Translations under genes and position numbers: made by a program
Part shown: positions 1-64,000 of the stretch, one piece after another
How positions within the stretch are numbered: position 1 is the stretch's first letter
How the letters are laid out: every line of letters begins with the position of its first letter
The notes under the pieces: generated by a model
Database searches by the model: none
What the model saw: the letters and a program-made list of their open reading frames with translations, nothing else
What the model was told of the DNA's origin: nothing
Assembly (NCBI RefSeq): GCF_026151205.1
Contig: NC_087078.1
Coordinates: forward strand, 6,899,675-6,963,674
From: Bolinopsis microptera
Lineage: Eukaryota; Ctenophora; Tentaculata; Lobata; Bolinopsidae
Direction of reading: 5' to 3'
DNA length: 64,000 bases

Positions 1-2215
1 ACAAAAAAACGTGCAATTTTTTTTCCTCAACCGGATTTGTTTCGCATATACTCAAACACTATAATTTAGTTCGAACGAGGATTTAGATGGTTGTTCATGG
101 TATCTGTACCAGACGCCATAGAATTTCCCTAAGTTTAAATTGATTCCGTCCATTGATAACCGCAAGCTTGGTAAGAAAGGGGGATCTCACGTTCACAGAG
201 AAATCAACTGTGCAAGAAAGCCCCTGAAAATGAAATATATTTTAGTCAATTTCAATGCATTGCGTGCAGAGGCAACTTATTATGAATGTGCGGTAAAAAT
301 GGTTTCATATAGGGCGATTCCGGCCTTTACTTGATTTATATATTTTGTGTGCGCCACATGTGCAGCCTTTATGTACTTTAAAGGGAGATCACCAAAACGT
401 TTTTGCTCCCGAACATCGAGTTTTATTGTATCTTATGGGTTAAATAACAAAAAAGAATAAGAATGCCCACACCTCAAATTTTCTAAAAATATTCCCTCAC
501 GAGAAAACAAATATTTTTCCTTTTTTCCGAAAGTTTTAAATTGGAGAAGTCTTCACTTAATACCGATAGTATCGGTTCCATTTTAAAAGTTTTTTTGGCT
601 GATATTTTTACTGAAATTACTACACTCCGTGCAAGACAACCCTTTAAAGGATTATTTAATTGAACAATAAATGACCAAGTTACAGGAACGAACAAGGTGA
701 AAAAAGAAGAAAAAGAAAAATGGGATTTTTTCTACCAACCAAAGTTGTACATCTTAACCACTCGCCCCGAGGTCATCTGAATAAACGCTTCAATCAAAAA
801 TTCTGTGAGATGTAGCTGATGAAAATACAAAACTGTTTGAACAGGAGTCTCCTCAGTATTGAGTTTTTAAAGTAGAAATGTGGCTAACGACTTAGTAAAT
901 TATCGTAAAAAAGGGGCCAAAACATTGGTCTCCTACCAGAAAAGTATTGCTGTTTTCAACCCCGGGGTGCCCCTGGCCTCAGTGTACCATCAGGGGGACT
1001 GTAGTGCCACCCAGCTTCTCTGAGAGGTTGTATTTGCAAGATGCCAAGGACTGGCAGGGATTATTGAAGAGGAGAAGGGCGGGGGTTTGAAGGGTTCGGG
1101 GGAGAGTTTGAGGACTGGGGTAGTTGTAAGATGGGTAATTTTTGTTGAGATACTTTGGGGCATTTGTTTAGTACTTGACTCGATGTATGCGTTGTTTTTG
1201 TAGAATCTGAACCTCAATTGAAAATTGCATTCTTAGGTAATTTTTAGCCCTATGTGTTTTACCATGATGACATTTTTAATGATAAAATTATTGTTTTTAC
1301 CCGGTCCAACCCTACATGACACTCAATCACTTAGAAAAGTAATAGAATTTACAAGCATCGACCAATTTCCAAATAAAGAAAGGTTAATTTCTGAATCTAA
1401 CCATTCTGACCCCATTCTTTGACTTTGTTCAAAATAAACTTTTTTTAACTAAAATGGTTTACGTCATGATGCAGTAAACATTTGCCGTGTTTCCAGATTA
1501 TAGATTTATTATTGTTTTAAGATTTTTCTCCCACTATGTTATTTTTGAATTGTATCAATTTAATGGAATTCAATTCTAATGGAGATTATTCGAATTTCGA
1601 CTTTGATTTGACTCAATATAATTTTAAAAGAATGACACAGATAATTGTTTGAAGAGGGATGTTGAGAACCTCCGCTTCGAAAAATAATACAGACTTTACA
1701 TTTTCTTACCATCACAAATCTATGAATGAATAAACAAAAGCACAACAATACTCAACTTAACAACCAAAAAAATGTTCAGCAGTTTATGATCACAGATCAA
1801 GAAAAAGTAAAATGAAGAACAGTGAATGAAGCGATAATCGAGCCTCTCCGGGGCAGGATGGTCTCTTCTTATCAGGTAGCCGCCAGTTTTCTATTTCATG
1901 TTTACTTTTCCTTTCGGTCTATAACAGTATAACTATAACTTCAAATTATACCGTCTCATAATTTACTGCTTCACTTAAGGATGCGTAAGGCCAGTGTATA
2001 TTGTTCCTTGGCCTTAGTTCTAATGATAATGTTAGGATTTGCTGTAATCATATGCCAGCGTTTAAAGCCTTGAAAACTATAAATTTTGTTTAGTGTCTTT
2101 AAATTGTCAGCCTGGCTCGGGCTAATGTTCACATCTCAATCATAACCGTGAGGTGCAGCATTGTTCTTGAAAAATGAAGCCACCTCTCCTCGGCAAGCGC
2201 ACATTATAAGACCTT
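1..2215. other. AT-rich intergenic stretch, no gene seen
   Basis: I find no convincing coding exon here. The open frames are under 80 codons, have no domain signature and do not combine through plausible splice sites. The part next to 2216 should contain the 3' untranslated region of the minus-strand GPCR. Confidence 0.5.
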
Positions 2216-3405
2216 CTAGCGGAGATAGAGAGTCGACTTCCTCCGAACAGTGATATCCTCAAGTTCAATACTCCGCTCTGCTCGTAGCTGATTCTCCGAG
2301 GACCCTCTCCTCAACTTGACCTTACAGATCCCCTTCTGTTGGTGATGATTCAGCTCGGTGTCGATAACCAGCTCGTTCTTTGCCGTGGTTCTCTCTCGGA
2401 CTATTCGTCTGGCGCTGATAGTGAGCTTAAAAGAAGAGGCTAGTGTGTCCCGATACTCCCCTCGTCTCAGTGCGTAGATCACTGGGTTAGCGACTGGGCC
2501 CACATTGAAACAGCACTTGGCAAACCTGAGCGAACACCACTTCCCCCTGAGGGGAGAGGTTGAAGTTGAGATAGCGCTTCAGGGCTACCATGGGAACAGA
2601 GAAGGTGGTCATGAGGTATACTGCTACTAAAAGGAGCAGCTCTCTAGCTATCCCTGGCATCTGGGCTCTGTGTTTAGCCAGGCCTCCCCCGACCCCCCTA
2701 CTACAGGGTATCCCACAGAACTGTGCCAGCACCACACCAGACAGCAGCACTATTATCACACTCCCCATCAGGATGATATAGGGGATCACGTTAACGTGGG
2801 GCACGTGGTCGTTAACCGTTGTTCCCGTGTAGCTCACGAAACAGGACTGTACGCTCGGGATGAAGATGAACGTCCACAGCGGGTTGGAGACGGTCAGGAA
2901 GATGCCTATAAACAAGTACTTAGCAACTATGACATGCACCACTCTCCCTCCGAGTCACCCATATCTTGTAGGCTAGAGGATAGAGCACGATGACGACCCT
3001 GGTGAAGCTGAGAACCATTAAACTGATGATGGAGCCCCAGGGGAAAATGTGCAGAAGGTTCGAGAAGATTCTACAGAGAACATTGTTCTGGGCGAAGAGT
3101 TCAATCTTGTAGAACATGGAAATGACCATGGGCTCCACAAAGATAGCAGTTCCGATATCGTCGACAGCCAGGGAGAATAATTGGAGTCGGGAGGGGAGAC
3201 GGTAATGACGGTGTTTGCAGAACATATACAGGACCAGGGAGTTAAAGTGGATTCCTAGGATCATGAGGGAGAGGATCAGTATGACTGTCATCACCTCCAG
3301 GGTAGTTGTGGGACCTGACACCACGTCTATCAGGGGGGTTGTAGTGGGGCCTATAACCACATCCAGTGAGGTAAGCCCTGATACCAGTCCTTCTGTCCCG
3401 TTCAT
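2216..3405 (-). pseudogene. Seven-helix (rhodopsin-like) GPCR, interrupted by two frameshifts
   Basis: Three overlapping minus-strand frames read as one receptor. The first (from ATG 3403-3405) carries TM1 to the start of TM4, with the extracellular Cys before TM3 and a degenerate DRY position (FTRVVIVLYPL). The second (to 2487) carries TM4-TM6, with a Cys in loop 2 (VQSCFVSY) and the TM6 proline (FSVPMVAL). The third (to 2216) carries TM7 with the class A hallmark NPVIYALRRGEY and a basic, charged C-tail. The frame changes at about 2945-2965, in a purine-rich stretch, and at about 2535-2550, near a run of five G on the minus strand. Both shifts go in the same direction, so they do not cancel. 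No splice sites bracket them. Either this is a recent pseudogene or the assembly has indel errors; the helices are otherwise well kept, which favours a young lesion or sequencing error. The ligand cannot be told. Joined length would be about 390 residues. Confidence 0.8.
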
Positions 3406-6400
3406 ATCCTGATGGGGTGATATTGTAAGACAAAGTAACTTTAGAAGTGTTTCTTAAACGAAAACAAGTGGTGTAATTGTTGTTGTGATGCAATTATATA
3501 AATCGTAGTCAGACTTTGAAAGAGTTTACAAAAGTAATAAATAATATAACCAGAACAGGACTAAAAAAGTTGGCACAAGCATTATTTAAGTACTATTTAA
3601 ACAGCTTAAATTCAAATTGAGAAAACAGACGGACACGAAGTAAACCAGACGGACACGAAGTGATCCCAGGAATTTAATAAAGTACTTAAACGGCCACTTT
3701 ACTTCGACTTTTATATCAATGCGTATGATAACGGTCACATCGCTAAATGCCATTAAATGATTTGATACGCTTTATTGAAATTAAAATGCTGAACTCTGAA
3801 GCCTGAAGGACGTCGACCGGAAACAAAATCTGACATTTTGATCTTAGATGTAGACATAAATTAATATAACTATAAATTATTGACGAAATGGGCTTCTATT
3901 GGCTACATTGCACAAGCTGGTCGCAGCCGCAAATATGTGAGATTTAGAGATCTGTTGGCTCGAGAAAAACCCATGACTGTCAATGTTGGCAGCTGATTTA
4001 ATGACATTTGAATCCGGCAGTGGATTTTGGCAAGTCACAATTGCTATTACAGCTGATGCTGTAAACGTGCGTTATATACTCCCTACATCTTGATTTGGAG
4101 GTGTCACCTTCGTTTGGCACATGGCAGAAACAAGGTGGAGGTAGACATGTAATTGTCACAGCAACGAAAAGTTGGCCTCAAAATTTCCGGATTTTGGTGC
4201 CATACTATAATTGCAATTTCAAGCTTTTAAATATTACGCAAGACTGGCTGCTTAATTTCGAAACGAGCAAAAACTGTCGCTCACTAATCCTCCAGTTACC
4301 CAGCATATGTGACAGAAAAAAGTGATTAAATCCTCCGATTAAATCGTTCGCACTAACTCTTGCAAGATATGCAGTATATGACTGTAATTGTTCTTTTAAA
4401 AAATCCTTCTAGTCGTTGGAGCGATCATCACCAACGGATTTTATATGCAATCTACAACCTCTCCTAGTTCAATGACCACAGTGTCTGATGAATAATAACA
4501 GTAAAATAATACATTGACCTAGCTTTCCATACTGAACCTATGGTAGATATTACGAATAGAAAGATAGTCTCGGGATACCCCATGTTTTACCATCAACATA
4601 ATCTGTGTGGTAATTATAGGATTCTCCCCGACAGTCCTCCAATATCTTATAGAATGAGATGTCATTCACTCTCATTCCGAATATTGACATCATGTTCGGG
4701 GTATTCTAATTCTATGAATCATTTGACAATTTGCCGGAATACCTTGAGACAGGCTCCAGAAAATGACAAAATCTCCACCTTTTCCAAGGTTCAGTTGATA
4801 ATTTGCTGAAAGCGGTTACGACTAGTCGACCGAGCAGTGCCATAAGCTAACAGATATTGATTAAATACCACGGAACTCCTATACTCGTAATAATATTATA
4901 TATGTGATTATGTGCTCAGGCTGATTGGTAAACTACCACACCACGTACAACTTGGAAGTTGTAGGGGGGGAGGGGGGTGGGCTGGGAAGGGGATTTATGA
5001 AGGATTTTGGGTTTTTTTAATCTTAAAAGCACCCATGAGTTAATGCTCAAAATCAACAATACTAGAAACGTTGGAATTTCTTGGGCGTATGTCAACTCAA
5101 ACCTATGTTAAAATGCTCAAAATTAATTATTAATCCTACCAGTCGTCACTGTCTTAAAAGGGTAGCTGGGAACATAAAGATAAATACCTGAGACCTCGGT
5201 CCCTTACTTATTAGAGATACGAATTAACGATATACTCCACGGAACTGCAAATGAAATGGAGCGAACATGATCATAGGATCTGATGATGATTAATCAATTT
5301 CGTCTAATATTGATCGGAGGCTGATTGTACGGTGTCAGCTGATGGACTAGCGATTTGTTGGGACAGCAATGTACAAGCGAGTAACAACTTCATGTCACCC
5401 GGCTGATCATGTCCACCATGTTAGTTTGATTGCCAAACTCGAGATAGCATCGCGTGAAAATATCGATTTATCAGATTAAATCTACCCATGATTCTATGTG
5501 CTGGTGTAAACGTTTGCAATACTCACTGTTCAGACTGAAATATTGTGCCAAAATCGGTGAAAATATCGATAATAAGGATACACCTGATTAAATTTGCCCC
5601 GGGTCATGCAAGTGACGGCATGAAAAGGAGAGTTTTAAGGTCACATGACTTACCCCAGCAGACCAATACACTTCAACTTATCTTGGCCGACTCTCTCGTG
5701 CAATCAAATACTGAATTCTTAAACACACCCGTTATTTCAATCTACTCTGGCACAAGCGTGTGATGCCGGGATAGCTATAAATCTCCGAATATCTTATCAG
5801 AAAATATCATCAGATTATTGGCTCCTCCTCGTACGTAAAATGTTTACACTTACCCCCTCATACTACTAGCTAATTTAATAAGGACAATAAACCCGGGGGC
5901 GCAATGCGCATGTCACCGTAGTGGTGAAAGTTATAAGGTTCATCTTGTTACCTTGTAGAAATGGTGCTACAGTGACCATCGAATTTTGACCGGCAAATGT
6001 TATGCATGAAGTTAGTAGAAATAATATTATTTGATCAAGTTGAGGTTAATTGTACTAGCAGATCGGAAAATATCTTCAAAATTCACCACTATAACGAGAA
6101 ATTGTCAGTTTCTGCTAATATTCCAGCAAAATTTAACAAAAGGAAACAAAACTTGTCGGAAAGATGTAAAATAATTCAAAAGATAAGGGGGTGTAATTTT
6201 GATTTATATTAACCGCCTACTTTTAGTACTGGAGGGGGTTCTGGAAACATAAGAGTGACAGGTTTGTTCCAGAAGCTTTCAAATAAATCGTTTTCAGCTA
6301 ACTCAAAATCTTACCACAACAGATTCGAATTTACCAGTCGATGGAAAAATTGTGATATGCACTACCACTATATACCATAAATTTGTCTTTTACCCGAGAA

Positions 6401-9400
6401 TCTTAAAATATTATACACCCGAACAAACTGCAACAAACTCTCATGATATTGATATTTATTAAGTCGGCATAAGATATTACTATTACATTTTGAGATATAA
6501 CCCTTATCGGATCGTTGGCATGTTCAGAGTGGGTCTCATTTATGAATAACTTAGCTTATTTGGGGTTAGGAGGAGGAGACGTATATATTACTATGGTAAC
6601 GTTTAGGCTCACAACATAGCCATTTTTCACGTTTGAGACTTATAACTTTATACTTTTATAAATGGCATACTGTTCAATATTAAATTGAGTATACCTGTAC
6701 TGCGGAACATGAAAGATAGAACTCCAATTTTACACTATGCAAAATTTCATTCGATTTGAAACATGCTGCACAGTAACTAATTGAAATTTTACTGCTAATG
6801 AATCGCATTTACCAGTCGATGGCAAATAATGACGATGCCCCCTAAATGAAACAGTGAATAAGTGTCTCCAAAATATGTGCTAGAACAATGTACAAACTGT
6901 AACACACTGTCACGTCGGCAATCGGCATGGCAAATATAGCATTGAAAGGATTAATGGCATGTTTGTGATGGGTCAGATTTAGGAATGACTGTCCGGTTCG
7001 TGTTAAAACCAGCTTTATTCAATAGTTTTATGAGTTAAACAAGTGAGTAAAAGTCACGTTTGAATAGCGCCCTCTCAAAGAACTAGTAAATGTTTTAACA
7101 TAATATTTATATTGTTATTTGTTCCGCTAGTACTAGTACTACGCCAAGTACTAGGCATCCGTATTTCTTATGACTTTATGTTTGATCTATAAAGAGGTAT
7201 TAGCATAATTAAATTTAATGCCTTTGTCATAGACTTCGCTAAAGCAATGAGAGTATCGAACGAGGGTCGAGGAAACAATAGGAAATAATTAAAATGAGTA
7301 AAAAGTAAAATTCCACTTTAACTTCAAGATAAGGCTAGTTTCACAAGTAATCAATTATAAAGTTATAAGTACAGTAAAATATGTCAAAATTTAAGTCTTT
7401 GTCGGAAATAATTCGCAACAAAATGATTTCAACGGGAAATGGTCGGGACAAATTTCAGAAATCAACCCAGAGCCCAGAGGGATCCCAAAATTTCCTACGT
7501 CAGATAACTCCACAATTACCACTTTTTTACCACGTTGATTCCCCGCTAATAAGTCAACTTCAGAATGTCGTAGAAGGTTCTAAAAGTTCTATTAGTCATA
7601 ATAGGTTTAAAAGATTTAGAAGGATTCTCCCAAGTCTCAACTAACACAACATATAATTTACAATGAGCATGATGTCGCGTATGAAAATAAGATGTTTTTT
7701 GTCACGTTATTGCAGGGTAAACCAGTGTTTATAAAGAGTCAAACAGAAGCATTTTTAGTGACTTGCACCATGTCCACGTGGTGTTGTATTTAGAAGAATT
7801 CTATACAGATTCGAATGACACTATATAAACTAATTTAATGTCGAGCGGTCACGTGATATGTTTGGGCTGATCACGTGGTATGTTGATAAACACATCTGAC
7901 CCTCCTGATTGGGTGAGAGTCAGAACTTTATCAGCACAAGATTAATAATAAATACACCTGAACTCCATGATTTGCCATAATATACTGAACACTGCAGGAA
8001 CCAAGCAGAAGCGCACAGTGAGAGGAGGTTCAGACAAGTTGAGATCAGACGAGGGTTACCTTAAAACTGGACCACTTTTATATCTTTAGTAGAGGCACCC
8101 GGTTTACTTGCTTAACAGGTAAGAGGTTCAAGATCCCAAGAAACCAATGAGATCTGTTAATTTTATTTCCTGTTTTAGTTATGTGAGTTAAATTTAACTA
8201 AATATGTGCATAATGTACGGTTGAAAGAGGAATTTTAGGTTTAACAATTTAACGGATTACTAAAGAGAGATTTGTGAAAGCAATTATCTGGTTCTAATGA
8301 AAAATATATGCAGTATGCACACATTTTCTCTGCGCTATAATTTTAATGAGAATAATAATTTAATGACACACATTTCCTTTAGGTCGAAGCTTATTAATAC
8401 GAAAAAGCAGCTGTTTAGGAGACTAGACAAGATACGAACTCGAAGTAAGGACCTGTTCGGAGTATGAGTTTTTGAAGAATTCTGATCCCGTTTATCGAAA
8501 AAACCCGTATAAAGAGCCTGTTAAGTGTTCAATATTGTGCGATGCTGTTGAAGAAAATACATGTCTCCAGATAAATATATACATGTCTCCAGACGTATTT
8601 ACTATTCGGACTGTGATTGGATAAGACTGGATTTCATTTACAGGTAATATCTCAAGCCTGACCAATGAATAGTGTGCATTTTGTAATCACACAGAATTTA
8701 TCATCATATTTTAAATTAAATGGAACTAAAACCTACTGCTTATCTTAATCTACCACCATAATGGGACCTGATAAGTGAAAACTGCAGTTGGTAACCCGAA
8801 CTGAGTCAGAAATTTCACGCAGGTCACTTTAAAACCAGACGTCAGGGAAGTAGTTACCACTACCAGGTTAAACTGACAAATTCTCTCAAAACGATATGTT
8901 AAATTTTCAGAGGATTCACTGGAGATAGAGTGGGGGTGACTGCCAGTTCTTCAGAGGTTCAGGTTAGTTTTAGTTATTAGTTATTAGTGCTTTTCAATAT
9001 AAATAAAAAACGAGGCCTTCGTGTTATGGAGCCAGGAATTGGATAGGCTTTTACCCGTTTAAATACCCAATAAATGCAATAGACTTGAAGTGTTGTATTA
9101 CTGATCTGTTTAATTACTGTGATAGAGTTAATAGTGTAAAATCCGGATTGGAGTATTATTTATGAGTCGCATTGTTGTAATGTATTCTGGGTAAAATTAT
9201 CTTTATCCCGGTTGTTGCGACAAGTAAAAATGCTCTTATTAGGGAAAGGAGATTACTCGACGTTTCAATGTAACTACATCGTATTCATGATCTCAAATTA
9301 TTTGTTATATAGTAGTGTTGAAAGTATTAAAACATGAGTTAATAGTAACATAAGTACACTTGAAACAAGATTGTGAGTCCCCTGCGGGCAGAACATCTGG

Positions 9401-10059
9401 TTATTCAATGTTTAAATGTAATTTCAGCTCCCTCAATTACCTGTAAACACCGTTCTGATGGGTAAAGTAGATACTTACGCTACAATTTTCATTAGCGAAA
9501 GTTGTGCAGTAGCAATTTGAACCGCTTAACACAGTGCATATTGAACATTGATTCATATGATTTCCTGTGTCAAAATTTCACAGTTTTGACAGAATTTGTC
9601 GCGAGTGACAAATTATTAAGTTAACTATCGGTGGAATTAGACAGTTACAGAAAGAGTATTGATAAATGAGAAATCACTAATATGTTCTACCGGACATAAT
9701 ATATAAATAGCATAGCAACCAAGTGCGATCCAGGCCTTTCGAATGCTTGAAAAAGGTCAAAATGAACGGGCAAGAGAACAAATTAATATCGATCATATTT
9801 CAATTAATTTATGCCCCGGATGAGTAAAGAAAGCAAGTCACATCACACGGAATTACCCAAATCGGGCCACCAGTAGTAACCGAACTGTAAGCTAACTTTA
9901 ATACAACTCTCATCTTTGCGAGCGAATCATTATTTGCGGTTAACTGCACAATCGACGGTCACTAAAGCCCAGAGAAATGAATGATCTACCATTATATTGA
10001 AATAAGTTGAAGTACTAAAGATTTAGATAGGTCTAGCTCTACCAGTACCAGGATCCTTA
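3406..10059. other. Long AT-rich intergenic region
   Basis: Nothing here is supported as a gene. An 87-codon ATG frame at 7381-7644 has no recognisable domain and I do not call it. Two diverged copies of one segment occur at about 6290-6560 and 6780-7010. A poly-purine run rich in G lies at 4963-4990. Confidence 0.45.
6290..7010. repeat. Diverged direct duplication, spacing about 490 bp
   Basis: Both copies contain TTTACCAGTCGATGG (about 6331 and 6809), followed by similarly ordered blocks: 'ACAAACTG.AACA', 'GTCGGCA', 'GGCATGTT..GA.TGGGTC' and 'ATGAATAACT/AGGAATGACT'. They are clearly related but heavily mutated, so this is an old duplication or two copies of one repeat family. Confidence 0.5.
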
Positions 10060-10094
10060 TAAATATATATATATATTATATATATATATATATT
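10060..10094. repeat. (AT)n microsatellite at the 5' edge of a retrotransposon
   Basis: An almost pure alternating A/T tract of about 35 bp. The reverse-transcriptase reading frame of the downstream element becomes recognisable immediately after it, so the tract marks or lies beside the 5' junction of the truncated insertion. Confidence 0.85.
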
Positions 10095-10197
10095 TTGTTC
10101 AATTCTCTACAGTGATAAAGAACTCAGACAGAAATATCAAAGTGCGATTGCTGAAAGATTATCGGGTAAAACTTATCCAGATGACCCAAATGAGAAA

Positions 10198-10767
10198 ATG
10201 AATGAACTTTTTAGTGACATACGTGCGTGTGCTGAAGAAACTATACCACTGAAAGGGAAATCCTCTAAACAAAATTTCTCCAGTGATCTAACAGTAGCTT
10301 CATTAGTTGCTAAAAAGCGTGATCAGACTCTGAAGATCAAATCAGCCCCAAATGGTAGTGATGTTAGTGGAGATAGGAGAGAAGTTAGAAAGATTCAGAA
10401 TAGCATTTCTAAGAGACTTGTGCAAATAAATAACATGAAGGCTGACGCTCTAGCGGAAGAAATAAATAACACTGACGATGCTAGAAAGATGTTTGAAGCT
10501 TCAAGATCTTTAGCTGGAATAAGAAAGTCGGGTAACATAGTGGTCAATGATATCAACAACAACCCTATTGGTACTGATTTAGGGAAAGCAAACACAGCGA
10601 AATCTTTCTTCGAAAAACAACTAACAGAAGGAGTTGAAGCTGGCCTGCAACCTTTTACCTGCGATCCAAAACCACTTGATAACCCCATCACACCAGTTGA
10701 AGTTAAACTGCAAGTAAACTCAAATCAAACCGTGCCAGTGGTCCAGATAATCTCCAGAATGAGCTGA
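10198..10767 (+). pseudogene. RT-element polyprotein, upstream fragment
   Basis: This is the post-endonuclease linker of the copy 1 retrotransposon, aligning with residues 20-165 of the copy at 27497. The first ATG has no special meaning, because the frame is open upstream to the (AT)n tract (…YSDKELRQKYQSAIAE). It ends in an out-of-frame tail after the frameshift. Confidence 0.75.
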
Positions 10768-10865
10768 TAAAGTACGCCCATCCAATCACTTTTGAGAAGT
10801 ATGCTGAGGCAATTAACGAGTCATTTAGTGGGAACAAATACATAAGTTCGATAGGACAAGGTATT

Positions 10866-12227
10866 GTGACTCCTCTACAGAAGCCCGGTAAACCTAAGGG
10901 TCCCCTCACAAGCCTTAGACCACTTACACTGTTAAACGGATCGAGGAAGATGCTCACTCAAATTGCCTTAAAACGGGTTGAGAGTAGAATTGACAACTAC
11001 ACCATGCCATGGCAGAGTGCTTACAAGAGAGGTAGGAGCTGCTCTGACATTGTGTGGGCTCAGAGAATGCTCATATCTGTTGTAATGAGGAAGAAATGGA
11101 CATTTAGCAAAATGAGTATTGATATGAGTAGAGCTTTTGATACCGTGAAAAGGGACACTATCATCAATGTTTTGAAAGATGCTGGTTGTTCGGAGGACGA
11201 CATTCGTTTAGTTCAATACCTTCTATCGAATACTCTCCTTAGAGTTCGTGTTAACTCCTCACTGTCGGAAGAGTTTGAAAGTTTACTCGGAGCCTTTCAA
11301 GGTGACAGTTTATCTGGAAAGCTATTCACACTTATTCTTGCAGCAGCCTTACACCACCTCAGAGCTGTATCTGGGAGACCAAACCCGCCAGTATCAGAAC
11401 TAGGTTTTCCAACTGAGTGGGAATATTCAGACGATTGTGACTTTGCTGACGAGGACATCGAGAAACTGAGAATTTTCCTTCCTACAGTGAAGGAGATTCT
11501 CAAAGACTGGAACCTCCAAGTAAATGAAAGTAAAACTGAATTCAGTACCTTCTACCTAGCGACAAAATCTGATAAAGATACAAACGGTCAGCCATTAGCT
11601 AATAACGAACCATGGAGTAGTAACAAGTCACTAGGTTCCTTACTGTGTACTGAGAAGGACATTCAAAGAAGAAGAATCCTAGCTGAGATTGCTTTTAAGA
11701 ACTTTGAAAAAGTTTGGCTGTCTGGTAAGAAAATATCCCTTGAAAGAAAGCTGAGGTTATACGATGCTCAAGTTGTATCTGTATTGATTTACAACTCAAA
11801 TAGTTGGAGTCCTAAGAAAGCAACCATGGAGAAAATGGACACACTCCATCGTAGACACCTCAGGTCCATTTTAAACATCAAATGGCCTAAAGGTATGATA
11901 AGCAACAGAGCATTGTATGAAAGGTGCAAAGTTGAAAAGTTATCCAAGCGTATTGAACACCAGCGGTGGAAAATGTTTGGACACATTCTCAGGAGTATGG
12001 AGAACACCCCAGCCCAAACGGCTCTCTCATTTGCTATTGAATCAGATAATTTATTCATTGGAAGATTGGGGAGACCTAGAATGAACTTGTTATCGGTTTT
12101 AAGAAGTGATTTAAATAGTAGAAGTTTGCAAATGGACAACTTGTATGAATTGAACGAAATTAAAGATATAGCTGCATGCAACAGATGTTGGGAAAATCTT
12201 TTTCAAGGGTACAGTTTACCGCATTAA
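10866..12227 (+). pseudogene. Reverse transcriptase, downstream fragment (RVT_1)
   Basis: This fragment holds the RT fingers/palm and C-terminal domain of copy 1. The frame extends upstream of the first Met to about 10715. Visible motifs are PLQKPGKPKGP (finger motif), RPLTLLNGSRK, SAYKRGRSC, SIDMSRAFDTV (catalytic Asp), FQGDSLSGK and WEYSDDCDF (catalytic pair). The alanine usual before DD is replaced by Ser. After the palm come LYDAQVVSVLIYNSNSW and the HRRHLRSILNIKWP / RWKMFGHILRSM block typical of LINE C-termini. The frameshift means it cannot be translated with its upstream part. Confidence 0.85.
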
Positions 12228-12320
12228 GGTATTTTTAAGAATCATTTTTGTCGGTAAGATCCTGTTTTATAATAATAATAATAATATATTTTGTAGCTGT
12301 ACTCCTACACATTAAAAGTC

Positions 12321-14038
12321 GGTGTTGATTAGATCTTTGAAATAAGTCTTTGCATCATTTTATTAAACATCGTTATCTGAGATAAAATTGTTCTAAAAGC
12401 AACTGGAATATTCACAAATCTTTAAAATAACTTACAAACTAGGAAAGGAAAACAAGTCTTAGGAAGAGAAACAAAACTATGTGACTTAAAACGGTACAAA
12501 ACTAAAATATACTGAGTAATAATCAAACGAAAAGAATGGCTGCGTACATTTTATCTAATCTATTAAAGATTAGTTTCTCGGAAAAAGCTAGATTTCTCTG
12601 AATCAAGCAGTAAAAATATATAAATAGTAATGAATATAACACGTCTCTGATAGCAATATTGTAAACTAAACACGGGTTAATAGGCTGAGATCATGTCAAA
12701 TAAAATAAATAAACTAAACACTAAGCTCCAGCGGATTTAAAAAGGATGTGGTTACTATCGAGGGTGTTCATACCCCCATATATATATATATCTTACTTCG
12801 CAACACAGTGTAACCATATTTAGCATATTGGACTAAAGTGGTTTTGACATTGGATGAAACACATCGTGAAGTTTGGCTGCCTTTTTGGGCGAAACTAATG
12901 CAATATATTTTTTGGTGTGAGTGAGAATCTCACTGTGAGATCAAGTGAAACAGGACAATATTAATTGTTTTACGATTTCAGACCGGGCAATTTCCCATAT
13001 TGTCGTCCGGTTGCTGGTCTCAGTAACACATAATGCACATAATGTAATGGGCATAAATCAAAACGCTGAATGTACTTTTCTCCGGTTCTTTTCAGTCTCT
13101 GACGAATCAACAATGTTTATGCCATACCACACTTAGGTGTTTTGGTTTTTTTTCGGCTGAAATCAGTCAAAACGATCAAATTAAATGAAACCAACTGCCA
13201 ACATCTACGGTCTACGCCACGAGGCCGAGGGCTAAACTTAACGCCTTGAACAGATGAACAAAAGTGGACTGTGGTCAACAATCGTGGTCGTTTTTCTGAG
13301 TATGATATAATATTAAAGAATTGACAAAAACGTGAGACGTCTAGAATGTTCAGCATGGACAAAACCCACATGATTAAATGGATTGCTTTGTTTCTGCTCA
13401 TTGATTTATAAACCCCGCTAAATTATATTGCTCCACAGAAAAGCTAAAAAGAGAAGTGGTAAAATTTAATTAATATAAGTCTGGGTTTAAAGTCTGGATA
13501 AACTGTAGCTTGAACTGACCTCCCATCTTCAATTCTTTTATAGTCCATGTAGCCGTCAGCGAGGATATTTTCCGGGCTCCCATGGTTAAGAAGTAGGCAC
13601 ATAATCGACGTTAAAATGCACAAATTAAATTCATAGGTTACGTCTGTGAAAAGGTGGTCACTAAAAGCTCGAAGCTGTTTTAGAACTCTATTAAAAGCTG
13701 GAAAATTAGATGCCAGTCGCTGGGTTTACGAAGGTGTGGTATATTACAGGTTGCAGTTCACTGTCTACATGATAGGAAAGGGAGATTTTCTACGATCACG
13801 GTCAATCCAATTTGAAACGCGTATTTCACCGCGGATTCTCTTCATTCCATTTCTTCATCCCAGCTTAGCATCAAATCTATTTGTGCAAATATGTTTGGAA
13901 TGAACCAACGTGATTTTTTCAGTATTTTGCGTACCTACAACTTGTAAAAATCCTGTGTCACAGAGAGAGAAAACAATCCTAGTTACATAGTTAGACTTGA
14001 TAGTTCGATATTACCTGAGGACCTACAGCTTCACTGTT
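12321..14038. other. Intergenic, no gene seen
   Basis: AT-rich DNA without a supportable coding exon. A short (TA)n tract lies at about 12776-12791. Frames of 85-94 codons at 13117-13401 (-) and 13646-13903 (+) show no domain or composition that would support them. Confidence 0.45.
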
Positions 14039-14316
14039 AAGGCCTGCCCACACTACGCCTCTATTCCCCGAATGTCTGCCCACACTACGCCATGTTTTGA
14101 CGGGCCACATGGCGTGGGTCAAAAAACCGGATTCACACAACGAGGCGCGTAGTGTGGGCAGAGCTCCTGCCAGTTGGCGTGGAAACTCTCGGGGAATTCT
14201 GGCAAGGATTTTAAAAATCCATGCCTCTATTCCCCGAGAGTTTCCACGCCAACATGGCGTAGTGTGGGCAGACATTCGGGGAATAGAGGCGTAGTGTGGG
14301 GCGTGGGCAGACCCTT
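14039..14316. mobile_element. Nested-palindrome MITE of about 278 bp
   Basis: The left end reads AGG.CTGCCCACACTACGCC and the right end is its reverse complement, interrupted by one small insertion. The words CCCACACTACGCC and CTATTCCCCGA recur several times in both orientations. A second inverted pair (GGCGTGGAAACTCTCGGGGA at about 14176, reverse complement near 14232-14251) sits inside the outer one. No transposase is encoded and I cannot define a target-site duplication. Confidence 0.65.
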
Positions 14317-14361
14317 AGTGAGTCACCAACACTACTGACCTAAAAGATCCGGTATATAGTG

Positions 14362-14437
14362 AGTCCGGCCTCACCCTGGGAGTCCGGCCTCACCCTGGGA
14401 GTCCGGCCTCACCCTGGGAGTCCGGCCTCACCCTGGG
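14362..14437. repeat. 19-bp tandem repeat, four copies
   Basis: The unit AGTCCGGCCTCACCCTGGG is repeated four times with no substitutions, starting at 14362, 14381, 14400 and 14419. It lies just right of the nested-palindrome MITE. The perfect identity points to recent expansion. Confidence 0.9.
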
Positions 14438-16899
14438 AGTTCGCACAGGATGTCGCCAGTTTTATTTCTCCAGGAAACTTCACCCAAATAAACAAAACAG
14501 ACCCTCAGCTCTGTTTCATACATGCAAAAGTAAATAGAAGGTCTATACTTTATAATGAACTATACCCTTTAGTTGTACCTACACAAGGGTATACTTATGA
14601 CTTGCTTATGTTGGCTCTGAAAGTTATTTGTTTTGCTACGTATCCGAAAAATACTTGACGATCATAAAAACTGTAGATTGGTTATTGCAATCGGTATTGG
14701 AAACATCGAAGAAATTGTTAAACTTTATCAATATCCCCCGACATCGCCTACGTGGGAGGTAAGTTAGTTCATAGTTGCACTACAAAAATCAAACATCATA
14801 TATGATATAATATACAAGATACGCGACGTGTTCAATGTTCATATACTGTGGCAGGAACTCTGGCGATATCGTGTAACCAATGAATTCTTTAATTCGATTC
14901 TAACGGCCCTGGTTAACTGAACTTCGTGGTAGATAGGAGATTTAGGATTATACTGACTATTCCTTTTCCCGTCAACTTTTACAGAGGGTGAGAGGGTGGG
15001 AAAGGGGTCGGGGCCGGTGTCCAGAAAACGTAGAGGCTTGGAAATATTGCCCTGTTCAGCGGATGGTTTGGAACATAAATTAATGTACAATGATTCAAAA
15101 GTGTTGCAAAGGTCATAAAACAGCTTAATTAGGCCAATAGCGGATGTAACTCTAACAGTAACGCATGTATTCTGCAGCTACACCTACTCTAGTTTTTGTA
15201 GTCAATAACTAAGCTAGCTCAGAAAACTTAAGGTTAATAAAGACAAGAGTAGTTCAATAACATGGCGCTGCTGTTGCGAAGCAATCAGTTGTACCTACTA
15301 CAATATCATCAGACAAGTGGACAATCCCATTAGATCAGGAGCGCACATTCCCCAATTTCGGGGGCCTATAATACTGTGTCACAATTTGGCCCCATCAAAT
15401 TTCAAAGAAGTATAAGGCCAGAGTCGAAAGGTAAATTGGATTGCATTATTTGAGCGTGACTGGTTAGCGGGTAAATTGAACTTTTATTGGTGTAATGGGT
15501 GTTTTAGAAATGCGAAACGCCCTTGCAGTGAACGCCCCTGAAGTGACGCAGAAGGAACTTGAAGTGACGCAGAAGGACCTTGAAGTGACACGGAACACCC
15601 TGCATGCAGTTACACCCCTGAAGTTACGCAGTTCTGTACCTACTCTTGATTACTCCCTACTAAAATGAATCATGTTATCGATCATTGTAAATGTAGGGCG
15701 TCATCCCTGATCTAAATCCCTTTCTGGAATGCGAATCATCGGAAATTTGATCTTGAAAAAATTCCAAACTGTGTTCAGTTATCAGGTTATAATTTCAAAA
15801 ATCGAAGCTCTGTAACATGAATTCACGATTTAATTATTACGTATTTCTGTATTATTCACACAACAGCAGCGAGACACTTCTGTTTTTAGACTTGACAGTG
15901 TTTAGAGATAACCGAATGATATGTAGCGACAAATCAAATAAACAGGTTTACTTTCCACTGCTTCAATGTTATGGTATCACGGTTCAACTCAACTTTTATC
16001 AATTATCAGCATCAGTGATTAGGTCACAACTAAGAACACTGATCACCTGATTCTCATCCTGTTTTAGTGACTACATCATCTCTGATCATAACGACATTAA
16101 ATTAGTCCAATATGTAGTGTGACCGCATCAGAGGACCGGTGTGAGAGGGTCTGTGTGTAACACTTAATAATATTTGTTTGGAATGTTCTAGCGTGATTTA
16201 CTTCTCTTTTCTCTTCCTACTCTCCCTTGTTTGCCTTCTTGCTTTGCTATCGTGTATTCGTGTGTAGTACTAGTATTGGGAGAATTAATGACATTATTCT
16301 ACAATGTTTTCATGATTGAATTGTGTTATCAAACGGCAAAACATCATGGTTCGCCATATGATAACAAATCTTATTCGACCAAAATACTTTTGATTTTGAA
16401 ATCCAATCAGTGTGCTCTCCAAAGCTAATCTAACGGCATGCATCACATTGAACCCCCGGTCCCTCAGAGGCATTTGTCCGATCGCACGTCTACAGAAAAA
16501 AAGGTGCATTGCAGAAGCAGCTCTCTCGTGACAGACAATCCTTGAGAGCTCGTTCCTGCAGCTACGTAAAGACGCTCCAAACCGTATACCCAGCGCAAAA
16601 GAATCTGCTCAGAAAACATAGAGACCTAACACGCCTATAATGCTCAAGAAAACGCCCAAAGCCTAAAACTCGTTATTAAGATATTTGTTTATCTATACTT
16701 GTAAACCAGTTTTATTTCAGTATCCAAAATTTATTTATCATCATTATATTGTAAAACCATTATTCATTAAATCAATTAAGCATCAAATTTAAATTTCCGA
16801 CTTTTAACTACAGTCCAAAGTATCTTAACAGATAATTTTCAAAAATCTTGTACTGCGGCAATGAAATCACGGCCCGTATATTACATATTCTCAACATTT
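14438..16899. other. Intergenic, short imperfect tandem repeats only
   Basis: No gene is supported. At about 15530-15625 an imperfect unit of about 20 bp (CTTGAAGTGACGCAGAAGGA and variants) occurs about four times. The other frames are short and featureless. Confidence 0.45.
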
Positions 16900-17310
16900 G
16901 TTGCATTAATGTAGTCTTAAACGAGCTATTGTTGTCTTATGTTTGTCTTAAATCGTTTGTTTGTTTAATGTTTGTCTTAATGTTGTCTAATTGAGTTTGT
17001 GTCATTAAAAATAGACAAAAAAAAAAAAAAATTTAAAAAAAAAAAAAAAAAACATTTTTAATGATTATCTTAATGTTGTCTTAATGTTGTTCTTAATATT
17101 TTATCTATTTTGTTCTATCGTGTTTGTTTGTCTTATTGTTGTCTTTATTTTGTCCCTTATTGTGTCTTATTGGTTGCCTGTAATTGTTGTCTTAATGTTG
17201 CCCTTAATGTTGTACTTAATGTTTGCCTTTAATGGGGTTGGTTAGGGCCCCTTAATTGTTGCCTTAATGTTGGTCTTAATGTGTCTTATCGTTTGTTGTC
17301 TTATTGTGTT
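16900..17310. repeat. Low-complexity TTGTCTTAATG tract with poly-A core
   Basis: The words TTGTCTTAATG, TTGTTTGTCTTA and close variants recur throughout, split by a run of about 30 A/T-only bases (17019-17052) that is nearly pure A. The repeats are irregular in spacing, so this is a degenerate simple-sequence region, not a clean array. Confidence 0.7.
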
Positions 17311-17348
17311 TGAAGTTTCCAACTGGAGATAAAGATAAAATCACTTAC

Positions 17349-18542
17349 TCTCTCTACACACAGGTTTCCGCTCAAAGTTGAAGACTCTAGCATCTCTCCT
17401 GGAGCAGTTCGCCTTGAACTCCCATGTAACTGTGAATCCCCAAACTCTTGGATCTGAAATGGAACGTTATGCAGTACTTCGACAATATATTGTTGCACTT
17501 TAAACACAGCGTTGAGGTATATTGTAAACACTTATAAAGAGATCAATGAGTTGAGTATATCAATTGTTAGTAAAACTGTTAAAGTTAGACTGTGTGAGCA
17601 TAACATTTGTTAGTGTTACTGTAAAAGTGAGACTGTGGGCCAAAATTGGCACAATCGTTGCTACTTATTCGTGGAACAGGGTTCTAGCTTGTAGCTGTAG
17701 CATACTGCATACAGCTTATTTGTATATTGATTCGTATTTAAATTAAATAATGTTGATAGTTTTGGATCGAGAAAAATTGTAAATGCTCTTGAAAAAAGAA
17801 GTAAAATCTATGATTAATGCATAATGAATAGGGTGACTAAATACGACAAGAAGAAGAGATGAAGCGTGGTTCTGGGAACATACAGTGCGACAAGTTAAAC
17901 TAATAATAAGTTTGAAGCATCCCTGGGATCCCTTACCAGCATTCCCTACTGCTCTTAGTATTTTAGAAAAATTAAATTGGATATGAGGATCGGACATTGT
18001 TAAATGTTTTTGTTGTGCATTCAACATAATTTTTATCTAAGAACCTTTGGGTCCCCTCCGTTATAAGGATCTAACAGTCCAGAAGATGTGCCAGTTATAT
18101 TTAAATTATCGCCTAGCGGTCTATAAAATCTGGGACATCAGTTAGATCCAAACAATGAGGCTTCGCTTCTCATCGTTCCATTTAAGCACGCCGAGCCGGG
18201 GAAGAAGAACGATAGAAATATGGTGCGAAGTGCTCTGACAAAATTACAGCCCCGATTCTGATAAAGACAGCAGTCTTATAAAGTTAGAAGAAAAACATAA
18301 AGCGTTTACACAGATTACACACTTTAAATGACTGGCCTCTTCCAAAAGCACTGAAATGTTCACAGCAATAGCCAATAGTACAGACTGACCAATACTGAAG
18401 GCCAGTGAACAAGGAGTTACATCATTTTTACAACTCACATCTAAACCAAACTATATGTAGACTTACCAGGACCACTTCCAGTACCGGAGATAACAACACA
18501 GATCAGTATCGATAGGAGCAAGAGGACACATATTGCAATCAT
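17349..18542 (-). CDS. Partial gene: signal-peptide exon plus one extracellular exon
   Basis: Exon 1 (18467-18542, minus) starts at ATG 18540-18542 and encodes 25 residues: a hydrophobic core (IAICVLLLLSILICVVIS) followed by GTGSGP, then a GTAAGT donor in phase 1. The next exon that fits is 17349-17453: acceptor TTCATTTCAG, 105 nt, phase 1 in and out, donor GTAAGTG. It encodes DPRVWGFTVTWEFKANCS… with two cysteines, suiting an extracellular domain. The pairing is supported by consensus splice sites and matching phase only. The intron would be about 1.0 kb. Downstream exons are not found; the low-complexity tract at 16900-17310 follows at once, so the gene may be incomplete or continue further left. 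The family is not recognised. The core could also be a signal anchor. Confidence 0.4.
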
Positions 18543-19841
18543 TTGTAGACGGAACCGGAGGTCAAACTAGATAATGTGGAAAGTAATTAAGAAAGAAGTC
18601 CTGTGGCATAAGTGCGTTACAAACCACGCGGTCGCCTCTTCCACAGTACGCCTCTTCCGCTGTGAGATCCCCCAAGGGCCCACGTGTTGCGCGCAGTAGT
18701 TTTCCAAGTATAATAATTATCAATTATCATGTTTCGATGAGACCCCTCTACAGTTAAAAGTACTGACAAAAGTACTGATAAAAGTTTGGAATTTCTTATC
18801 GATTTAATTTGAACTTTGACTAATGTGAAATGGTGAATCGTTCCTTTTATTATTCTATAATCGTTAATAATATTGTTATTACTTTATTATAATATAATAG
18901 TTCCTTTCATTATTCCTAGAGAGATAAGGATTCACGGTCAATTTCATGACTGGTATTCCGTATCGTAACTATAATATATTAATCTTGTTTGCAGTTTGCT
19001 ATACAAAACCTAGAGATTAAAAAGATATTGACTGGCATGAATGTTTCAAACTATACATGCTATACATGCTATAGTCGATTGTAGATAAATAGTCTGATTT
19101 TAATAGTCTGATTTTAATCTGCGGATGTATTGATGAAAGAATGTCTGCTAAAGTTTACATGACGAGACAAATTTCGGCACTGATAACTAAATTCCAACAT
19201 CCGATATGATCGGCTTGTGTCATTATGTAATTAATTATGTGGGCATCAAATATATTCACATTATAACCAGATCTGGTGCAGGAAAAGATCATAATTTTTT
19301 TGCCTTGCTGTAAATATGCAGCATGATATTTGTTTAACTTCTTATTTTTTCAGTCTTACCACGGGATAAACCCAAATATATCATTTTTTAATTGGTCATT
19401 TGCATTATTTCCGTGAATCGGTTGATTAGGTCAGACTCTTTTCCTAATCCAATTACAACCCAGCTACGCTGAGAATTTTACAACAATCCGAGATCATAAG
19501 CATCTTAGGGCAAATAATTTTATACGAAAATAAATGATTCTGATTTCTGATTTCTTATCAGGAGCTCCACACTAAATCCACAAGCAGTACTCCAAACCCT
19601 GAAACTGTCTTTCTCTGAAACACAGCTGTAAAAGTCACGTGCTATTAATAGTCACGTGATGTGCTGGATAGACCACGTGACGCTGGTCTGATCAGCCCGT
19701 TAATTAAAGCAGGCGCTGTGATCGTAGTTACCATGACGACTGTTATAGTTACCATGACAACCGTTCCTAGTTACCGTGTAGACACGTTGCCGGGGTCGGT
19801 TCTGTTGCTTTAGTTAAACTGATACATATACCCACTATAAT
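18543..19841. other. Intergenic region left of the Merlin element
   Basis: No coding exon is supported. The region holds several CACGTGA words (about 19636-19682) and a roughly 24-bp imperfect repeat built on TAGTTACCATGACGAC at about 19725-19785. Confidence 0.45.
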
Positions 19842-19849
19842 ATAGTATA
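19842..19849. repeat. Left target-site duplication of the Merlin element
   Basis: ATAGTATA directly abuts the first base of the left inverted repeat and matches 23361-23368 exactly. Confidence 0.9.
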
Positions 19850-20232
19850 GGTAACTCGGTAATCTGCCGATGCACATCTGGGGCACACCTCGGGCACACC
19901 TGGGGCACAAACTCGGGCACACCTGGGGCACACCTCGGGCACACCTGGGGCACAAAGCGCACCTCGGGCACACCTCGGGCAGAACCACCTGGGGCACACC
20001 TCGGGCACACCTCGGGCACATCTCGGGCACATCTCGGGCAAAATTCGGGCATGGTAATTGGGGAACCTTGGGAAAAGAACCTGGGCACACCCGGGGCACA
20101 TCTCGGGCACATCTCGGGCACATCTCGGGCACACCTCGGGCAAAACCACCTGGGGCACATCTCAGGCACACCTGGGGCACATCTCGGGCACACCTCGGGC
20201 AAAACCACCTGGGGCACGGTCATTCGGGCAAT
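19850..20232. repeat. Left terminal inverted repeat, minisatellite-based
   Basis: A unique outer end (GGTAACTCGGTAATCTGCCG…) is followed by an array of 11-bp units of the form CACCTCGGGCA, with CACCTGGGGCA and CATCTCGGGCA as main variants. A non-repeat island (GGTAATTGGGGAACCTTGGG at about 20053) interrupts it. The inner end is CATTCGGGCAAT at 20232. Long open frames cross the array in several phases on both strands only because an 11-bp unit without stops cycles through all frames. An imperfect 32-bp palindrome lies just inside at 20288-20319. Confidence 0.9.
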
Positions 20233-20484
20233 GAATTATGGCTGGGCTACTAACCTCAATGATATCATTTATTACCTAATTATATTTGCGATAGTATTAT
20301 ACTAGTATTATACTATCGCAATATAATATATATGAGCAATATAATTTTCAGAGACACATATCTAATATCTATTTATTTACGAACAAGTGAAAAACACGAT
20401 TGAACTGAACATAATAATTTCATTAAACTGTAAGCAATATATTACATAATCAATCGGTATATTTACAAAACTATTAAACACATT

Positions 20485-21456
20485 CTAATCAAAAATTCTA
20501 CGCATCAACTGCGGGAGCTCCTGGTTAAAATATCTTCTGACGGAAGGGCCGGAGCGGGTCAGGTGGTTCCTTCTCAGCCAGATGAATTCAGCGAGGGCGA
20601 TGTAGAGGGCTGAGGTGTCTCTTCGCGTCCTGCCGTGTCCTCGTAGCATGTGCCTCTTGGCGTGAAACCACATGCCCTCACATGTATTCGTATGAACACC
20701 GGTGACGGGGTCGACGAAGCCTCTGCTGTGGTTTACGACCAAGTGGGTGTAGCCGTGGTGTCGGAGGGCGTTGTACCCCTTCCACTTGTCGGTAAGGATG
20801 ATGGTCCCAGGAGCGACGTGTTGCTTGATTAGACGAAGAAGAGTGTGGTGGTTCCGTTTGTTGTCTGTGCACTCCACCAAGAAGCATTCGCCGGTAGTTC
20901 TGCAGTAGCCTCCAACGATCCACTTCCCGATCACTCGTCGTCCACGGTGGTACTTCCGTTTGCCGAACTTCGACTCGTCGATCTCCACGATGTGCCCGCG
21001 TCCTCCAATCTTCCTCGTTGCTCCGTTCTCCAGAAGGTCCTCCACCATACACTGTCGAATAGCTTTGTAAAGGGATCGCACTGTTTTCTCGTTCATCGAC
21101 AGGATTCTGGCTGCATCAGCAACGCTGGTACCGTTGACGAAGATCCAAAGTAGGTGGAGGAAGTTGATAAAGGTAATGTTGCGGTTGTAGAGGACACTTC
21201 CTGCTCTGACAGAGAGGTGGTGCTGACCGCCAGGACAGGACCAACAGTAGCCATCGCTGTACTTTGTGGAGGCGCAGGATCGTAGCTCCATGTAGGTGTG
21301 GCACTCTGGACAGAAATGGTTAGGACGTAGGAGTTCCACATCGAGGCAGTACTGTAGAGCTGTGGCTTCTGAAGAGAGGACTCCAGTTCTTCTGAGATCT
21401 TCGTAGGAGAGGAAAGTGAGAGCCATATTGAATGATAGTATTAGCTGTTTGCTCAT
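20485..21456 (-). CDS. Merlin transposase (IS1595/ISXO2-like DDE)
   Basis: It catalyses cut-and-paste movement of the surrounding element by cleaving and joining DNA at the terminal repeats. In the 323-codon frame, residues 46-78 form a zinc ribbon (CPEC at 49-52, CWSC at 71-74). Residues 100-135 look like a helix-turn-helix (VADAARILSMNEKTVRSLY). The ISXO2-like catalytic domain follows, with D160 (VEIDESKFGKRK), D223 (ILTDKWKGYN) and E260 in HTNTCEGMWFHAKR, the family's usual third-residue context. Length is normal for Merlin. A TATA box lies 2-9 bp above the first ATG, too close for a transcript to include it, so translation probably begins at Met11 (21424-21426, MALTFLSYEDL). A poly-A signal (AATAAA on the minus strand, 20372-20377) lies about 110 bp beyond the stop. 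No frameshift or stop is seen. Confidence 0.93.
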   Translation of the reverse strand: MSKQLILSFNMALTFLSYEDLRRTGVLSSEATALQYCLDVELLRPNHFCPECHTYMELRSCASTKYSDGYCWSCPGGQHHLSVRAGSVLYNRNITFINFLHLLWIFVNGTSVADAARILSMNEKTVRSLYKAIRQCMVEDLLENGATRKIGGRGHIVEIDESKFGKRKYHRGRRVIGKWIVGGYCRTTGECFLVECTDNKRNHHTLLRLIKQHVAPGTIILTDKWKGYNALRHHGYTHLVVNHSRGFVDPVTGVHTNTCEGMWFHAKRHMLRGHGRTRRDTSALYIALAEFIWLRRNHLTRSGPSVRRYFNQELPQLMRRIFD

Positions 21457-21457
21457 G

Positions 21458-21465
21458 TTTATATA
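21458..21465 (-). promoter_or_regulatory. TATA box of the transposase gene
   Basis: On the minus strand the sequence reads GATATATAAAC. It sits 2 bp above the first in-frame ATG and about 31 bp above Met11. This spacing fits a transcription start between the two and argues for Met11 as the real start. Confidence 0.6.
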
Positions 21466-21764
21466 TCTCGACTGGAATTTTGACCGCTTGCTGGGACGTC
21501 ACAGAAGAGTACCTTATATTTGTCACGATCGCAAGACTTTGTTGTTCTTCTTATCACGTCACATGACTAGATCAAACATTCCGATTACGATGAGGCGAAG
21601 GCATTTTGATTTCTTGCCATAGCGTCACGTGAGAGGGGCTGTGAATACTCACCACGTGATCCATGTTACCGTGTTATGGCTACCATCTTGTTGGGCCATG
21701 CGATCCATGCGATCAATGCGATCCGAACCGTGAATTAACAAGCTCTGATCCCGAAACCCTCGGG

Positions 21765-21770
21765 TATAAA
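21765..21770 (+). promoter_or_regulatory. TATA box of the second Merlin gene
   Basis: GGGTATAAAGG lies 71 bp upstream of the ATG at 21841. With the opposite-strand box at 21458-21465 it makes the region between the two genes a bidirectional promoter of about 0.3 kb. Confidence 0.6.
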
Positions 21771-21840
21771 GGTTGTTATCGCATAGGTTCCTCATACCAG
21801 TTTTCGTTCTACTACCACAACATATCTACTACTATTCATC

Positions 21841-22659
21841 ATGCCTACACGATCCGGACTTCGACTATCCCGACCTATTCCTCCCCCAACTTGCAGTCAT
21901 TGTGGCGCACGAGGTCACATCAACACAGTGTGTCCACGATCCTCCTACTCTCCTGTTATCCCAGCCCTCACCTGCCCCCACTGCATCCGAACAGTCCGAA
22001 GTGGACAGAGTAACGAGCCAGACGGTACGCAGATAGTGGTTACGATAGACCCCTGCGATACACACTCCTCTCCTGTCGTCAGACCGTCTCCCCCTCCCCC
22101 TCACACCCCTGCTGCTCCTACAGCACCTGTGGTTCTTCCTCCTCCTCCCCCTCGAGCTGTCGTTCCGGTAACCTCAGCACATGTTCCAGTTCCCGCTCCC
22201 GCTCCCGCTCCCGCTCCCGCTCCCGCTCCCGCTCCCGCTCCCGCTCCCGCTCCCGCTCCGGCTCCGGCTACTGTTCCGGCTGCCGCTCCTGGTCCGGCTG
22301 CCGCTACAGCTCCCACCGGTCCTGTTCCGGCCCCTTATCCTGGTTCGAGCCGCACCTTCACCATCGACGGAGAAGTTTCAAAATACGACAGGATCCTGGC
22401 ACGTGTCCGGAATGGTGCTACGAAGAAGGAGGCACTCGCTGCAGAGGGGATATCTGAGTCCTTTTTCGGCAGGAAGCGCTGCATAGCAGAGGCAGCGAGG
22501 ATTGACCTACCTTCTCTCCGACATGGACTCCTCCAGCTGATAAATCCCACGCTAAAAAACCTTCTACCAGTGGCCAGGGATATCTGCAACCGGAACCAAA
22601 CTGTGCTTCGCACACTCCACGCTTCAGGAGAAGCACTCCCTCCCAAGAGGATATACTGA
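21841..22659 (+). CDS. Merlin accessory protein: zinc knuckle, (Pro-Ala)n linker, C-terminal domain
   Basis: A 272-residue protein lies inside the transposon, divergent from the transposase. Near the N-terminus is a CCHC zinc knuckle (CSHCGARGHINTVC: C18, C21, H26, C31), then a CPHC pair (45-48), as if a second zinc site. A Pro-rich segment leads into about 17 alternating Pro-Ala pairs (about 113-150), which should form an extended spacer. The last ~95 residues are folded-looking and basic: DGEVSKYDRILARVRNGATK, KEALAAEGISESFFGRKR, then two predicted helices. The middle resembles a helix-turn-helix of the resolvase/homeodomain-like kind, but I do not recognise the family. Known Merlin elements are usually described with the transposase alone. 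A role in binding the repeat-rich ends or assembling the transpososome is inference. A poly-A signal lies at 22810-22815. Confidence 0.85.
   Translation: MPTRSGLRLSRPIPPPTCSHCGARGHINTVCPRSSYSPVIPALTCPHCIRTVRSGQSNEPDGTQIVVTIDPCDTHSSPVVRPSPPPPHTPAAPTAPVVLPPPPPRAVVPVTSAHVPVPAPAPAPAPAPAPAPAPAPAPAPAPATVPAAAPGPAAATAPTGPVPAPYPGSSRTFTIDGEVSKYDRILARVRNGATKKEALAAEGISESFFGRKRCIAEAARIDLPSLRHGLLQLINPTLKNLLPVARDICNRNQTVLRTLHASGEALPPKRIY
22200..22275 (+). repeat. CCCGCT hexanucleotide repeat coding (Pro-Ala)n
   Basis: A near-perfect run of CCCGCT units within the accessory gene. It is in frame with the protein and codes the alternating Pro-Ala spacer, so length changes would keep the frame. Confidence 0.9.
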
Positions 22660-22943
22660 TTTATTTTGTAGTTACAGTAATACTTATAGTTTTTAATGGT
22701 TATGAGATGTTCCGATTGATACTTTAATAATATAATATTGCTTACCTATTAAATTTATTAGATACATTATGAACAGATCAATCGTATTTTTCAATTGCTC
22801 GTTAATAATAATAAATACATTTTTTTAATAATAAAATTGTGTCCATGAAAATTATATTGCTCATACATATAGTTTAATACTGTCACCAATATAAGTAATA
22901 TAAATAATGATATCTATCATCACAGTAATAAATAATAATCCAT

Positions 22944-23360
22944 ATTGCCCGAATGACCGTGCCCCAGGTGGTTTTGCCCGAGATGTGCCCCAGGTGTGCC
23001 TGAGATGTGCCCCAGGTGTGCCCCAGGTGGTTCTGCCCGAGGTGTGCCCGAGATGTGCCCGAGATGTGCCACGGGTGTGCCCAGGTTCTTTTCCCAAGGT
23101 TTCCCAATTACCATGCCCGAGATGTGCCCGAGGTGTGCCCGAGGTGTGCCCGAGGTGTGCCCGAGGTGTGCCCCAGGTGGTTCTGCCCGAGGTGTGCCCG
23201 AGGTGTGCTTTGTGCCCCAGGTGTGCCCGAGGTGTGCCCGAGGTGTGCCCGAGTTTGTGCCCCAGGTGTGCCCGAGGTGTGCCCGAGGTGTGCCCGAGTT
23301 TGTGCCCCAGGTGTGCCCGAGGTGTGCCCGAGGTGTGCATCGGCAGATTACCGAGTTACC
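22944..23360. repeat. Right terminal inverted repeat, minisatellite-based
   Basis: This is the reverse complement of the left repeat, including the outer end, the non-repeat island (about 23082-23114) and the inner boundary ATTGCCCGAATG. It is about 34 bp longer than the left repeat, close to three 11-bp units, so the two ends differ in unit number as well as in scattered substitutions. Confidence 0.9.
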
Positions 23361-23368
23361 ATAGTATA
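23361..23368. repeat. Right target-site duplication of the Merlin element
   Basis: ATAGTATA directly follows the last base of the right inverted repeat and matches 19842-19849 exactly. Confidence 0.9.
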
Positions 23369-24038
23369 TTATACTTATATACATCACCCAATCGCATTTT
23401 AATGTGGAGCGCATAATATGTTTGTTTCTGTCGTAAATGTACTATATATTTTTGGTTGGTTGATTTTAAGTTATAACATCGGCACGTTATACACGATTTA
23501 ATCGCGCAACCCTCGGAAATGATAATACCATCAGCTATATTACTAATATACATAAATCGGGGAAAGTAGAAAATATTTTCTCGAACATTGCATCGATTCC
23601 CTCATTAACTGGTGATTCCCACGCGAGAAAGTGCAAGCAAGTAAGTAGGAATAAGTTGGTAGGTGTGTCAGGTTAGCGTGGTTTCCACGACAACCCAATA
23701 TCAAATACAAACACGGACCTAATGACTTGTCAGTACATGATTATTGTACACTAACTTGCCTCTCTACGGTCTGCCTTTTCATATGTTTTTGTATTTTATT
23801 ATTGCAGGATTATAAGTCAATCATATATGTCTGCTCTTATTTTAATTTTCAGTTATACTTATCCCATTTATGAAAAGGATGCGATTTTAATATAATTTAT
23901 AATTTGATAACTCGAATCGAAAGCGTCGGCTTCGGTGATTATGAGGCAGTTAGACGGTATAGATGAATGCTTTTACTAGACTTGATGTACATGATATTGT
24001 TGCTCCAACCTTAGGGCGTTGTCATATACACGGTTACC
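23369..24038. other. Intergenic, upstream region of the transporter gene
   Basis: No coding sequence is seen. It should contain the promoter and 5' untranslated region of the SVOP-like gene that starts at 24039, but I see no clear TATA box in it. Confidence 0.4.
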
Positions 24039-27000
24039 ATGGAGCCTGCACCATTTGACAAGAAACTCAACTTTGCCATGAGACGAGAGCGTCCAACAAA
24101 TACAACCCTGCTATCTATCGTTACAGGTAATTTAAATTATTAGTTAATGAATTTCCTAATTTTACCAATTATTATTAAGGACTATTACTAATCGAATATT
24201 CTTTTTCTCCAAAAGTTGATTAATTATGCCGTTATAGATGTGTTTCGATTGATTCATTTCACGAGTCAAACTATCAGCTATAACTTGTAATTGTATTTCA
24301 ATTTGAAACATTATTTACTAAACATTGTTTATAGTGCCAACTATTTTTTTAAGTAAGCTTTTAAATCATTATACGATTAACTAAATAACTATTTTGTCCG
24401 TCAATTTATTAATGTTTTTAATGTCTTTTGAAATATGGCCTGGACGATTGATCTAAATTCATTCGTTACCTCTGATTCTATAAATCATCGAATATTGATC
24501 ATTATTATGTTATTCTCCTAATCATTTCCAGATCCCGCAGATTTGCTAACTGGTATGAATATCGAGTTTTAGCTGAGCTGAACTTTATTTTATACGCTAG
24601 TTTTAACAGTCTAACTATCGGGCGTAGTGATCTTGCAAGAGCTTCGTTTTACCCGATGCAATAACCATAATCATTGATTTGGTTTTGTATCTTTAATAAT
24701 GCTGTATGTTGATCTTGCAAGAGCTTCGTTTTACCCGATGCAATAACCATAATCATTGATTCGGTTTTGTATCTCTAATAATGCTGTATGTTGATCTTGC
24801 AAGAGCTTCGTTTTACCCGATGCAATAACCATAATCATTGATTTGATTTTGTATCTCTAATAATGCTGTATGTTGATCTTGCAAGAGCTTCGTTTTACCC
24901 GATGCAATAACCATGATCATTGATTTGGTTTTGTATCTCTAATAATGCTGTATGTTGATCGCTAAAATTATAATACTAACAGTATACCATAGGATTTTGT
25001 TTCTGCACAAAAATTATAAAACGGGAGTGTTAGTGCTCCCTATGAGAATTTAATCTTTAGTTTCTGTTATATTTCCTGTCTTATTCTAGTATAAACCCTT
25101 AACTCAATACTACAGGTGTGAGTCAGGAAGACGAGGAGGGACTGGTAGACAGAGAGGAGATCCCCGAGACTGACTACCCTGACGTTGATGAAATGGTCAT
25201 AGAAGATGAGCAGCTCTATAATACATCAGGACTGAAAGCTACTGGTAAACACTCAGCAGGTATTGTAACAGAGGCATGCTCGGACTAGGTATCACAATGC
25301 TGGCAAGCATTACCGTTGCCATTATATTCACAATACTATCTTACTATTTACCCACTATACTATTATATCCCCTATATTGTTTTTCAGGCATTAAGACTCA
25401 TCGAAAGTAGTTCAGCAGGTATATTTAAGCTCAAAACATTCATTGTCGTGAATAAGTAAAAAGTGCCATATTCAGTCTGTTATCGACATATATGCCTACC
25501 TAAACACAAGGAAACATTTTCAAAGGTAAAATTTCGAAATCGTTGAAATTACCTCCTTATTAATGAAGTTGCGACTGTGTAAATTATCCTGACATTATAA
25601 TCAAAAAGATATGATATTTGACCAAAACCCATAATCATGGGTAGAGTGAACCGCTGCCAGTGTCTCTCTTTTCCAAAGAAAAGGAAATGATATTAATTTG
25701 AGGTACCGTCCGCAAATGCAAATTGATACCGAGAATGAAATCGATCGCTCGCTTTTCCTATTCATTCACGGCTTACGAATTGTAATAAAGCTTATTGAAT
25801 GTGAAAAGCGAGCGACCGATTTCATTCTCGGTATCAATTTGCATTTGCAGACACTTCCTCAAATAATATCATTTCCTTTTGTTTGTAAAAGAGAGACACT
25901 GGCAGCGGTTTACTCTACCCATGATTATGGGTTTTGGTCAAATACTGATATAGTACTTATTGCTTTATTGGGAACTTTGTCCCCTTACTTCAAGGCTTTA
26001 TTTTAAAATTAAAATAAAGAATTCTTACTTATCTTGACTTGAGATTTGCTAACAACAAACCTCTGTAGATAAAGAAAAAGCAAAGAAGAAGAAGAAGAAG
26101 AAGAAGATAGTTCCGCACGCAGACCTGAGTAGCGAGGAGGGTGATATGGAGAGTGTGACTATTGTTAACCCTATGCACTCCTATCTGGGGGATAGCCCTG
26201 ACCAGATGACTATTGGTAGGCATCTTGTTACTTTGTTACGAACTAAACTTGGACAATATTTTTTCTTTTTATACGGAATTGTTAAGTCATCACAAATCAT
26301 TGTATCATGATGCATGAATAATATTACCCTAAACATGAATTTTCAGCCCAGGATTTTAATTTAGAATTACTTTATAATTGGTTGTTATCTAATTAATCAG
26401 GAAAAGACGAAGAAGAGCAGAAACCAGCTCTAAAACTACCAGACATGAATATATCTGGGAAGATCCAGTCCCTAAAAGACATCAAACAGACCATTAAATC
26501 AGAAGCTGGGAAGTTAGGTCACAAACTCAAAATCAAACAACCACCTAGTGCACCGGGTGGTAAGAAGCAGGTAGTGTTTCTTTCATGTTTATGATCTTTG
26601 ATTGTGTTCACTGAATGTGGTAACTGTTTAGTTACTTTTTCTGGTCGGTCAAAACTTTTCAACTGCTGCCAAGATTCGTTTATCAATTCCCGGTACTCGG
26701 TAGCTTTCACCACGGTGCATTTATATCACAGTGTTTCAATCTCAGGGTGGCGCACCTGAAGATAACGGGTTGACCTACACTATAGACGAGGCTGTGGCAC
26801 ATATGGGAATGGGCAGGTGGGTTTTCAACTTCCGCTGTTTTACTGCTAAGATTAGAGATAGAACAGATATTACTCCTCACAACTAAACTTATTATAGTTA
26901 TACTTCTGGCATCTGGCTGTAATGACTGTATCACATGATGCAAGTCATGTGGTTGCCCTGACGAACACGTGGTAGCCCTGACGAGACACGTGGTTGCCCT

Positions 27001-30000
27001 GACGACATGTTATCCCAGGTATCAGATAACTTGGTTTATCCTACTGGGCATGAGTTCAATGGCACAGGCTTCAGAGATAGCACTAGCCAGCGTCATTCTA
27101 AGTGATCTGATATGCGAATGGAAAATCTCTGTTGCGAAGGTAAGTCTAATTTAAGACTTTTGGGTCATGCAGTTTGTTCAAGTTACACCCTGTTTTGTAT
27201 CAAAATATTTTGTATTTTTGTGCGAGTACATGGATGAACTATGCTAATAAAGCATAACCACTTTAGGCATCACTTATCCCCGCTCTGGTGTTGCTGGCTG
27301 CCGTCCCAGGGGGCTATATCGGCGGGGTCATCGCGGACAGACGGGGCCGGAAAACTGTCATGATTACTGGCCAGTGGCTCATCTTAAGTGAGCGACAGAG
27401 TGTGATACAGAGTGTGAGCATTGTGTATTTTGATGGTGTAAGCATTCTGTTTTAACTAATAATGCCATTTCTGAAAATTCTGATATATTTGGTATATTGA
27501 GTAAATGTGCCGTCCAGGTGGTTGGTAAAGTGCCCCCGGGGAAGCCTCATCAGTACAGCGACGATCCAACTGTCGTTAAACTTTCAGCAGAGAGAAAGTC
27601 CCTTCAGCAAGAATGTAGTCTCACAGGGATAAGCGACAGGAGTGACATCAGAAAAAGAATCAACCATCTCAAACGTACCATCAAAAAGAGGTTGAAATCC
27701 ATCAACGAGGCCACTGCTAATGCCCTAGTAGATGTCATCAACAACACCGACAGCTGCAGAAGCATGTTTGAAGCGAATAGAACTTTGGCCCAGTGTAGGA
27801 TGAAGAAAGACGGAGTGACTGTCCACGATGCAGACGGGAATACCTTAGGTTCTGACTCATTAAAAGCAGAAGCCATTAAAGAATACTTTAATAATGAGTT
27901 CAATGACAAAGATGAACCCCACCTCCCAGCATTCATAGACCCTCCTGGAAGCCTCCTCTGTCCCATAACACCTGAAGAAGTTGGCCGTGCTGTTATGAAG
28001 CTGAAATCCGGTAGAGCGTGTGGCCCTGACGGTATACCTAATGAGCTAATGAAAGCTGCTGGATATCCCCTCCACTGTGAGTTGGCTAGGATCTATAATC
28101 TCTCCTTTGAGACCAACACATACATCCCAGCTATTGGAGAAGGTATCCTGACACCCCTTCAGAAGCCAGGAAAACCCCGAGGTCCGATAAAGTCTATCCG
28201 GCCCCTCACATTGCTAAATGGAACTAGAAAAGTCCTATCCCTCGTAGCCTTGAACAGAATCAATTACCACGTTGATATGTACACTGGACCTTGGCAGGCG
28301 GCATACAAGCAGGGTCGCAGTTGTGCTGACCTGGTATGGTCTCAGAGAATGTTGACATCAGTGGTTACCAGGCGCGAGTTTGAGTATAGTAAAATCAACA
28401 TTGACATGACCGCTGCGTTTAATACTATCCGCAGACAGACCATCATCAACCTCCTCATTGATGCAGGATGCTCTAGAGACGACATTCGCCTAGTTCAGTA
28501 CCTCCTCTCAAATACAAAGCTCAAGGTGACGGTCAACAGATCTGAGTCTGGTGAATTTGTGATTAATATTGGCGCTTACCAGGGAGACAGTCTGGCAGGT
28601 AAAGTGTTTACATTGACCCTTGCCGGTGCCCTGAATCACATCAGAGCCGTGATCAGTGTCACGATTCCTAGACCGAACCCCCCAGTCTCTGATAGAGGCC
28701 TCCCGTTAGAGTCCGCCTATGCTGACGATGCTGAGCTTCTGAGTGAAGATGGTCAGAGCCTGGTGAAGATACTAGAGATTGCCAGTGATATACTAAAGGA
28801 TTGGAGTCTCTTTGTTAACGAATCAAAGACGGTGTTTACAAGAGTGTATTTGGCAGATACAGATGCTTTAGATGCCCATGGCAATAAAATTAGAGGAGAT
28901 GAAGAGTGGCGAGAGTCAGTGCTATTAGGATCAAAGCTCTGTTCAGAAAGAGATATTGTCAACAGACGCAACAAAGCCAATGTTGCCTTCTACACCTACA
29001 AGAAAGTCTGGTTGAATAGCTCTGTTCAGATCAGTGAGAGTAGAAAGCTGAAGCTGTACGAAGCTCTTGTCACTTCAGTGTTGTTGTATAACTGTAGCAG
29101 CTGGGCTGCTCCTGAAACCGTAATGGCATCTGTCGACGTTCTTCAAAGGAAGCATCTGAGACAGATAATCAACACCTATTGGCCTACGGTTATCAGCAAC
29201 GAGAACTTATATAAGAGATGTAATGTCAGACCCCTTACTGAAAGGATCAAGAAAGCAAGATGGAAGATGCTTGGGCACGTTCTTAGAAGCGGTGATGACA
29301 CTCCCGCCTTCTTATCTTTCAGATTTGCATGTTTAGGATCTTTTGACTACAAAGGAAGGAGGGGCAGACCTCGTTCAAATTTATTTGATTTATTATTAAA
29401 AGACATTATGACAAAACAAATTATTGTGATTGTAAATAAAAGATTTAGTTTAAGTAATTTTAATGATTTAGTGTACAAAGCTCATGATAGACGCCTTTGG
29501 AGAAGTTATGGGTGAGTCGAGACTACTCGGCCACTCGATTTTATGATTTAATTTATATTATCTTGTGTTTGCTGTATATAGTTGATTAATAATAATAATA
29601 ATAAGTTTTGTAGATACATATAGTTTCTACACCTTTATCCTCTGGTCCCTAGGGTCAGCTGATCCCGGGCCAGAGGAAAACTACCGACTGCCAAGGTCTG
29701 ACGCCTAGGCAGTCGAGACCTCTTATTGAGACCCTTTATAATAATAATTAATAATAAGCATTCTGTGACTTAATAATGGTGTGTGATATTAGATTGTGTG
29801 TTATTGAATTGTGTGTTTTCAGTTTGAGAATTGAGTGGAAACATGTTCGTGCTTCGCCGGATTTTTATGTTTAAGGATGTGTCTCTCATCATATCCATAA
29901 GATTTTTTGGAAGTAATTTATAAAGCACGTAATTTTTAGTGACTGTCGTCACATTGACAAAAAACAAAACCACTCTGTCCACCTAATATTCTTCAAACCT

Positions 30001-33000
30001 CTCTACTTTTCTACGCCCTCTAAACTCTCAAACTATCCCAGTATTCGGAGTTCTGAGCGCGTTCATGACCAGTTACCACTCCTTCGTTCTAATCAGAATG
30101 GTGGTAGGGTTTGGGTTCGGGATCGTAACGTCACTGGTGATAGTTCACGTGAGCGAGATCTCTCCTCCTCAGTTCAGAGCTTACAGTATCGCTCTCAACG
30201 TCTTCATGTGGTCGGTTAGTAGCTTGGTGGCTTGGTAGCCATGGTGACTTATCAAATGTAACGTTGTTTACGTTGGTTATTTAAGTATTTAGCGATAACT
30301 TACAAAATCAGAAACTTAGTGATCTTGGTAACCTGGTTACTTAGTAACTTATCAGCTCACCAGCTCCCCCCTAGATAGGAGACTGTTTCATAGTGCTGAT
30401 GGGTTACTACTCCCTTGGTTACGGGTGGAGTGTGGTGGTGTTAGCAGCCTGTATACCTGCTCTCATCATGTGTGTTGTTATCCTATTCCTGGACGAGTCA
30501 CCCAGATACCTCTCTATATCTGATAACGTGAGTGAATTTTTAGAGTCTAGTTAGTATTACTTGACCTCTTTTGTTTTCATGTTTTAGCAAAAAGTTAGTT
30601 GTTGAAATTGATCATTTATTCAGTACGTTGCGCAAATTAAATTATTTAAAAAAAAGCCTTAAACACTGTAACCATACCAGATACACGAAGCAGAGAGAAT
30701 ACTAAATAAAATGGCAATGATAAACTATAGTACCTTACCACCTGGGAAGCTAACAGCAATTCCGGGTGGGATTTAATTACCATTTTAAAATGTTAAAGTG
30801 TAAAAGTATAAAAGTGTTTTGTAATTGTGCTAACTTCAATATCCTACTGACCTGAATAGCATGATATCGGAATTTTACCAGTTTTTCACACGCAGTTTTT
30901 AATATGTTGGCTGCTTGAATCTATTCTCATCGTCAGAATTGGAAATAAAGTGTTTAATGAATTTGATAATATAATTATTTGATCAGAGCCTGATAGAGGA
31001 AACATTAGGGATATGTTCACTGGACAGTTTAAAAGAAATTCTTTACTACTGCTCTTCACCGTCTTCGCCGCCAATCTCGTATATTACGGGAACATCTTCA
31101 GTCTTCCTTACCTCTTTAAGGTTCGACCTTCGAAAGAAATGTGTAGATGTTAACTTTAAATCGCGGTCGAATTTTGAATTAAATATATATAAGCGTGTTT
31201 TTAGATTAATCCAGTCATTTTAAAATTTGACGTCTGAATAAATCAAATATTGGATTAACTTTTTAAATTCCATCAAATTCACTGAACGGAAGTCGAAAAT
31301 TGAATTAAAATTACTGTAGTTGTTATATTTAGACTTGGCATCTTTGTAAGCATATGGATGTTTGTGTATAATGTATATGTATAATGTATAATGCATAATG
31401 TATAATGTATAATTTGTTTATTTCAGGACGAGTACTGCGCAGTTATGAACTCCACAAACCTGAATGTGACCTTTGTTGACATCGACTGCACTTTCAGTAA
31501 ATCCGAACTCATGGCAACCCTTGAGGTATTTATATGTATTAGGATTGATAATGATACCGAAATTTTGTGTGTTTAATCTGATTGTTCCACCATAATTTCC
31601 ATTTCAGCTCCTTTGATATAATTGATAAATAACTCTAATTTTTGTTGGTGAAGCGAATCAATAGCCAAAGTAAGGTTTTTGAAATCTTATATTTACTCAA
31701 TACTCATCATAACCCAAATAAAACCTTAGGTGTCAGCAGCTGAATTCCTCTCTATCCCTATATTCGCTCTGCTGGTTGAGAAGCTGGGCAGAATCAAGAC
31801 CGGCATGATACTAGGTGAGGCCGGGTATAATTTGCTGTATTGTATAATGTACTATTTGTAAAAGTTTCAAATCAAATCAATTTGTAAAACTTTCCAGTGT
31901 CTCCACTTTTTGAAACAACAAAAAACTGGACCAGCATAACTAAAATCGAGCAAATCGAAATTTTGGAGGGAGTAAAGTTACGTATAATCCGAAAATTAAT
32001 CCTCCTATGTATTGGTATAATTTTAATTTGGCACCAAAAACCAAAATCTAATCGGAACGGTTTAATTCACGGCCCATCCTTATCTTGTCCAAAGTTTGGC
32101 GGATCTCTTCCAAGGTGCTGTTATTCCGATTTGATCACCAAGTCACACCACCGTATCTTCAGGAGTAGCTACTGCGATCTCCACTGCTGCTTGTGTCCCG
32201 TGTCTGGGTCTCATACTTTTCAAATCAGAGCTGTTTTTACAACGTATGGTGGTGAACGCCTGGCTCCTCCTTATCTTCATCTACTCTCCTGAGCTCTACC
32301 CAACTTATATCCGCAGGTTTCTTGAATGTTTTGAGGAAGTGCTGTTTGCAAATTTTAATCATTTAGATTGCCATTGATTGTAGAGGGCAGAGAGCTTAGT
32401 GAGGAAGTATAAACTCCTAAATTGTCAGATACCCACTACCCATTAGGACCAGCCAATCTCTACTCAGTGCTCGACCAACATCTCGACACCAAAGTCCCAC
32501 TCTAATATTTAACAATAAAAACTGCTCCCTCAGTTCACTATTTCACTATTTCACTATTTCACTATTTCACTATTTTACTATTTCACTATTTCACTATTTT
32601 TCAGTGCTGCGTTTGGGATGATAATGGTGTTCTGTAACCTTGGAGGAGCGTTTGCCTCCCTCATTGTATACGATGTGGGTCTGGACTACAGTTTCAGAGC
32701 CATGTTTCTCTTTCTTTCTCCCTTCGCTCTGTCAGGGGCCATCCTCACTTTCTATTTTAAGTAAGTACTAACGTTGTTTGTTCCAAATCAGAAATTCTGA
32801 TTCACCAGCTCTTGGTTAAATTTTGTGTGGCCCTCTTACATTTCATCTCATAACTTTTTGAATGACTCGTATCAGGGCACTTCTAAAATTTATACAACAA
32901 TTACCATTCTTGATCTTCATCAAATAAACTGCACAGGGAAGAGACGAAAGGAAAGTTGCTAGTTGACAACAAGACACAAGAGGACACTGAGCTGAAGACA

Positions 33001-33090
33001 ATAACAGATCAAGAGAAGAAGCAGTCCTCAGCATCTTCAGCAACAGATGAGGAGAAGTGTAGTGATAGGAAACAGATGTCCCCCTACTAA
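24039..33090 (+). CDS. SV2/SVOP-like major facilitator transporter, 17 exons
   Basis: Exons: 24039-24126, 24532-24552, 25116-25244, 26069-26215, 26401-26570, 26746-26816, 27019-27139, 27267-27387, 30042-30214, 30375-30527, 30681-30765, 30987-31120, 31427-31525, 31730-31814, 32163-32316, 32605-32760, 32937-33090. All junctions are GT-AG and in phase, giving 2061 nt (686 residues). The N-terminal ~195 residues are cytosolic, acidic, with a run of Lys. Then comes the SV2/SVOP entry motif (YTIDEAVAHMGMGRYQ, about 195-210) and twelve helices. Family marks are GGVIADRRGRK (269-278, TM2-TM3 loop), DESPRYL (387-393), a TM7-TM8 luminal loop with two Cys and two N-glycosylation sequons (NST, NVT), EKLGRIKT, and YSPELYPTYIR (573-583). 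The C-tail is charged. Substrate is unknown; SVOP relatives sit in vesicle membranes. The Kozak context ACCATGG supports the start. Intron 8 hosts a retrotransposon, intron 3 a MITE, intron 2 a tandem repeat. Confidence 0.92.
24629..24956. repeat. 82-bp tandem repeat, four copies, in intron 2 of the transporter gene
   Basis: Units start at 24629, 24711, 24793 and 24875 with GATCTTGCAAGAGCTTCG and end in GCTGTATGTT. They differ at only a few positions, so the expansion is recent. The array lies wholly inside an intron. Confidence 0.92.
25615..25944. mobile_element. Hairpin MITE of about 330 bp in intron 3 of the transporter gene
   Basis: The arms are near-perfect reverse complements: TATTTGACCAAAACCCATAA at the left end, its complement at the right end, continuing inward for about 150 bp to a short loop around 25775-25795. 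It encodes no protein; the 102-codon frame crossing the right arm is incidental. A target-site duplication is not clear (GATAT-like on both sides). Confidence 0.75.
26942..27003. repeat. Short tandem repeat beside a splice acceptor
   Basis: A unit of about 19-22 bp (ACGTGGTTGCCCTGACGA and variants) occurs three times, ending about 15 bp before the acceptor of the transporter's exon 7. Confidence 0.7.
27451..29754 (+). mobile_element. 5'-truncated non-LTR retrotransposon in transporter intron 8, copy 2
   Basis: The element is 2304 bp, in the same orientation as the host gene, and flanked by a 12-bp direct repeat TAAGCATTCTGT (27439-27450 and 29755-29766); similarity continues loosely beyond it. 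It holds a long RT frame and a 3' region with (TAA)n at about 29587-29605, a TTTTGTAG…CTACAC segment shared with copy 1, and a terminal (TAA)n-like tail. TAA tails are known from I-like and related LINE groups. The endonuclease is missing, so the insert is a 5' truncation. Confidence 0.88.
27497..29515 (+). CDS. Reverse transcriptase (RVT_1) of a LINE-like element, uninterrupted
   Basis: A 672-codon frame with no internal stop. Residues 1-165 are the charged linker after the lost endonuclease. RT motifs follow: LKSGRACGPDGIPNEL (169-184), PLQKPGKPRGP, motif A NIDMTAAFNTI with catalytic D303, motif B YQGDSLAGK (361-369), and the catalytic box YADD (408-411). The C-terminal part has LLYNCSSW, KHLRQIINTYWP and RWKMLGHVLRSG, usual for this LINE group. 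The second conserved residue of motif A (AFD in most) is Asn here, so full activity is uncertain. The frame opens with TTG, not ATG, at the truncation, so no natural start remains. It would be expressed, if at all, from the host pre-mRNA. Confidence 0.88.
   Translation: MSKCAVQVVGKVPPGKPHQYSDDPTVVKLSAERKSLQQECSLTGISDRSDIRKRINHLKRTIKKRLKSINEATANALVDVINNTDSCRSMFEANRTLAQCRMKKDGVTVHDADGNTLGSDSLKAEAIKEYFNNEFNDKDEPHLPAFIDPPGSLLCPITPEEVGRAVMKLKSGRACGPDGIPNELMKAAGYPLHCELARIYNLSFETNTYIPAIGEGILTPLQKPGKPRGPIKSIRPLTLLNGTRKVLSLVALNRINYHVDMYTGPWQAAYKQGRSCADLVWSQRMLTSVVTRREFEYSKINIDMTAAFNTIRRQTIINLLIDAGCSRDDIRLVQYLLSNTKLKVTVNRSESGEFVINIGAYQGDSLAGKVFTLTLAGALNHIRAVISVTIPRPNPPVSDRGLPLESAYADDAELLSEDGQSLVKILEIASDILKDWSLFVNESKTVFTRVYLADTDALDAHGNKIRGDEEWRESVLLGSKLCSERDIVNRRNKANVAFYTYKKVWLNSSVQISESRKLKLYEALVTSVLLYNCSSWAAPETVMASVDVLQRKHLRQIINTYWPTVISNENLYKRCNVRPLTERIKKARWKMLGHVLRSGDDTPAFLSFRFACLGSFDYKGRRGRPRSNLFDLLLKDIMTKQIIVIVNKRFSLSNFNDLVYKAHDRRLWRSYG
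32533..32600. repeat. 8-9 bp tandem repeat (TTTCACTA) in intron 15
   Basis: TTTCACTA is repeated seven to eight times and runs into the polypyrimidine tract of the acceptor at 32604, so the repeat itself supplies much of the pyrimidine tract. Confidence 0.85.
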
Positions 33091-34350
33091 GATTATAGAG
33101 ACTAGAGACTATAATCGGGATTATTATCTTCATTATTATCTTCTTCATTTCTCGCTTCTAGCTGAGCAGCTGTGTTGTCAAATGTGATAGGACTTTGGAA
33201 ACTTAGGAACATTGATTCAGGAGACGCTGTGGTGAAAAACAAAAGTATTTTATATGTCCAGCAAGTAAATATGAAACAATGATTATATATTAGACTAAAA
33301 CTAAAAGAGATAACAGCATTTTTGCCCAATGTTTGGGATGATGGCGTTTAATGGCCCTGAATTTTAGGTAAATTATAGGTATTAATGATGTTAACCTTTT
33401 TTGTTTAAAAAAATGTAGACGCCTTTTTGGCGAGGATTTGAGCGAATTCAATATTTAATGTAAGCTGCAAGTTTTTTTCTCGATCAGTGGTATTTTCCCG
33501 TCCGACAAATTTAACCGTTTCAATTTGTAATCAGTTAATTATTACTATATTGATTTATCAACGAACAAAGACTTATCACTTCGGTTAAAAAGATCAAATA
33601 AAGCTACTGACCAGCTTCTTTTAACAATATCCACGTGACCAGCGTGAAACAAGCATATTCGCTCACAGAGAGCTCACACACTTCAACAAGCACACCACGA
33701 GAAAGCAAGATTCGTTCTCGACGTTATTGTCTGTTAGCTTGAGTTTCGGTAGGTCGCTAGTAAGACATTGCGTGGGATTGACTTTGTTTTTGTAACACCT
33801 TGCGGTTTTCATGTTAACAAATTTGGGCTCACTCCTAAAATATTAAACCGCAGGATCTCTGCTCGATCTCAAAAGCTGATCTTTGTTATTTTGCGGTTAC
33901 TTCCGATATTTTCATTACTCAATCACCCTCCCCCGTGGCTTATTAGCTTATTGTTGAAAGTTTTTTGTGCAAATGACGCCCCCTGCAACTGATATAGTAA
34001 CAACAAAATCACTATCATTCATCCAATATTAACCAATAATGAGAGATATTTCTACTAGTATCATTCAGGAAAGAAAGTTAACTTTCCTTCACTCTCAAGT
34101 GATGTAGTGCACGTGGGTGTCGTTTTATACAACCGGGGTAAGTTTAAATAACTTAATAAGTTTTAAAAGACAAATCGTCTCATTTCTCGACAGATACTCA
34201 TGATCTTGATAACAGTTCGATGTCTGCTCATGCACTAACATCATTTCTTTTTTACTGGGTTTCGTTAATTTCAAAGTTATCATTCATTGATGGATTACTA
34301 TGATACTGAATACAATGAAGGCCCTCCCCAGTTATCGGTAAGAGCTTACC
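33091..34350. other. Intergenic: 3' end of transporter gene, then spacer
   Basis: Contains the transporter's 3' untranslated region. The nearest clean AATAAA is at 33597-33602, about 0.5 kb past the stop, and is only a candidate. No further gene is seen before the repeat array at 34351. Confidence 0.4.
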
Positions 34351-35026
34351 CTGACACACACACTGACACACTGACACACTGACACACTGACATTCTGACA
34401 CACTGACACACTGACACACTGACATACTGACACACTGACACACTGACACACTGACACACTGACTCACTGACTCACTGACTCACTGACTCACTGACTCACT
34501 GACTCACTGACTCACTGACACACTGACACACTGACACACTGACATACTGACACACTGACACACTGACACACTGACACACTGACACACTGACACACTGACA
34601 CACTGACACACTGACATACTGACATACTGACACACTGACATACTGACACACTGACATACTGACACACTGACACACTGACACACTGACACACTGACACACT
34701 GACACACTGACACACTGACACACTGACACACTGACACACTGACACACTGACACACTGACACACTGACACACTGACTCACTGACTCACTGACTCACTGACA
34801 CACTGACACACTGACACACTGACACACTGACACACTGACACACTGACACACTGACACACTGACACACTGACACACTGACACACTGACACACTGACACACT
34901 GACACACTGACACACTGACACACTGACACACTGACACACTGACACACTGACACACTGACACACTGACACACTGACACACTGACACACTGACACACTGACA
35001 CACTGACACACTGAAACACTGACACA
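34351..35026. repeat. 8-bp tandem array (TGACACAC)n with TGACTCAC and TGACATAC variants
   Basis: About 84 units. The main unit is TGACACAC. Seven consecutive TGACTCAC units lie at about 34460-34516 and three more at 34772-34796; single TGACATAC units are scattered in the left half. Because eight is not a multiple of three and the unit has no stops on the minus strand, several minus frames read as endless Cys-Val-Ser-Gln strings; these are not genes. Confidence 0.95.
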
Positions 35027-35293
35027 TACAATACATGGATAAACGTCCGAAATTCAAAGCCTAAGCAGAGACTCTGATAAAATCCTGATTTTTGAGCCTG
35101 ATAGTAATAGCTCTTGATACTGGTGGTGAATCATATTTAATTTGAAAAGTGACTATTGAAGATATGGTTCACCTCTTCACCAGCATCCAAATCAAATACC
35201 AAATCTTACTGGCGGAACCTTACAGTTACATAACTAATTACGTTGCTTTAATTTAATACCCCGATTTCCCAGGTCACAGCTCTCGTATACAGA

Positions 35294-36661
35294 ATGGGAC
35301 TGTTTGAGGTTATCACTTCCTTCGCTATCGTCGGCAAGAACTTCAAAACAAACGTCTACAAATTGATAGGGGTAGACGACGGATTCGACCGATGGAACAG
35401 AGGTTTCATGGTTTTTATTAGCGTTCTGTTCGGAACTGCAGTGGTTATGCATCACTGGATGTACGACGTCATCAACTGCTTGGACTTTCAGTCGCCTCCC
35501 AACGGGTACCAACCCACTGAGGCGACATCAAACTTCCAAAGGTTTGCGGAGGAGTACTGCTGGGCGTACGGAATGTACACAATAAAAGAAGCTTACGATC
35601 TGGAGAACACCGCTACACCCTTTCCAGGGATTATCCCCGAGGAGATGTCCGTGTGTATGGAGAGGGAACTGGTGGGGGGAGGTAAAATTATTTGTCCTAA
35701 AGCTCACGAGATGAAACCTTTTCAACGGATATATCTCAGGTGGTACCCGATTGTTTTCTTTTACTTCTGGATCGGGGCCATGCTCTATTTCTTTCCTTGG
35801 AGGATTTACAAGTTGTTGGGATTACGAGATCTGAAAGACGTGGTTATGATGCTCCAAAACAGACCTCAGTTCGCTGACGATCTCCCATATTACGTGAACC
35901 GGGCAGCAAAGTGGCTTCACAACACACTAACAGTCTACGTTGAACAGCGAGACAGTCTCCGCGGTAAAATACTCCGACATTGGTACCTCATCCTGTTAGT
36001 CGGGTTTAAATTCGTGTATCTTGGTATCAGTTTAGGGTTGATGCACTACACCAACAAGATGCTGATCACAAACCACAACCACGGTGCGTCCTTCATGAAC
36101 TATGGTCCGCTTTGGTTCTCAGATGTGACCAACAACACCGCCTCCAGGTTCACCCCAATACAAAACAAGTTGTTCCCAAAGATGGTGGCATGCGAGGTGA
36201 AAAGATGGGGTGTTAGTGGACTGGAGGAGTGGCAGGGCATGTGTATTTTATCTGGAAACGTCCTCTATCAGTGGTTGTTTCTATTCTACTGGGGTGCTAT
36301 TGTGATATCCATCTTCATTAACTGTGTGGCTATTCTCACCATTCTCTGCTCCGAGATTCGCCCTAACATCAGCTACGCTAGGTTCCTAAACTCTACCTAC
36401 GTTGAGGATACCAAACAACTCAGGCTTATCTACCGGAGTATCGGCTCCTCCGGCCGCATTATCCTCAGAGTGATTGGGAACAATGTGGAACCAATTGTTA
36501 GTGAGGAGTTGGTTAAGTACATGGTGAGGTTTATGATGGATCAAGAGGATGATCAAGGAGCTGGGGAGGGTGAGGTCGTGAGTCAAAGATATAAACAAGT
36601 GCCATTGTTCGAACAGACTTCTAGTGATCTCCTCGATAAGTTAGCTTTAAATGAAACATAG
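35294..36661 (+). CDS. Innexin (gap-junction/hemichannel subunit), single exon
   Basis: It forms membrane channels joining neighbouring cells, or pannexin-like hemichannels. The 455-residue protein has the innexin layout. A short cytoplasmic N-terminus (MGLFEVITSF) leads to TM1 (about 37-57). Extracellular loop 1 has the conserved Cys pair C62 and C89 (INCLDF…EEYCWAYGMYTI) plus C121 and C134. TM2 lies at about 148-172 (RWYPIVFFYFWIGAMLYFFP, in place of the usual YYQWV box), TM3 at about 232-254 and loop 2 has the Cys pair in VACEVKRW…GMCILSGN. TM4 (about 330-355) is followed by an acidic C-tail of about 90 residues. CDS length and lack of introns are normal for the family. The TPFPGIIPEE stretch in loop 1 looks ctenophore-like to me; this is memory-based and unchecked. 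An acceptor-like CCCAG at about 35268-35272 could end a 5'-UTR intron. The 8-bp repeat array lies 0.27 kb upstream. Confidence 0.95.
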   Translation: MGLFEVITSFAIVGKNFKTNVYKLIGVDDGFDRWNRGFMVFISVLFGTAVVMHHWMYDVINCLDFQSPPNGYQPTEATSNFQRFAEEYCWAYGMYTIKEAYDLENTATPFPGIIPEEMSVCMERELVGGGKIICPKAHEMKPFQRIYLRWYPIVFFYFWIGAMLYFFPWRIYKLLGLRDLKDVVMMLQNRPQFADDLPYYVNRAAKWLHNTLTVYVEQRDSLRGKILRHWYLILLVGFKFVYLGISLGLMHYTNKMLITNHNHGASFMNYGPLWFSDVTNNTASRFTPIQNKLFPKMVACEVKRWGVSGLEEWQGMCILSGNVLYQWLFLFYWGAIVISIFINCVAILTILCSEIRPNISYARFLNSTYVEDTKQLRLIYRSIGSSGRIILRVIGNNVEPIVSEELVKYMVRFMMDQEDDQGAGEGEVVSQRYKQVPLFEQTSSDLLDKLALNET

Positions 36662-36917
36662 TTTTAAGCATTCAAGCTTGTTTCGGTATTATTGGTGTTG
36701 AGTCAATAATACAAAAGCATGGAGTGTGGATCAAATTCATGATGTGTTACTGAAGCTGAAATTTTGTTTCTAAATTTGACAATGTTACTTGTAAAAATGT
36801 TACTTCATAAAAATAAGCCAATGCAATCTAGTGAGTATATATTCATTTTTAAAGACAAAATCTACTTTTGGCATTTATAAAACAGGTAATCCGTGAGTCT
36901 AAGCTGACTATTAACCC

Positions 36918-38282
36918 TTAAGGGGGGGGGCCAATGGATATTTTTTTGTGAAACTTGATTTCGAGATAGCAGTTGACCAACAAACTAAGACCAGTGACCG
37001 AACTTTTGAGGGGGTCCCGGACCCCAACCGCCAAACGGTGCCCGCGGGGCAGCCACGCCCTTATTTGGTCCAAATTAGGCCCAATTTAGCCAAATACTCT
37101 GAACATGCCCAAAACCCAAATTTTAGGTGCTCTACTTGTAGCTAGTGGCCTCTTGAAGTCGTATATGAAATTTCATCAAGATTGGACAAAAAATGACTGA
37201 GTTATGAGCCAAAAACCATATGCCCATATTTGGGCATACGCACCAAATTTGGTAGATTTCGTCCCATAAATTGGTCAAATATCAATATTTTTCACTGAAA
37301 CTTACTTTATATGAAAGGTAAGCCTAAACTACATATTCTCTGTAAGTTATAGCTTTATATCTGTTTAAATGTGGATACTAAGGCGAAAAGACCACAAAAA
37401 ATGAACTAAATTGCCCATATCTTGGTTCGCGATATTCGCGGAATTGATCTCATTAAAATTGTAACAACTCAATCAGTTTTCAAAATTTTTCCATGAAATT
37501 TTCGGAATCGACTCGAAATCGCATTTCCACCTTAGTTTGAGGACAGATTTTTGATTAAGGCCTCAAAAAAAATTTGGCGGCCAAATTCTGAATTTCTCCG
37601 GGAAAATTTTGGAATTTGGCCGCCAAATTTTTTTGGAGGCCTAAATCAAAAATCTGTTCTCAAACTAAGGTGGAAATGCGATTTCGAGTCGATTCCGAAA
37701 ATTTCATGGAAAAATTTTGAAAACTGATTGAGTTGTTACAATTTTAATGAGATCAATTCCGCGAATATCGCGAACCAAGATATGGGCAATTTAGTTCATT
37801 TTTTGTGGTCTTTTCGCCTTAGTATCCACATTTAAACAGATATAAAGCTATAACTTACAGAGAATATGTAGTTTAGGCTTACCTTTCATATAAAGTAAGT
37901 TTCAGTGAAAAATATTGATATTTGACCAATTTATGGGACGAAATCTACCAAATTTGGTGCGTATGCCCAAATATGGGCATATGGTTTTTGGCTCATAACT
38001 CAGTCATTTTTTGTCCAATCTTGATGAAATTTCATATACGAGTTCAAGAGACCACTAGCTACAAGTAGAGCACCTAAAATTTGGGTTTTGGGCATGTTCA
38101 GGGTATTTGGCTAAATTGGGCCTAATTTGGACCAAATATGGGCGTGGCTGCCCCGCAGGCACCGTTTGGCGGTTAGGGTCCGGGACCCCCTCAAAAGTTC
38201 GGTCACTGGTCCTAGTTTGTTGGTCAACTGCTATCTCGAAATCAAGTTTCACAAAAAAATATCCATTGGCCCCCCCCCTTAA
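36918..38282. mobile_element. Giant palindromic element, TTAA-bounded, 1365 bp
   Basis: The two arms (about 36918-37585 and 37615-38282) are near-perfect reverse complements, centred at about 37600. Both ends read TTAAGGGGGGGGGCCAATGG toward the inside. TTAA at both borders is the target site known for piggyBac-type elements, whose ends also start with a run of C/G; here no transposase is present. Arm identity is very high, with only scattered differences. The same 65-codon frame occurs in each arm (36948-37145 plus, 38055-38252 minus), which follows from the symmetry and is no evidence for coding. It lies between the innexin and mosaic-protein genes. Confidence 0.85.
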
Positions 38283-40010
38283 TACTATTCCAGTGTTCCG
38301 AGTGATCCGAGACTCAAATCGGTAGTCGGTTTGTTGGCCTAACTAGATCTTATTGGCCTAACTTTAACTAGGTATATCGAAAAAAAAACCGGACGGATGG
38401 CCTTTATGAGACGTTAACGGCAGTTGAAGTTTCCATTCTGTCAATTCTCAATTCTGCTAACTAGAAATTTGTGTTTAATCTTCAAGTTCTTACAGTTACA
38501 AATAAATATATATCATAAATGTATATAATAGTTTATGCTTGAAAACTAAAATCCCCTTTATCATGGGATGGCTCTTATTATAAAACATGACAATACGGTT
38601 ATAAAATACCGTGCGCTCCCTTTACTGATTCATAGGTTCTATTTCTAATCGTTTAGTCAAATACAGCTTCAAAGTTTTACATCTATAGCAAGGTTAAACC
38701 CACATTAAAGGTCCGGGACCTCTCTGCAGTCTGGCAAGCTATTGACTTATTCAGTGATTTGCTGCACTCCCTCTCTACTCACCAGGTTACTCGTACATTG
38801 CTCTTCTGCAGAACAAAATTATCTCTCGATAGACCCAACCACAGCTGATCACGCAGCACGCGTGAGATGTGAATCGCGCGGCACACGTGAGGCTAGGATG
38901 TTGTAAAGACTAAAGACCGCATTCTCGATTTAGGGGCAGCACATTACATTTTCTTAGCTCCATTTTGTCAACCTGAACTGTAAGTTTAAAGGGGATGGGT
39001 TATCGGTTACCTCATCTTATTATCTTACTACTCGAGTAAACATCTAGAGATCGGGATCGTTGGCGTGACAGTTTTTGATCCTTTACAATTAATAGTAATA
39101 CTTTAATAGGACATAATATAACTAGAATTGCAGAAGGATCAGTTTCAGACAAAGTAGTTAAGCCCAAATAATTTTATAGCTATGCCTGAGTTGGTTTGAA
39201 AATGGGGAATGGGCCATTATGTTAGCCCTACGTGTTTTGGTAGGAATTGTTACTGAGTCAAATTTTACTAAGAACATTAAAAACTGACCCGTTATCTGTC
39301 TAAGTTAGGAAAAAATACAAAGTTGTACCAACGAATTTTAAAGATACGTAATTTTATTACGTCTTGGCTATTGTCTTCTCGTCCCCGTTCGAAAATAAAA
39401 TAATATTAAGCGTGACTTGTGTCTTATACCATTGGCATTGGTTGGTATGAAATATACTGAAAGAGAAACTGAGATGGAAGCATTTTCTGAGTTTTGCTTT
39501 CAATCATATTCACGGGTATTTAAATTGAATGATTGAAATCATTTTGTCCAAGTGATCGTGTTTTAATGACACTTTGAAAGATTTCATAATGTCCTTTTGT
39601 TTCACTTTCACATGTAAGACTTGTGTTATTTTTTGAACAAACAACTTGCCTGAAGATTGCCGTTTACAGTTTGTTTGTAACTTATGCTACTTTTGAATAA
39701 TGGAACAAATTTAACAATTTCAATGCATTGTTGATTGTGAAAATGTCTCCATAAACACATTTATTCAAAAGGATAGGTATATCGTTAGGTTTGAATAAAT
39801 TGTCTCCCGATAAAGTGTATTTAAACTTACATGACTTTACATGTGTTCAAGAAGTCTTTTTTGATACGCTAGATTTTGTTCAAGAAAATTGAGCTCCCTA
39901 CATCAATTTCCACGATTTTGACAATAGTATTTGAAGCAATCATAAGATTATGATTAATTAAAGTTATTACATGTTAATAAAGTATTCGCCGAATTTAGTG
40001 CCGGTGGGTA
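38283..40010. other. Intergenic, no gene seen
   Basis: AT-rich spacer. The frames are very short and I find no repeats worth naming before the MITE at 40011. Confidence 0.45.
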
Positions 40011-40186
40011 TACCTTATCGGACTTTATTTGAACGGACATTAATTGGACGCTGGAGTCCCTAACGTTCATTTTAATGTCCGTCTGACAAGGTAGTCAAAT
40101 TAAATACCTCCGATTGTTCATTTTAATGTCCGTTCAAAATTATGTCCGTTCACGTAATGTCCGGTCAAATAACGTCCGATAAGGTA
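40011..40186. mobile_element. Short MITE of about 176 bp with TA borders
   Basis: Ends read TACCTTATCGGAC(T)TTATT and the reverse complement (…AATAACGTCCGATAAGGTA), forming terminal inverted repeats of about 28 bp. Inside, AATGTCCGTTCA-type words recur in both directions. A TA dinucleotide at each border would fit a Tc1/mariner-type target site, but could be part of the repeat. Confidence 0.65.
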
Positions 40187-40284
40187 GTACATTTCCTGAC
40201 ATGCCTGTTTAATGTTTATTGTTTAATTTGATATCAGATAAATCTCAATGTTTTTCAATAAATTTCATACCTTCTGAAGATCTC

Positions 40285-43200
40285 ATGAAAATATTGTATC
40301 TGGTTCTCCTCCTTTTTCGGAGTTGCTCTAGCGCTTATACGGAAGACGATGGTAAGAATTTATTATATACATATTATATATATATTATATTTTAATATAC
40401 TTTATATATATATTATACTTTAATTTATTATACAATATACATATACTTTAATGTCGAATCAATTAATTGAAACAGTAGTTTTGAAAACTTAAGCATTTTT
40501 TGATACCTATAAATACAAAAAATTGCTATATAAAAGTCCCGTTTCGTTTATAAACGAATTGCATAAATGTGAGCTGTATAAAATTTAGTACTATACCTGC
40601 AAATTAGAGATTTCACAGAATTTTTAAAAAAAATTGTATTAATACTCGTAAAAAGATGTTGGGATAGCTGATCCACCAATATTTGTATACTATGGTAGTC
40701 ATTTAACTTTAACGCGGCAACGTGCCTGAAATACAGCCTAGGCATTAGTAATTTATGCATTACCGATTGACTGTTGGTTCTTTGCAGGTTTCTTAGATAT
40801 TTTTTAGGAAGCGCTATATACTTATAACTATTACAATAGCTTCCGCCATTTCATAATACAAAATACAATGCGAATATCCTTTTTTTACTCTTCAACTTTC
40901 ACGTCCATGTTTTAATAATTCGTATTTTTTGTTTTCAGGAGAGCCGGAATGGGAAATTCAACAAAAAAATGTCTGGTTTCCACACTCCTGGGAGGATATA
41001 CCTTTTGAATTGAAGACAACCTCCTCGATAGGAAGTGGTGATCGAATCTGGTTTGAAGTTGGGCACTTAAACGGCAATGTTTTTGCAAGAGTTGTAGTGC
41101 GATTAGTTGATACTCCTAACTTCGAAATTGACAACTGCCAAGGTGATACTACGCTGCAAAATCTACCCGACGCTCAAAATGACGTGAGGATTTGGACATT
41201 CATTAAGCAGGGATTGAAAGGAATTTCAATCAAGTGTAACGGAGTATTGGTTGCAGAAATGAATTTTGCTGAATCAGATCAATGTTCGTCCTCAGTGTGG
41301 GTGACTACTACAGTAGAATTCATCAAGCTTAATCCTGATTGGGATAGATCAGTGGGATTCAGATTTGGTCAGTGGGTCTCAGGTGGGTTAATATTGTGTT
41401 ATCATTATTACCTGGGGACCCCAGGCTATTCCGCCGATCAGAGATATATAAGTTCTCGAAACTTCAAAAGTTTAAACCAAATAGATCTAGTGAGCTCGTA
41501 GGATCAAATAATTTACTGGCTAGCTGCCCGATACTCAGCTGCATGCTAGCGAGGTAAATCAATAATAGTACTAAATAGAATAGTAATACTTAATAGAATT
41601 AAATTTTCATTCTGATAATATAATCTTCTCACTTCATATTTTGTTCATTGTTACAGAATGTCAAGCTGGAAAATTCAGTGCTGCCGGATCTGCAACCTGT
41701 TCTGAATGCGAAGCTGGGGAATTCAGTGCTGCTGGATCTGCAACCTGTTCTAAATGCGAAGCTGGGGAATTCAGTGCTGCCGGATCTGCAACCTGTTCTG
41801 AATGCGAAGCTGGGGAATTCAGTGTTGCTGGATCTGCAACCTGTTCTGAATGCGAAGCTGGGGAATTCAGTGCTGCTGGATCTGCAACCTGTTCTGAATG
41901 CGAAGCTGGAAAATTCAGTGCTGCCGGATCTGCAACCTGTTATGAATGCGAAGCTGGAAAATTCAGTGCTGCCGGATCTGCAACCTGTTCTGAATGCGAA
42001 GCTGGAAAATTCAGTGCTGCCGGATCTGCAACCTGTTCTGAATGCGAAGCTGGGAAATTCAGTGCTGCTGGATCTGCAACCTGTTCTGAATGCGAAGCTG
42101 GAAAATGCAGTGCAGCCGGATCTGCAACCTGTTCTGAATGCGAAGCTGGAAAATTCAGTGCTGCCGGATCTGCAACCTGTTCTGAATGCGAAGCTGGGGA
42201 ATTCAGTGCTGATGGATCTGCAACCTGTTCTGAATGCGAAGCTTGGGAATTCAGTGCTGCTGGATCTGCAACCTGTTCTGAATGCGAAGCTGGGGAATTC
42301 AGTGCTGCCGGATCTGCAACCTGTTCTGAATGCGAAGCTGGGGAATTCAGTGTTGCTGGATCTGCAACCTGTTCTGAATGCGAAGCTGGGGAATTCAGTG
42401 CTGCTGGATCTGCAACCTGTTCTGAATGCGAAGCTGGAAAATTCAGTGCTGCCGGATCTGCAACCTGTTATGAATGCGAAGCTGGAAAATTCAGTGCTGC
42501 CGGATCTGCAACCTGTTCTGAATGCGAAGCTGGAAAATTCAGTGCTGCCGGATCTGCAACCTGTTCTGAATGCGAAGCTGGGAAATTCAGTGCTGCTGGA
42601 TCTGCAACCTGTTCTGAATGCGAAGCTGGAAAATGCAGTGCAGCCGGATCTGCAACCTGTTCTGAATGCGAAGCTGGAAAATTCAGTGCTGCCGGATCTG
42701 CAACCTGTTCTGAATGCGAAGCTGGGGAATTCAGTGCTGATGGATCTGCAACCTGTTCTGAATGCGAAGCTTGGGAATTCAGTGCTGCTGGATCTGCAAC
42801 CTGTTCTGAATGCGAAGCTGGAAAATTCAGTGCTGCCGGATCTGCAACCTGTTCTGAATGCGAAGCTGGAAAATTCAGTGCTGCCGGATCTGCAACCTGT
42901 TCTGAATGCGAAGCTGGGGAATTCAGTGCTGCAGGATCTGATTCTTGCAGTTCTTGCGAAATAGGAAAAGAGGCTAACTCTGAGAAAACTAATTGTAGTG
43001 AGTATCGGGATTTCAATTGTTAATTTTGTATTTCAAAATTCAAATAAATTTCACATCAAAATGTTGCAATTAAATTTACACAAGACCAAAATATCTATAT
43101 AATGAGGCAACAACAAGATTTATGAAGGTACAAGGAACATGATAATGAAAATCAACACTACCAGACTGCAGCTGAAGTGAGGAAACATTTGACTGTGGGA

Positions 43201-46200
43201 TATACTGAAGGGAAAGGAAGCAGTTCTAACGAGCTCTTCTCAAACACAAGGATATATCTTGTGAACGTGGCTAGTATAAATGAAACATTTGATATGGAGT
43301 TGTAGAGGGAGTTATGTGCCTCGCCGGGCTTAAGTAGTGGATGACCTTGCTGTACGCAGTGGCGTAACGTTGCCTGTTGGCGCCCCCCTGCCGAAAAGGC
43401 GCCCCCCTGTTGGCGCCCACTCCCCTTTTGGTGCCCCTCCCTAAAATTGAACAAATTAGGTGATTTTAGAGGATACGCCGGTAAAATCTCTAAAAAAGTG
43501 TGTATCTAGAGCAAAACGCGCAGTTTTGCTAGTACTTTAGTTAAGTTTTCGAAATTGTCCCACATTCAAACGACGATTTGGCGCCCCCCTAAGACGGCGC
43601 CCCCCTGCACAGCGGGGTCAGCAGGGCCCTTCGTTACGCCACTGGCTGTACGGCAAGTTAAACAAGGATCTGAAACTACTAGGTTCCGTACAGACTCAAC
43701 TCTGCACCCGTGTCAATATGTTCATTATATGCAAGCCTCTTGATTTATAATCACCGAGTCTAGTAATTGTTTAAGAGAGTGCTCTGGCAGTTACGAAACT
43801 CGAGAGACTGTGGGATACTGAAGGGAAAGGAAGCAGTTCTAACGAGCTCTTCTCAAACACAAGGATATATCTTGTGAACGTGGCTAGTATAAATGAAACA
43901 TTTGATATGGAGTTGTAGAGGGAGTTATGTGCCTCGCCGGGCTAAAGTAGTGGATGACCTTGCTGTACGGCAAGTTAAACAAGGATCTGAAACTACTAGG
44001 TTCCGTACAGACTCAACTCTGCACCCGTGTCAATATGTTCATTATATGCAAGCCTCTTGATTTATAATCTATTTCGATTAAACCAAAACAGTGCACGCGA
44101 CGGTTCAACCATAATGACATCAAGTGTAATATTGTCCAGGAACAAGAAGAGTTGTTCGTAATCAGAGTAGTATAGTTTATTTTGGCCAGTTGGTAGATCA
44201 CCGACCGGCTATAAGCCGGCTACTAACCGGCTTTAAGCCGGCTACAATTTTTATAGCCGGCTATAAGCCGGCTTATAGCCGGTTAGTAGCCGCTTACATT
44301 TGTTGTTGAGCGACGGCTATTAGCCGGTTATAAGCCTGCTATTAGCCGTTTTGGTATTAAAAGTGGTTATAAGCCGGCTATAAGCCGGTTATAAGATACT
44401 AACTCAACTACATCGTACTGAACGATAGTCAGGAGCCGGCTATAAGAAATTCAGTGAAAACGGCTATTAGCCGGTTATAAGCCGGCTATTAGCCGTTTAG
44501 GTATCGAAAGTGGTTATAAGCCGGCTATAAGCCGGCTATAAGCCGGTTATAAGATATTAACTCAGTTCAGTACGATGAAGTTAAGTTAATATCTTATAGC
44601 CGGCTTATAGCCGGCTTATAACCACTTTCGATACCTAAACGGCTAATAGCCGGCTTATAACCGGCTTATAGCCGTTTTCGCTGAATTTCTTATAGCCGGC
44701 TCATGACTATCGTTCAGTACGATGTAGTTGAGTTAATATCTTATAACCGGCTTATAGCCCGCTTATAACCACTTTCGATACCTAAACGGCTAATAGCCGG
44801 CTTATAACCGGCTAATAGCCGTTTTCACTGAATTTCTTATAGCCGATACCTAAACGGCTAATAGCCGGCTTATAACCGGCTAATAGCCGTCGCTCAACAA
44901 CAAATGTAAGCGGCTACTAACCGGCTATAAGCCGGCTATAAAAATTGTAGCCGGCTATAAGCCGGTTTATAGCCGGCTTATAACCGGCTTATAGCCGGTC
45001 GGTGATCTACCAATTTCCCTTTATTTTTAAATAGACATGGAACCAACTTCCTAATGGTTGATAACCTTTTCAGTGTCCTGTCTAGCGGGTACCTACAAAG
45101 ACAGTTCCATGGAAGCGTGTCTGCAGTGTTCTAGTAACACCTACAGTGCAGAGAGTGCGGGATTCTGTACTGCTTGTCCTCAAGGATCTCAAGCAAATGA
45201 AAATCGGACAAAATGCGGTAAATCTTTTAAGTTTTTATTTGACTCGAAGCTTTGCAATTCATTTTTTGCTATACCTGCCTTATATTATGGTTTTGGCAAA
45301 TAAATGTAGGACTTACGACGTAAACAAAGTGTCTGTAACCTTGCACAAAAATCATTTAATAATCCTTATTTGAACAAATAAAAAAAGTATGATTAACAAC
45401 AATATCAATCATGTACTCCATCCTCAGTTTCATGTGAGAGCTTGCCCTCAAGCTGGGAACAGATAATGACACAGTCACAGTTCCCCCTCGCACCTGGGAG
45501 TGAAGTGTCCTTGATGTGTAGCACCGGACACACTCTGACTGGAGCCAGCACTGTCACGTGTATTGAGGAAGATGACTTCTCCTTCAACGAAGAGCCTTTT
45601 TGTGTTCTAGGTTTGAAGATCCGCTGTATTAAAGTATTAGATACGCTATTTTTTTCCTCAAATTTGTAATTTGATGTAGTAATATAGCATATTATCATTA
45701 ATAAAGTGTTTCTGTTAACTTTTCTCCATCAAGGCTTCATTTTGCTTTTCTTTAAAAAGTTAATTTAAAGCATCATATTTTTCGCATATGAGTGTGGTGT
45801 TAACTGTTAAATCATGTGTTTTTTCTCCTTTTTATTTCCTAAGTCATTTTAATCGTCGCACCTTGACTTATAGCTTAGTAATTAAAATATACATACAGAC
45901 GACTGCAGCAAACTGCCGAACATCCAGAACCTAGGAACAACCACCCAATTTCCTGTTTCCTACGATACCCGGGTAACAGTGCATTGTGATGCTGGGTACT
46001 CTCTTGTAGGTGGTGACGTCATCACATGTATCCAGGATGATAACTATAAAACTATTGATGGTCAACTTCCTTCTTGCGAAGAAAGTGAGTTTATCGTTGT
46101 TACTTCTACCATTAACGGTTTTATGTATTTAGAGCTGAATATGGAAAAGATTTCTACTTTGCCAGGTTAACCACACAATTGCACGATACTGTTGACTGTT

Positions 46201-47898
46201 CACCTTCTGAATTAATAAAAACTTTTCATAATAATCAGAGTTCTGTTCCGGCGTACCTCCTGATATCTCACATTTAAAGTCGAGCACGATCTTCCCTGTA
46301 AGTTACGGAATAGTTGTGTCAGTGAGCTGTACGGAGGACAGAGAATTGAGGGGCGACAAAGTGATAACGTGTAACCAGGGTGTGCACTTCGAGTTCCTGG
46401 AAAAACCCAAGTGCAATGATTTCGGTACGTGCGATTTTGAGCTGACATATACATCTTTTTGAATTTTATACAATTTCTGTTTCAGCCGGTTAGAAAATGA
46501 AAATCTCTTCACAAACAATGTTCACGCAGAAGTGATAACACGTAAATTCAATATACTTGCACAAGTTTAGCATTTATATAATATAAGCAACAAAACAATT
46601 CGTATAATACCGGAGATAATATTAGATTCCACAGGAACTTGCACGGAGTTGCCGATAGGACGACACTTGAAAACGGATGATGTATTCCCGGTGAAGAAAG
46701 GAGCTGAGATATTCGTGAACTGCTTTGAGGGGTTCACCCTCACTTCAGGAGACAGAACGATAACCTGTGTACAAGACGCTGACTATATCTCATCGAGTCA
46801 ACTGCCTACTTGCATCCCTGGTAAGAAATTATTATTCAAAAGGTGAAATACATTGTGATGCCTGCACTATCGATCTAAATTCAAAAATTATTATACCAAG
46901 AAAGACAATCAGAAATCAGACTCTATGTAAATACTAAAATTTGTTTACAGAAAAGTGCACAAAATTGCCGAATATATTTGACTTGAAGACCAGCACCTCA
47001 CTTCCTGTGGATCACGGTACAATTGTGGAAATGGACTGTATCCCGGGGTACAGTCTGTCAGGGAGCAGACTCATCACCTGTATCAAGGACGAAAACTGGA
47101 GTTACTTGGATTCCCCACAGTGTATTTTAGGTAGGATTTTGTAGTGCTCTAAATAAGGGATTATGATTAAGGAATTGAGGCACGTTAGCAGTGTTAATTT
47201 GTGAGAAAGGGCAATTTGAGAGCACTTGGTATTATATCCAACCGGCAGCCTGCTATTGTCAACATTGAGATAGGTAACCGGTAACATCAGGAAAACGAAA
47301 AATTGGTTGAATTGAATAAATATTTCCGTATTCACCTGAAATTCTTTACTTCGCAGTCTTTGTCCAATTTATCATATCCTGTCCACAAACGGTCACCCCA
47401 TCATCTCAGATACTTGTACAGAACTACCAGCAGCTGTATCAGACATGATAACAACCAGCACCTTCCCCGTGATAGTAGGAACAGTGGTGGAAGTGAACTG
47501 CAAGCCTGGCCACACTCTCGCCGGGGACAACGGCATTACGTGTATCAGGGACACTTCCTTCACAATCAGTCAACGCCCTACCTGCACCATAGGTTTGATA
47601 ACCATTAAATCACAAATTTAGATCCATCATTAATATCAGAATAATGAAGAAATTTATGATAGTTGACAAGTGGAAGATACTAAAACTGTAACGTCAATCT
47701 GCAGATCGCTGTACGGGTATGATGATTGAGAACTACCTTTCAACTAACGCTACATTTCCTATCACGTACGGAACTGCGATCACAGTAGCTTGTGATCCTG
47801 AGTACTTGCTGGCGGGCAGTAAAGTGATAACTTGTGAGAAAGGGATTGTCTACTCTCACAAGTCTTCACGGCCTCAATGTGTTAACCCAGGTGAATAA
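40285..47898 (+). CDS. Secreted mosaic protein: N-terminal domain, 27 Cys-rich repeats, seven Sushi (CCP) domains
   Basis: Exons: 40285-40351, 40939-41382, 41657-42997, 45074-45217, 45428-45610, 45899-46084, 46239-46424, 46635-46820, 46951-47130, 47410-47592, 47705-47898. All introns are phase 1, so each internal exon is a 1-1 module; total 3294 nt, 1097 residues. Exon 1 is a signal peptide (MKILYLVLLLFRSCSSA). Exon 2 (residues about 23-170) is an unrecognised, probably beta-rich domain with three Cys (…GISIKCNGVLVAEMNF…DQCSSSVW). Exon 3 (171-617) has 27 units of 16 residues like CEAGEFSAAGSATCSE, of the ephrin-receptor-like (GCC2/GCC3) kind; exon 4 adds one more such Cys module. Exons 5-11 each encode one Sushi/CCP domain of about 61 residues (e.g. 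VTCIEEDDFS), the folds used in complement control and adhesion. No transmembrane helix follows. The last exon reads past a possible donor to TAA 47896-47898, with AATAAA 55 bp on. Role unknown; secreted adhesion or lectin-like recognition is inference. Confidence 0.88.
41660..42960 (+). repeat. 48-bp coding minisatellite, 27 units, with an 11-unit (528-bp) higher-order duplication
   Basis: Each 48-bp unit codes 16 residues and lies inside exon 3 of the mosaic gene. Marker units recur in the same order: the Val variant, the TCYEC variant, the KCSAAG variant and the ADGSATC…EAW variant appear at units 4, 6, 10, 12 and again at 15, 17, 21, 23. Hence units 3-13 (from about 41760) were copied as units 14-24 (from about 42288). 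The other two frames are also open across the array but give no sensible protein. Confidence 0.9.
43194..44069. repeat. Tandem segmental duplication inside intron 3 of the mosaic gene
   Basis: A segment of about 262 bp, from GACTGTGGGATA(TA)CTGAAG to CTTGATTTATAATC, occurs at 43194-43751 and again at 43808-44069. The first copy is longer only because it carries the hAT MITE at 43357-43644. Outside the insert the copies are almost identical. Confidence 0.88.
43357..43644. mobile_element. hAT-type MITE, 288 bp, with 8-bp target-site duplication
   Basis: Terminal inverted repeats CAGTGGCGTAACG / CGTTACGCCACTG match the CAGTGGCG-type ends common in non-autonomous hAT elements. The flanking duplication is GCTGTACG (43349-43356 and 43645-43652). 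The second copy of the surrounding duplication has the single uninterrupted site CTTGCTGTACGGCAAG, an exact pre-insertion allele. Inside are several GGCGCCCCCCT words. Confidence 0.93.
44190..45013. mobile_element. Palindromic element made of GCCGGCTTATA words, 824 bp
   Basis: The ends TTGGTAGATCACCGACCGGC and their complement bound two arms (about 44190-44575 and 44590-45013) packed with GCCGGCTATAA / TTATAGCCGGC words, themselves short palindromes. Several longer blocks (e.g. ACCACTTTCGATACCTAAACGG) recur. No coding and no clear target-site duplication. It sits in the same intron as the hAT MITE. Confidence 0.8.
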
Positions 47899-48586
47899 GC
47901 CAATTTACTAGCTGATATTAATATTATTGCATGTGGAAATAGCATATTAAATAATAAAATATGTTTTTTTTTATATAAGATTATCACAAATGTGATGAAA
48001 GTTGTAAGTAACAAGAAGTTTCTGATCAAGTGTTTGGATACCTTTCAGTGACCTGGCTCATTATCACTCACTCACTATTTCCACATTCCTGTTTCATTGT
48101 TGGAATGTGCATTGTGCAGTGATAATGCTATCAGATGGTTCTAGTTGACGACCCGTCCAATTGATGTGCGTGTATGTTGTTATGTAGTGTTATTTAAGTC
48201 ACCTCAGGATACTATAACGTCAGAGTTAAACCATAATTCCTTAAAGACAGATATCTTGTAATGAAGCAGGTACAATCCATGCTCGATATTTTATCGAGGG
48301 AAAATAAGATTTTAGTATCATGTTTGAATGACATGGATTGATTGTGGGTTATAGTAGTCGAAATCTTTCAATACCAATTAATTATCGTTCATTGAACTGA
48401 CCAAACTGATAGCAGGTAAGTGCAGATTTCAAAAATAAGCTGGTAAGGTTATTTGTATTGAGTTGAAAATTTTGAAACCTCGAAGCGACTCACCTGATTT
48501 AAATATTTTAATCTGTTTGGATATTAAGTTAGTTTCAATGCAAAAAACTAGTATATCTCTGTACCGCGATTTCACGATCTCGTCGC
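47899..48586. other. Intergenic after the mosaic gene
   Basis: Beyond the poly-A signal no exon is seen. Confidence 0.4.
47953..47958 (+). terminator. Poly-A signal of the mosaic-protein gene
   Basis: AATAAA lies 55 bp past the TAA at 47896-47898, with a T-rich run (ATGTTTTTTTTTATATAAG) right after it. This supports ending the gene with the seventh Sushi domain. Confidence 0.6.
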
Positions 48587-49270
48587 TTATTAGTCTAACT
48601 CTATGTAATAAGCGCTATGAGCTGGCACAGAATTTTTTGTTTCTGATTTTGATAAATTTGGTACCAAAAGTTGCCTCTAAATGTGAATAATGAAAATTCA
48701 CCGTGTAGCACGATAACGTCGAGCTGTATGTGGGCCTTTTTTGCATAGCAAGAGTGTACAAAGGACGAAAAATGGGTAATTTATTACCTAAAATGCATAT
48801 AACTCCTAACATATTGAATATTTTGAAATAATTCATACAGGATCGTAATGAGCTTAGTCAGACGCAACTTTTAGTACCAAAATTATAATATTTGAAGCAC
48901 AAAACTTTTCAAAAATTTGTTCAAAATTTCACACAAGGGGGGACCCTTGTGTTCAGATTTAAAATTTTTGAAAATAATTTTCCTTTAAATCTTAAAATAT
49001 TAGTACTAAAAGTTTTGTCTCGATGAGCTGATTACGATGCCATAATAATTATGTGATAATAACTGAAAATGTGAAAGTTATAGGCCAAAAACTAAAAATT
49101 TGCGCGAAAAAAGCACGCGCAGCAAACAAGCGCCGTGAAGCATTTTTAGCGAAAATTGCTACACGGTGGATTTATTTTATTCACATTTTTAGACAACTTT
49201 TTGTATCAAATTTATCGAAATCGGAGACAAAAAGTTCTGTGCTCGCGCTTGGCGCTTATTACACTGACTA
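48587..49270. mobile_element. Imperfect foldback element of about 680 bp
   Basis: The left arm (about 48587-48940) and right arm (about 48950-49270) are imperfect reverse complements. Shared blocks include GTAATAAGCGC, GCACAGAA.TTTTTGT, GATAAATTTG.TAC.AAAAGTTG and ACCGTGTAGC at matching distances from the centre. The centre is CACAAGGGGGGACCCTTGTG at about 48930-48955. The arms differ by many substitutions, so it is older than the palindrome at 36918. Confidence 0.7.
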
Positions 49271-50192
49271 TATATGAATCCCCCATTCAGTGAAAGAAAA
49301 TGTGAGCTAAGGAGAAGAAAATGACTGCGACTATCAACAAACTACGGACTACCGCAACTTCGTCGGAATTAAAGACGAACAACCTATCTAGCATCAAACA
49401 TGGTGAGCGTTTTTTATTTTAAATCAATGATATCTGAGTTCAATTGCATTTTAAGATCTAAAACCACCATAATTTCCATTCATTTTGCAATGAACATTTT
49501 TATGGACAATATATGTATATGTTTAGTTGGAAACATCAATATTTTTGTCTGGTACTATATCACTCTTTTAACGATACAAATCATTATCATGATGCACTGT
49601 GCTTGAATCTTGTTGGATATTTCATATTCAATACGAACTCAGACTTGAAAATCATTTCGACTTCGGACGTTGTTAGTGACCACTAACCTATGTCCTGTGA
49701 CCTGTGTGAATGGTTCGTACAACTTGAACAAGTACGCTGTGTGGTTCGTACTTCGTACAACAACTTTTGTTATTTGTCTTCTTTCAAGATAAGTATTTTT
49801 GATCAATTCTAATTTCAGGCAATAATGAACAATGAACTTTACATACCTATATAATTTTATTCACATTATATCCCAGGTTAAACAAACACCCAATGTCCCA
49901 AGTGTTGGGCCATTTGATAGATTTTGTAATTACTCCTTTAAAAATAACAAAAATGAAAAATATACTTTTTATCCACCACAATCCATTTCTACTTTAAAAT
50001 ATCAAATTTTCCTAAAACATTGTCTATCAAATGGATCGGTGAGGGACCAGGATTTATTTAATAACATTACCAATCGCTGATAATTTTTATTGCAGAATTG
50101 TCAGTTGCACAATTAGATACTGGTATACTATAAAACCTTCGCAGTGGCACCAACCCCCCCCCCTCTCCCTCTCTCTCTCTCACCCTCTCTCT
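49271..50192. other. Intergenic, one weak exon candidate
   Basis: An ATG frame at 49321-49402 (MTATINKLRTTATSSELKT…) ends at a consensus-like donor (GGTGAGC) in phase 1. A possible partner is the phase-1 acceptor before 52254 (ATTTCAG, then GSRALNLNLHH… to a stop). Nothing else supports this pairing. A CT-rich tract lies at 50148-50190. Confidence 0.25.
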
Positions 50193-50551
50193 ATGAGCAC
50201 TGGGAACACTGCGGTATCGACCTTATTTCTGAGAAGTCCGACTCTTGATCTTCTAAAGGAAGTAAGTTCATTTGACAGTCCTTAAATATTCACTACACCC
50301 TTACTATTTTCTAATAGTAATAATTAATATCTTTACCTCTTTTCAATTTTCTTTCTTACGGCTTACCCACACAATTCTCGCAAATCTCCCTCTAGCTCGT
50401 ACAAGTTAACAAAATATTGCTTGGTTTAATTTGCATCACTCGTCATACATCTTCCAGCTCCTTGAAGACAGATACGGCTAAAGAAATGAAGACTTCTAAA
50501 GAAGCTAGGCTAACACTGACATACAAAAGCGGAAAGCCAAACCCGGTTTGA
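50193..50551 (+). CDS. Candidate small two-exon gene, 74 residues
   Basis: ATG 50193-50195 opens a 69-nt exon (MSTGNTAVSTLFLRSPTLDL…) ending in a good donor (GAA|GTAAGT) in phase 0. The acceptor CCCTCTAG at 50395 opens a phase-0 exon (50396-50551) running to TGA at 50549-50551: a hydrophobic stretch (ILLGLICIT) then a Lys/Thr/Ser-rich tail. Splicing gives 74 residues without an internal stop. No family is recognised and the intron is only 134 bp. It may equally be chance. Confidence 0.3.
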
Positions 50552-52888
50552 TCGTTATGTCTTTTTTTTTAATTTTTTAAATTTTTTTTAAGAGAGGCTG
50601 GGCCAAGATAGCCCACGAGAGGATAGTATTGAGATGCTCTGCCTACCTCTGGGGTGTGGCAACCCTGGGGAAGGTTGCCGGTGAAATCAGAGTGATTGGT
50701 GGAGGATGGTGTAAGAAGTGATATGAGTCAAAATGATACGCTTAAATGCCAGCTTAAGCATCGTTATGTCTTGTTCTGTGTTCTTTAAATGTCGGTGTAA
50801 ACCTTCAGTCGGTTAGATTGTGACATGATCATTTAATTAAACATTTGATAATTTAAATGAAAGAAGTGTTATTATATATTGATACTTGACCAGTTTAACA
50901 AGATTCCAAACGATCTCAACTGTTTTTATTTCACAAACTCATGTGTCTGCCGTTAGAAATGTAAAACACATTTCATCAGGTAGCAGCAATAATTGCAGCA
51001 GCACCTAACGACGAGAAGGAAGTTTCGAAGAGACCATGAAGACTGTTCTGCCTTCTCCAAGAATATTGATCACAGATTAAATGATTAAGGTAAGATTTGA
51101 GTTTTTATAGTCATAATTTATTAATCTTCCTAGTGGCTCCCAAGTCAATTGATTCTTATAAAAACCAGAGGTACAATATCAGCTATTGAACAAAACTGCC
51201 AACATCTATTCAGAGGTGTTTACTTTATTCCTATCATCATGCTATAGTAGGATTATACTACTACTATATTTTGTTAGTACTACTGCTGTGTCATAAGATA
51301 TTAGTTGTGTGATCCAGGTTGGCTGTCAGAACGATGACCACACAAAGCAAAAATATCCCTTAAATCTTTTTCTTATTCTAAACTTATTCGAGCTTCTGAA
51401 ATCTGAATGCATGTTAGAATTATAGCCAATAGTTAATCTGCAATTTTTGTTGTATTTATTAAGTTATTAGGCATTGGCACCCTGAATCTTTATCTCTCTG
51501 TGTGTTTTTGAATTTTCATGAGCTGAGCAGAGGGAAGAGACTAAATTCTGACCTTCTCTTCCCTTCTCTGTCCTGGGCAGGGAATATTAACGGGTTAATT
51601 TACTAGAACTTCCAGTCTTCTGAATGTGAGTCTGGGATAAGGTATATTTGGTTATTCAGTATCGGCCTATTGGACCTTTATCTTGACTCTGTATCTTTGA
51701 ATTTTCATGAGCTAAGCAGAGGGAGCCAGTCCTAGTTTTTGATCACCACATTACTATTAGATAACAGGTCCTGGGTCGGCGATTAGAACAAAGCAACAAC
51801 CGTTTTATGAGATAAGTACGCAGACTATAGGCGCTTTTAAACTAGACTATGCAAATACAAGTCGCACAACTCATGATCCGATCTTACTTGAAGTTGATAT
51901 CTATAGAATCTTAGGATTTGACACTTGGTCCTTATTGATCAATGATCATGCAATAGCTTTACAAAATAACAGTCCCGTAGAATTTAAAACAAAGCAACTA
52001 CGGTTTAGAGGACCAAGTATTTAGTATAAACATTAAACGCCCTAAAACATGAATATTCAAATACTCGACTCCTCAAATCCTTCCATTCATGATACTTTTA
52101 AAATCTAAAAGTAAAGTGAGGTAAAATTTGCAAAATCATTGTCATTCTCCATTCACTGGATAATGTGTAATTATAAATTTATTACGCGCTTTTTCATAGG
52201 ATATTATAGATTTCTACTATCTTTTACTGATCAAGATCAAAATTCTATTTCAGGCAGTCGTGCTCTTAACCTAAATCTTCATCACACCATAAATATTAAT
52301 TATCGATCTCGTGTTGATTCTGAGAGAGGCAACAGTTAATATTTCAGATCAATTCTGTAAAAAAGAAAAAACATTACAAAAAGATATTCAGCGGAGACAA
52401 GATTGGATCAGCCTAAAGGAGCAGAAGAAGCATGAAAATTGATCAGCAGTCCTCTCATTTGAACATTGTGAAATCAATAGATTACTGTGCACAGACATGA
52501 TAAAAACACTTATTCACTTTTTAGTCATTCATGATGGGACATATTTTTAGAAACCAATACCTTTAAAGGTATTATTTCTATTTCACTTTTACTCGGGTGG
52601 TGATTTTCGAATTTTTAAATAGAATATTTTGGACTGAAGATGAGCCTTCTAAACGACTTCTGAGTCTAAATACTTTTATTTTTCTCTTTTAAAACCTCCG
52701 GTCGTAAAAAGTAACTTAAGTTACTTTTTGTTATTTTTCTTGGTTTAACAGAATATGTCTGTTTTATTGAATGATTACCCCTTTAAAGTTTAAACCTGGT
52801 ATCAATAATATAGAACAATTAGACACTGTTAAGGGATTTCTAATTTCTAGTACTTTAAACTTTACTAGTTAACTTTTTAAGTTAAGAT
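50552..52888. other. Intergenic, possible retroposed fragment
   Basis: At 50560-50592 a T/A-only run is followed by about 170 bp of moderately GC-rich sequence (GAGAGGCTGGGCCAAGATAG…). Read on the minus strand this looks like a short retroposed sequence ending in an A-rich tail. A segment around TTTTTGAATTTTCATGAGCT is repeated at about 51505 and 51695 with nearby 'AGCAGAGGGA'. No gene is supported. Confidence 0.35.
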
Positions 52889-53944
52889 TCAAACTCCATT
52901 TCCTATCTCGAACCCCCATAACTTGATGTTCTTCAAAGGTGAACGTGGGTTTACAATTTGCCCCCCGCATTCATTATCCGAGTCAGAGTTTTCTAAGTTA
53001 AGGTGAAGGTTTCTTTGGAGGTCAGGCTTATCATCCTTCGGAAACTTGTCTTGGGCTAAGTTTATGGTGTCCCCACTGAGGACTTTAAGTTTAGGGGACT
53101 TGTCGCTCTTTGAGATGGAGTTATAGCGTCGGAAGGTGAAGACCTTGTTGGGTTGAGATATTTTATCAGAGTAAGCATGTTCAGCTTTTGATTCTTCAGG
53201 TGCACCAACATTCAAATCACCGTTCTTTCTATCGGTGTGTGGAATGTTAGACTGATTTTGACAAGCTTCCCGATAACTTGGGGGCGACGTTTTATAAGGA
53301 GCATTGATACGAATTTGTTCGAGGTTTCCATCGGAGTCATTCGGGGTGTTACTAAGTTTTGCAAGCCTTGCTGTCGATTTACGATTAATTCTGCTAACCA
53401 GACATTCTTTCCACTTATCCTGAAAAAACGTGATGGTGGTAAGTTTAATTTTCAAGTTATTCCTTGATATTATCAACAATCAGCAATTAACGATCGATTA
53501 ACCACAATTAACCACTTGCAATGAATATTCAAAACATAAGTTTCCTGTTTACAAACCCCAAAAGCATTGACCTCCTCTAATGTTAGATAAACTTCCTCCT
53601 CCACCGCTGTAACTAGGTAATTGTAATGATCCTCTTCAAACCTGCAACAATAGATTTTTATCTTTAACACAAGGTGCTGGAAATTGATAGATAGGATCGA
53701 TGAGATAATCATAAATAGAAACTTTGTTTAGCTGGTAATGGTAAACTCTTGGATTTATTTTTAACTAATTTTATACAACTTCAAACATGTCAGCGTCCAA
53801 TAATGTAAATAACGCACTGTATAGCGATGGCATAAGGATAGTCCCCGATCTTTATTGAGAAGTACTCTCCTTTTCTTGGGTCTAGAGCTAAGATGATTAT
53901 ACTAACTTCGTACAAACAGCTCAGTATCGCAGCATCTATGTACC
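52889..53944 (-). CDS. 3' part of an unrecognised multi-exon gene with a PPxY tail
   Basis: Three minus-strand exons join in phase. 53818-53944 has acceptor TTAATTACAG and donor GTGCGT and encodes YIDAAILSCLYEVSIIILAL…IGDYPYAIAIQ. 53557-53641 has acceptor TTGTTGCAG and donor GTTTGT and encodes FEEDHYNYLVTAVEEEVYLT.... 52889-53419 has acceptor TTTTTTCAG and runs to the stop, encoding DKWKECLVSRINRKSTARL... and a hydrophilic tail. The first part looks like a folded alpha-helical domain; the last ~150 residues look disordered and contain PPSY, the PPxY ligand of WW domains, suggesting ubiquitin-ligase or Hippo-type partners (inference). Upstream exons beyond 53944 are not settled: a 19-bp piece after CCTTAG at about 54010 fits the phase, but this is weak. 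The donors are non-optimal. I do not recognise the family. Confidence 0.55.
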
Positions 53945-54429
53945 CTGTAATTAAATTCCAATTTAAGTGATTAATCCGTATTAATAAACTTAATAATGAG
54001 ACTAACGGTTCCACGAAATGAATTGCTAAGGAAGAGCCCTGAGCATATGAAAGTAGCATCATTTGATGTATTGTATGTAACACCCCCATACCATTATAAT
54101 AGGGTTAAACCGCTTTCCTAATGTGTTGAGTTATGATTAAAAAAACTGTTTTGGTCACGTGCGACAGTCTGATATTAATAAAACACTGATTTGATTTTTT
54201 ACTGTTTAGGGCTCGGATTAAGGGGGCATACACCAAATCTGTCCAGACCAAATGACCTCATAGGCAGTTCAGTGACCTTCTAGCGCACCGTTTCCACACC
54301 AAAAAAAATTATTTTGAGAATTCCCATTTTTGTAATCGAGCATTTCCTGGTTGAGAGTGCAATTTTCGGAAAAAATTATTTTGTGGTTGAGACGCTATAA
54401 GTTAATCATTTCTTGATTTCTGCTTATTT
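53945..54429. other. Unresolved stretch upstream of the PPxY gene
   Basis: This should hold earlier exons or the promoter of the minus-strand gene. A 99-codon minus frame covers 53790-54089 but contains the acceptor of the 53818-53944 exon, so its 5' half is probably intronic. Confidence 0.35.
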
Positions 54430-57300
54430 GGTTCACAGGTTTTTCCTAGACTCCGTGATAGGATATTAGCTTTCTGTACCAGTTTTAAGGAGCAGGAGCA
54501 GCCACTGGTGGAGTGGGCTTTCTGCTAACTATAAGAGATACATCGCAATCAGCCTCATTAAACCCAATGGCTCAAGGGTGCTGACTCCTCTTACAACGGA
54601 AATCCAGACTCACAAATATAACTGCCTATAGACCTACCGAGGCAGCACTAGTTGAAGAAAGCGAGATTTCCATAACACCCATAGACAGGCATGATTGATG
54701 TTCCATCGCACCACCTGCTGATCACAAGGGAGATATGAACGCACCGGCTTGAACGGAGAGGAGAAGAAGATTCCCGTTTGTGTACTTTCATACTCGTACC
54801 AATCGGAATGGAGAGCTACTGAGAGACACTGCCCTGGATGCGATATGGAACTTACCAATATCCCGCCTTCAAGAAAGAAGGTCAACAAGAGGGTGGACCT
54901 TCCTTAATCCGATGGACACGTAACAAGGTCAGATAATAGTGAACAATCATATCCTCAATACGGACGGAAGTGGAAAAACTCATTACAGAACACTGAAGAT
55001 TTACAACACTTTCAGTCGTTGGATACTGATCACAGAGTTGATAGTGTGTAAGATCAAAGTTAGCTTTAGAGAAAGCACAGGCCTCCGAAAAAAGTTAACA
55101 ATGATATAGTGCCCTGAAGTCGGATGTGAAGCTTCCAAATAATTATGCAATTGAGTTCGGAATAGATTTCTCTGGCCTGGTCGAGGAGGATGATGGGGCC
55201 ACTGAAAGCTACGGAAGCTGAGGGTGCTATTGAGGCGGCAAACAAGAGCCTTCTGCCAAAGAAGACTCGACAAAAGCAGATTGACCCCTCAAGTGACGCC
55301 AAGAGTGACAGTGCAAGGAGTTGACTGTTCTTGGCCAAAGGACCAAAACCAACAGAGCCTTGTTGAGAAAGAGAGAGGAAGTCGCCACTAAAAAGAATTT
55401 TACAGGCCTGCTACAAAGAGGTAAGGAGGAATCCTGAAAGGGAGAAAGATCAGGAAAGTCGAGGATACTGCTGACGTTGTAAGAACAAGGAAAGCTGGAA
55501 GCTTGTCAACGATATTTCAGGAGACAAACTCAGCTCTGGACGTCGTGGAAAGGGGCAGCTCAACAGAACGTCTGAGGAACTGGAGAAGCCACTTCTCTGG
55601 GGTTACTTGGGACAGGCCTCCACAGTCCCCTGACAATAGTATCCGATCAGGCATATACAACTCCACCACTGAACATAGAGGATGGCTCCCGTTCACCATT
55701 GATGAACTACGTCTTGCCAGAAAAGCAGATAGTAGTAGGCAAAAGCCTTAAGGTTATGATGGTATCTCACCTGAAAAACAAGTATGAAGAGGGTGACATC
55801 TATGACGTCCATCCTGAAGTTCTGCAACTATGCATTAATGTGATGGTCCTCATGCCCGATTCATGGAAACTCAGAAATATTGTTTCCTGTGCCAAAGAAG
55901 GGGACCACTAAGACCGCAACAACAAGAGGAATATCTCTGACATCGATAGTCAGTAAAACACTGAACAAAATGTTAGCTGAACAGGAAGAAGCCAAGTCTT
56001 GAGGAAGATTTTAAGGACAACCAACTGGTCTTTAGACCCTGGGCGCTCGTAACAACATCGCCACATCCTTCTCTACGAAGAATTATGGAGGGTGCTATAG
56101 CCAAAACATCATAAGGCCACCATGGTTTACGATAGCTTTCAAAAAGGCGATCGATCTAGTGTGCATAGAGTTTGCTCATGAAGAATATTGAAAGCATATG
56201 GCCATACCAGAAGCCATAAGTGCGGCTCATTGAGGGTATCAATACTGAGCAACAAAGGCAAAAAGTATTACAGCCGATGGTATATAACAGAAATGTTAGA
56301 TATCCTGGTGGAGTAACTGCAAGGAGACACTCTTGCCCCGTACTTTCATTATCGTTATGAACATATCATGACAGTGTCTAAATAGACGATGATGACTCGG
56401 ACTCGGGTTCACTCCTCAGGCCTGCACGGAGTAGAAGGATTGGTGCCGAAAAGATCGCAAGAACGTCGACTTTGCGATATGTAGGCCCTTATCACTATAC
56501 CGATTGCAGGGGGGGCAAACTACTCCTGGCAGGCTTGAGAAAGCAGCACTGATTGTTGGCAAGCCATGAACGCACTAAAACTAAGTTCATGACTCTGAAC
56601 ATGACCGAGAGGCGAGTAGTCTTAATAGTTGTTCTGTAAACCACTGGAAAAGGTACAGACTTTTGTTTACCTTGGAGCCTTGGATAGCAACAACAGAGAG
56701 GGAACCTTCGGGTCAGAAAAGCTAAGGCTTGGCACCTGCCACAAGCTTAAGAAGATGTGGAAGTCTGACCTTAGATGAGGACTGAAGATCCGTCATTTGT
56801 TGCTACTGTGGAATCAATACTCTTTAAATGGTTCTGAAACGTGGACTGTTTGACATAGCAATTGAAGAAACGCAATTGATGGCTGCTACAACTAGAATGC
56901 TAAGGATGGCACATAATGTGGGATTGTGAAAGCAGCGCAAACCAACCAAAGAAGTCTATGGCAACCAACGAGAGCGAACCATGAAGAACCAAGAGCGCAA
57001 GGAATGCGACTAGCGGCCATAATCCACCGGCACCCAGGGACAAGTCGCAAACTCGCTTGCTACAGCTTGGAACCAACTCATGGGTGGCGGAGTAAGGGTA
57101 GACCACCATGACCTCATGTTATAGCCAACGACTGACACGGTCTCAACGACACTGGAGAAATGGTCGGACTATGGCGGAATAGAGTTTTATAGACAGCGCA
57201 CCAAAACATCGGACCTGAAGCGCCTTAGTCAGATAAGTCACCGCTGCATTCAGAAATTCTCCGGGGGCGCCGTCATGCTTCTATCTATCACCATCACGGC
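54430..57300 (+). pseudogene. Fossil non-LTR retrotransposon (RT, many stops and frameshifts)
   Basis: Scattered in-frame blocks keep LINE order. About 54990-55500 is a linker-like charged region. About 55500-55750 reads RLRNWRSHFSGVTWDRPPQS… and PFTIDELRLARK; 55780-55910 reads VHPEVLQLCINVM and PDSWKLRNIV; 55915-55990 reads RGISLTSIVSKTLNKMLAEQ, the classic RT finger region. 56020-56110 resembles the FRPGRS…IMEGAI block. A C-terminal part near 56640-57110 recalls the LINE strand after the palm. The frame changes many times and stops are common, so it is long dead. It is a different family from the copies at 10081 and 27451. Confidence 0.65.
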
Positions 57301-57689
57301 CTATACAAATCCCAGCCTCCAATAACGAGAAAATCAGTCACACTGCACAAAAATTGTGAATATAAGACAAATGACCAAATGATGCTACTGGGTGAACAAC
57401 CTAACCCACAAAAGATTTCTGCTGGGTTCAACAGGCTGCAGAGAATGCTTGAGAAAATTTTCTCCAGCAAATGATGTCTCCATTAGACAGCTTCAATCCA
57501 CACGATAAATTTCAGTAACACTATTAGGTTTAACCCCTTTAATCGCGACCACTACCATCAAATCAAATAGTGAACATGATGAAACTGATATCAGATTTGA
57601 CTCGCAAGGGAACACAACGTCTAGTCTTCTAAATAACTGCAAAATAGTATACTGCGAACGCGATCAAAAATTACAAGGCTATGAATAAA

Positions 57690-59050
57690 AGTTCTCGTTA
57701 AACGTTAGGTCACTTAATGGAAAACTTGAAGAATTTCGGAGGAATATAGATCAATACACAAAAATACGACGTTCTCCTGGCGTCCATGAAACAAATTGAA
57801 CACGGAATGTTTGCCTTTTCTGGGCGAGGAGGCTGGGAACTAGACAGTTTCATCCCCACCGTTTGTTCAGACTCCCCGCCCAGAACGTCAAATACGTGGT
57901 GAGGTATTAATACATATATGCTAACAAAAACCTATGTGAAAATTATCTGAATAAACTTTTAAGAGCGCTCTAGGTTGCCATGATAATCCTAAGTATAGAG
58001 AATTCTATGGTTTGCAGAACTAACTCCTGAAAGGGCACAAAACGCGCAAACTGTAATAAAATCGCTATCCAATTGGGGACTTGAAAGGTTTCCTTGAACA
58101 CTTAAAAAATTTTCCTCCCGTAGAATACAAGAATCGAAACAAAAATATCATACTGGCCGTGATACTAACAGAGACCTACTAGAATTACGGGAGAATAGAC
58201 TCTGTACTAAGTATGAGGACACTCTAGCAGAGTCAATTTGATCGCTACCCGTGATATCAATACCAACTGGAGTCACAGATCACAGTGCGACCTATCATTG
58301 ACATATTTTCGTCATAATTGCCATGCTGTTACAAAATCGGGAGTAAATTTCTGAATCAATCTCTGACCACCGTTGCAACTTTGGTCACAATTAAATGGGT
58401 TGATCAGAATAGGCTCCAGTATGAAACTTCAAGAAGATACACAGAAACATCTTCTCGAGTAATAAACGCTGACAGCATCAAAAAGTTTCGAGAACGACAT
58501 TTCACCGTAGACTGTAACTTGGTTAATTACTATGAATCTGCAGATGAAAAATTTGAGGCTTTCGAGAAAAAATTAGTGAAAAAAAAAAACTATACGACCG
58601 AAATTCCCCAACTTAAGCAAAAAAGAGTAAAACAGGCCGCCGTAAAAACACAAAGCCGGTGGATCCAAGAATGGTTACGGTTTTTTTTGGCCGGGCCAAA
58701 AATAAAAAAAAAAAAAAAATGTGATCGAGAAAAAATAATTTTAGGAAAGATTTTATAAGGTACAAGAAAATGAAGAAATTTGTGTAATAAAACACGTGGA
58801 TAAGGCAGAAAACAATGGCAAATTGTTGTTAACAAGAAAGAAAAAAGGCAAAATTAAGATAAACAAAATTAACTATTAAAATATCAAGGGAGCGAGAAAC
58901 AGATTCTGGAGCAAATTGCGAATAGCTTCAATGACTTAGTTTCTGCAATATAGGCTGATACTCTAAGAGAGAAAATGGGTACCTCGTATGCTCCGAGGCC
59001 GGACTATCGCACAGAAACACAAGATAGCAAATTCCGAGATAAAAGGAACA
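57690..59050 (+). pseudogene. Fossil CR1/Jockey-like LINE fragment (endonuclease and linker)
   Basis: About 57698-57760 reads LNVRSLNGKLEEFRRNIDQ, the start of an APE-type endonuclease. 58257-58365 has TGVTDHSAT… and SISDHR, matching the conserved end of that domain, which includes the catalytic SDH. The frame 58318-58758 then gives the linker (RRYTETSSRVINADSIKKF, DEKFEAFEKKL, PQLKQKRVKQ). About 58915-58980 reads NSFNDLVSAI.ADTLREKMG, the usual block before the RT. Stops interrupt it, and the RT is absent. Poly-A-like runs occur at 58577-58590 and 58705-58718. Confidence 0.6.
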
Positions 59051-61882
59051 GAATGCAACCGCCCATAATTAAGGGATAAAAAAAGAAAAGAGACAGCGCA
59101 TAAAACTAAACATAACAGCAGTGATGTTCGTCCCTATCACGTGATGCTATGCCGCCCAATCACACGCTACATGCGGCCAGCTTGCGTACTGCTTATCTTC
59201 TTATTTTATCTTGTAGAGTATTAACTGAACACATAAATGAGCTCATGATTATATCCGGAAACTCCGTCGAATCATGTGTAATCCTGAGCAGTTGTATAGC
59301 GTCGGCCCTGAGGGTCCGTCTAGTGTGCGGGTTTCATGTTTTTATAATTAAGTACGATCAAGTATAGCTTGGGAAAATAAAAAGGATGTATTGAAATTAA
59401 GGGCTTTTCAATAAGACTATGTTACCGGCTATTTAAAAGAACCCCGTAAACAAAATAATTGATTTCGACTTTATAAACTTAGTAAAGCAACGACAAAGCA
59501 TGCTTGGATAAATAATTCAAGGGGCTATATTTATGAGTCTCATCTGAACTTGATTTCTCTTGGAGAATTTCTCTTTACATTTCTTTACGTGCGAATAATT
59601 GAAGACATGCAGACTTTAAGCTAAAACTTTATTGAAAAATACTCAGTCCACGTAACTAACGGTCCCTTCTTCATCTGAAATAAAATTGTAAAACATGTGT
59701 AAAAAATAACGACGGAAAGAATTATAAAATAACATTAAAACACAAAAACGAGAAATAAAATTTAACGAAATATGACCCAAAAATGTAATTGAAAAAATTC
59801 AAACAACAAAAAATACGGACAAGAAGAAAATGTAAGCTAATAACAAACCCAAATACTGAACTACTCCAGATACTATACAATTAGTAAATTAAAAACTGGT
59901 TGAACAAAATCACAATTCTGTGTCAAAACTATTGATAAACTCAGCAACTAAGCAACGATAACTTCTGTTTCCATGTTACTAACCAAGATAGTCCTATCAA
60001 TACATTACTTTACTATTTAAATATCGACTACATAATGTACAAATAACTCAACCAGAACGAACATTCATTACAGGACTTAATCTCAATAAATACATCGCTT
60101 CTACAAACTTCATACGAAACAGTTTTTACTCTGTAAATCAAGTACCTTAACTCGGGAATATTAAAGCGGTTTAATTGTATGACTGGGAAAAGAAATAACC
60201 GGAAAATATGGCGGAATTTCCCAAAACCCCCCAAATTATCGGTAATGTATTTACCTTTGCCGAACCTTTCAAGTTTTTTTTCAGAGGTCAACTAATTTTT
60301 CAACCGAAATATCTTTTTTTGTTACTTGTTAAAGAAGTTATTTCAATTTACAGTTTACTGAATTACTCAGAAATAGAAAAAAAGACACGTCCAAGTATTT
60401 AAAGGAAAATAAATCTATAGCAATAATAAGTCAAATCTCATTAAAGCGTATTCTCATTCTCATTATCGCTAATGTCCCCTCCAATATCATTAAGATAACA
60501 CCCTGCTGCGACCGTCAAATCCGAAGTAGTATTGTTGTCTAACAAGACATTTCATTTTTGTCCGCTAACTGGGGCTACAGCACTGAAGTATCCGGAGCTT
60601 AATTTCCTGCCCACCGCATGGTATTGGGGAACGTCCCTTGCTTTGCATCTCAACGGCCCAGTAATCATCCACCGGGACCATGGAAATAGTGGCACCGTAA
60701 CTCACTTCATGGGCAATAAAAGTGAGAATCACGTCCACACCTGAAATCAGATTTCTATAACCCAATTGTATTTTTATAACGAAATTAATGGTAGCAACCG
60801 CCAATAAAGTTACAGCCCTCCATCCCTGCTTCAACAATTCTTCTCTACACATATGAGACTTCAGGTAAAATATGATGAATCACCACCCCTTGGAACCCCC
60901 ATAATCTGAGTCGGCGGGTTTTTTTATGACTGGAAAAATTTTTACCGAAAAATATGGCGGAATCTTCCAAACCCACCACTTTTATCCTAGTTATAATAAT
61001 GCCGAGTAAAGGTAACTTTAAAAATAAAACTGGTGGTTACGGTAGGATGAAGAGAAGCGTAGTGCTGTCCAACCCATGCTCTGGGAAGTGCTCCTAGGAT
61101 TCCTACACCTTCTATGCTCCATAAGACAGCATGGAGGCTTCCCACAGTTTCCCCCAGCATCTCTTACACATAACACGCAAGTAACTAAGTAAATAGCCTC
61201 CTTTGTTTGAGCATGTTTTTCCTGTGAGTCTAGGGCAGATCTCACAATTGTTTAGGGTTACCAAGTGCACAAGTCTTCTTAACCAGTGGACGAGAGCGGC
61301 AGAAGATGTCCTGTAACCAAGCTGCTTGGTTACTAACAATATTTCAACAGCACTTAAATTATTCATAACTACGGACTCTTCAAAATACTCAATTATAAAT
61401 GTATTATAACTCCACTTTTGATCTATTTGACGGCCACTTATTATTTATCATAATTGCAGCCGGTTTTTCCAGGGAGTGCGATTACAAAACTAGTTGCACT
61501 GATTTTCCTGAAAGATACTGTGATATATTGAACTTTTAATAGCTTTTCAGAGGATAGATTTAACGGGATGATACATGGGTGGTTGAAAATCCACAGCAGG
61601 CATTCAAACGTTCAAAACAATCATCACAACAGCGAGATAATAGGGACGGGCCGGAATCTTGGTCATCATCCTAAGCGCCAATACAATCGATAAGTTATGT
61701 CACTGACGGGGGGGGAAACCGACCAATCACATCAAGGTAGCAAACGAGCATTGGACGGTTATGCTAAGTTTATGTTTTCTTATCTGTAATGACCCTCTGT
61801 TGAAAATGAATTAACCAGACATTTTTGTGGAGCTACTATCTTACAACTGAAAGAGGAGTCTGGCGGATGACGTCACATCGTT
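59051..61882. other. AT-rich region, no gene supported
   Basis: Two minus frames (60565-60852 with a hydrophobic N-terminal part, 61112-61366 with eight Cys) have no recognisable family and no convincing splice context, so I leave them uncalled. The block AAAATATGGCGGAAT with similar surroundings occurs at about 60203 and 60949, a diverged direct repeat. Confidence 0.4.
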
Positions 61883-62450
61883 TCTCGGAGGAGGTTTCGG
61901 GTTGAAGTGCTCTCAAACAACAGTGCGATTAGTTTTATAACCTCACTGTTTTTAGAGCAACTACGAACAACACAGACCGTGCGATTATAAACTAATTGCA
62001 CCGCATATATAAAACCCGAAGCGTGGAGATATACGCGAATCTAAACACATGTATAATAATCGATTACACCAGTATATTGCACTCGGTTCACCCTCGTGAA
62101 ATAACTGAAATAATCGAACTCGGCTCGCCTTCGTGGATTATTGTGGGCAACTATCCGTCTCGGAGGTAGTGCCCAATAATCACTCGGAGAGGTTTTCGGG
62201 TTGAAGTGCTCTCAAAACAGTGCCGATAAGTTTATAAACTCACTGTTATTAGAGCAACTAACTACAACAGTCCCGTGCGATTAAAAACTAATTGCACCGA
62301 TTATATAAAACCAGAAGCGTGGTAGATATACGCGAACCAAACTGCATGTAGTAATACGAGTTACACCATTAATGAACTCCGGTTGCAACTCGTGAAATAA
62401 CTGAAATAATCGAACTCAATGCTTCGCCCTATTGATTATTGGGCACTATC
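61883..62450. repeat. About 299-bp tandem duplication
   Basis: Copy 1 starts at about 61883 and copy 2 at about 62182. Shared blocks include TTTCGGGTTGAAGTGCTCTC, CGTGCGATTA.AAACTAATTG, CGAAGCGTGG-type and GTGAAATAACTGAAATAATC. They differ at roughly 10-20% of positions and by small indels, so the duplication is not recent or has been copied from a diverged family. Confidence 0.8.
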
Positions 62451-62454
62451 CTCG

Positions 62455-62850
62455 CGGTAGAGGTCCGCGGCGGAGGCCCGCCGGACTCCGAGCGACTCCG
62501 GCGCGCTTCCGCCAAAATGTCTTTACACTGGACTCGATTACATTTTGCGGACTCGGAGTGGGAGGCCGAGCGACTCCGAGCGGACTTTAAAGTCCGGCCG
62601 GCGGACTCCGAGCGGCTCCGCGGCGGCTCGCGGAGTGTCCGCCGCGGACTAAGCACTAGGCGGACTCACGTCCGCCGCGGACTCCGGCTGAGGTGCTTGC
62701 GGACTTCGCCCGAGCCTCTCCGCCAGACTTGAATCCGTCGGAGTCCGGCGGAGCTAGCGGACTCCCGCCAGCTCGGCGAGACTCCGCTCGGAATCCGCCG
62801 GACTCCAACAGGTCCACAGACTTCCGACCTCCGACTCCGACCTACGCTAA
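62455..62850. repeat. GC-rich block of CGGACTC / GAGTCCG words
   Basis: In sharp contrast to its surroundings this 0.4-kb block is strongly GC-rich, and the words CGGACTC, GACTCCG and CCGGCGGA recur over a dozen times in both orientations, so it can fold extensively. Open frames cross it on both strands only because the words lack stops. It directly follows the 299-bp duplication. Confidence 0.8.
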
Positions 62851-64000
62851 ATATTTGTCACGTGACAACCCAAAGCATTTTGCAATAATGTGGTCAGGAT
62901 GAAAAGGTCGCTAGTGATAAACCTTAACCATTACCCTCACTATGTCAATATGTACAACTCTAGTCCTATAACTTTGACCCTATAAATGTATAAAACGTTG
63001 ACCCTACCCCTCCACCCAAACCTTCCGCACGAAATATAATGTCATTGACTGACACTGTGACCAACACAATTTTTGTCATATTATATCTCAATATTAGGGA
63101 AGCGTTTTTAGTTTTAACCTACACGCGTTGCATGGTGGCGTCAATCGTCCGGATCCCAGCAAGCAAAAATACGTCCGACGCGATCACAGTGGAACGACGC
63201 AGCCCAGCACTCACTATCTACGCTTTTCGAGCTCCGATCGTCCTGTGACGAAGTAATGACGAAGCCTAGGTCCTCAGGTAACATCGACCACCGATTGAAA
63301 ATTCCATTGCATTCAGTTGTAATGACCCCCGCGCACGAAGCGCGCGGCTACCCCCTGTATCGTCAGAACGATAAAGGGGTAAAACATAGTGAAACGACCG
63401 CGGGGGTCGCAACTTGAATACAAAAATTTTCAAAGATTTTTTGACATAAGGTCAAATGTAAAACTAAAATTTGATTTGATTGATTGACGACGTCAATTTT
63501 TGACACAGCGCGAGCGCATGCGGAAAAAGGACCGCGTAGCAAGTCAAGTAATGTTTGATATGGCCCTATCCGTTTAATCAAGTAATGTGTATCACTCGCT
63601 TCACACTCCGCGATCCGAACTTACAGTATATAATCCGACAAACGGCCCCAAACATAAGGCCCCCCCCCCCCCCTAAGTAATGTTAGAGTACATCCAGAAA
63701 GCACTCTGGCAAGTCATGGAGGGATGAGCGCTCCGAGACGGGATGACTTTACCTAATTATTCACCTCATCCTCATTAAAGAACGCGCCGCTGGGTAAAAA
63801 GAAACCTAGCCAGATAAGAGTGGAAGTCGGCGCCCTCATTAAATTTTTGGGAGAAAATTCGCTCGCCAAAATTTGTGACCAGTACTCTGTCCTAGCCCTG
63901 GCAGCTCATTGCGCCGTCCGCAACGAGCTTCCGTTGTTTCCGTCGACGTGCGAACGAGCAACGAGAAAAATGTGTGGCACTCGGGTGGCACATCATACCG
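62851..64000. other. Right end of window, no gene seen
   Basis: No coding exon is supported. A C15 homopolymer lies at about 63659-63673 and a GC-rich inverted word (CGCGCGGC / GACCGCGGGGGTCGC area) at 63325-63412. Confidence 0.4.

Follow-up and report, generated by a model that had tools for sequence, protein, structure and literature searches.

Does a Merlin transposon with a second gene represent an old two-gene element, or a single-gene element that once picked up a gene? The locus that raises this question lies in a 64,000-nucleotide stretch of the Bolinopsis microptera genome (contig NC_087078.1), hereafter the window, whose own numbering is used. Merlin is usually described with the transposase as the sole gene between inverted ends, which is not a defining rule. 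A sequence-only reading had proposed a complete Merlin with two divergent genes at this locus. It was followed up in the same genome, in which families A (the window element), B and D and a deep lineage III (IIIa, IIIb) were compared.

Structure of the element

The element occupies exactly positions 19850-23360 and has GG...CC termini. The 8-bp target-site duplication ATAGTATA flanks it on the left (19842..19849) and on the right (23361..23368). The terminal inverted repeats, 383 bp on the left (19850..20232, forward strand, starting GGTAACTCGGTAATCTGCCGATGCA) and 417 bp on the right (22944..23360, reverse strand), align with each other in ungapped blocks of 260, 142 and 107 nt at 95%, 89% and 97% identity, respectively. 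Within them are 11-bp tandem arrays, both given on the forward strand: 29.3 copies of GCACACCTCGG in the left end (19872..20201) and 32.3 copies of TGCCCGAGGTG in the right end (22975..23338). Three more near-full copies with 95% DNA identity were found elsewhere in the genome, and other insertions have 8-bp duplications, each with a different sequence, so a chance origin of the element is excluded. The reading of a complete Merlin with an 8-bp duplication and matching ends of about 0.4 kb made of 11-bp repeats was therefore correct. Its statement that Merlin ends are usually short was not, because the available text of PMC8101967 gives Merlin end lengths of 24-462 bp, with a GG start, and ends of 0.4 kb are by themselves not unusual. 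The arms of family D, 298 aligned bases in one copy (L050), reach 549 in another on C3, above that range.

The duplication was exact in five of the eight examined family A stretches in which both ends were found, matched at 7 of 8 positions in one and was absent from two. In family B it was exact in four of six, matched at 7 of 8 in one and absent from one, a seventh copy (L049) being left out because it meets the edge of the examined DNA. All eight positions matched in both IIIa and IIIb, and no duplication was seen in the single family D copy with both ends. The GG start is common to the ends of A, B, D (L050), IIIa and IIIb.

The transposase gene

The transposase is encoded on the reverse strand (20485..21426) in an intact reading frame. 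It contains the DDE_Tnp_IS1595 domain (PF12762; E 1.9e-15, 57.6 bits, the cut-off being 27) and matches NF033547 of IS1595 (E 1.5e-30), which bears out its earlier description as intact-looking. PF12762 was also found in the transposases of B, D and IIIa. DD36E spacing is a signature of Merlin, and the distance from D to E was 36 residues in all five measurable transposases (A, B, D, IIIa and IIIb; the C fragment was left out). Translation from the first ATG (21456) would give 323 aa; however, this ATG adjoins a candidate TATA box (TATAAA, 21458..21463, reverse strand). Reading from the next ATG (21426) gives 313 aa in each of the four A copies examined, and translation more probably begins there. 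A candidate poly-A signal (AATAAA) follows the gene at 20372..20377 on the same strand. The IIIa and IIIb transposases are 36-38% identical to that of A. Despite four invariant cysteines ahead of the helix-turn-helix (HTH) region in the five aligned transposases, Zn_Tnp_IS1595 was not matched in those scanned. With an HTH region of its own, the transposase may itself bind end repeats. No confirmed relative appeared in viral contigs and prokaryote genomes searched with the transposase alignment, and PDB profile searches with ORF2 and the transposase returned no significant match (best E values, 0.16 and 0.18). For one ionotropic glutamate receptor gene of this genome, the top PDB matches listed were AMPA and kainate receptors.

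The second gene

The second gene, ORF2 (21841..22659, forward strand), is an open frame of 272 aa divergent from the transposase gene. On the same strand lie a candidate TATA box (TATAAA, 21765..21770), a CX2CX4HX4C zinc-knuckle pattern recognized by eye (CSHCGARGHINTVC, 21892..21933), a 6-bp repeat that encodes a Pro/Ala-rich linker and varies in length among copies (22191..22314), an HTH-like C-terminal domain (22348..22656) and a candidate poly-A signal AATAAA (22810..22815). Additional AATAAA hexamers occur at 22830, 22927 and 20268; the motif is weak evidence because it is common in AT-rich DNA. By eye, TATA-like boxes precede both genes in A and IIIb, and none is evident in front of the B transposase.

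The zinc-knuckle pattern recurs in relatives from B, C, D and E; the Pfam zinc knuckle (PF00098) was matched in B, only at E 0.01 and under its cut-off. The window ORF2 had no Pfam match, and no named transposon accessory family of Pfam was matched by ORF2 of A, B, D or IIIa. ORF2 is full-length and open in five of the eight A loci read, and is open to the same end in four of five B copies. With the linker set aside, the A domains of the window copy differ from those of four others by 3-4 synonymous and 0-2 nonsynonymous changes, and those four differ among themselves by 0-1 and 0-2, with a ratio of 1.16 for one whole-protein pair. Such counts make the evidence of selection on ORF2 thin.

ORF2 across Merlin lineages

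ORF2 accompanies the transposases of A, B, D, IIIa and IIIb, and ORF2 sequence was present in 14 of the 19 examined stretches with at least 240 transposase residues. Other copies sharing both genes, which the sequence-only reading had proposed to look for, are thus found in the same genome, and its proposal of a distinct two-gene lineage with repeat-built ends holds. That reading had missed the second deep lineage, III; this lineage was considered as a single-gene control and rejected, ORF2 being present in L077, L078 and L079. Gene order is not fixed and may be divergent, tandem (IIIa) or convergent (IIIb).

Across lineages, the C-terminal domain of ORF2 gave an hhalign score of 65.3, where the highest of 200 column shuffles reached 18.5, and the transposase's own HTH region scored only 7-20 against the ORF2 profiles. 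On these profile comparisons, the HTH-like C-terminal domain is homologous across lineages. Between the two lineages, the cysteine regions at the N-terminus showed no profile match (13.1, within the shuffle range). Identities of transposase and ORF2 correlate (r=0.91, 1 of 720 permutations), which shows, for the aligned proteins, that the C-terminal domain diverges in step with the transposase.

Copies with only the transposase between the same ends, which had been named in advance as a sign of a one-off capture, do exist. They are L048 and L049 of family B; L050 of family D has no ORF2 match, and a broken family A copy (L007) is without most of ORF2. The transposase looks intact in L048 and L050 and is broken near its end in L049. 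These copies are what would be expected if an ordinary single-gene Merlin had picked up a gene. However, L048 and L049 are about 98% like a two-gene B copy until 119 bp and 146 bp, respectively, before the ORF2 start, a shorter upstream tandem repeat in L048 being the sole exception, and from there no match follows until the right end, or the DNA immediately ahead of it, is reached (82%, repetitive DNA). Because sequence from before the gene is retained, both are read as deletion derivatives. A one-off capture is very improbable, and for this genome it is refuted by the presence of ORF2 in A, B, D, IIIa and IIIb.

Relation to CCDC106 and host-like genes

The other sign of capture named in advance, ORF2 as an ordinary host gene elsewhere, was not found for ORF2 itself. 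As far as compared, ORF2 matches of at least 84% lie in family A copies or fragments, and several diverged relatives adjoin diverged Merlin transposases. Against this, no transposase was seen in 22 of the 44 examined ORF2-bearing stretches, many of them read with flanks of only 1.5 kb, and a host-like cluster on C10, described below, has the C-terminal domain. All matches seen sit on thirteen large contigs.

ORF2 of lineage III, and that of L081, weakly matched the CCDC106 family (PF15794; E 1.6e-5 to 1.2e-4), with 24.6 bits for IIIa, 25.3 for the C-terminal part of IIIb and 24.5 for L081, under the curated cut-off of 30.2. In all three, the C-terminal domain aligned with the C-terminal half of the model. 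L027 alone of six group I members scanned matched PF15794, marginally (E 0.0078). A host-like tandem cluster on C10 has the ORF2-type C-terminal domain and exceeds the cut-off (36.9 and 34.1 bits), with no Merlin transposase nearby among the matches listed. It is conceivable from this cluster that ORF2 began as a CCDC106-like gene of the host, which an ancestral Merlin took up a single time and now carries as a passenger. We regard this as rather unlikely, since an open ORF2 whose evolution has paralleled that of the transposase across deep divergences goes beyond what is expected of a passenger.

Repeats in the ends

Repeated sites are present in the ends of A, B, D, IIIa and IIIb. A period of 11 bp is kept in A, B and D, though the units differ, and palindromes (GGTCCATGGACC or GGTCCGCGGACC) take the place of the arrays in lineage III. 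Autocorrelation is no independent test of this period because the arrays were chosen from period-11 tandem-repeat rows, and both element ends are defined only for A, B and D. The window holds nine period-11 rows outside the element. That such arrays are a genome-wide background was rejected, as all of these rows but one belong to a similarly built foldback element (44190-45013); the exception is a short AT-rich row at 40361.

The arrays may be functionless selfish minisatellites that hitch-hike in the ends, take their period from one ancestral array and are not bound by ORF2. They do expand and contract (the right array of L049 is about 830 bp and the C array in L028 near 1 kb), and internal tandem repeats are already known in some Merlins, as stated in the available text of PMC8101967. 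Units of A and F, C and D, and D and E are alike at 8-9 of 11 positions (uncorrected 0.009-0.04), which softened the idea of wholly unrelated units. However, period 11 is common to A, B and D while the A unit matches those of B and D at chance level only, the array is retained in inverted orientation at both ends in all three, and the repeated sites of lineage III are of another kind. We therefore doubt that the arrays are minisatellites of this sort.

A possible role for ORF2

The reading that we favour, with some reserve, is that this genome contains an old two-gene cut-and-paste Merlin in which ORF2 would be a partner resembling TnpA and would bind the repeated ends. Its product is probably a DNA-binding helper distantly related to a vertebrate protein. 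The transposase would cut at the GG...CC ends and insert with an 8-bp stagger. The HTH-like domain of ORF2 would bind many repeated sites in the ends and bring both ends into one complex, and ORF2 might control the two promoters as well. Since 11 bp is about one DNA turn, successive sites could lie on one helix face; inserted bases break the phase within the arrays, however, so that the sites do not hold strictly to one face. Such a mode would be like that of TnpA and TnpD of plant En/Spm (CACTA), the proteins presumably being unrelated.

Alternatively, ORF2 may be a regulator that represses or activates the promoters of the element or acts on the host response, with the transposase alone recognizing the end repeats. 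The HTH-like domain, the divergent A genes with separate TATA-like boxes, and the copies without ORF2 that keep an intact-looking transposase (L048, L050) are consistent with this idea. It is nevertheless unlikely: repeated sites are carried at both ends, distant from the promoters, and with tandem genes in IIIa and convergent ones in IIIb, a shared promoter is no fixed feature.

Beyond the partner role that we favour in this genome, a broader and more tentative proposal, which we think possible but would not yet expect to hold, is that Merlin is anciently two-component in part of its animal range. It would pair a DD36E transposase with a zinc-knuckle/HTH partner that reads end repeats spaced by a helical turn. 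The partner and the end-repeat sequence would coevolve, the 11-bp spacing alone being constant, and the animal CCDC106 family, with its human member, would derive from the partner's DNA-binding domain or have a common source with it, much as part of P2X7 relates to KolX. A conserved partner protein would alter the modelling of Merlin and may explain the long repeat-built ends of some members. The paired proteins and 11-bp sites form a natural series that lends itself to the study of protein-DNA coevolution, and a testable origin story is offered for a vertebrate protein family.

Comparison with known systems

In the literature searched, with Repbase outside the search, no partner gene was found described for the Merlin class, and to that extent the earlier suggestion of an undescribed two-gene Merlin stands. 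The element shares with the Merlin superfamily (IS1016/IS1595-related) the DDE_Tnp_IS1595 domain, DD36E, GG-start inverted ends and 8-bp duplications, and differs in its conserved second gene, the 11-bp-array ends of A, B and D, and the four transposase cysteines before the HTH region. The CCDC106 family is alike in the C-terminal half aligned by ORF2 of IIIa, IIIb and L081; those matches are under the curated cut-off and the window ORF2 has none.

In En/Spm, the TNPA protein, needed alongside TNPD, binds subterminal repeats, according to the available text of PMC2613891. The likeness would lie in a transposase accompanied by a second protein and in short repeats at both ends, whereas the transposase class, the 3-bp duplication (8 bp here) and the end sequence differ. 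The available text of PMC9587614 describes the second protein of Kolobok Kol0, KolX, as related to vertebrate P2X7 and as having a cytoplasmic ballast fold. Kolobok belongs to another superfamily, and ORF2 has an HTH-like domain and a zinc-knuckle pattern in contrast to that fold; as there described, Kol0 is nevertheless alike: it is an animal DNA transposon with two genes, the second of which encodes a protein with a vertebrate relative.

A mobile two-gene Merlin element

The stretch at window positions 19850-23360, in a genome of 265 Mb whose content is eukaryotic, is a complete transposon flanked on both sides by the 8-bp target-site duplication ATAGTATA, and by the tested defining traits it belongs to Merlin. 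It terminates in inverted repeats of 383 and 417 bp, largely composed of 11-bp units. The transposase matches NCBIfam IS1595 (E 1.5e-30) and has a catalytic D-to-E spacing of 36. The second gene, ORF2, is on the plus strand and encodes 272 aa, for which a Pfam scan gave no match. The sequence-only reading had given the second gene a TATA box of its own, and a separate TATAAA was indeed found for each gene, at 21458 on the minus strand for the transposase and at 21765 on the plus strand for ORF2. Since the TATAAA box directly adjoins the first transposase ATG, the second ATG, which opens a 313-aa frame in all four family A copies examined, is the likelier start.

The family to which this element belongs, family A, moves as one unit. 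A genome search with the window element returned three further copies, nearly full-length and 95% identical, along with many shorter matches. Both ends were found in eight family A stretches: five carry an exact 8-bp duplication, different in sequence each time, one has 7 of 8 bases duplicated and two have no duplication. ORF2 is complete and open in 5 of the 8 loci read (the window, contigs C10 and C9, and two on C3), whereas the copy on C1 is broken by a frameshift; the exact start string is missing in two of the eight. Owing to a variable Pro/Ala linker, complete copies span 260-272 aa. With the linker left aside, the domains of the window ORF2 show 3-4 synonymous and 0-2 nonsynonymous changes relative to the other four copies, which differ among themselves by 0-1 and 0-2, respectively; over the whole protein the ratio was 1.16 in one pair. 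These counts fit selection on the protein, if thinly.

Related families in the same genome

Five copies of family B have the divergent gene pair (stretches L043+L069, L047+L070, L044+L071, L045+L072 and L046+L073). The B transposase is 62-64% identical to that of A, and the B ORF2 (319-422 aa; its end altered by a frameshift in one of the five) reaches 46-48% identity over its two end regions. B ends span about 0.4 kb and are made of the 11-bp unit ACATTAAGACA, the A unit being GCACACCTCGG. Among six B stretches with both ends readable, the duplication is exact in four, 7 of 8 bases in one and absent in one.

Transposase-only copies between the same ends had been named in the sequence-only reading as a sign of one-off capture. 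Such copies do exist in B (L048 and L049, which lack ORF2); however, they look like ORF2 deletions. Except that L048 has a shorter tandem repeat, both are about 98% like a two-gene B copy until 119 bp (L048) or 146 bp (L049) upstream of the ORF2 start, and the likeness does not return until the right end or shortly ahead of it, where repetitive DNA matches at 82%. Because the other families whose ends are defined have ORF2, we read the two as probable deletion derivatives of two-gene B elements.

In family D, one copy (L076+L053) has a transposase identity of 57-61% and an ORF2 of 264 aa with about 30% identity; its inverted arms (549 aligned bases, unit CGGTTCTTAAC) run to the edge of the sequence examined. 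The arms of a second copy, L050, measure 298 bases; this copy has no duplication and gave no ORF2 match. In the fragmentary groups C, E, F and G, ORF2 or transposase pieces adjoin 11-bp arrays of still other sequence, and no intact element of these groups was seen among the stretches compared. C-like copies have both genes on one strand, and what is grouped as G may simply be the outer array of such an element.

In deep lineage III, stretch L077 has a 217-aa ORF2 downstream of the transposase on the same strand. L078 carries this gene at 98%, shortened by 32 residues at its start and split by an insertion; the element around it has GGCAGT...ACTGCC termini and is flanked by the duplication AAGAGGGC. 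The related element IIIb (L079, duplication GAGCACAG) has an ORF2 of 288 aa in convergent orientation to the transposase. The ends of IIIa and IIIb are palindrome-rich, GGTCCATGGACC or GGTCCGCGGACC, and 11-bp units are not their building block. L068, whose transposase is 37% identical, was rejected as a single-gene control since its lineage III relatives carry ORF2; the genome search placed ORF2 sequence matching at 87% some 6.4 kb from it on the same strand.

Several odd copies were also seen. On contig C6 (10843000-10851500; L074+L060+L075), a single 438-aa open frame at 3298-4614 fuses a partial Merlin transposase to the ORF2 linker and C-terminal domain. Another two-gene fusion is at 1501-2151 of L032, where transposase sequence continues from the ORF2 N-terminal region on the same strand. 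In L034 (1-2100; C7:2043795), a 2080-aa open frame has the linker expanded to many hundred residues with PPPAAAQQ-type repeats. L035+L028 (C6:15640405-15645697) and L030 have pieces of ORF2 on both strands but no transposase, those of L035+L028 being flanked by long inverted 11-bp arrays.

Pairing and origin of ORF2

Between group I, the A-like side (five sequences), and lineage III (three), 70 columns of the ORF2 C-terminal domain aligned with an hhalign score of 65.3, whereas none of 200 column shuffles exceeded 18.5. To control for resemblance that any two HTH regions might show by chance, the HTH region of the transposase was compared with the ORF2 domain profiles, giving 7-20, while comparing the transposase HTH regions of group I and lineage III gave 49. 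In their N-terminal cysteine regions the ORF2 proteins of both lineages look similar (CxxC...H....C, then CxxC...CxxH), but a profile comparison of these regions gave no match (13.1, within the range seen in 150 shuffles).

Transposase and ORF2 identities across A, B, C, D, IIIa and IIIb, with C entered as a fragment, correlated at r=0.91, a value reached by 1 of 720 permutations. Transposase sequence was present in 36 and ORF2 sequence in 44 of 58 stretches compared (both in 22, ORF2 only in 22, transposase only in 14); these counts are not genome frequencies, because many stretches reach only 1.5 kb per side and loci were chosen as best matches. Where the transposase covers 240 residues or more, ORF2 was present in 14 of 19 stretches, the others being L007 (broken), L048, L049, L050 and L068.

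The ORF2 proteins of IIIa, IIIb and L081 match Pfam CCDC106 at E 1.6e-5 to 1.2e-4, under the curated cut-off, and the proteins of a host-like tandem cluster on C10 exceed this cut-off. One of six group I members scanned, L027, gave a marginal match (E 0.0078). Against the C10 proteins, hhalign gave 49.2 for group I (shuffles at most 23.6) and 74.3 for lineage III (at most 17.9). It is likely that the CCDC106 domain and the ORF2 C-terminal domain share an origin; no literature on a link between CCDC106 and transposons was found by title and abstract. With host-like relatives on one side and the correlated identities on the other, it is doubtful that ORF2 is a captured host gene carried as a passenger.

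The C10 cluster (L080, C10:10831000-10846000), with no Merlin transposase nearby among the matches listed in the genome searches, is a candidate domesticated family. L081 (C5:7316800-7319400) has a full-length ORF2-type frame of 385 aa without a Merlin transposase match nearby, and a neighbouring frame resembles reverse transcriptase.

End repeats

Autocorrelation gave 11 as the strongest lag in all 14 group I arrays (families A, B and D being those whose ends are defined), and 15 and 36 in the two IIIa arrays; this describes the period and does not test it, because the arrays were picked from period-11 tandem-repeat rows. In 28 pairwise unit comparisons, with values uncorrected, likeness exceeded shuffles only for A-F (9 of 11) and for C-D and D-E (8 of 11). 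The A unit is at chance level against those of B and D while the period is kept, so in these three families the spacing has lasted longer than the sequence. The array phase is interrupted in places by inserted bases. Given the shared spacing, we consider it unlikely that the arrays are functionless minisatellites.

Other repeats lie in the window. The foldback-like stretch at 44190-45013 has nested inverted arms of 11-bp units (CCGGCTATAAG) and, by eye, ends GGTAGATCACC/GGTGATCTACC and no 8-bp duplication; it appears to be a non-autonomous element built in the manner of the Merlin element. At 17080-17280 is a decayed array like the family B end unit (TTGTCTTATTG). A near-perfect palindrome occupies 36918-38282 (arms of 682 nt, 98% complementary, spaced by 1 nt), 26.8 copies of a 48-bp repeat at 95%, possibly coding since its length is a multiple of three, occupy 41656-42940, and 83.6 copies of the 8-bp satellite ACACACTG occupy 34358-35026.

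Comparison with known systems

The two-gene lineage had been supposed undescribed. This holds for the accessible text of the literature searched, including PMC8101967, PMC4202319 and PMC9587614, where no conserved second Merlin gene is described. In a Symbiodinium Merlin family, one opposite ORF overlaps the transposase and is taken there as chance (PMC8101967).

A purely regulatory ORF2 seems rather improbable to us, and we favor a role at the ends. In En/Spm, subterminal repeats are bound by TNPA, and both TNPA and TNPD are required (PMC2613891). By analogy, ORF2 may be the counterpart of TNPA, acting on the end repeats: the ORF2 protein would coat the end arrays and pair the two ends while the transposase cuts.
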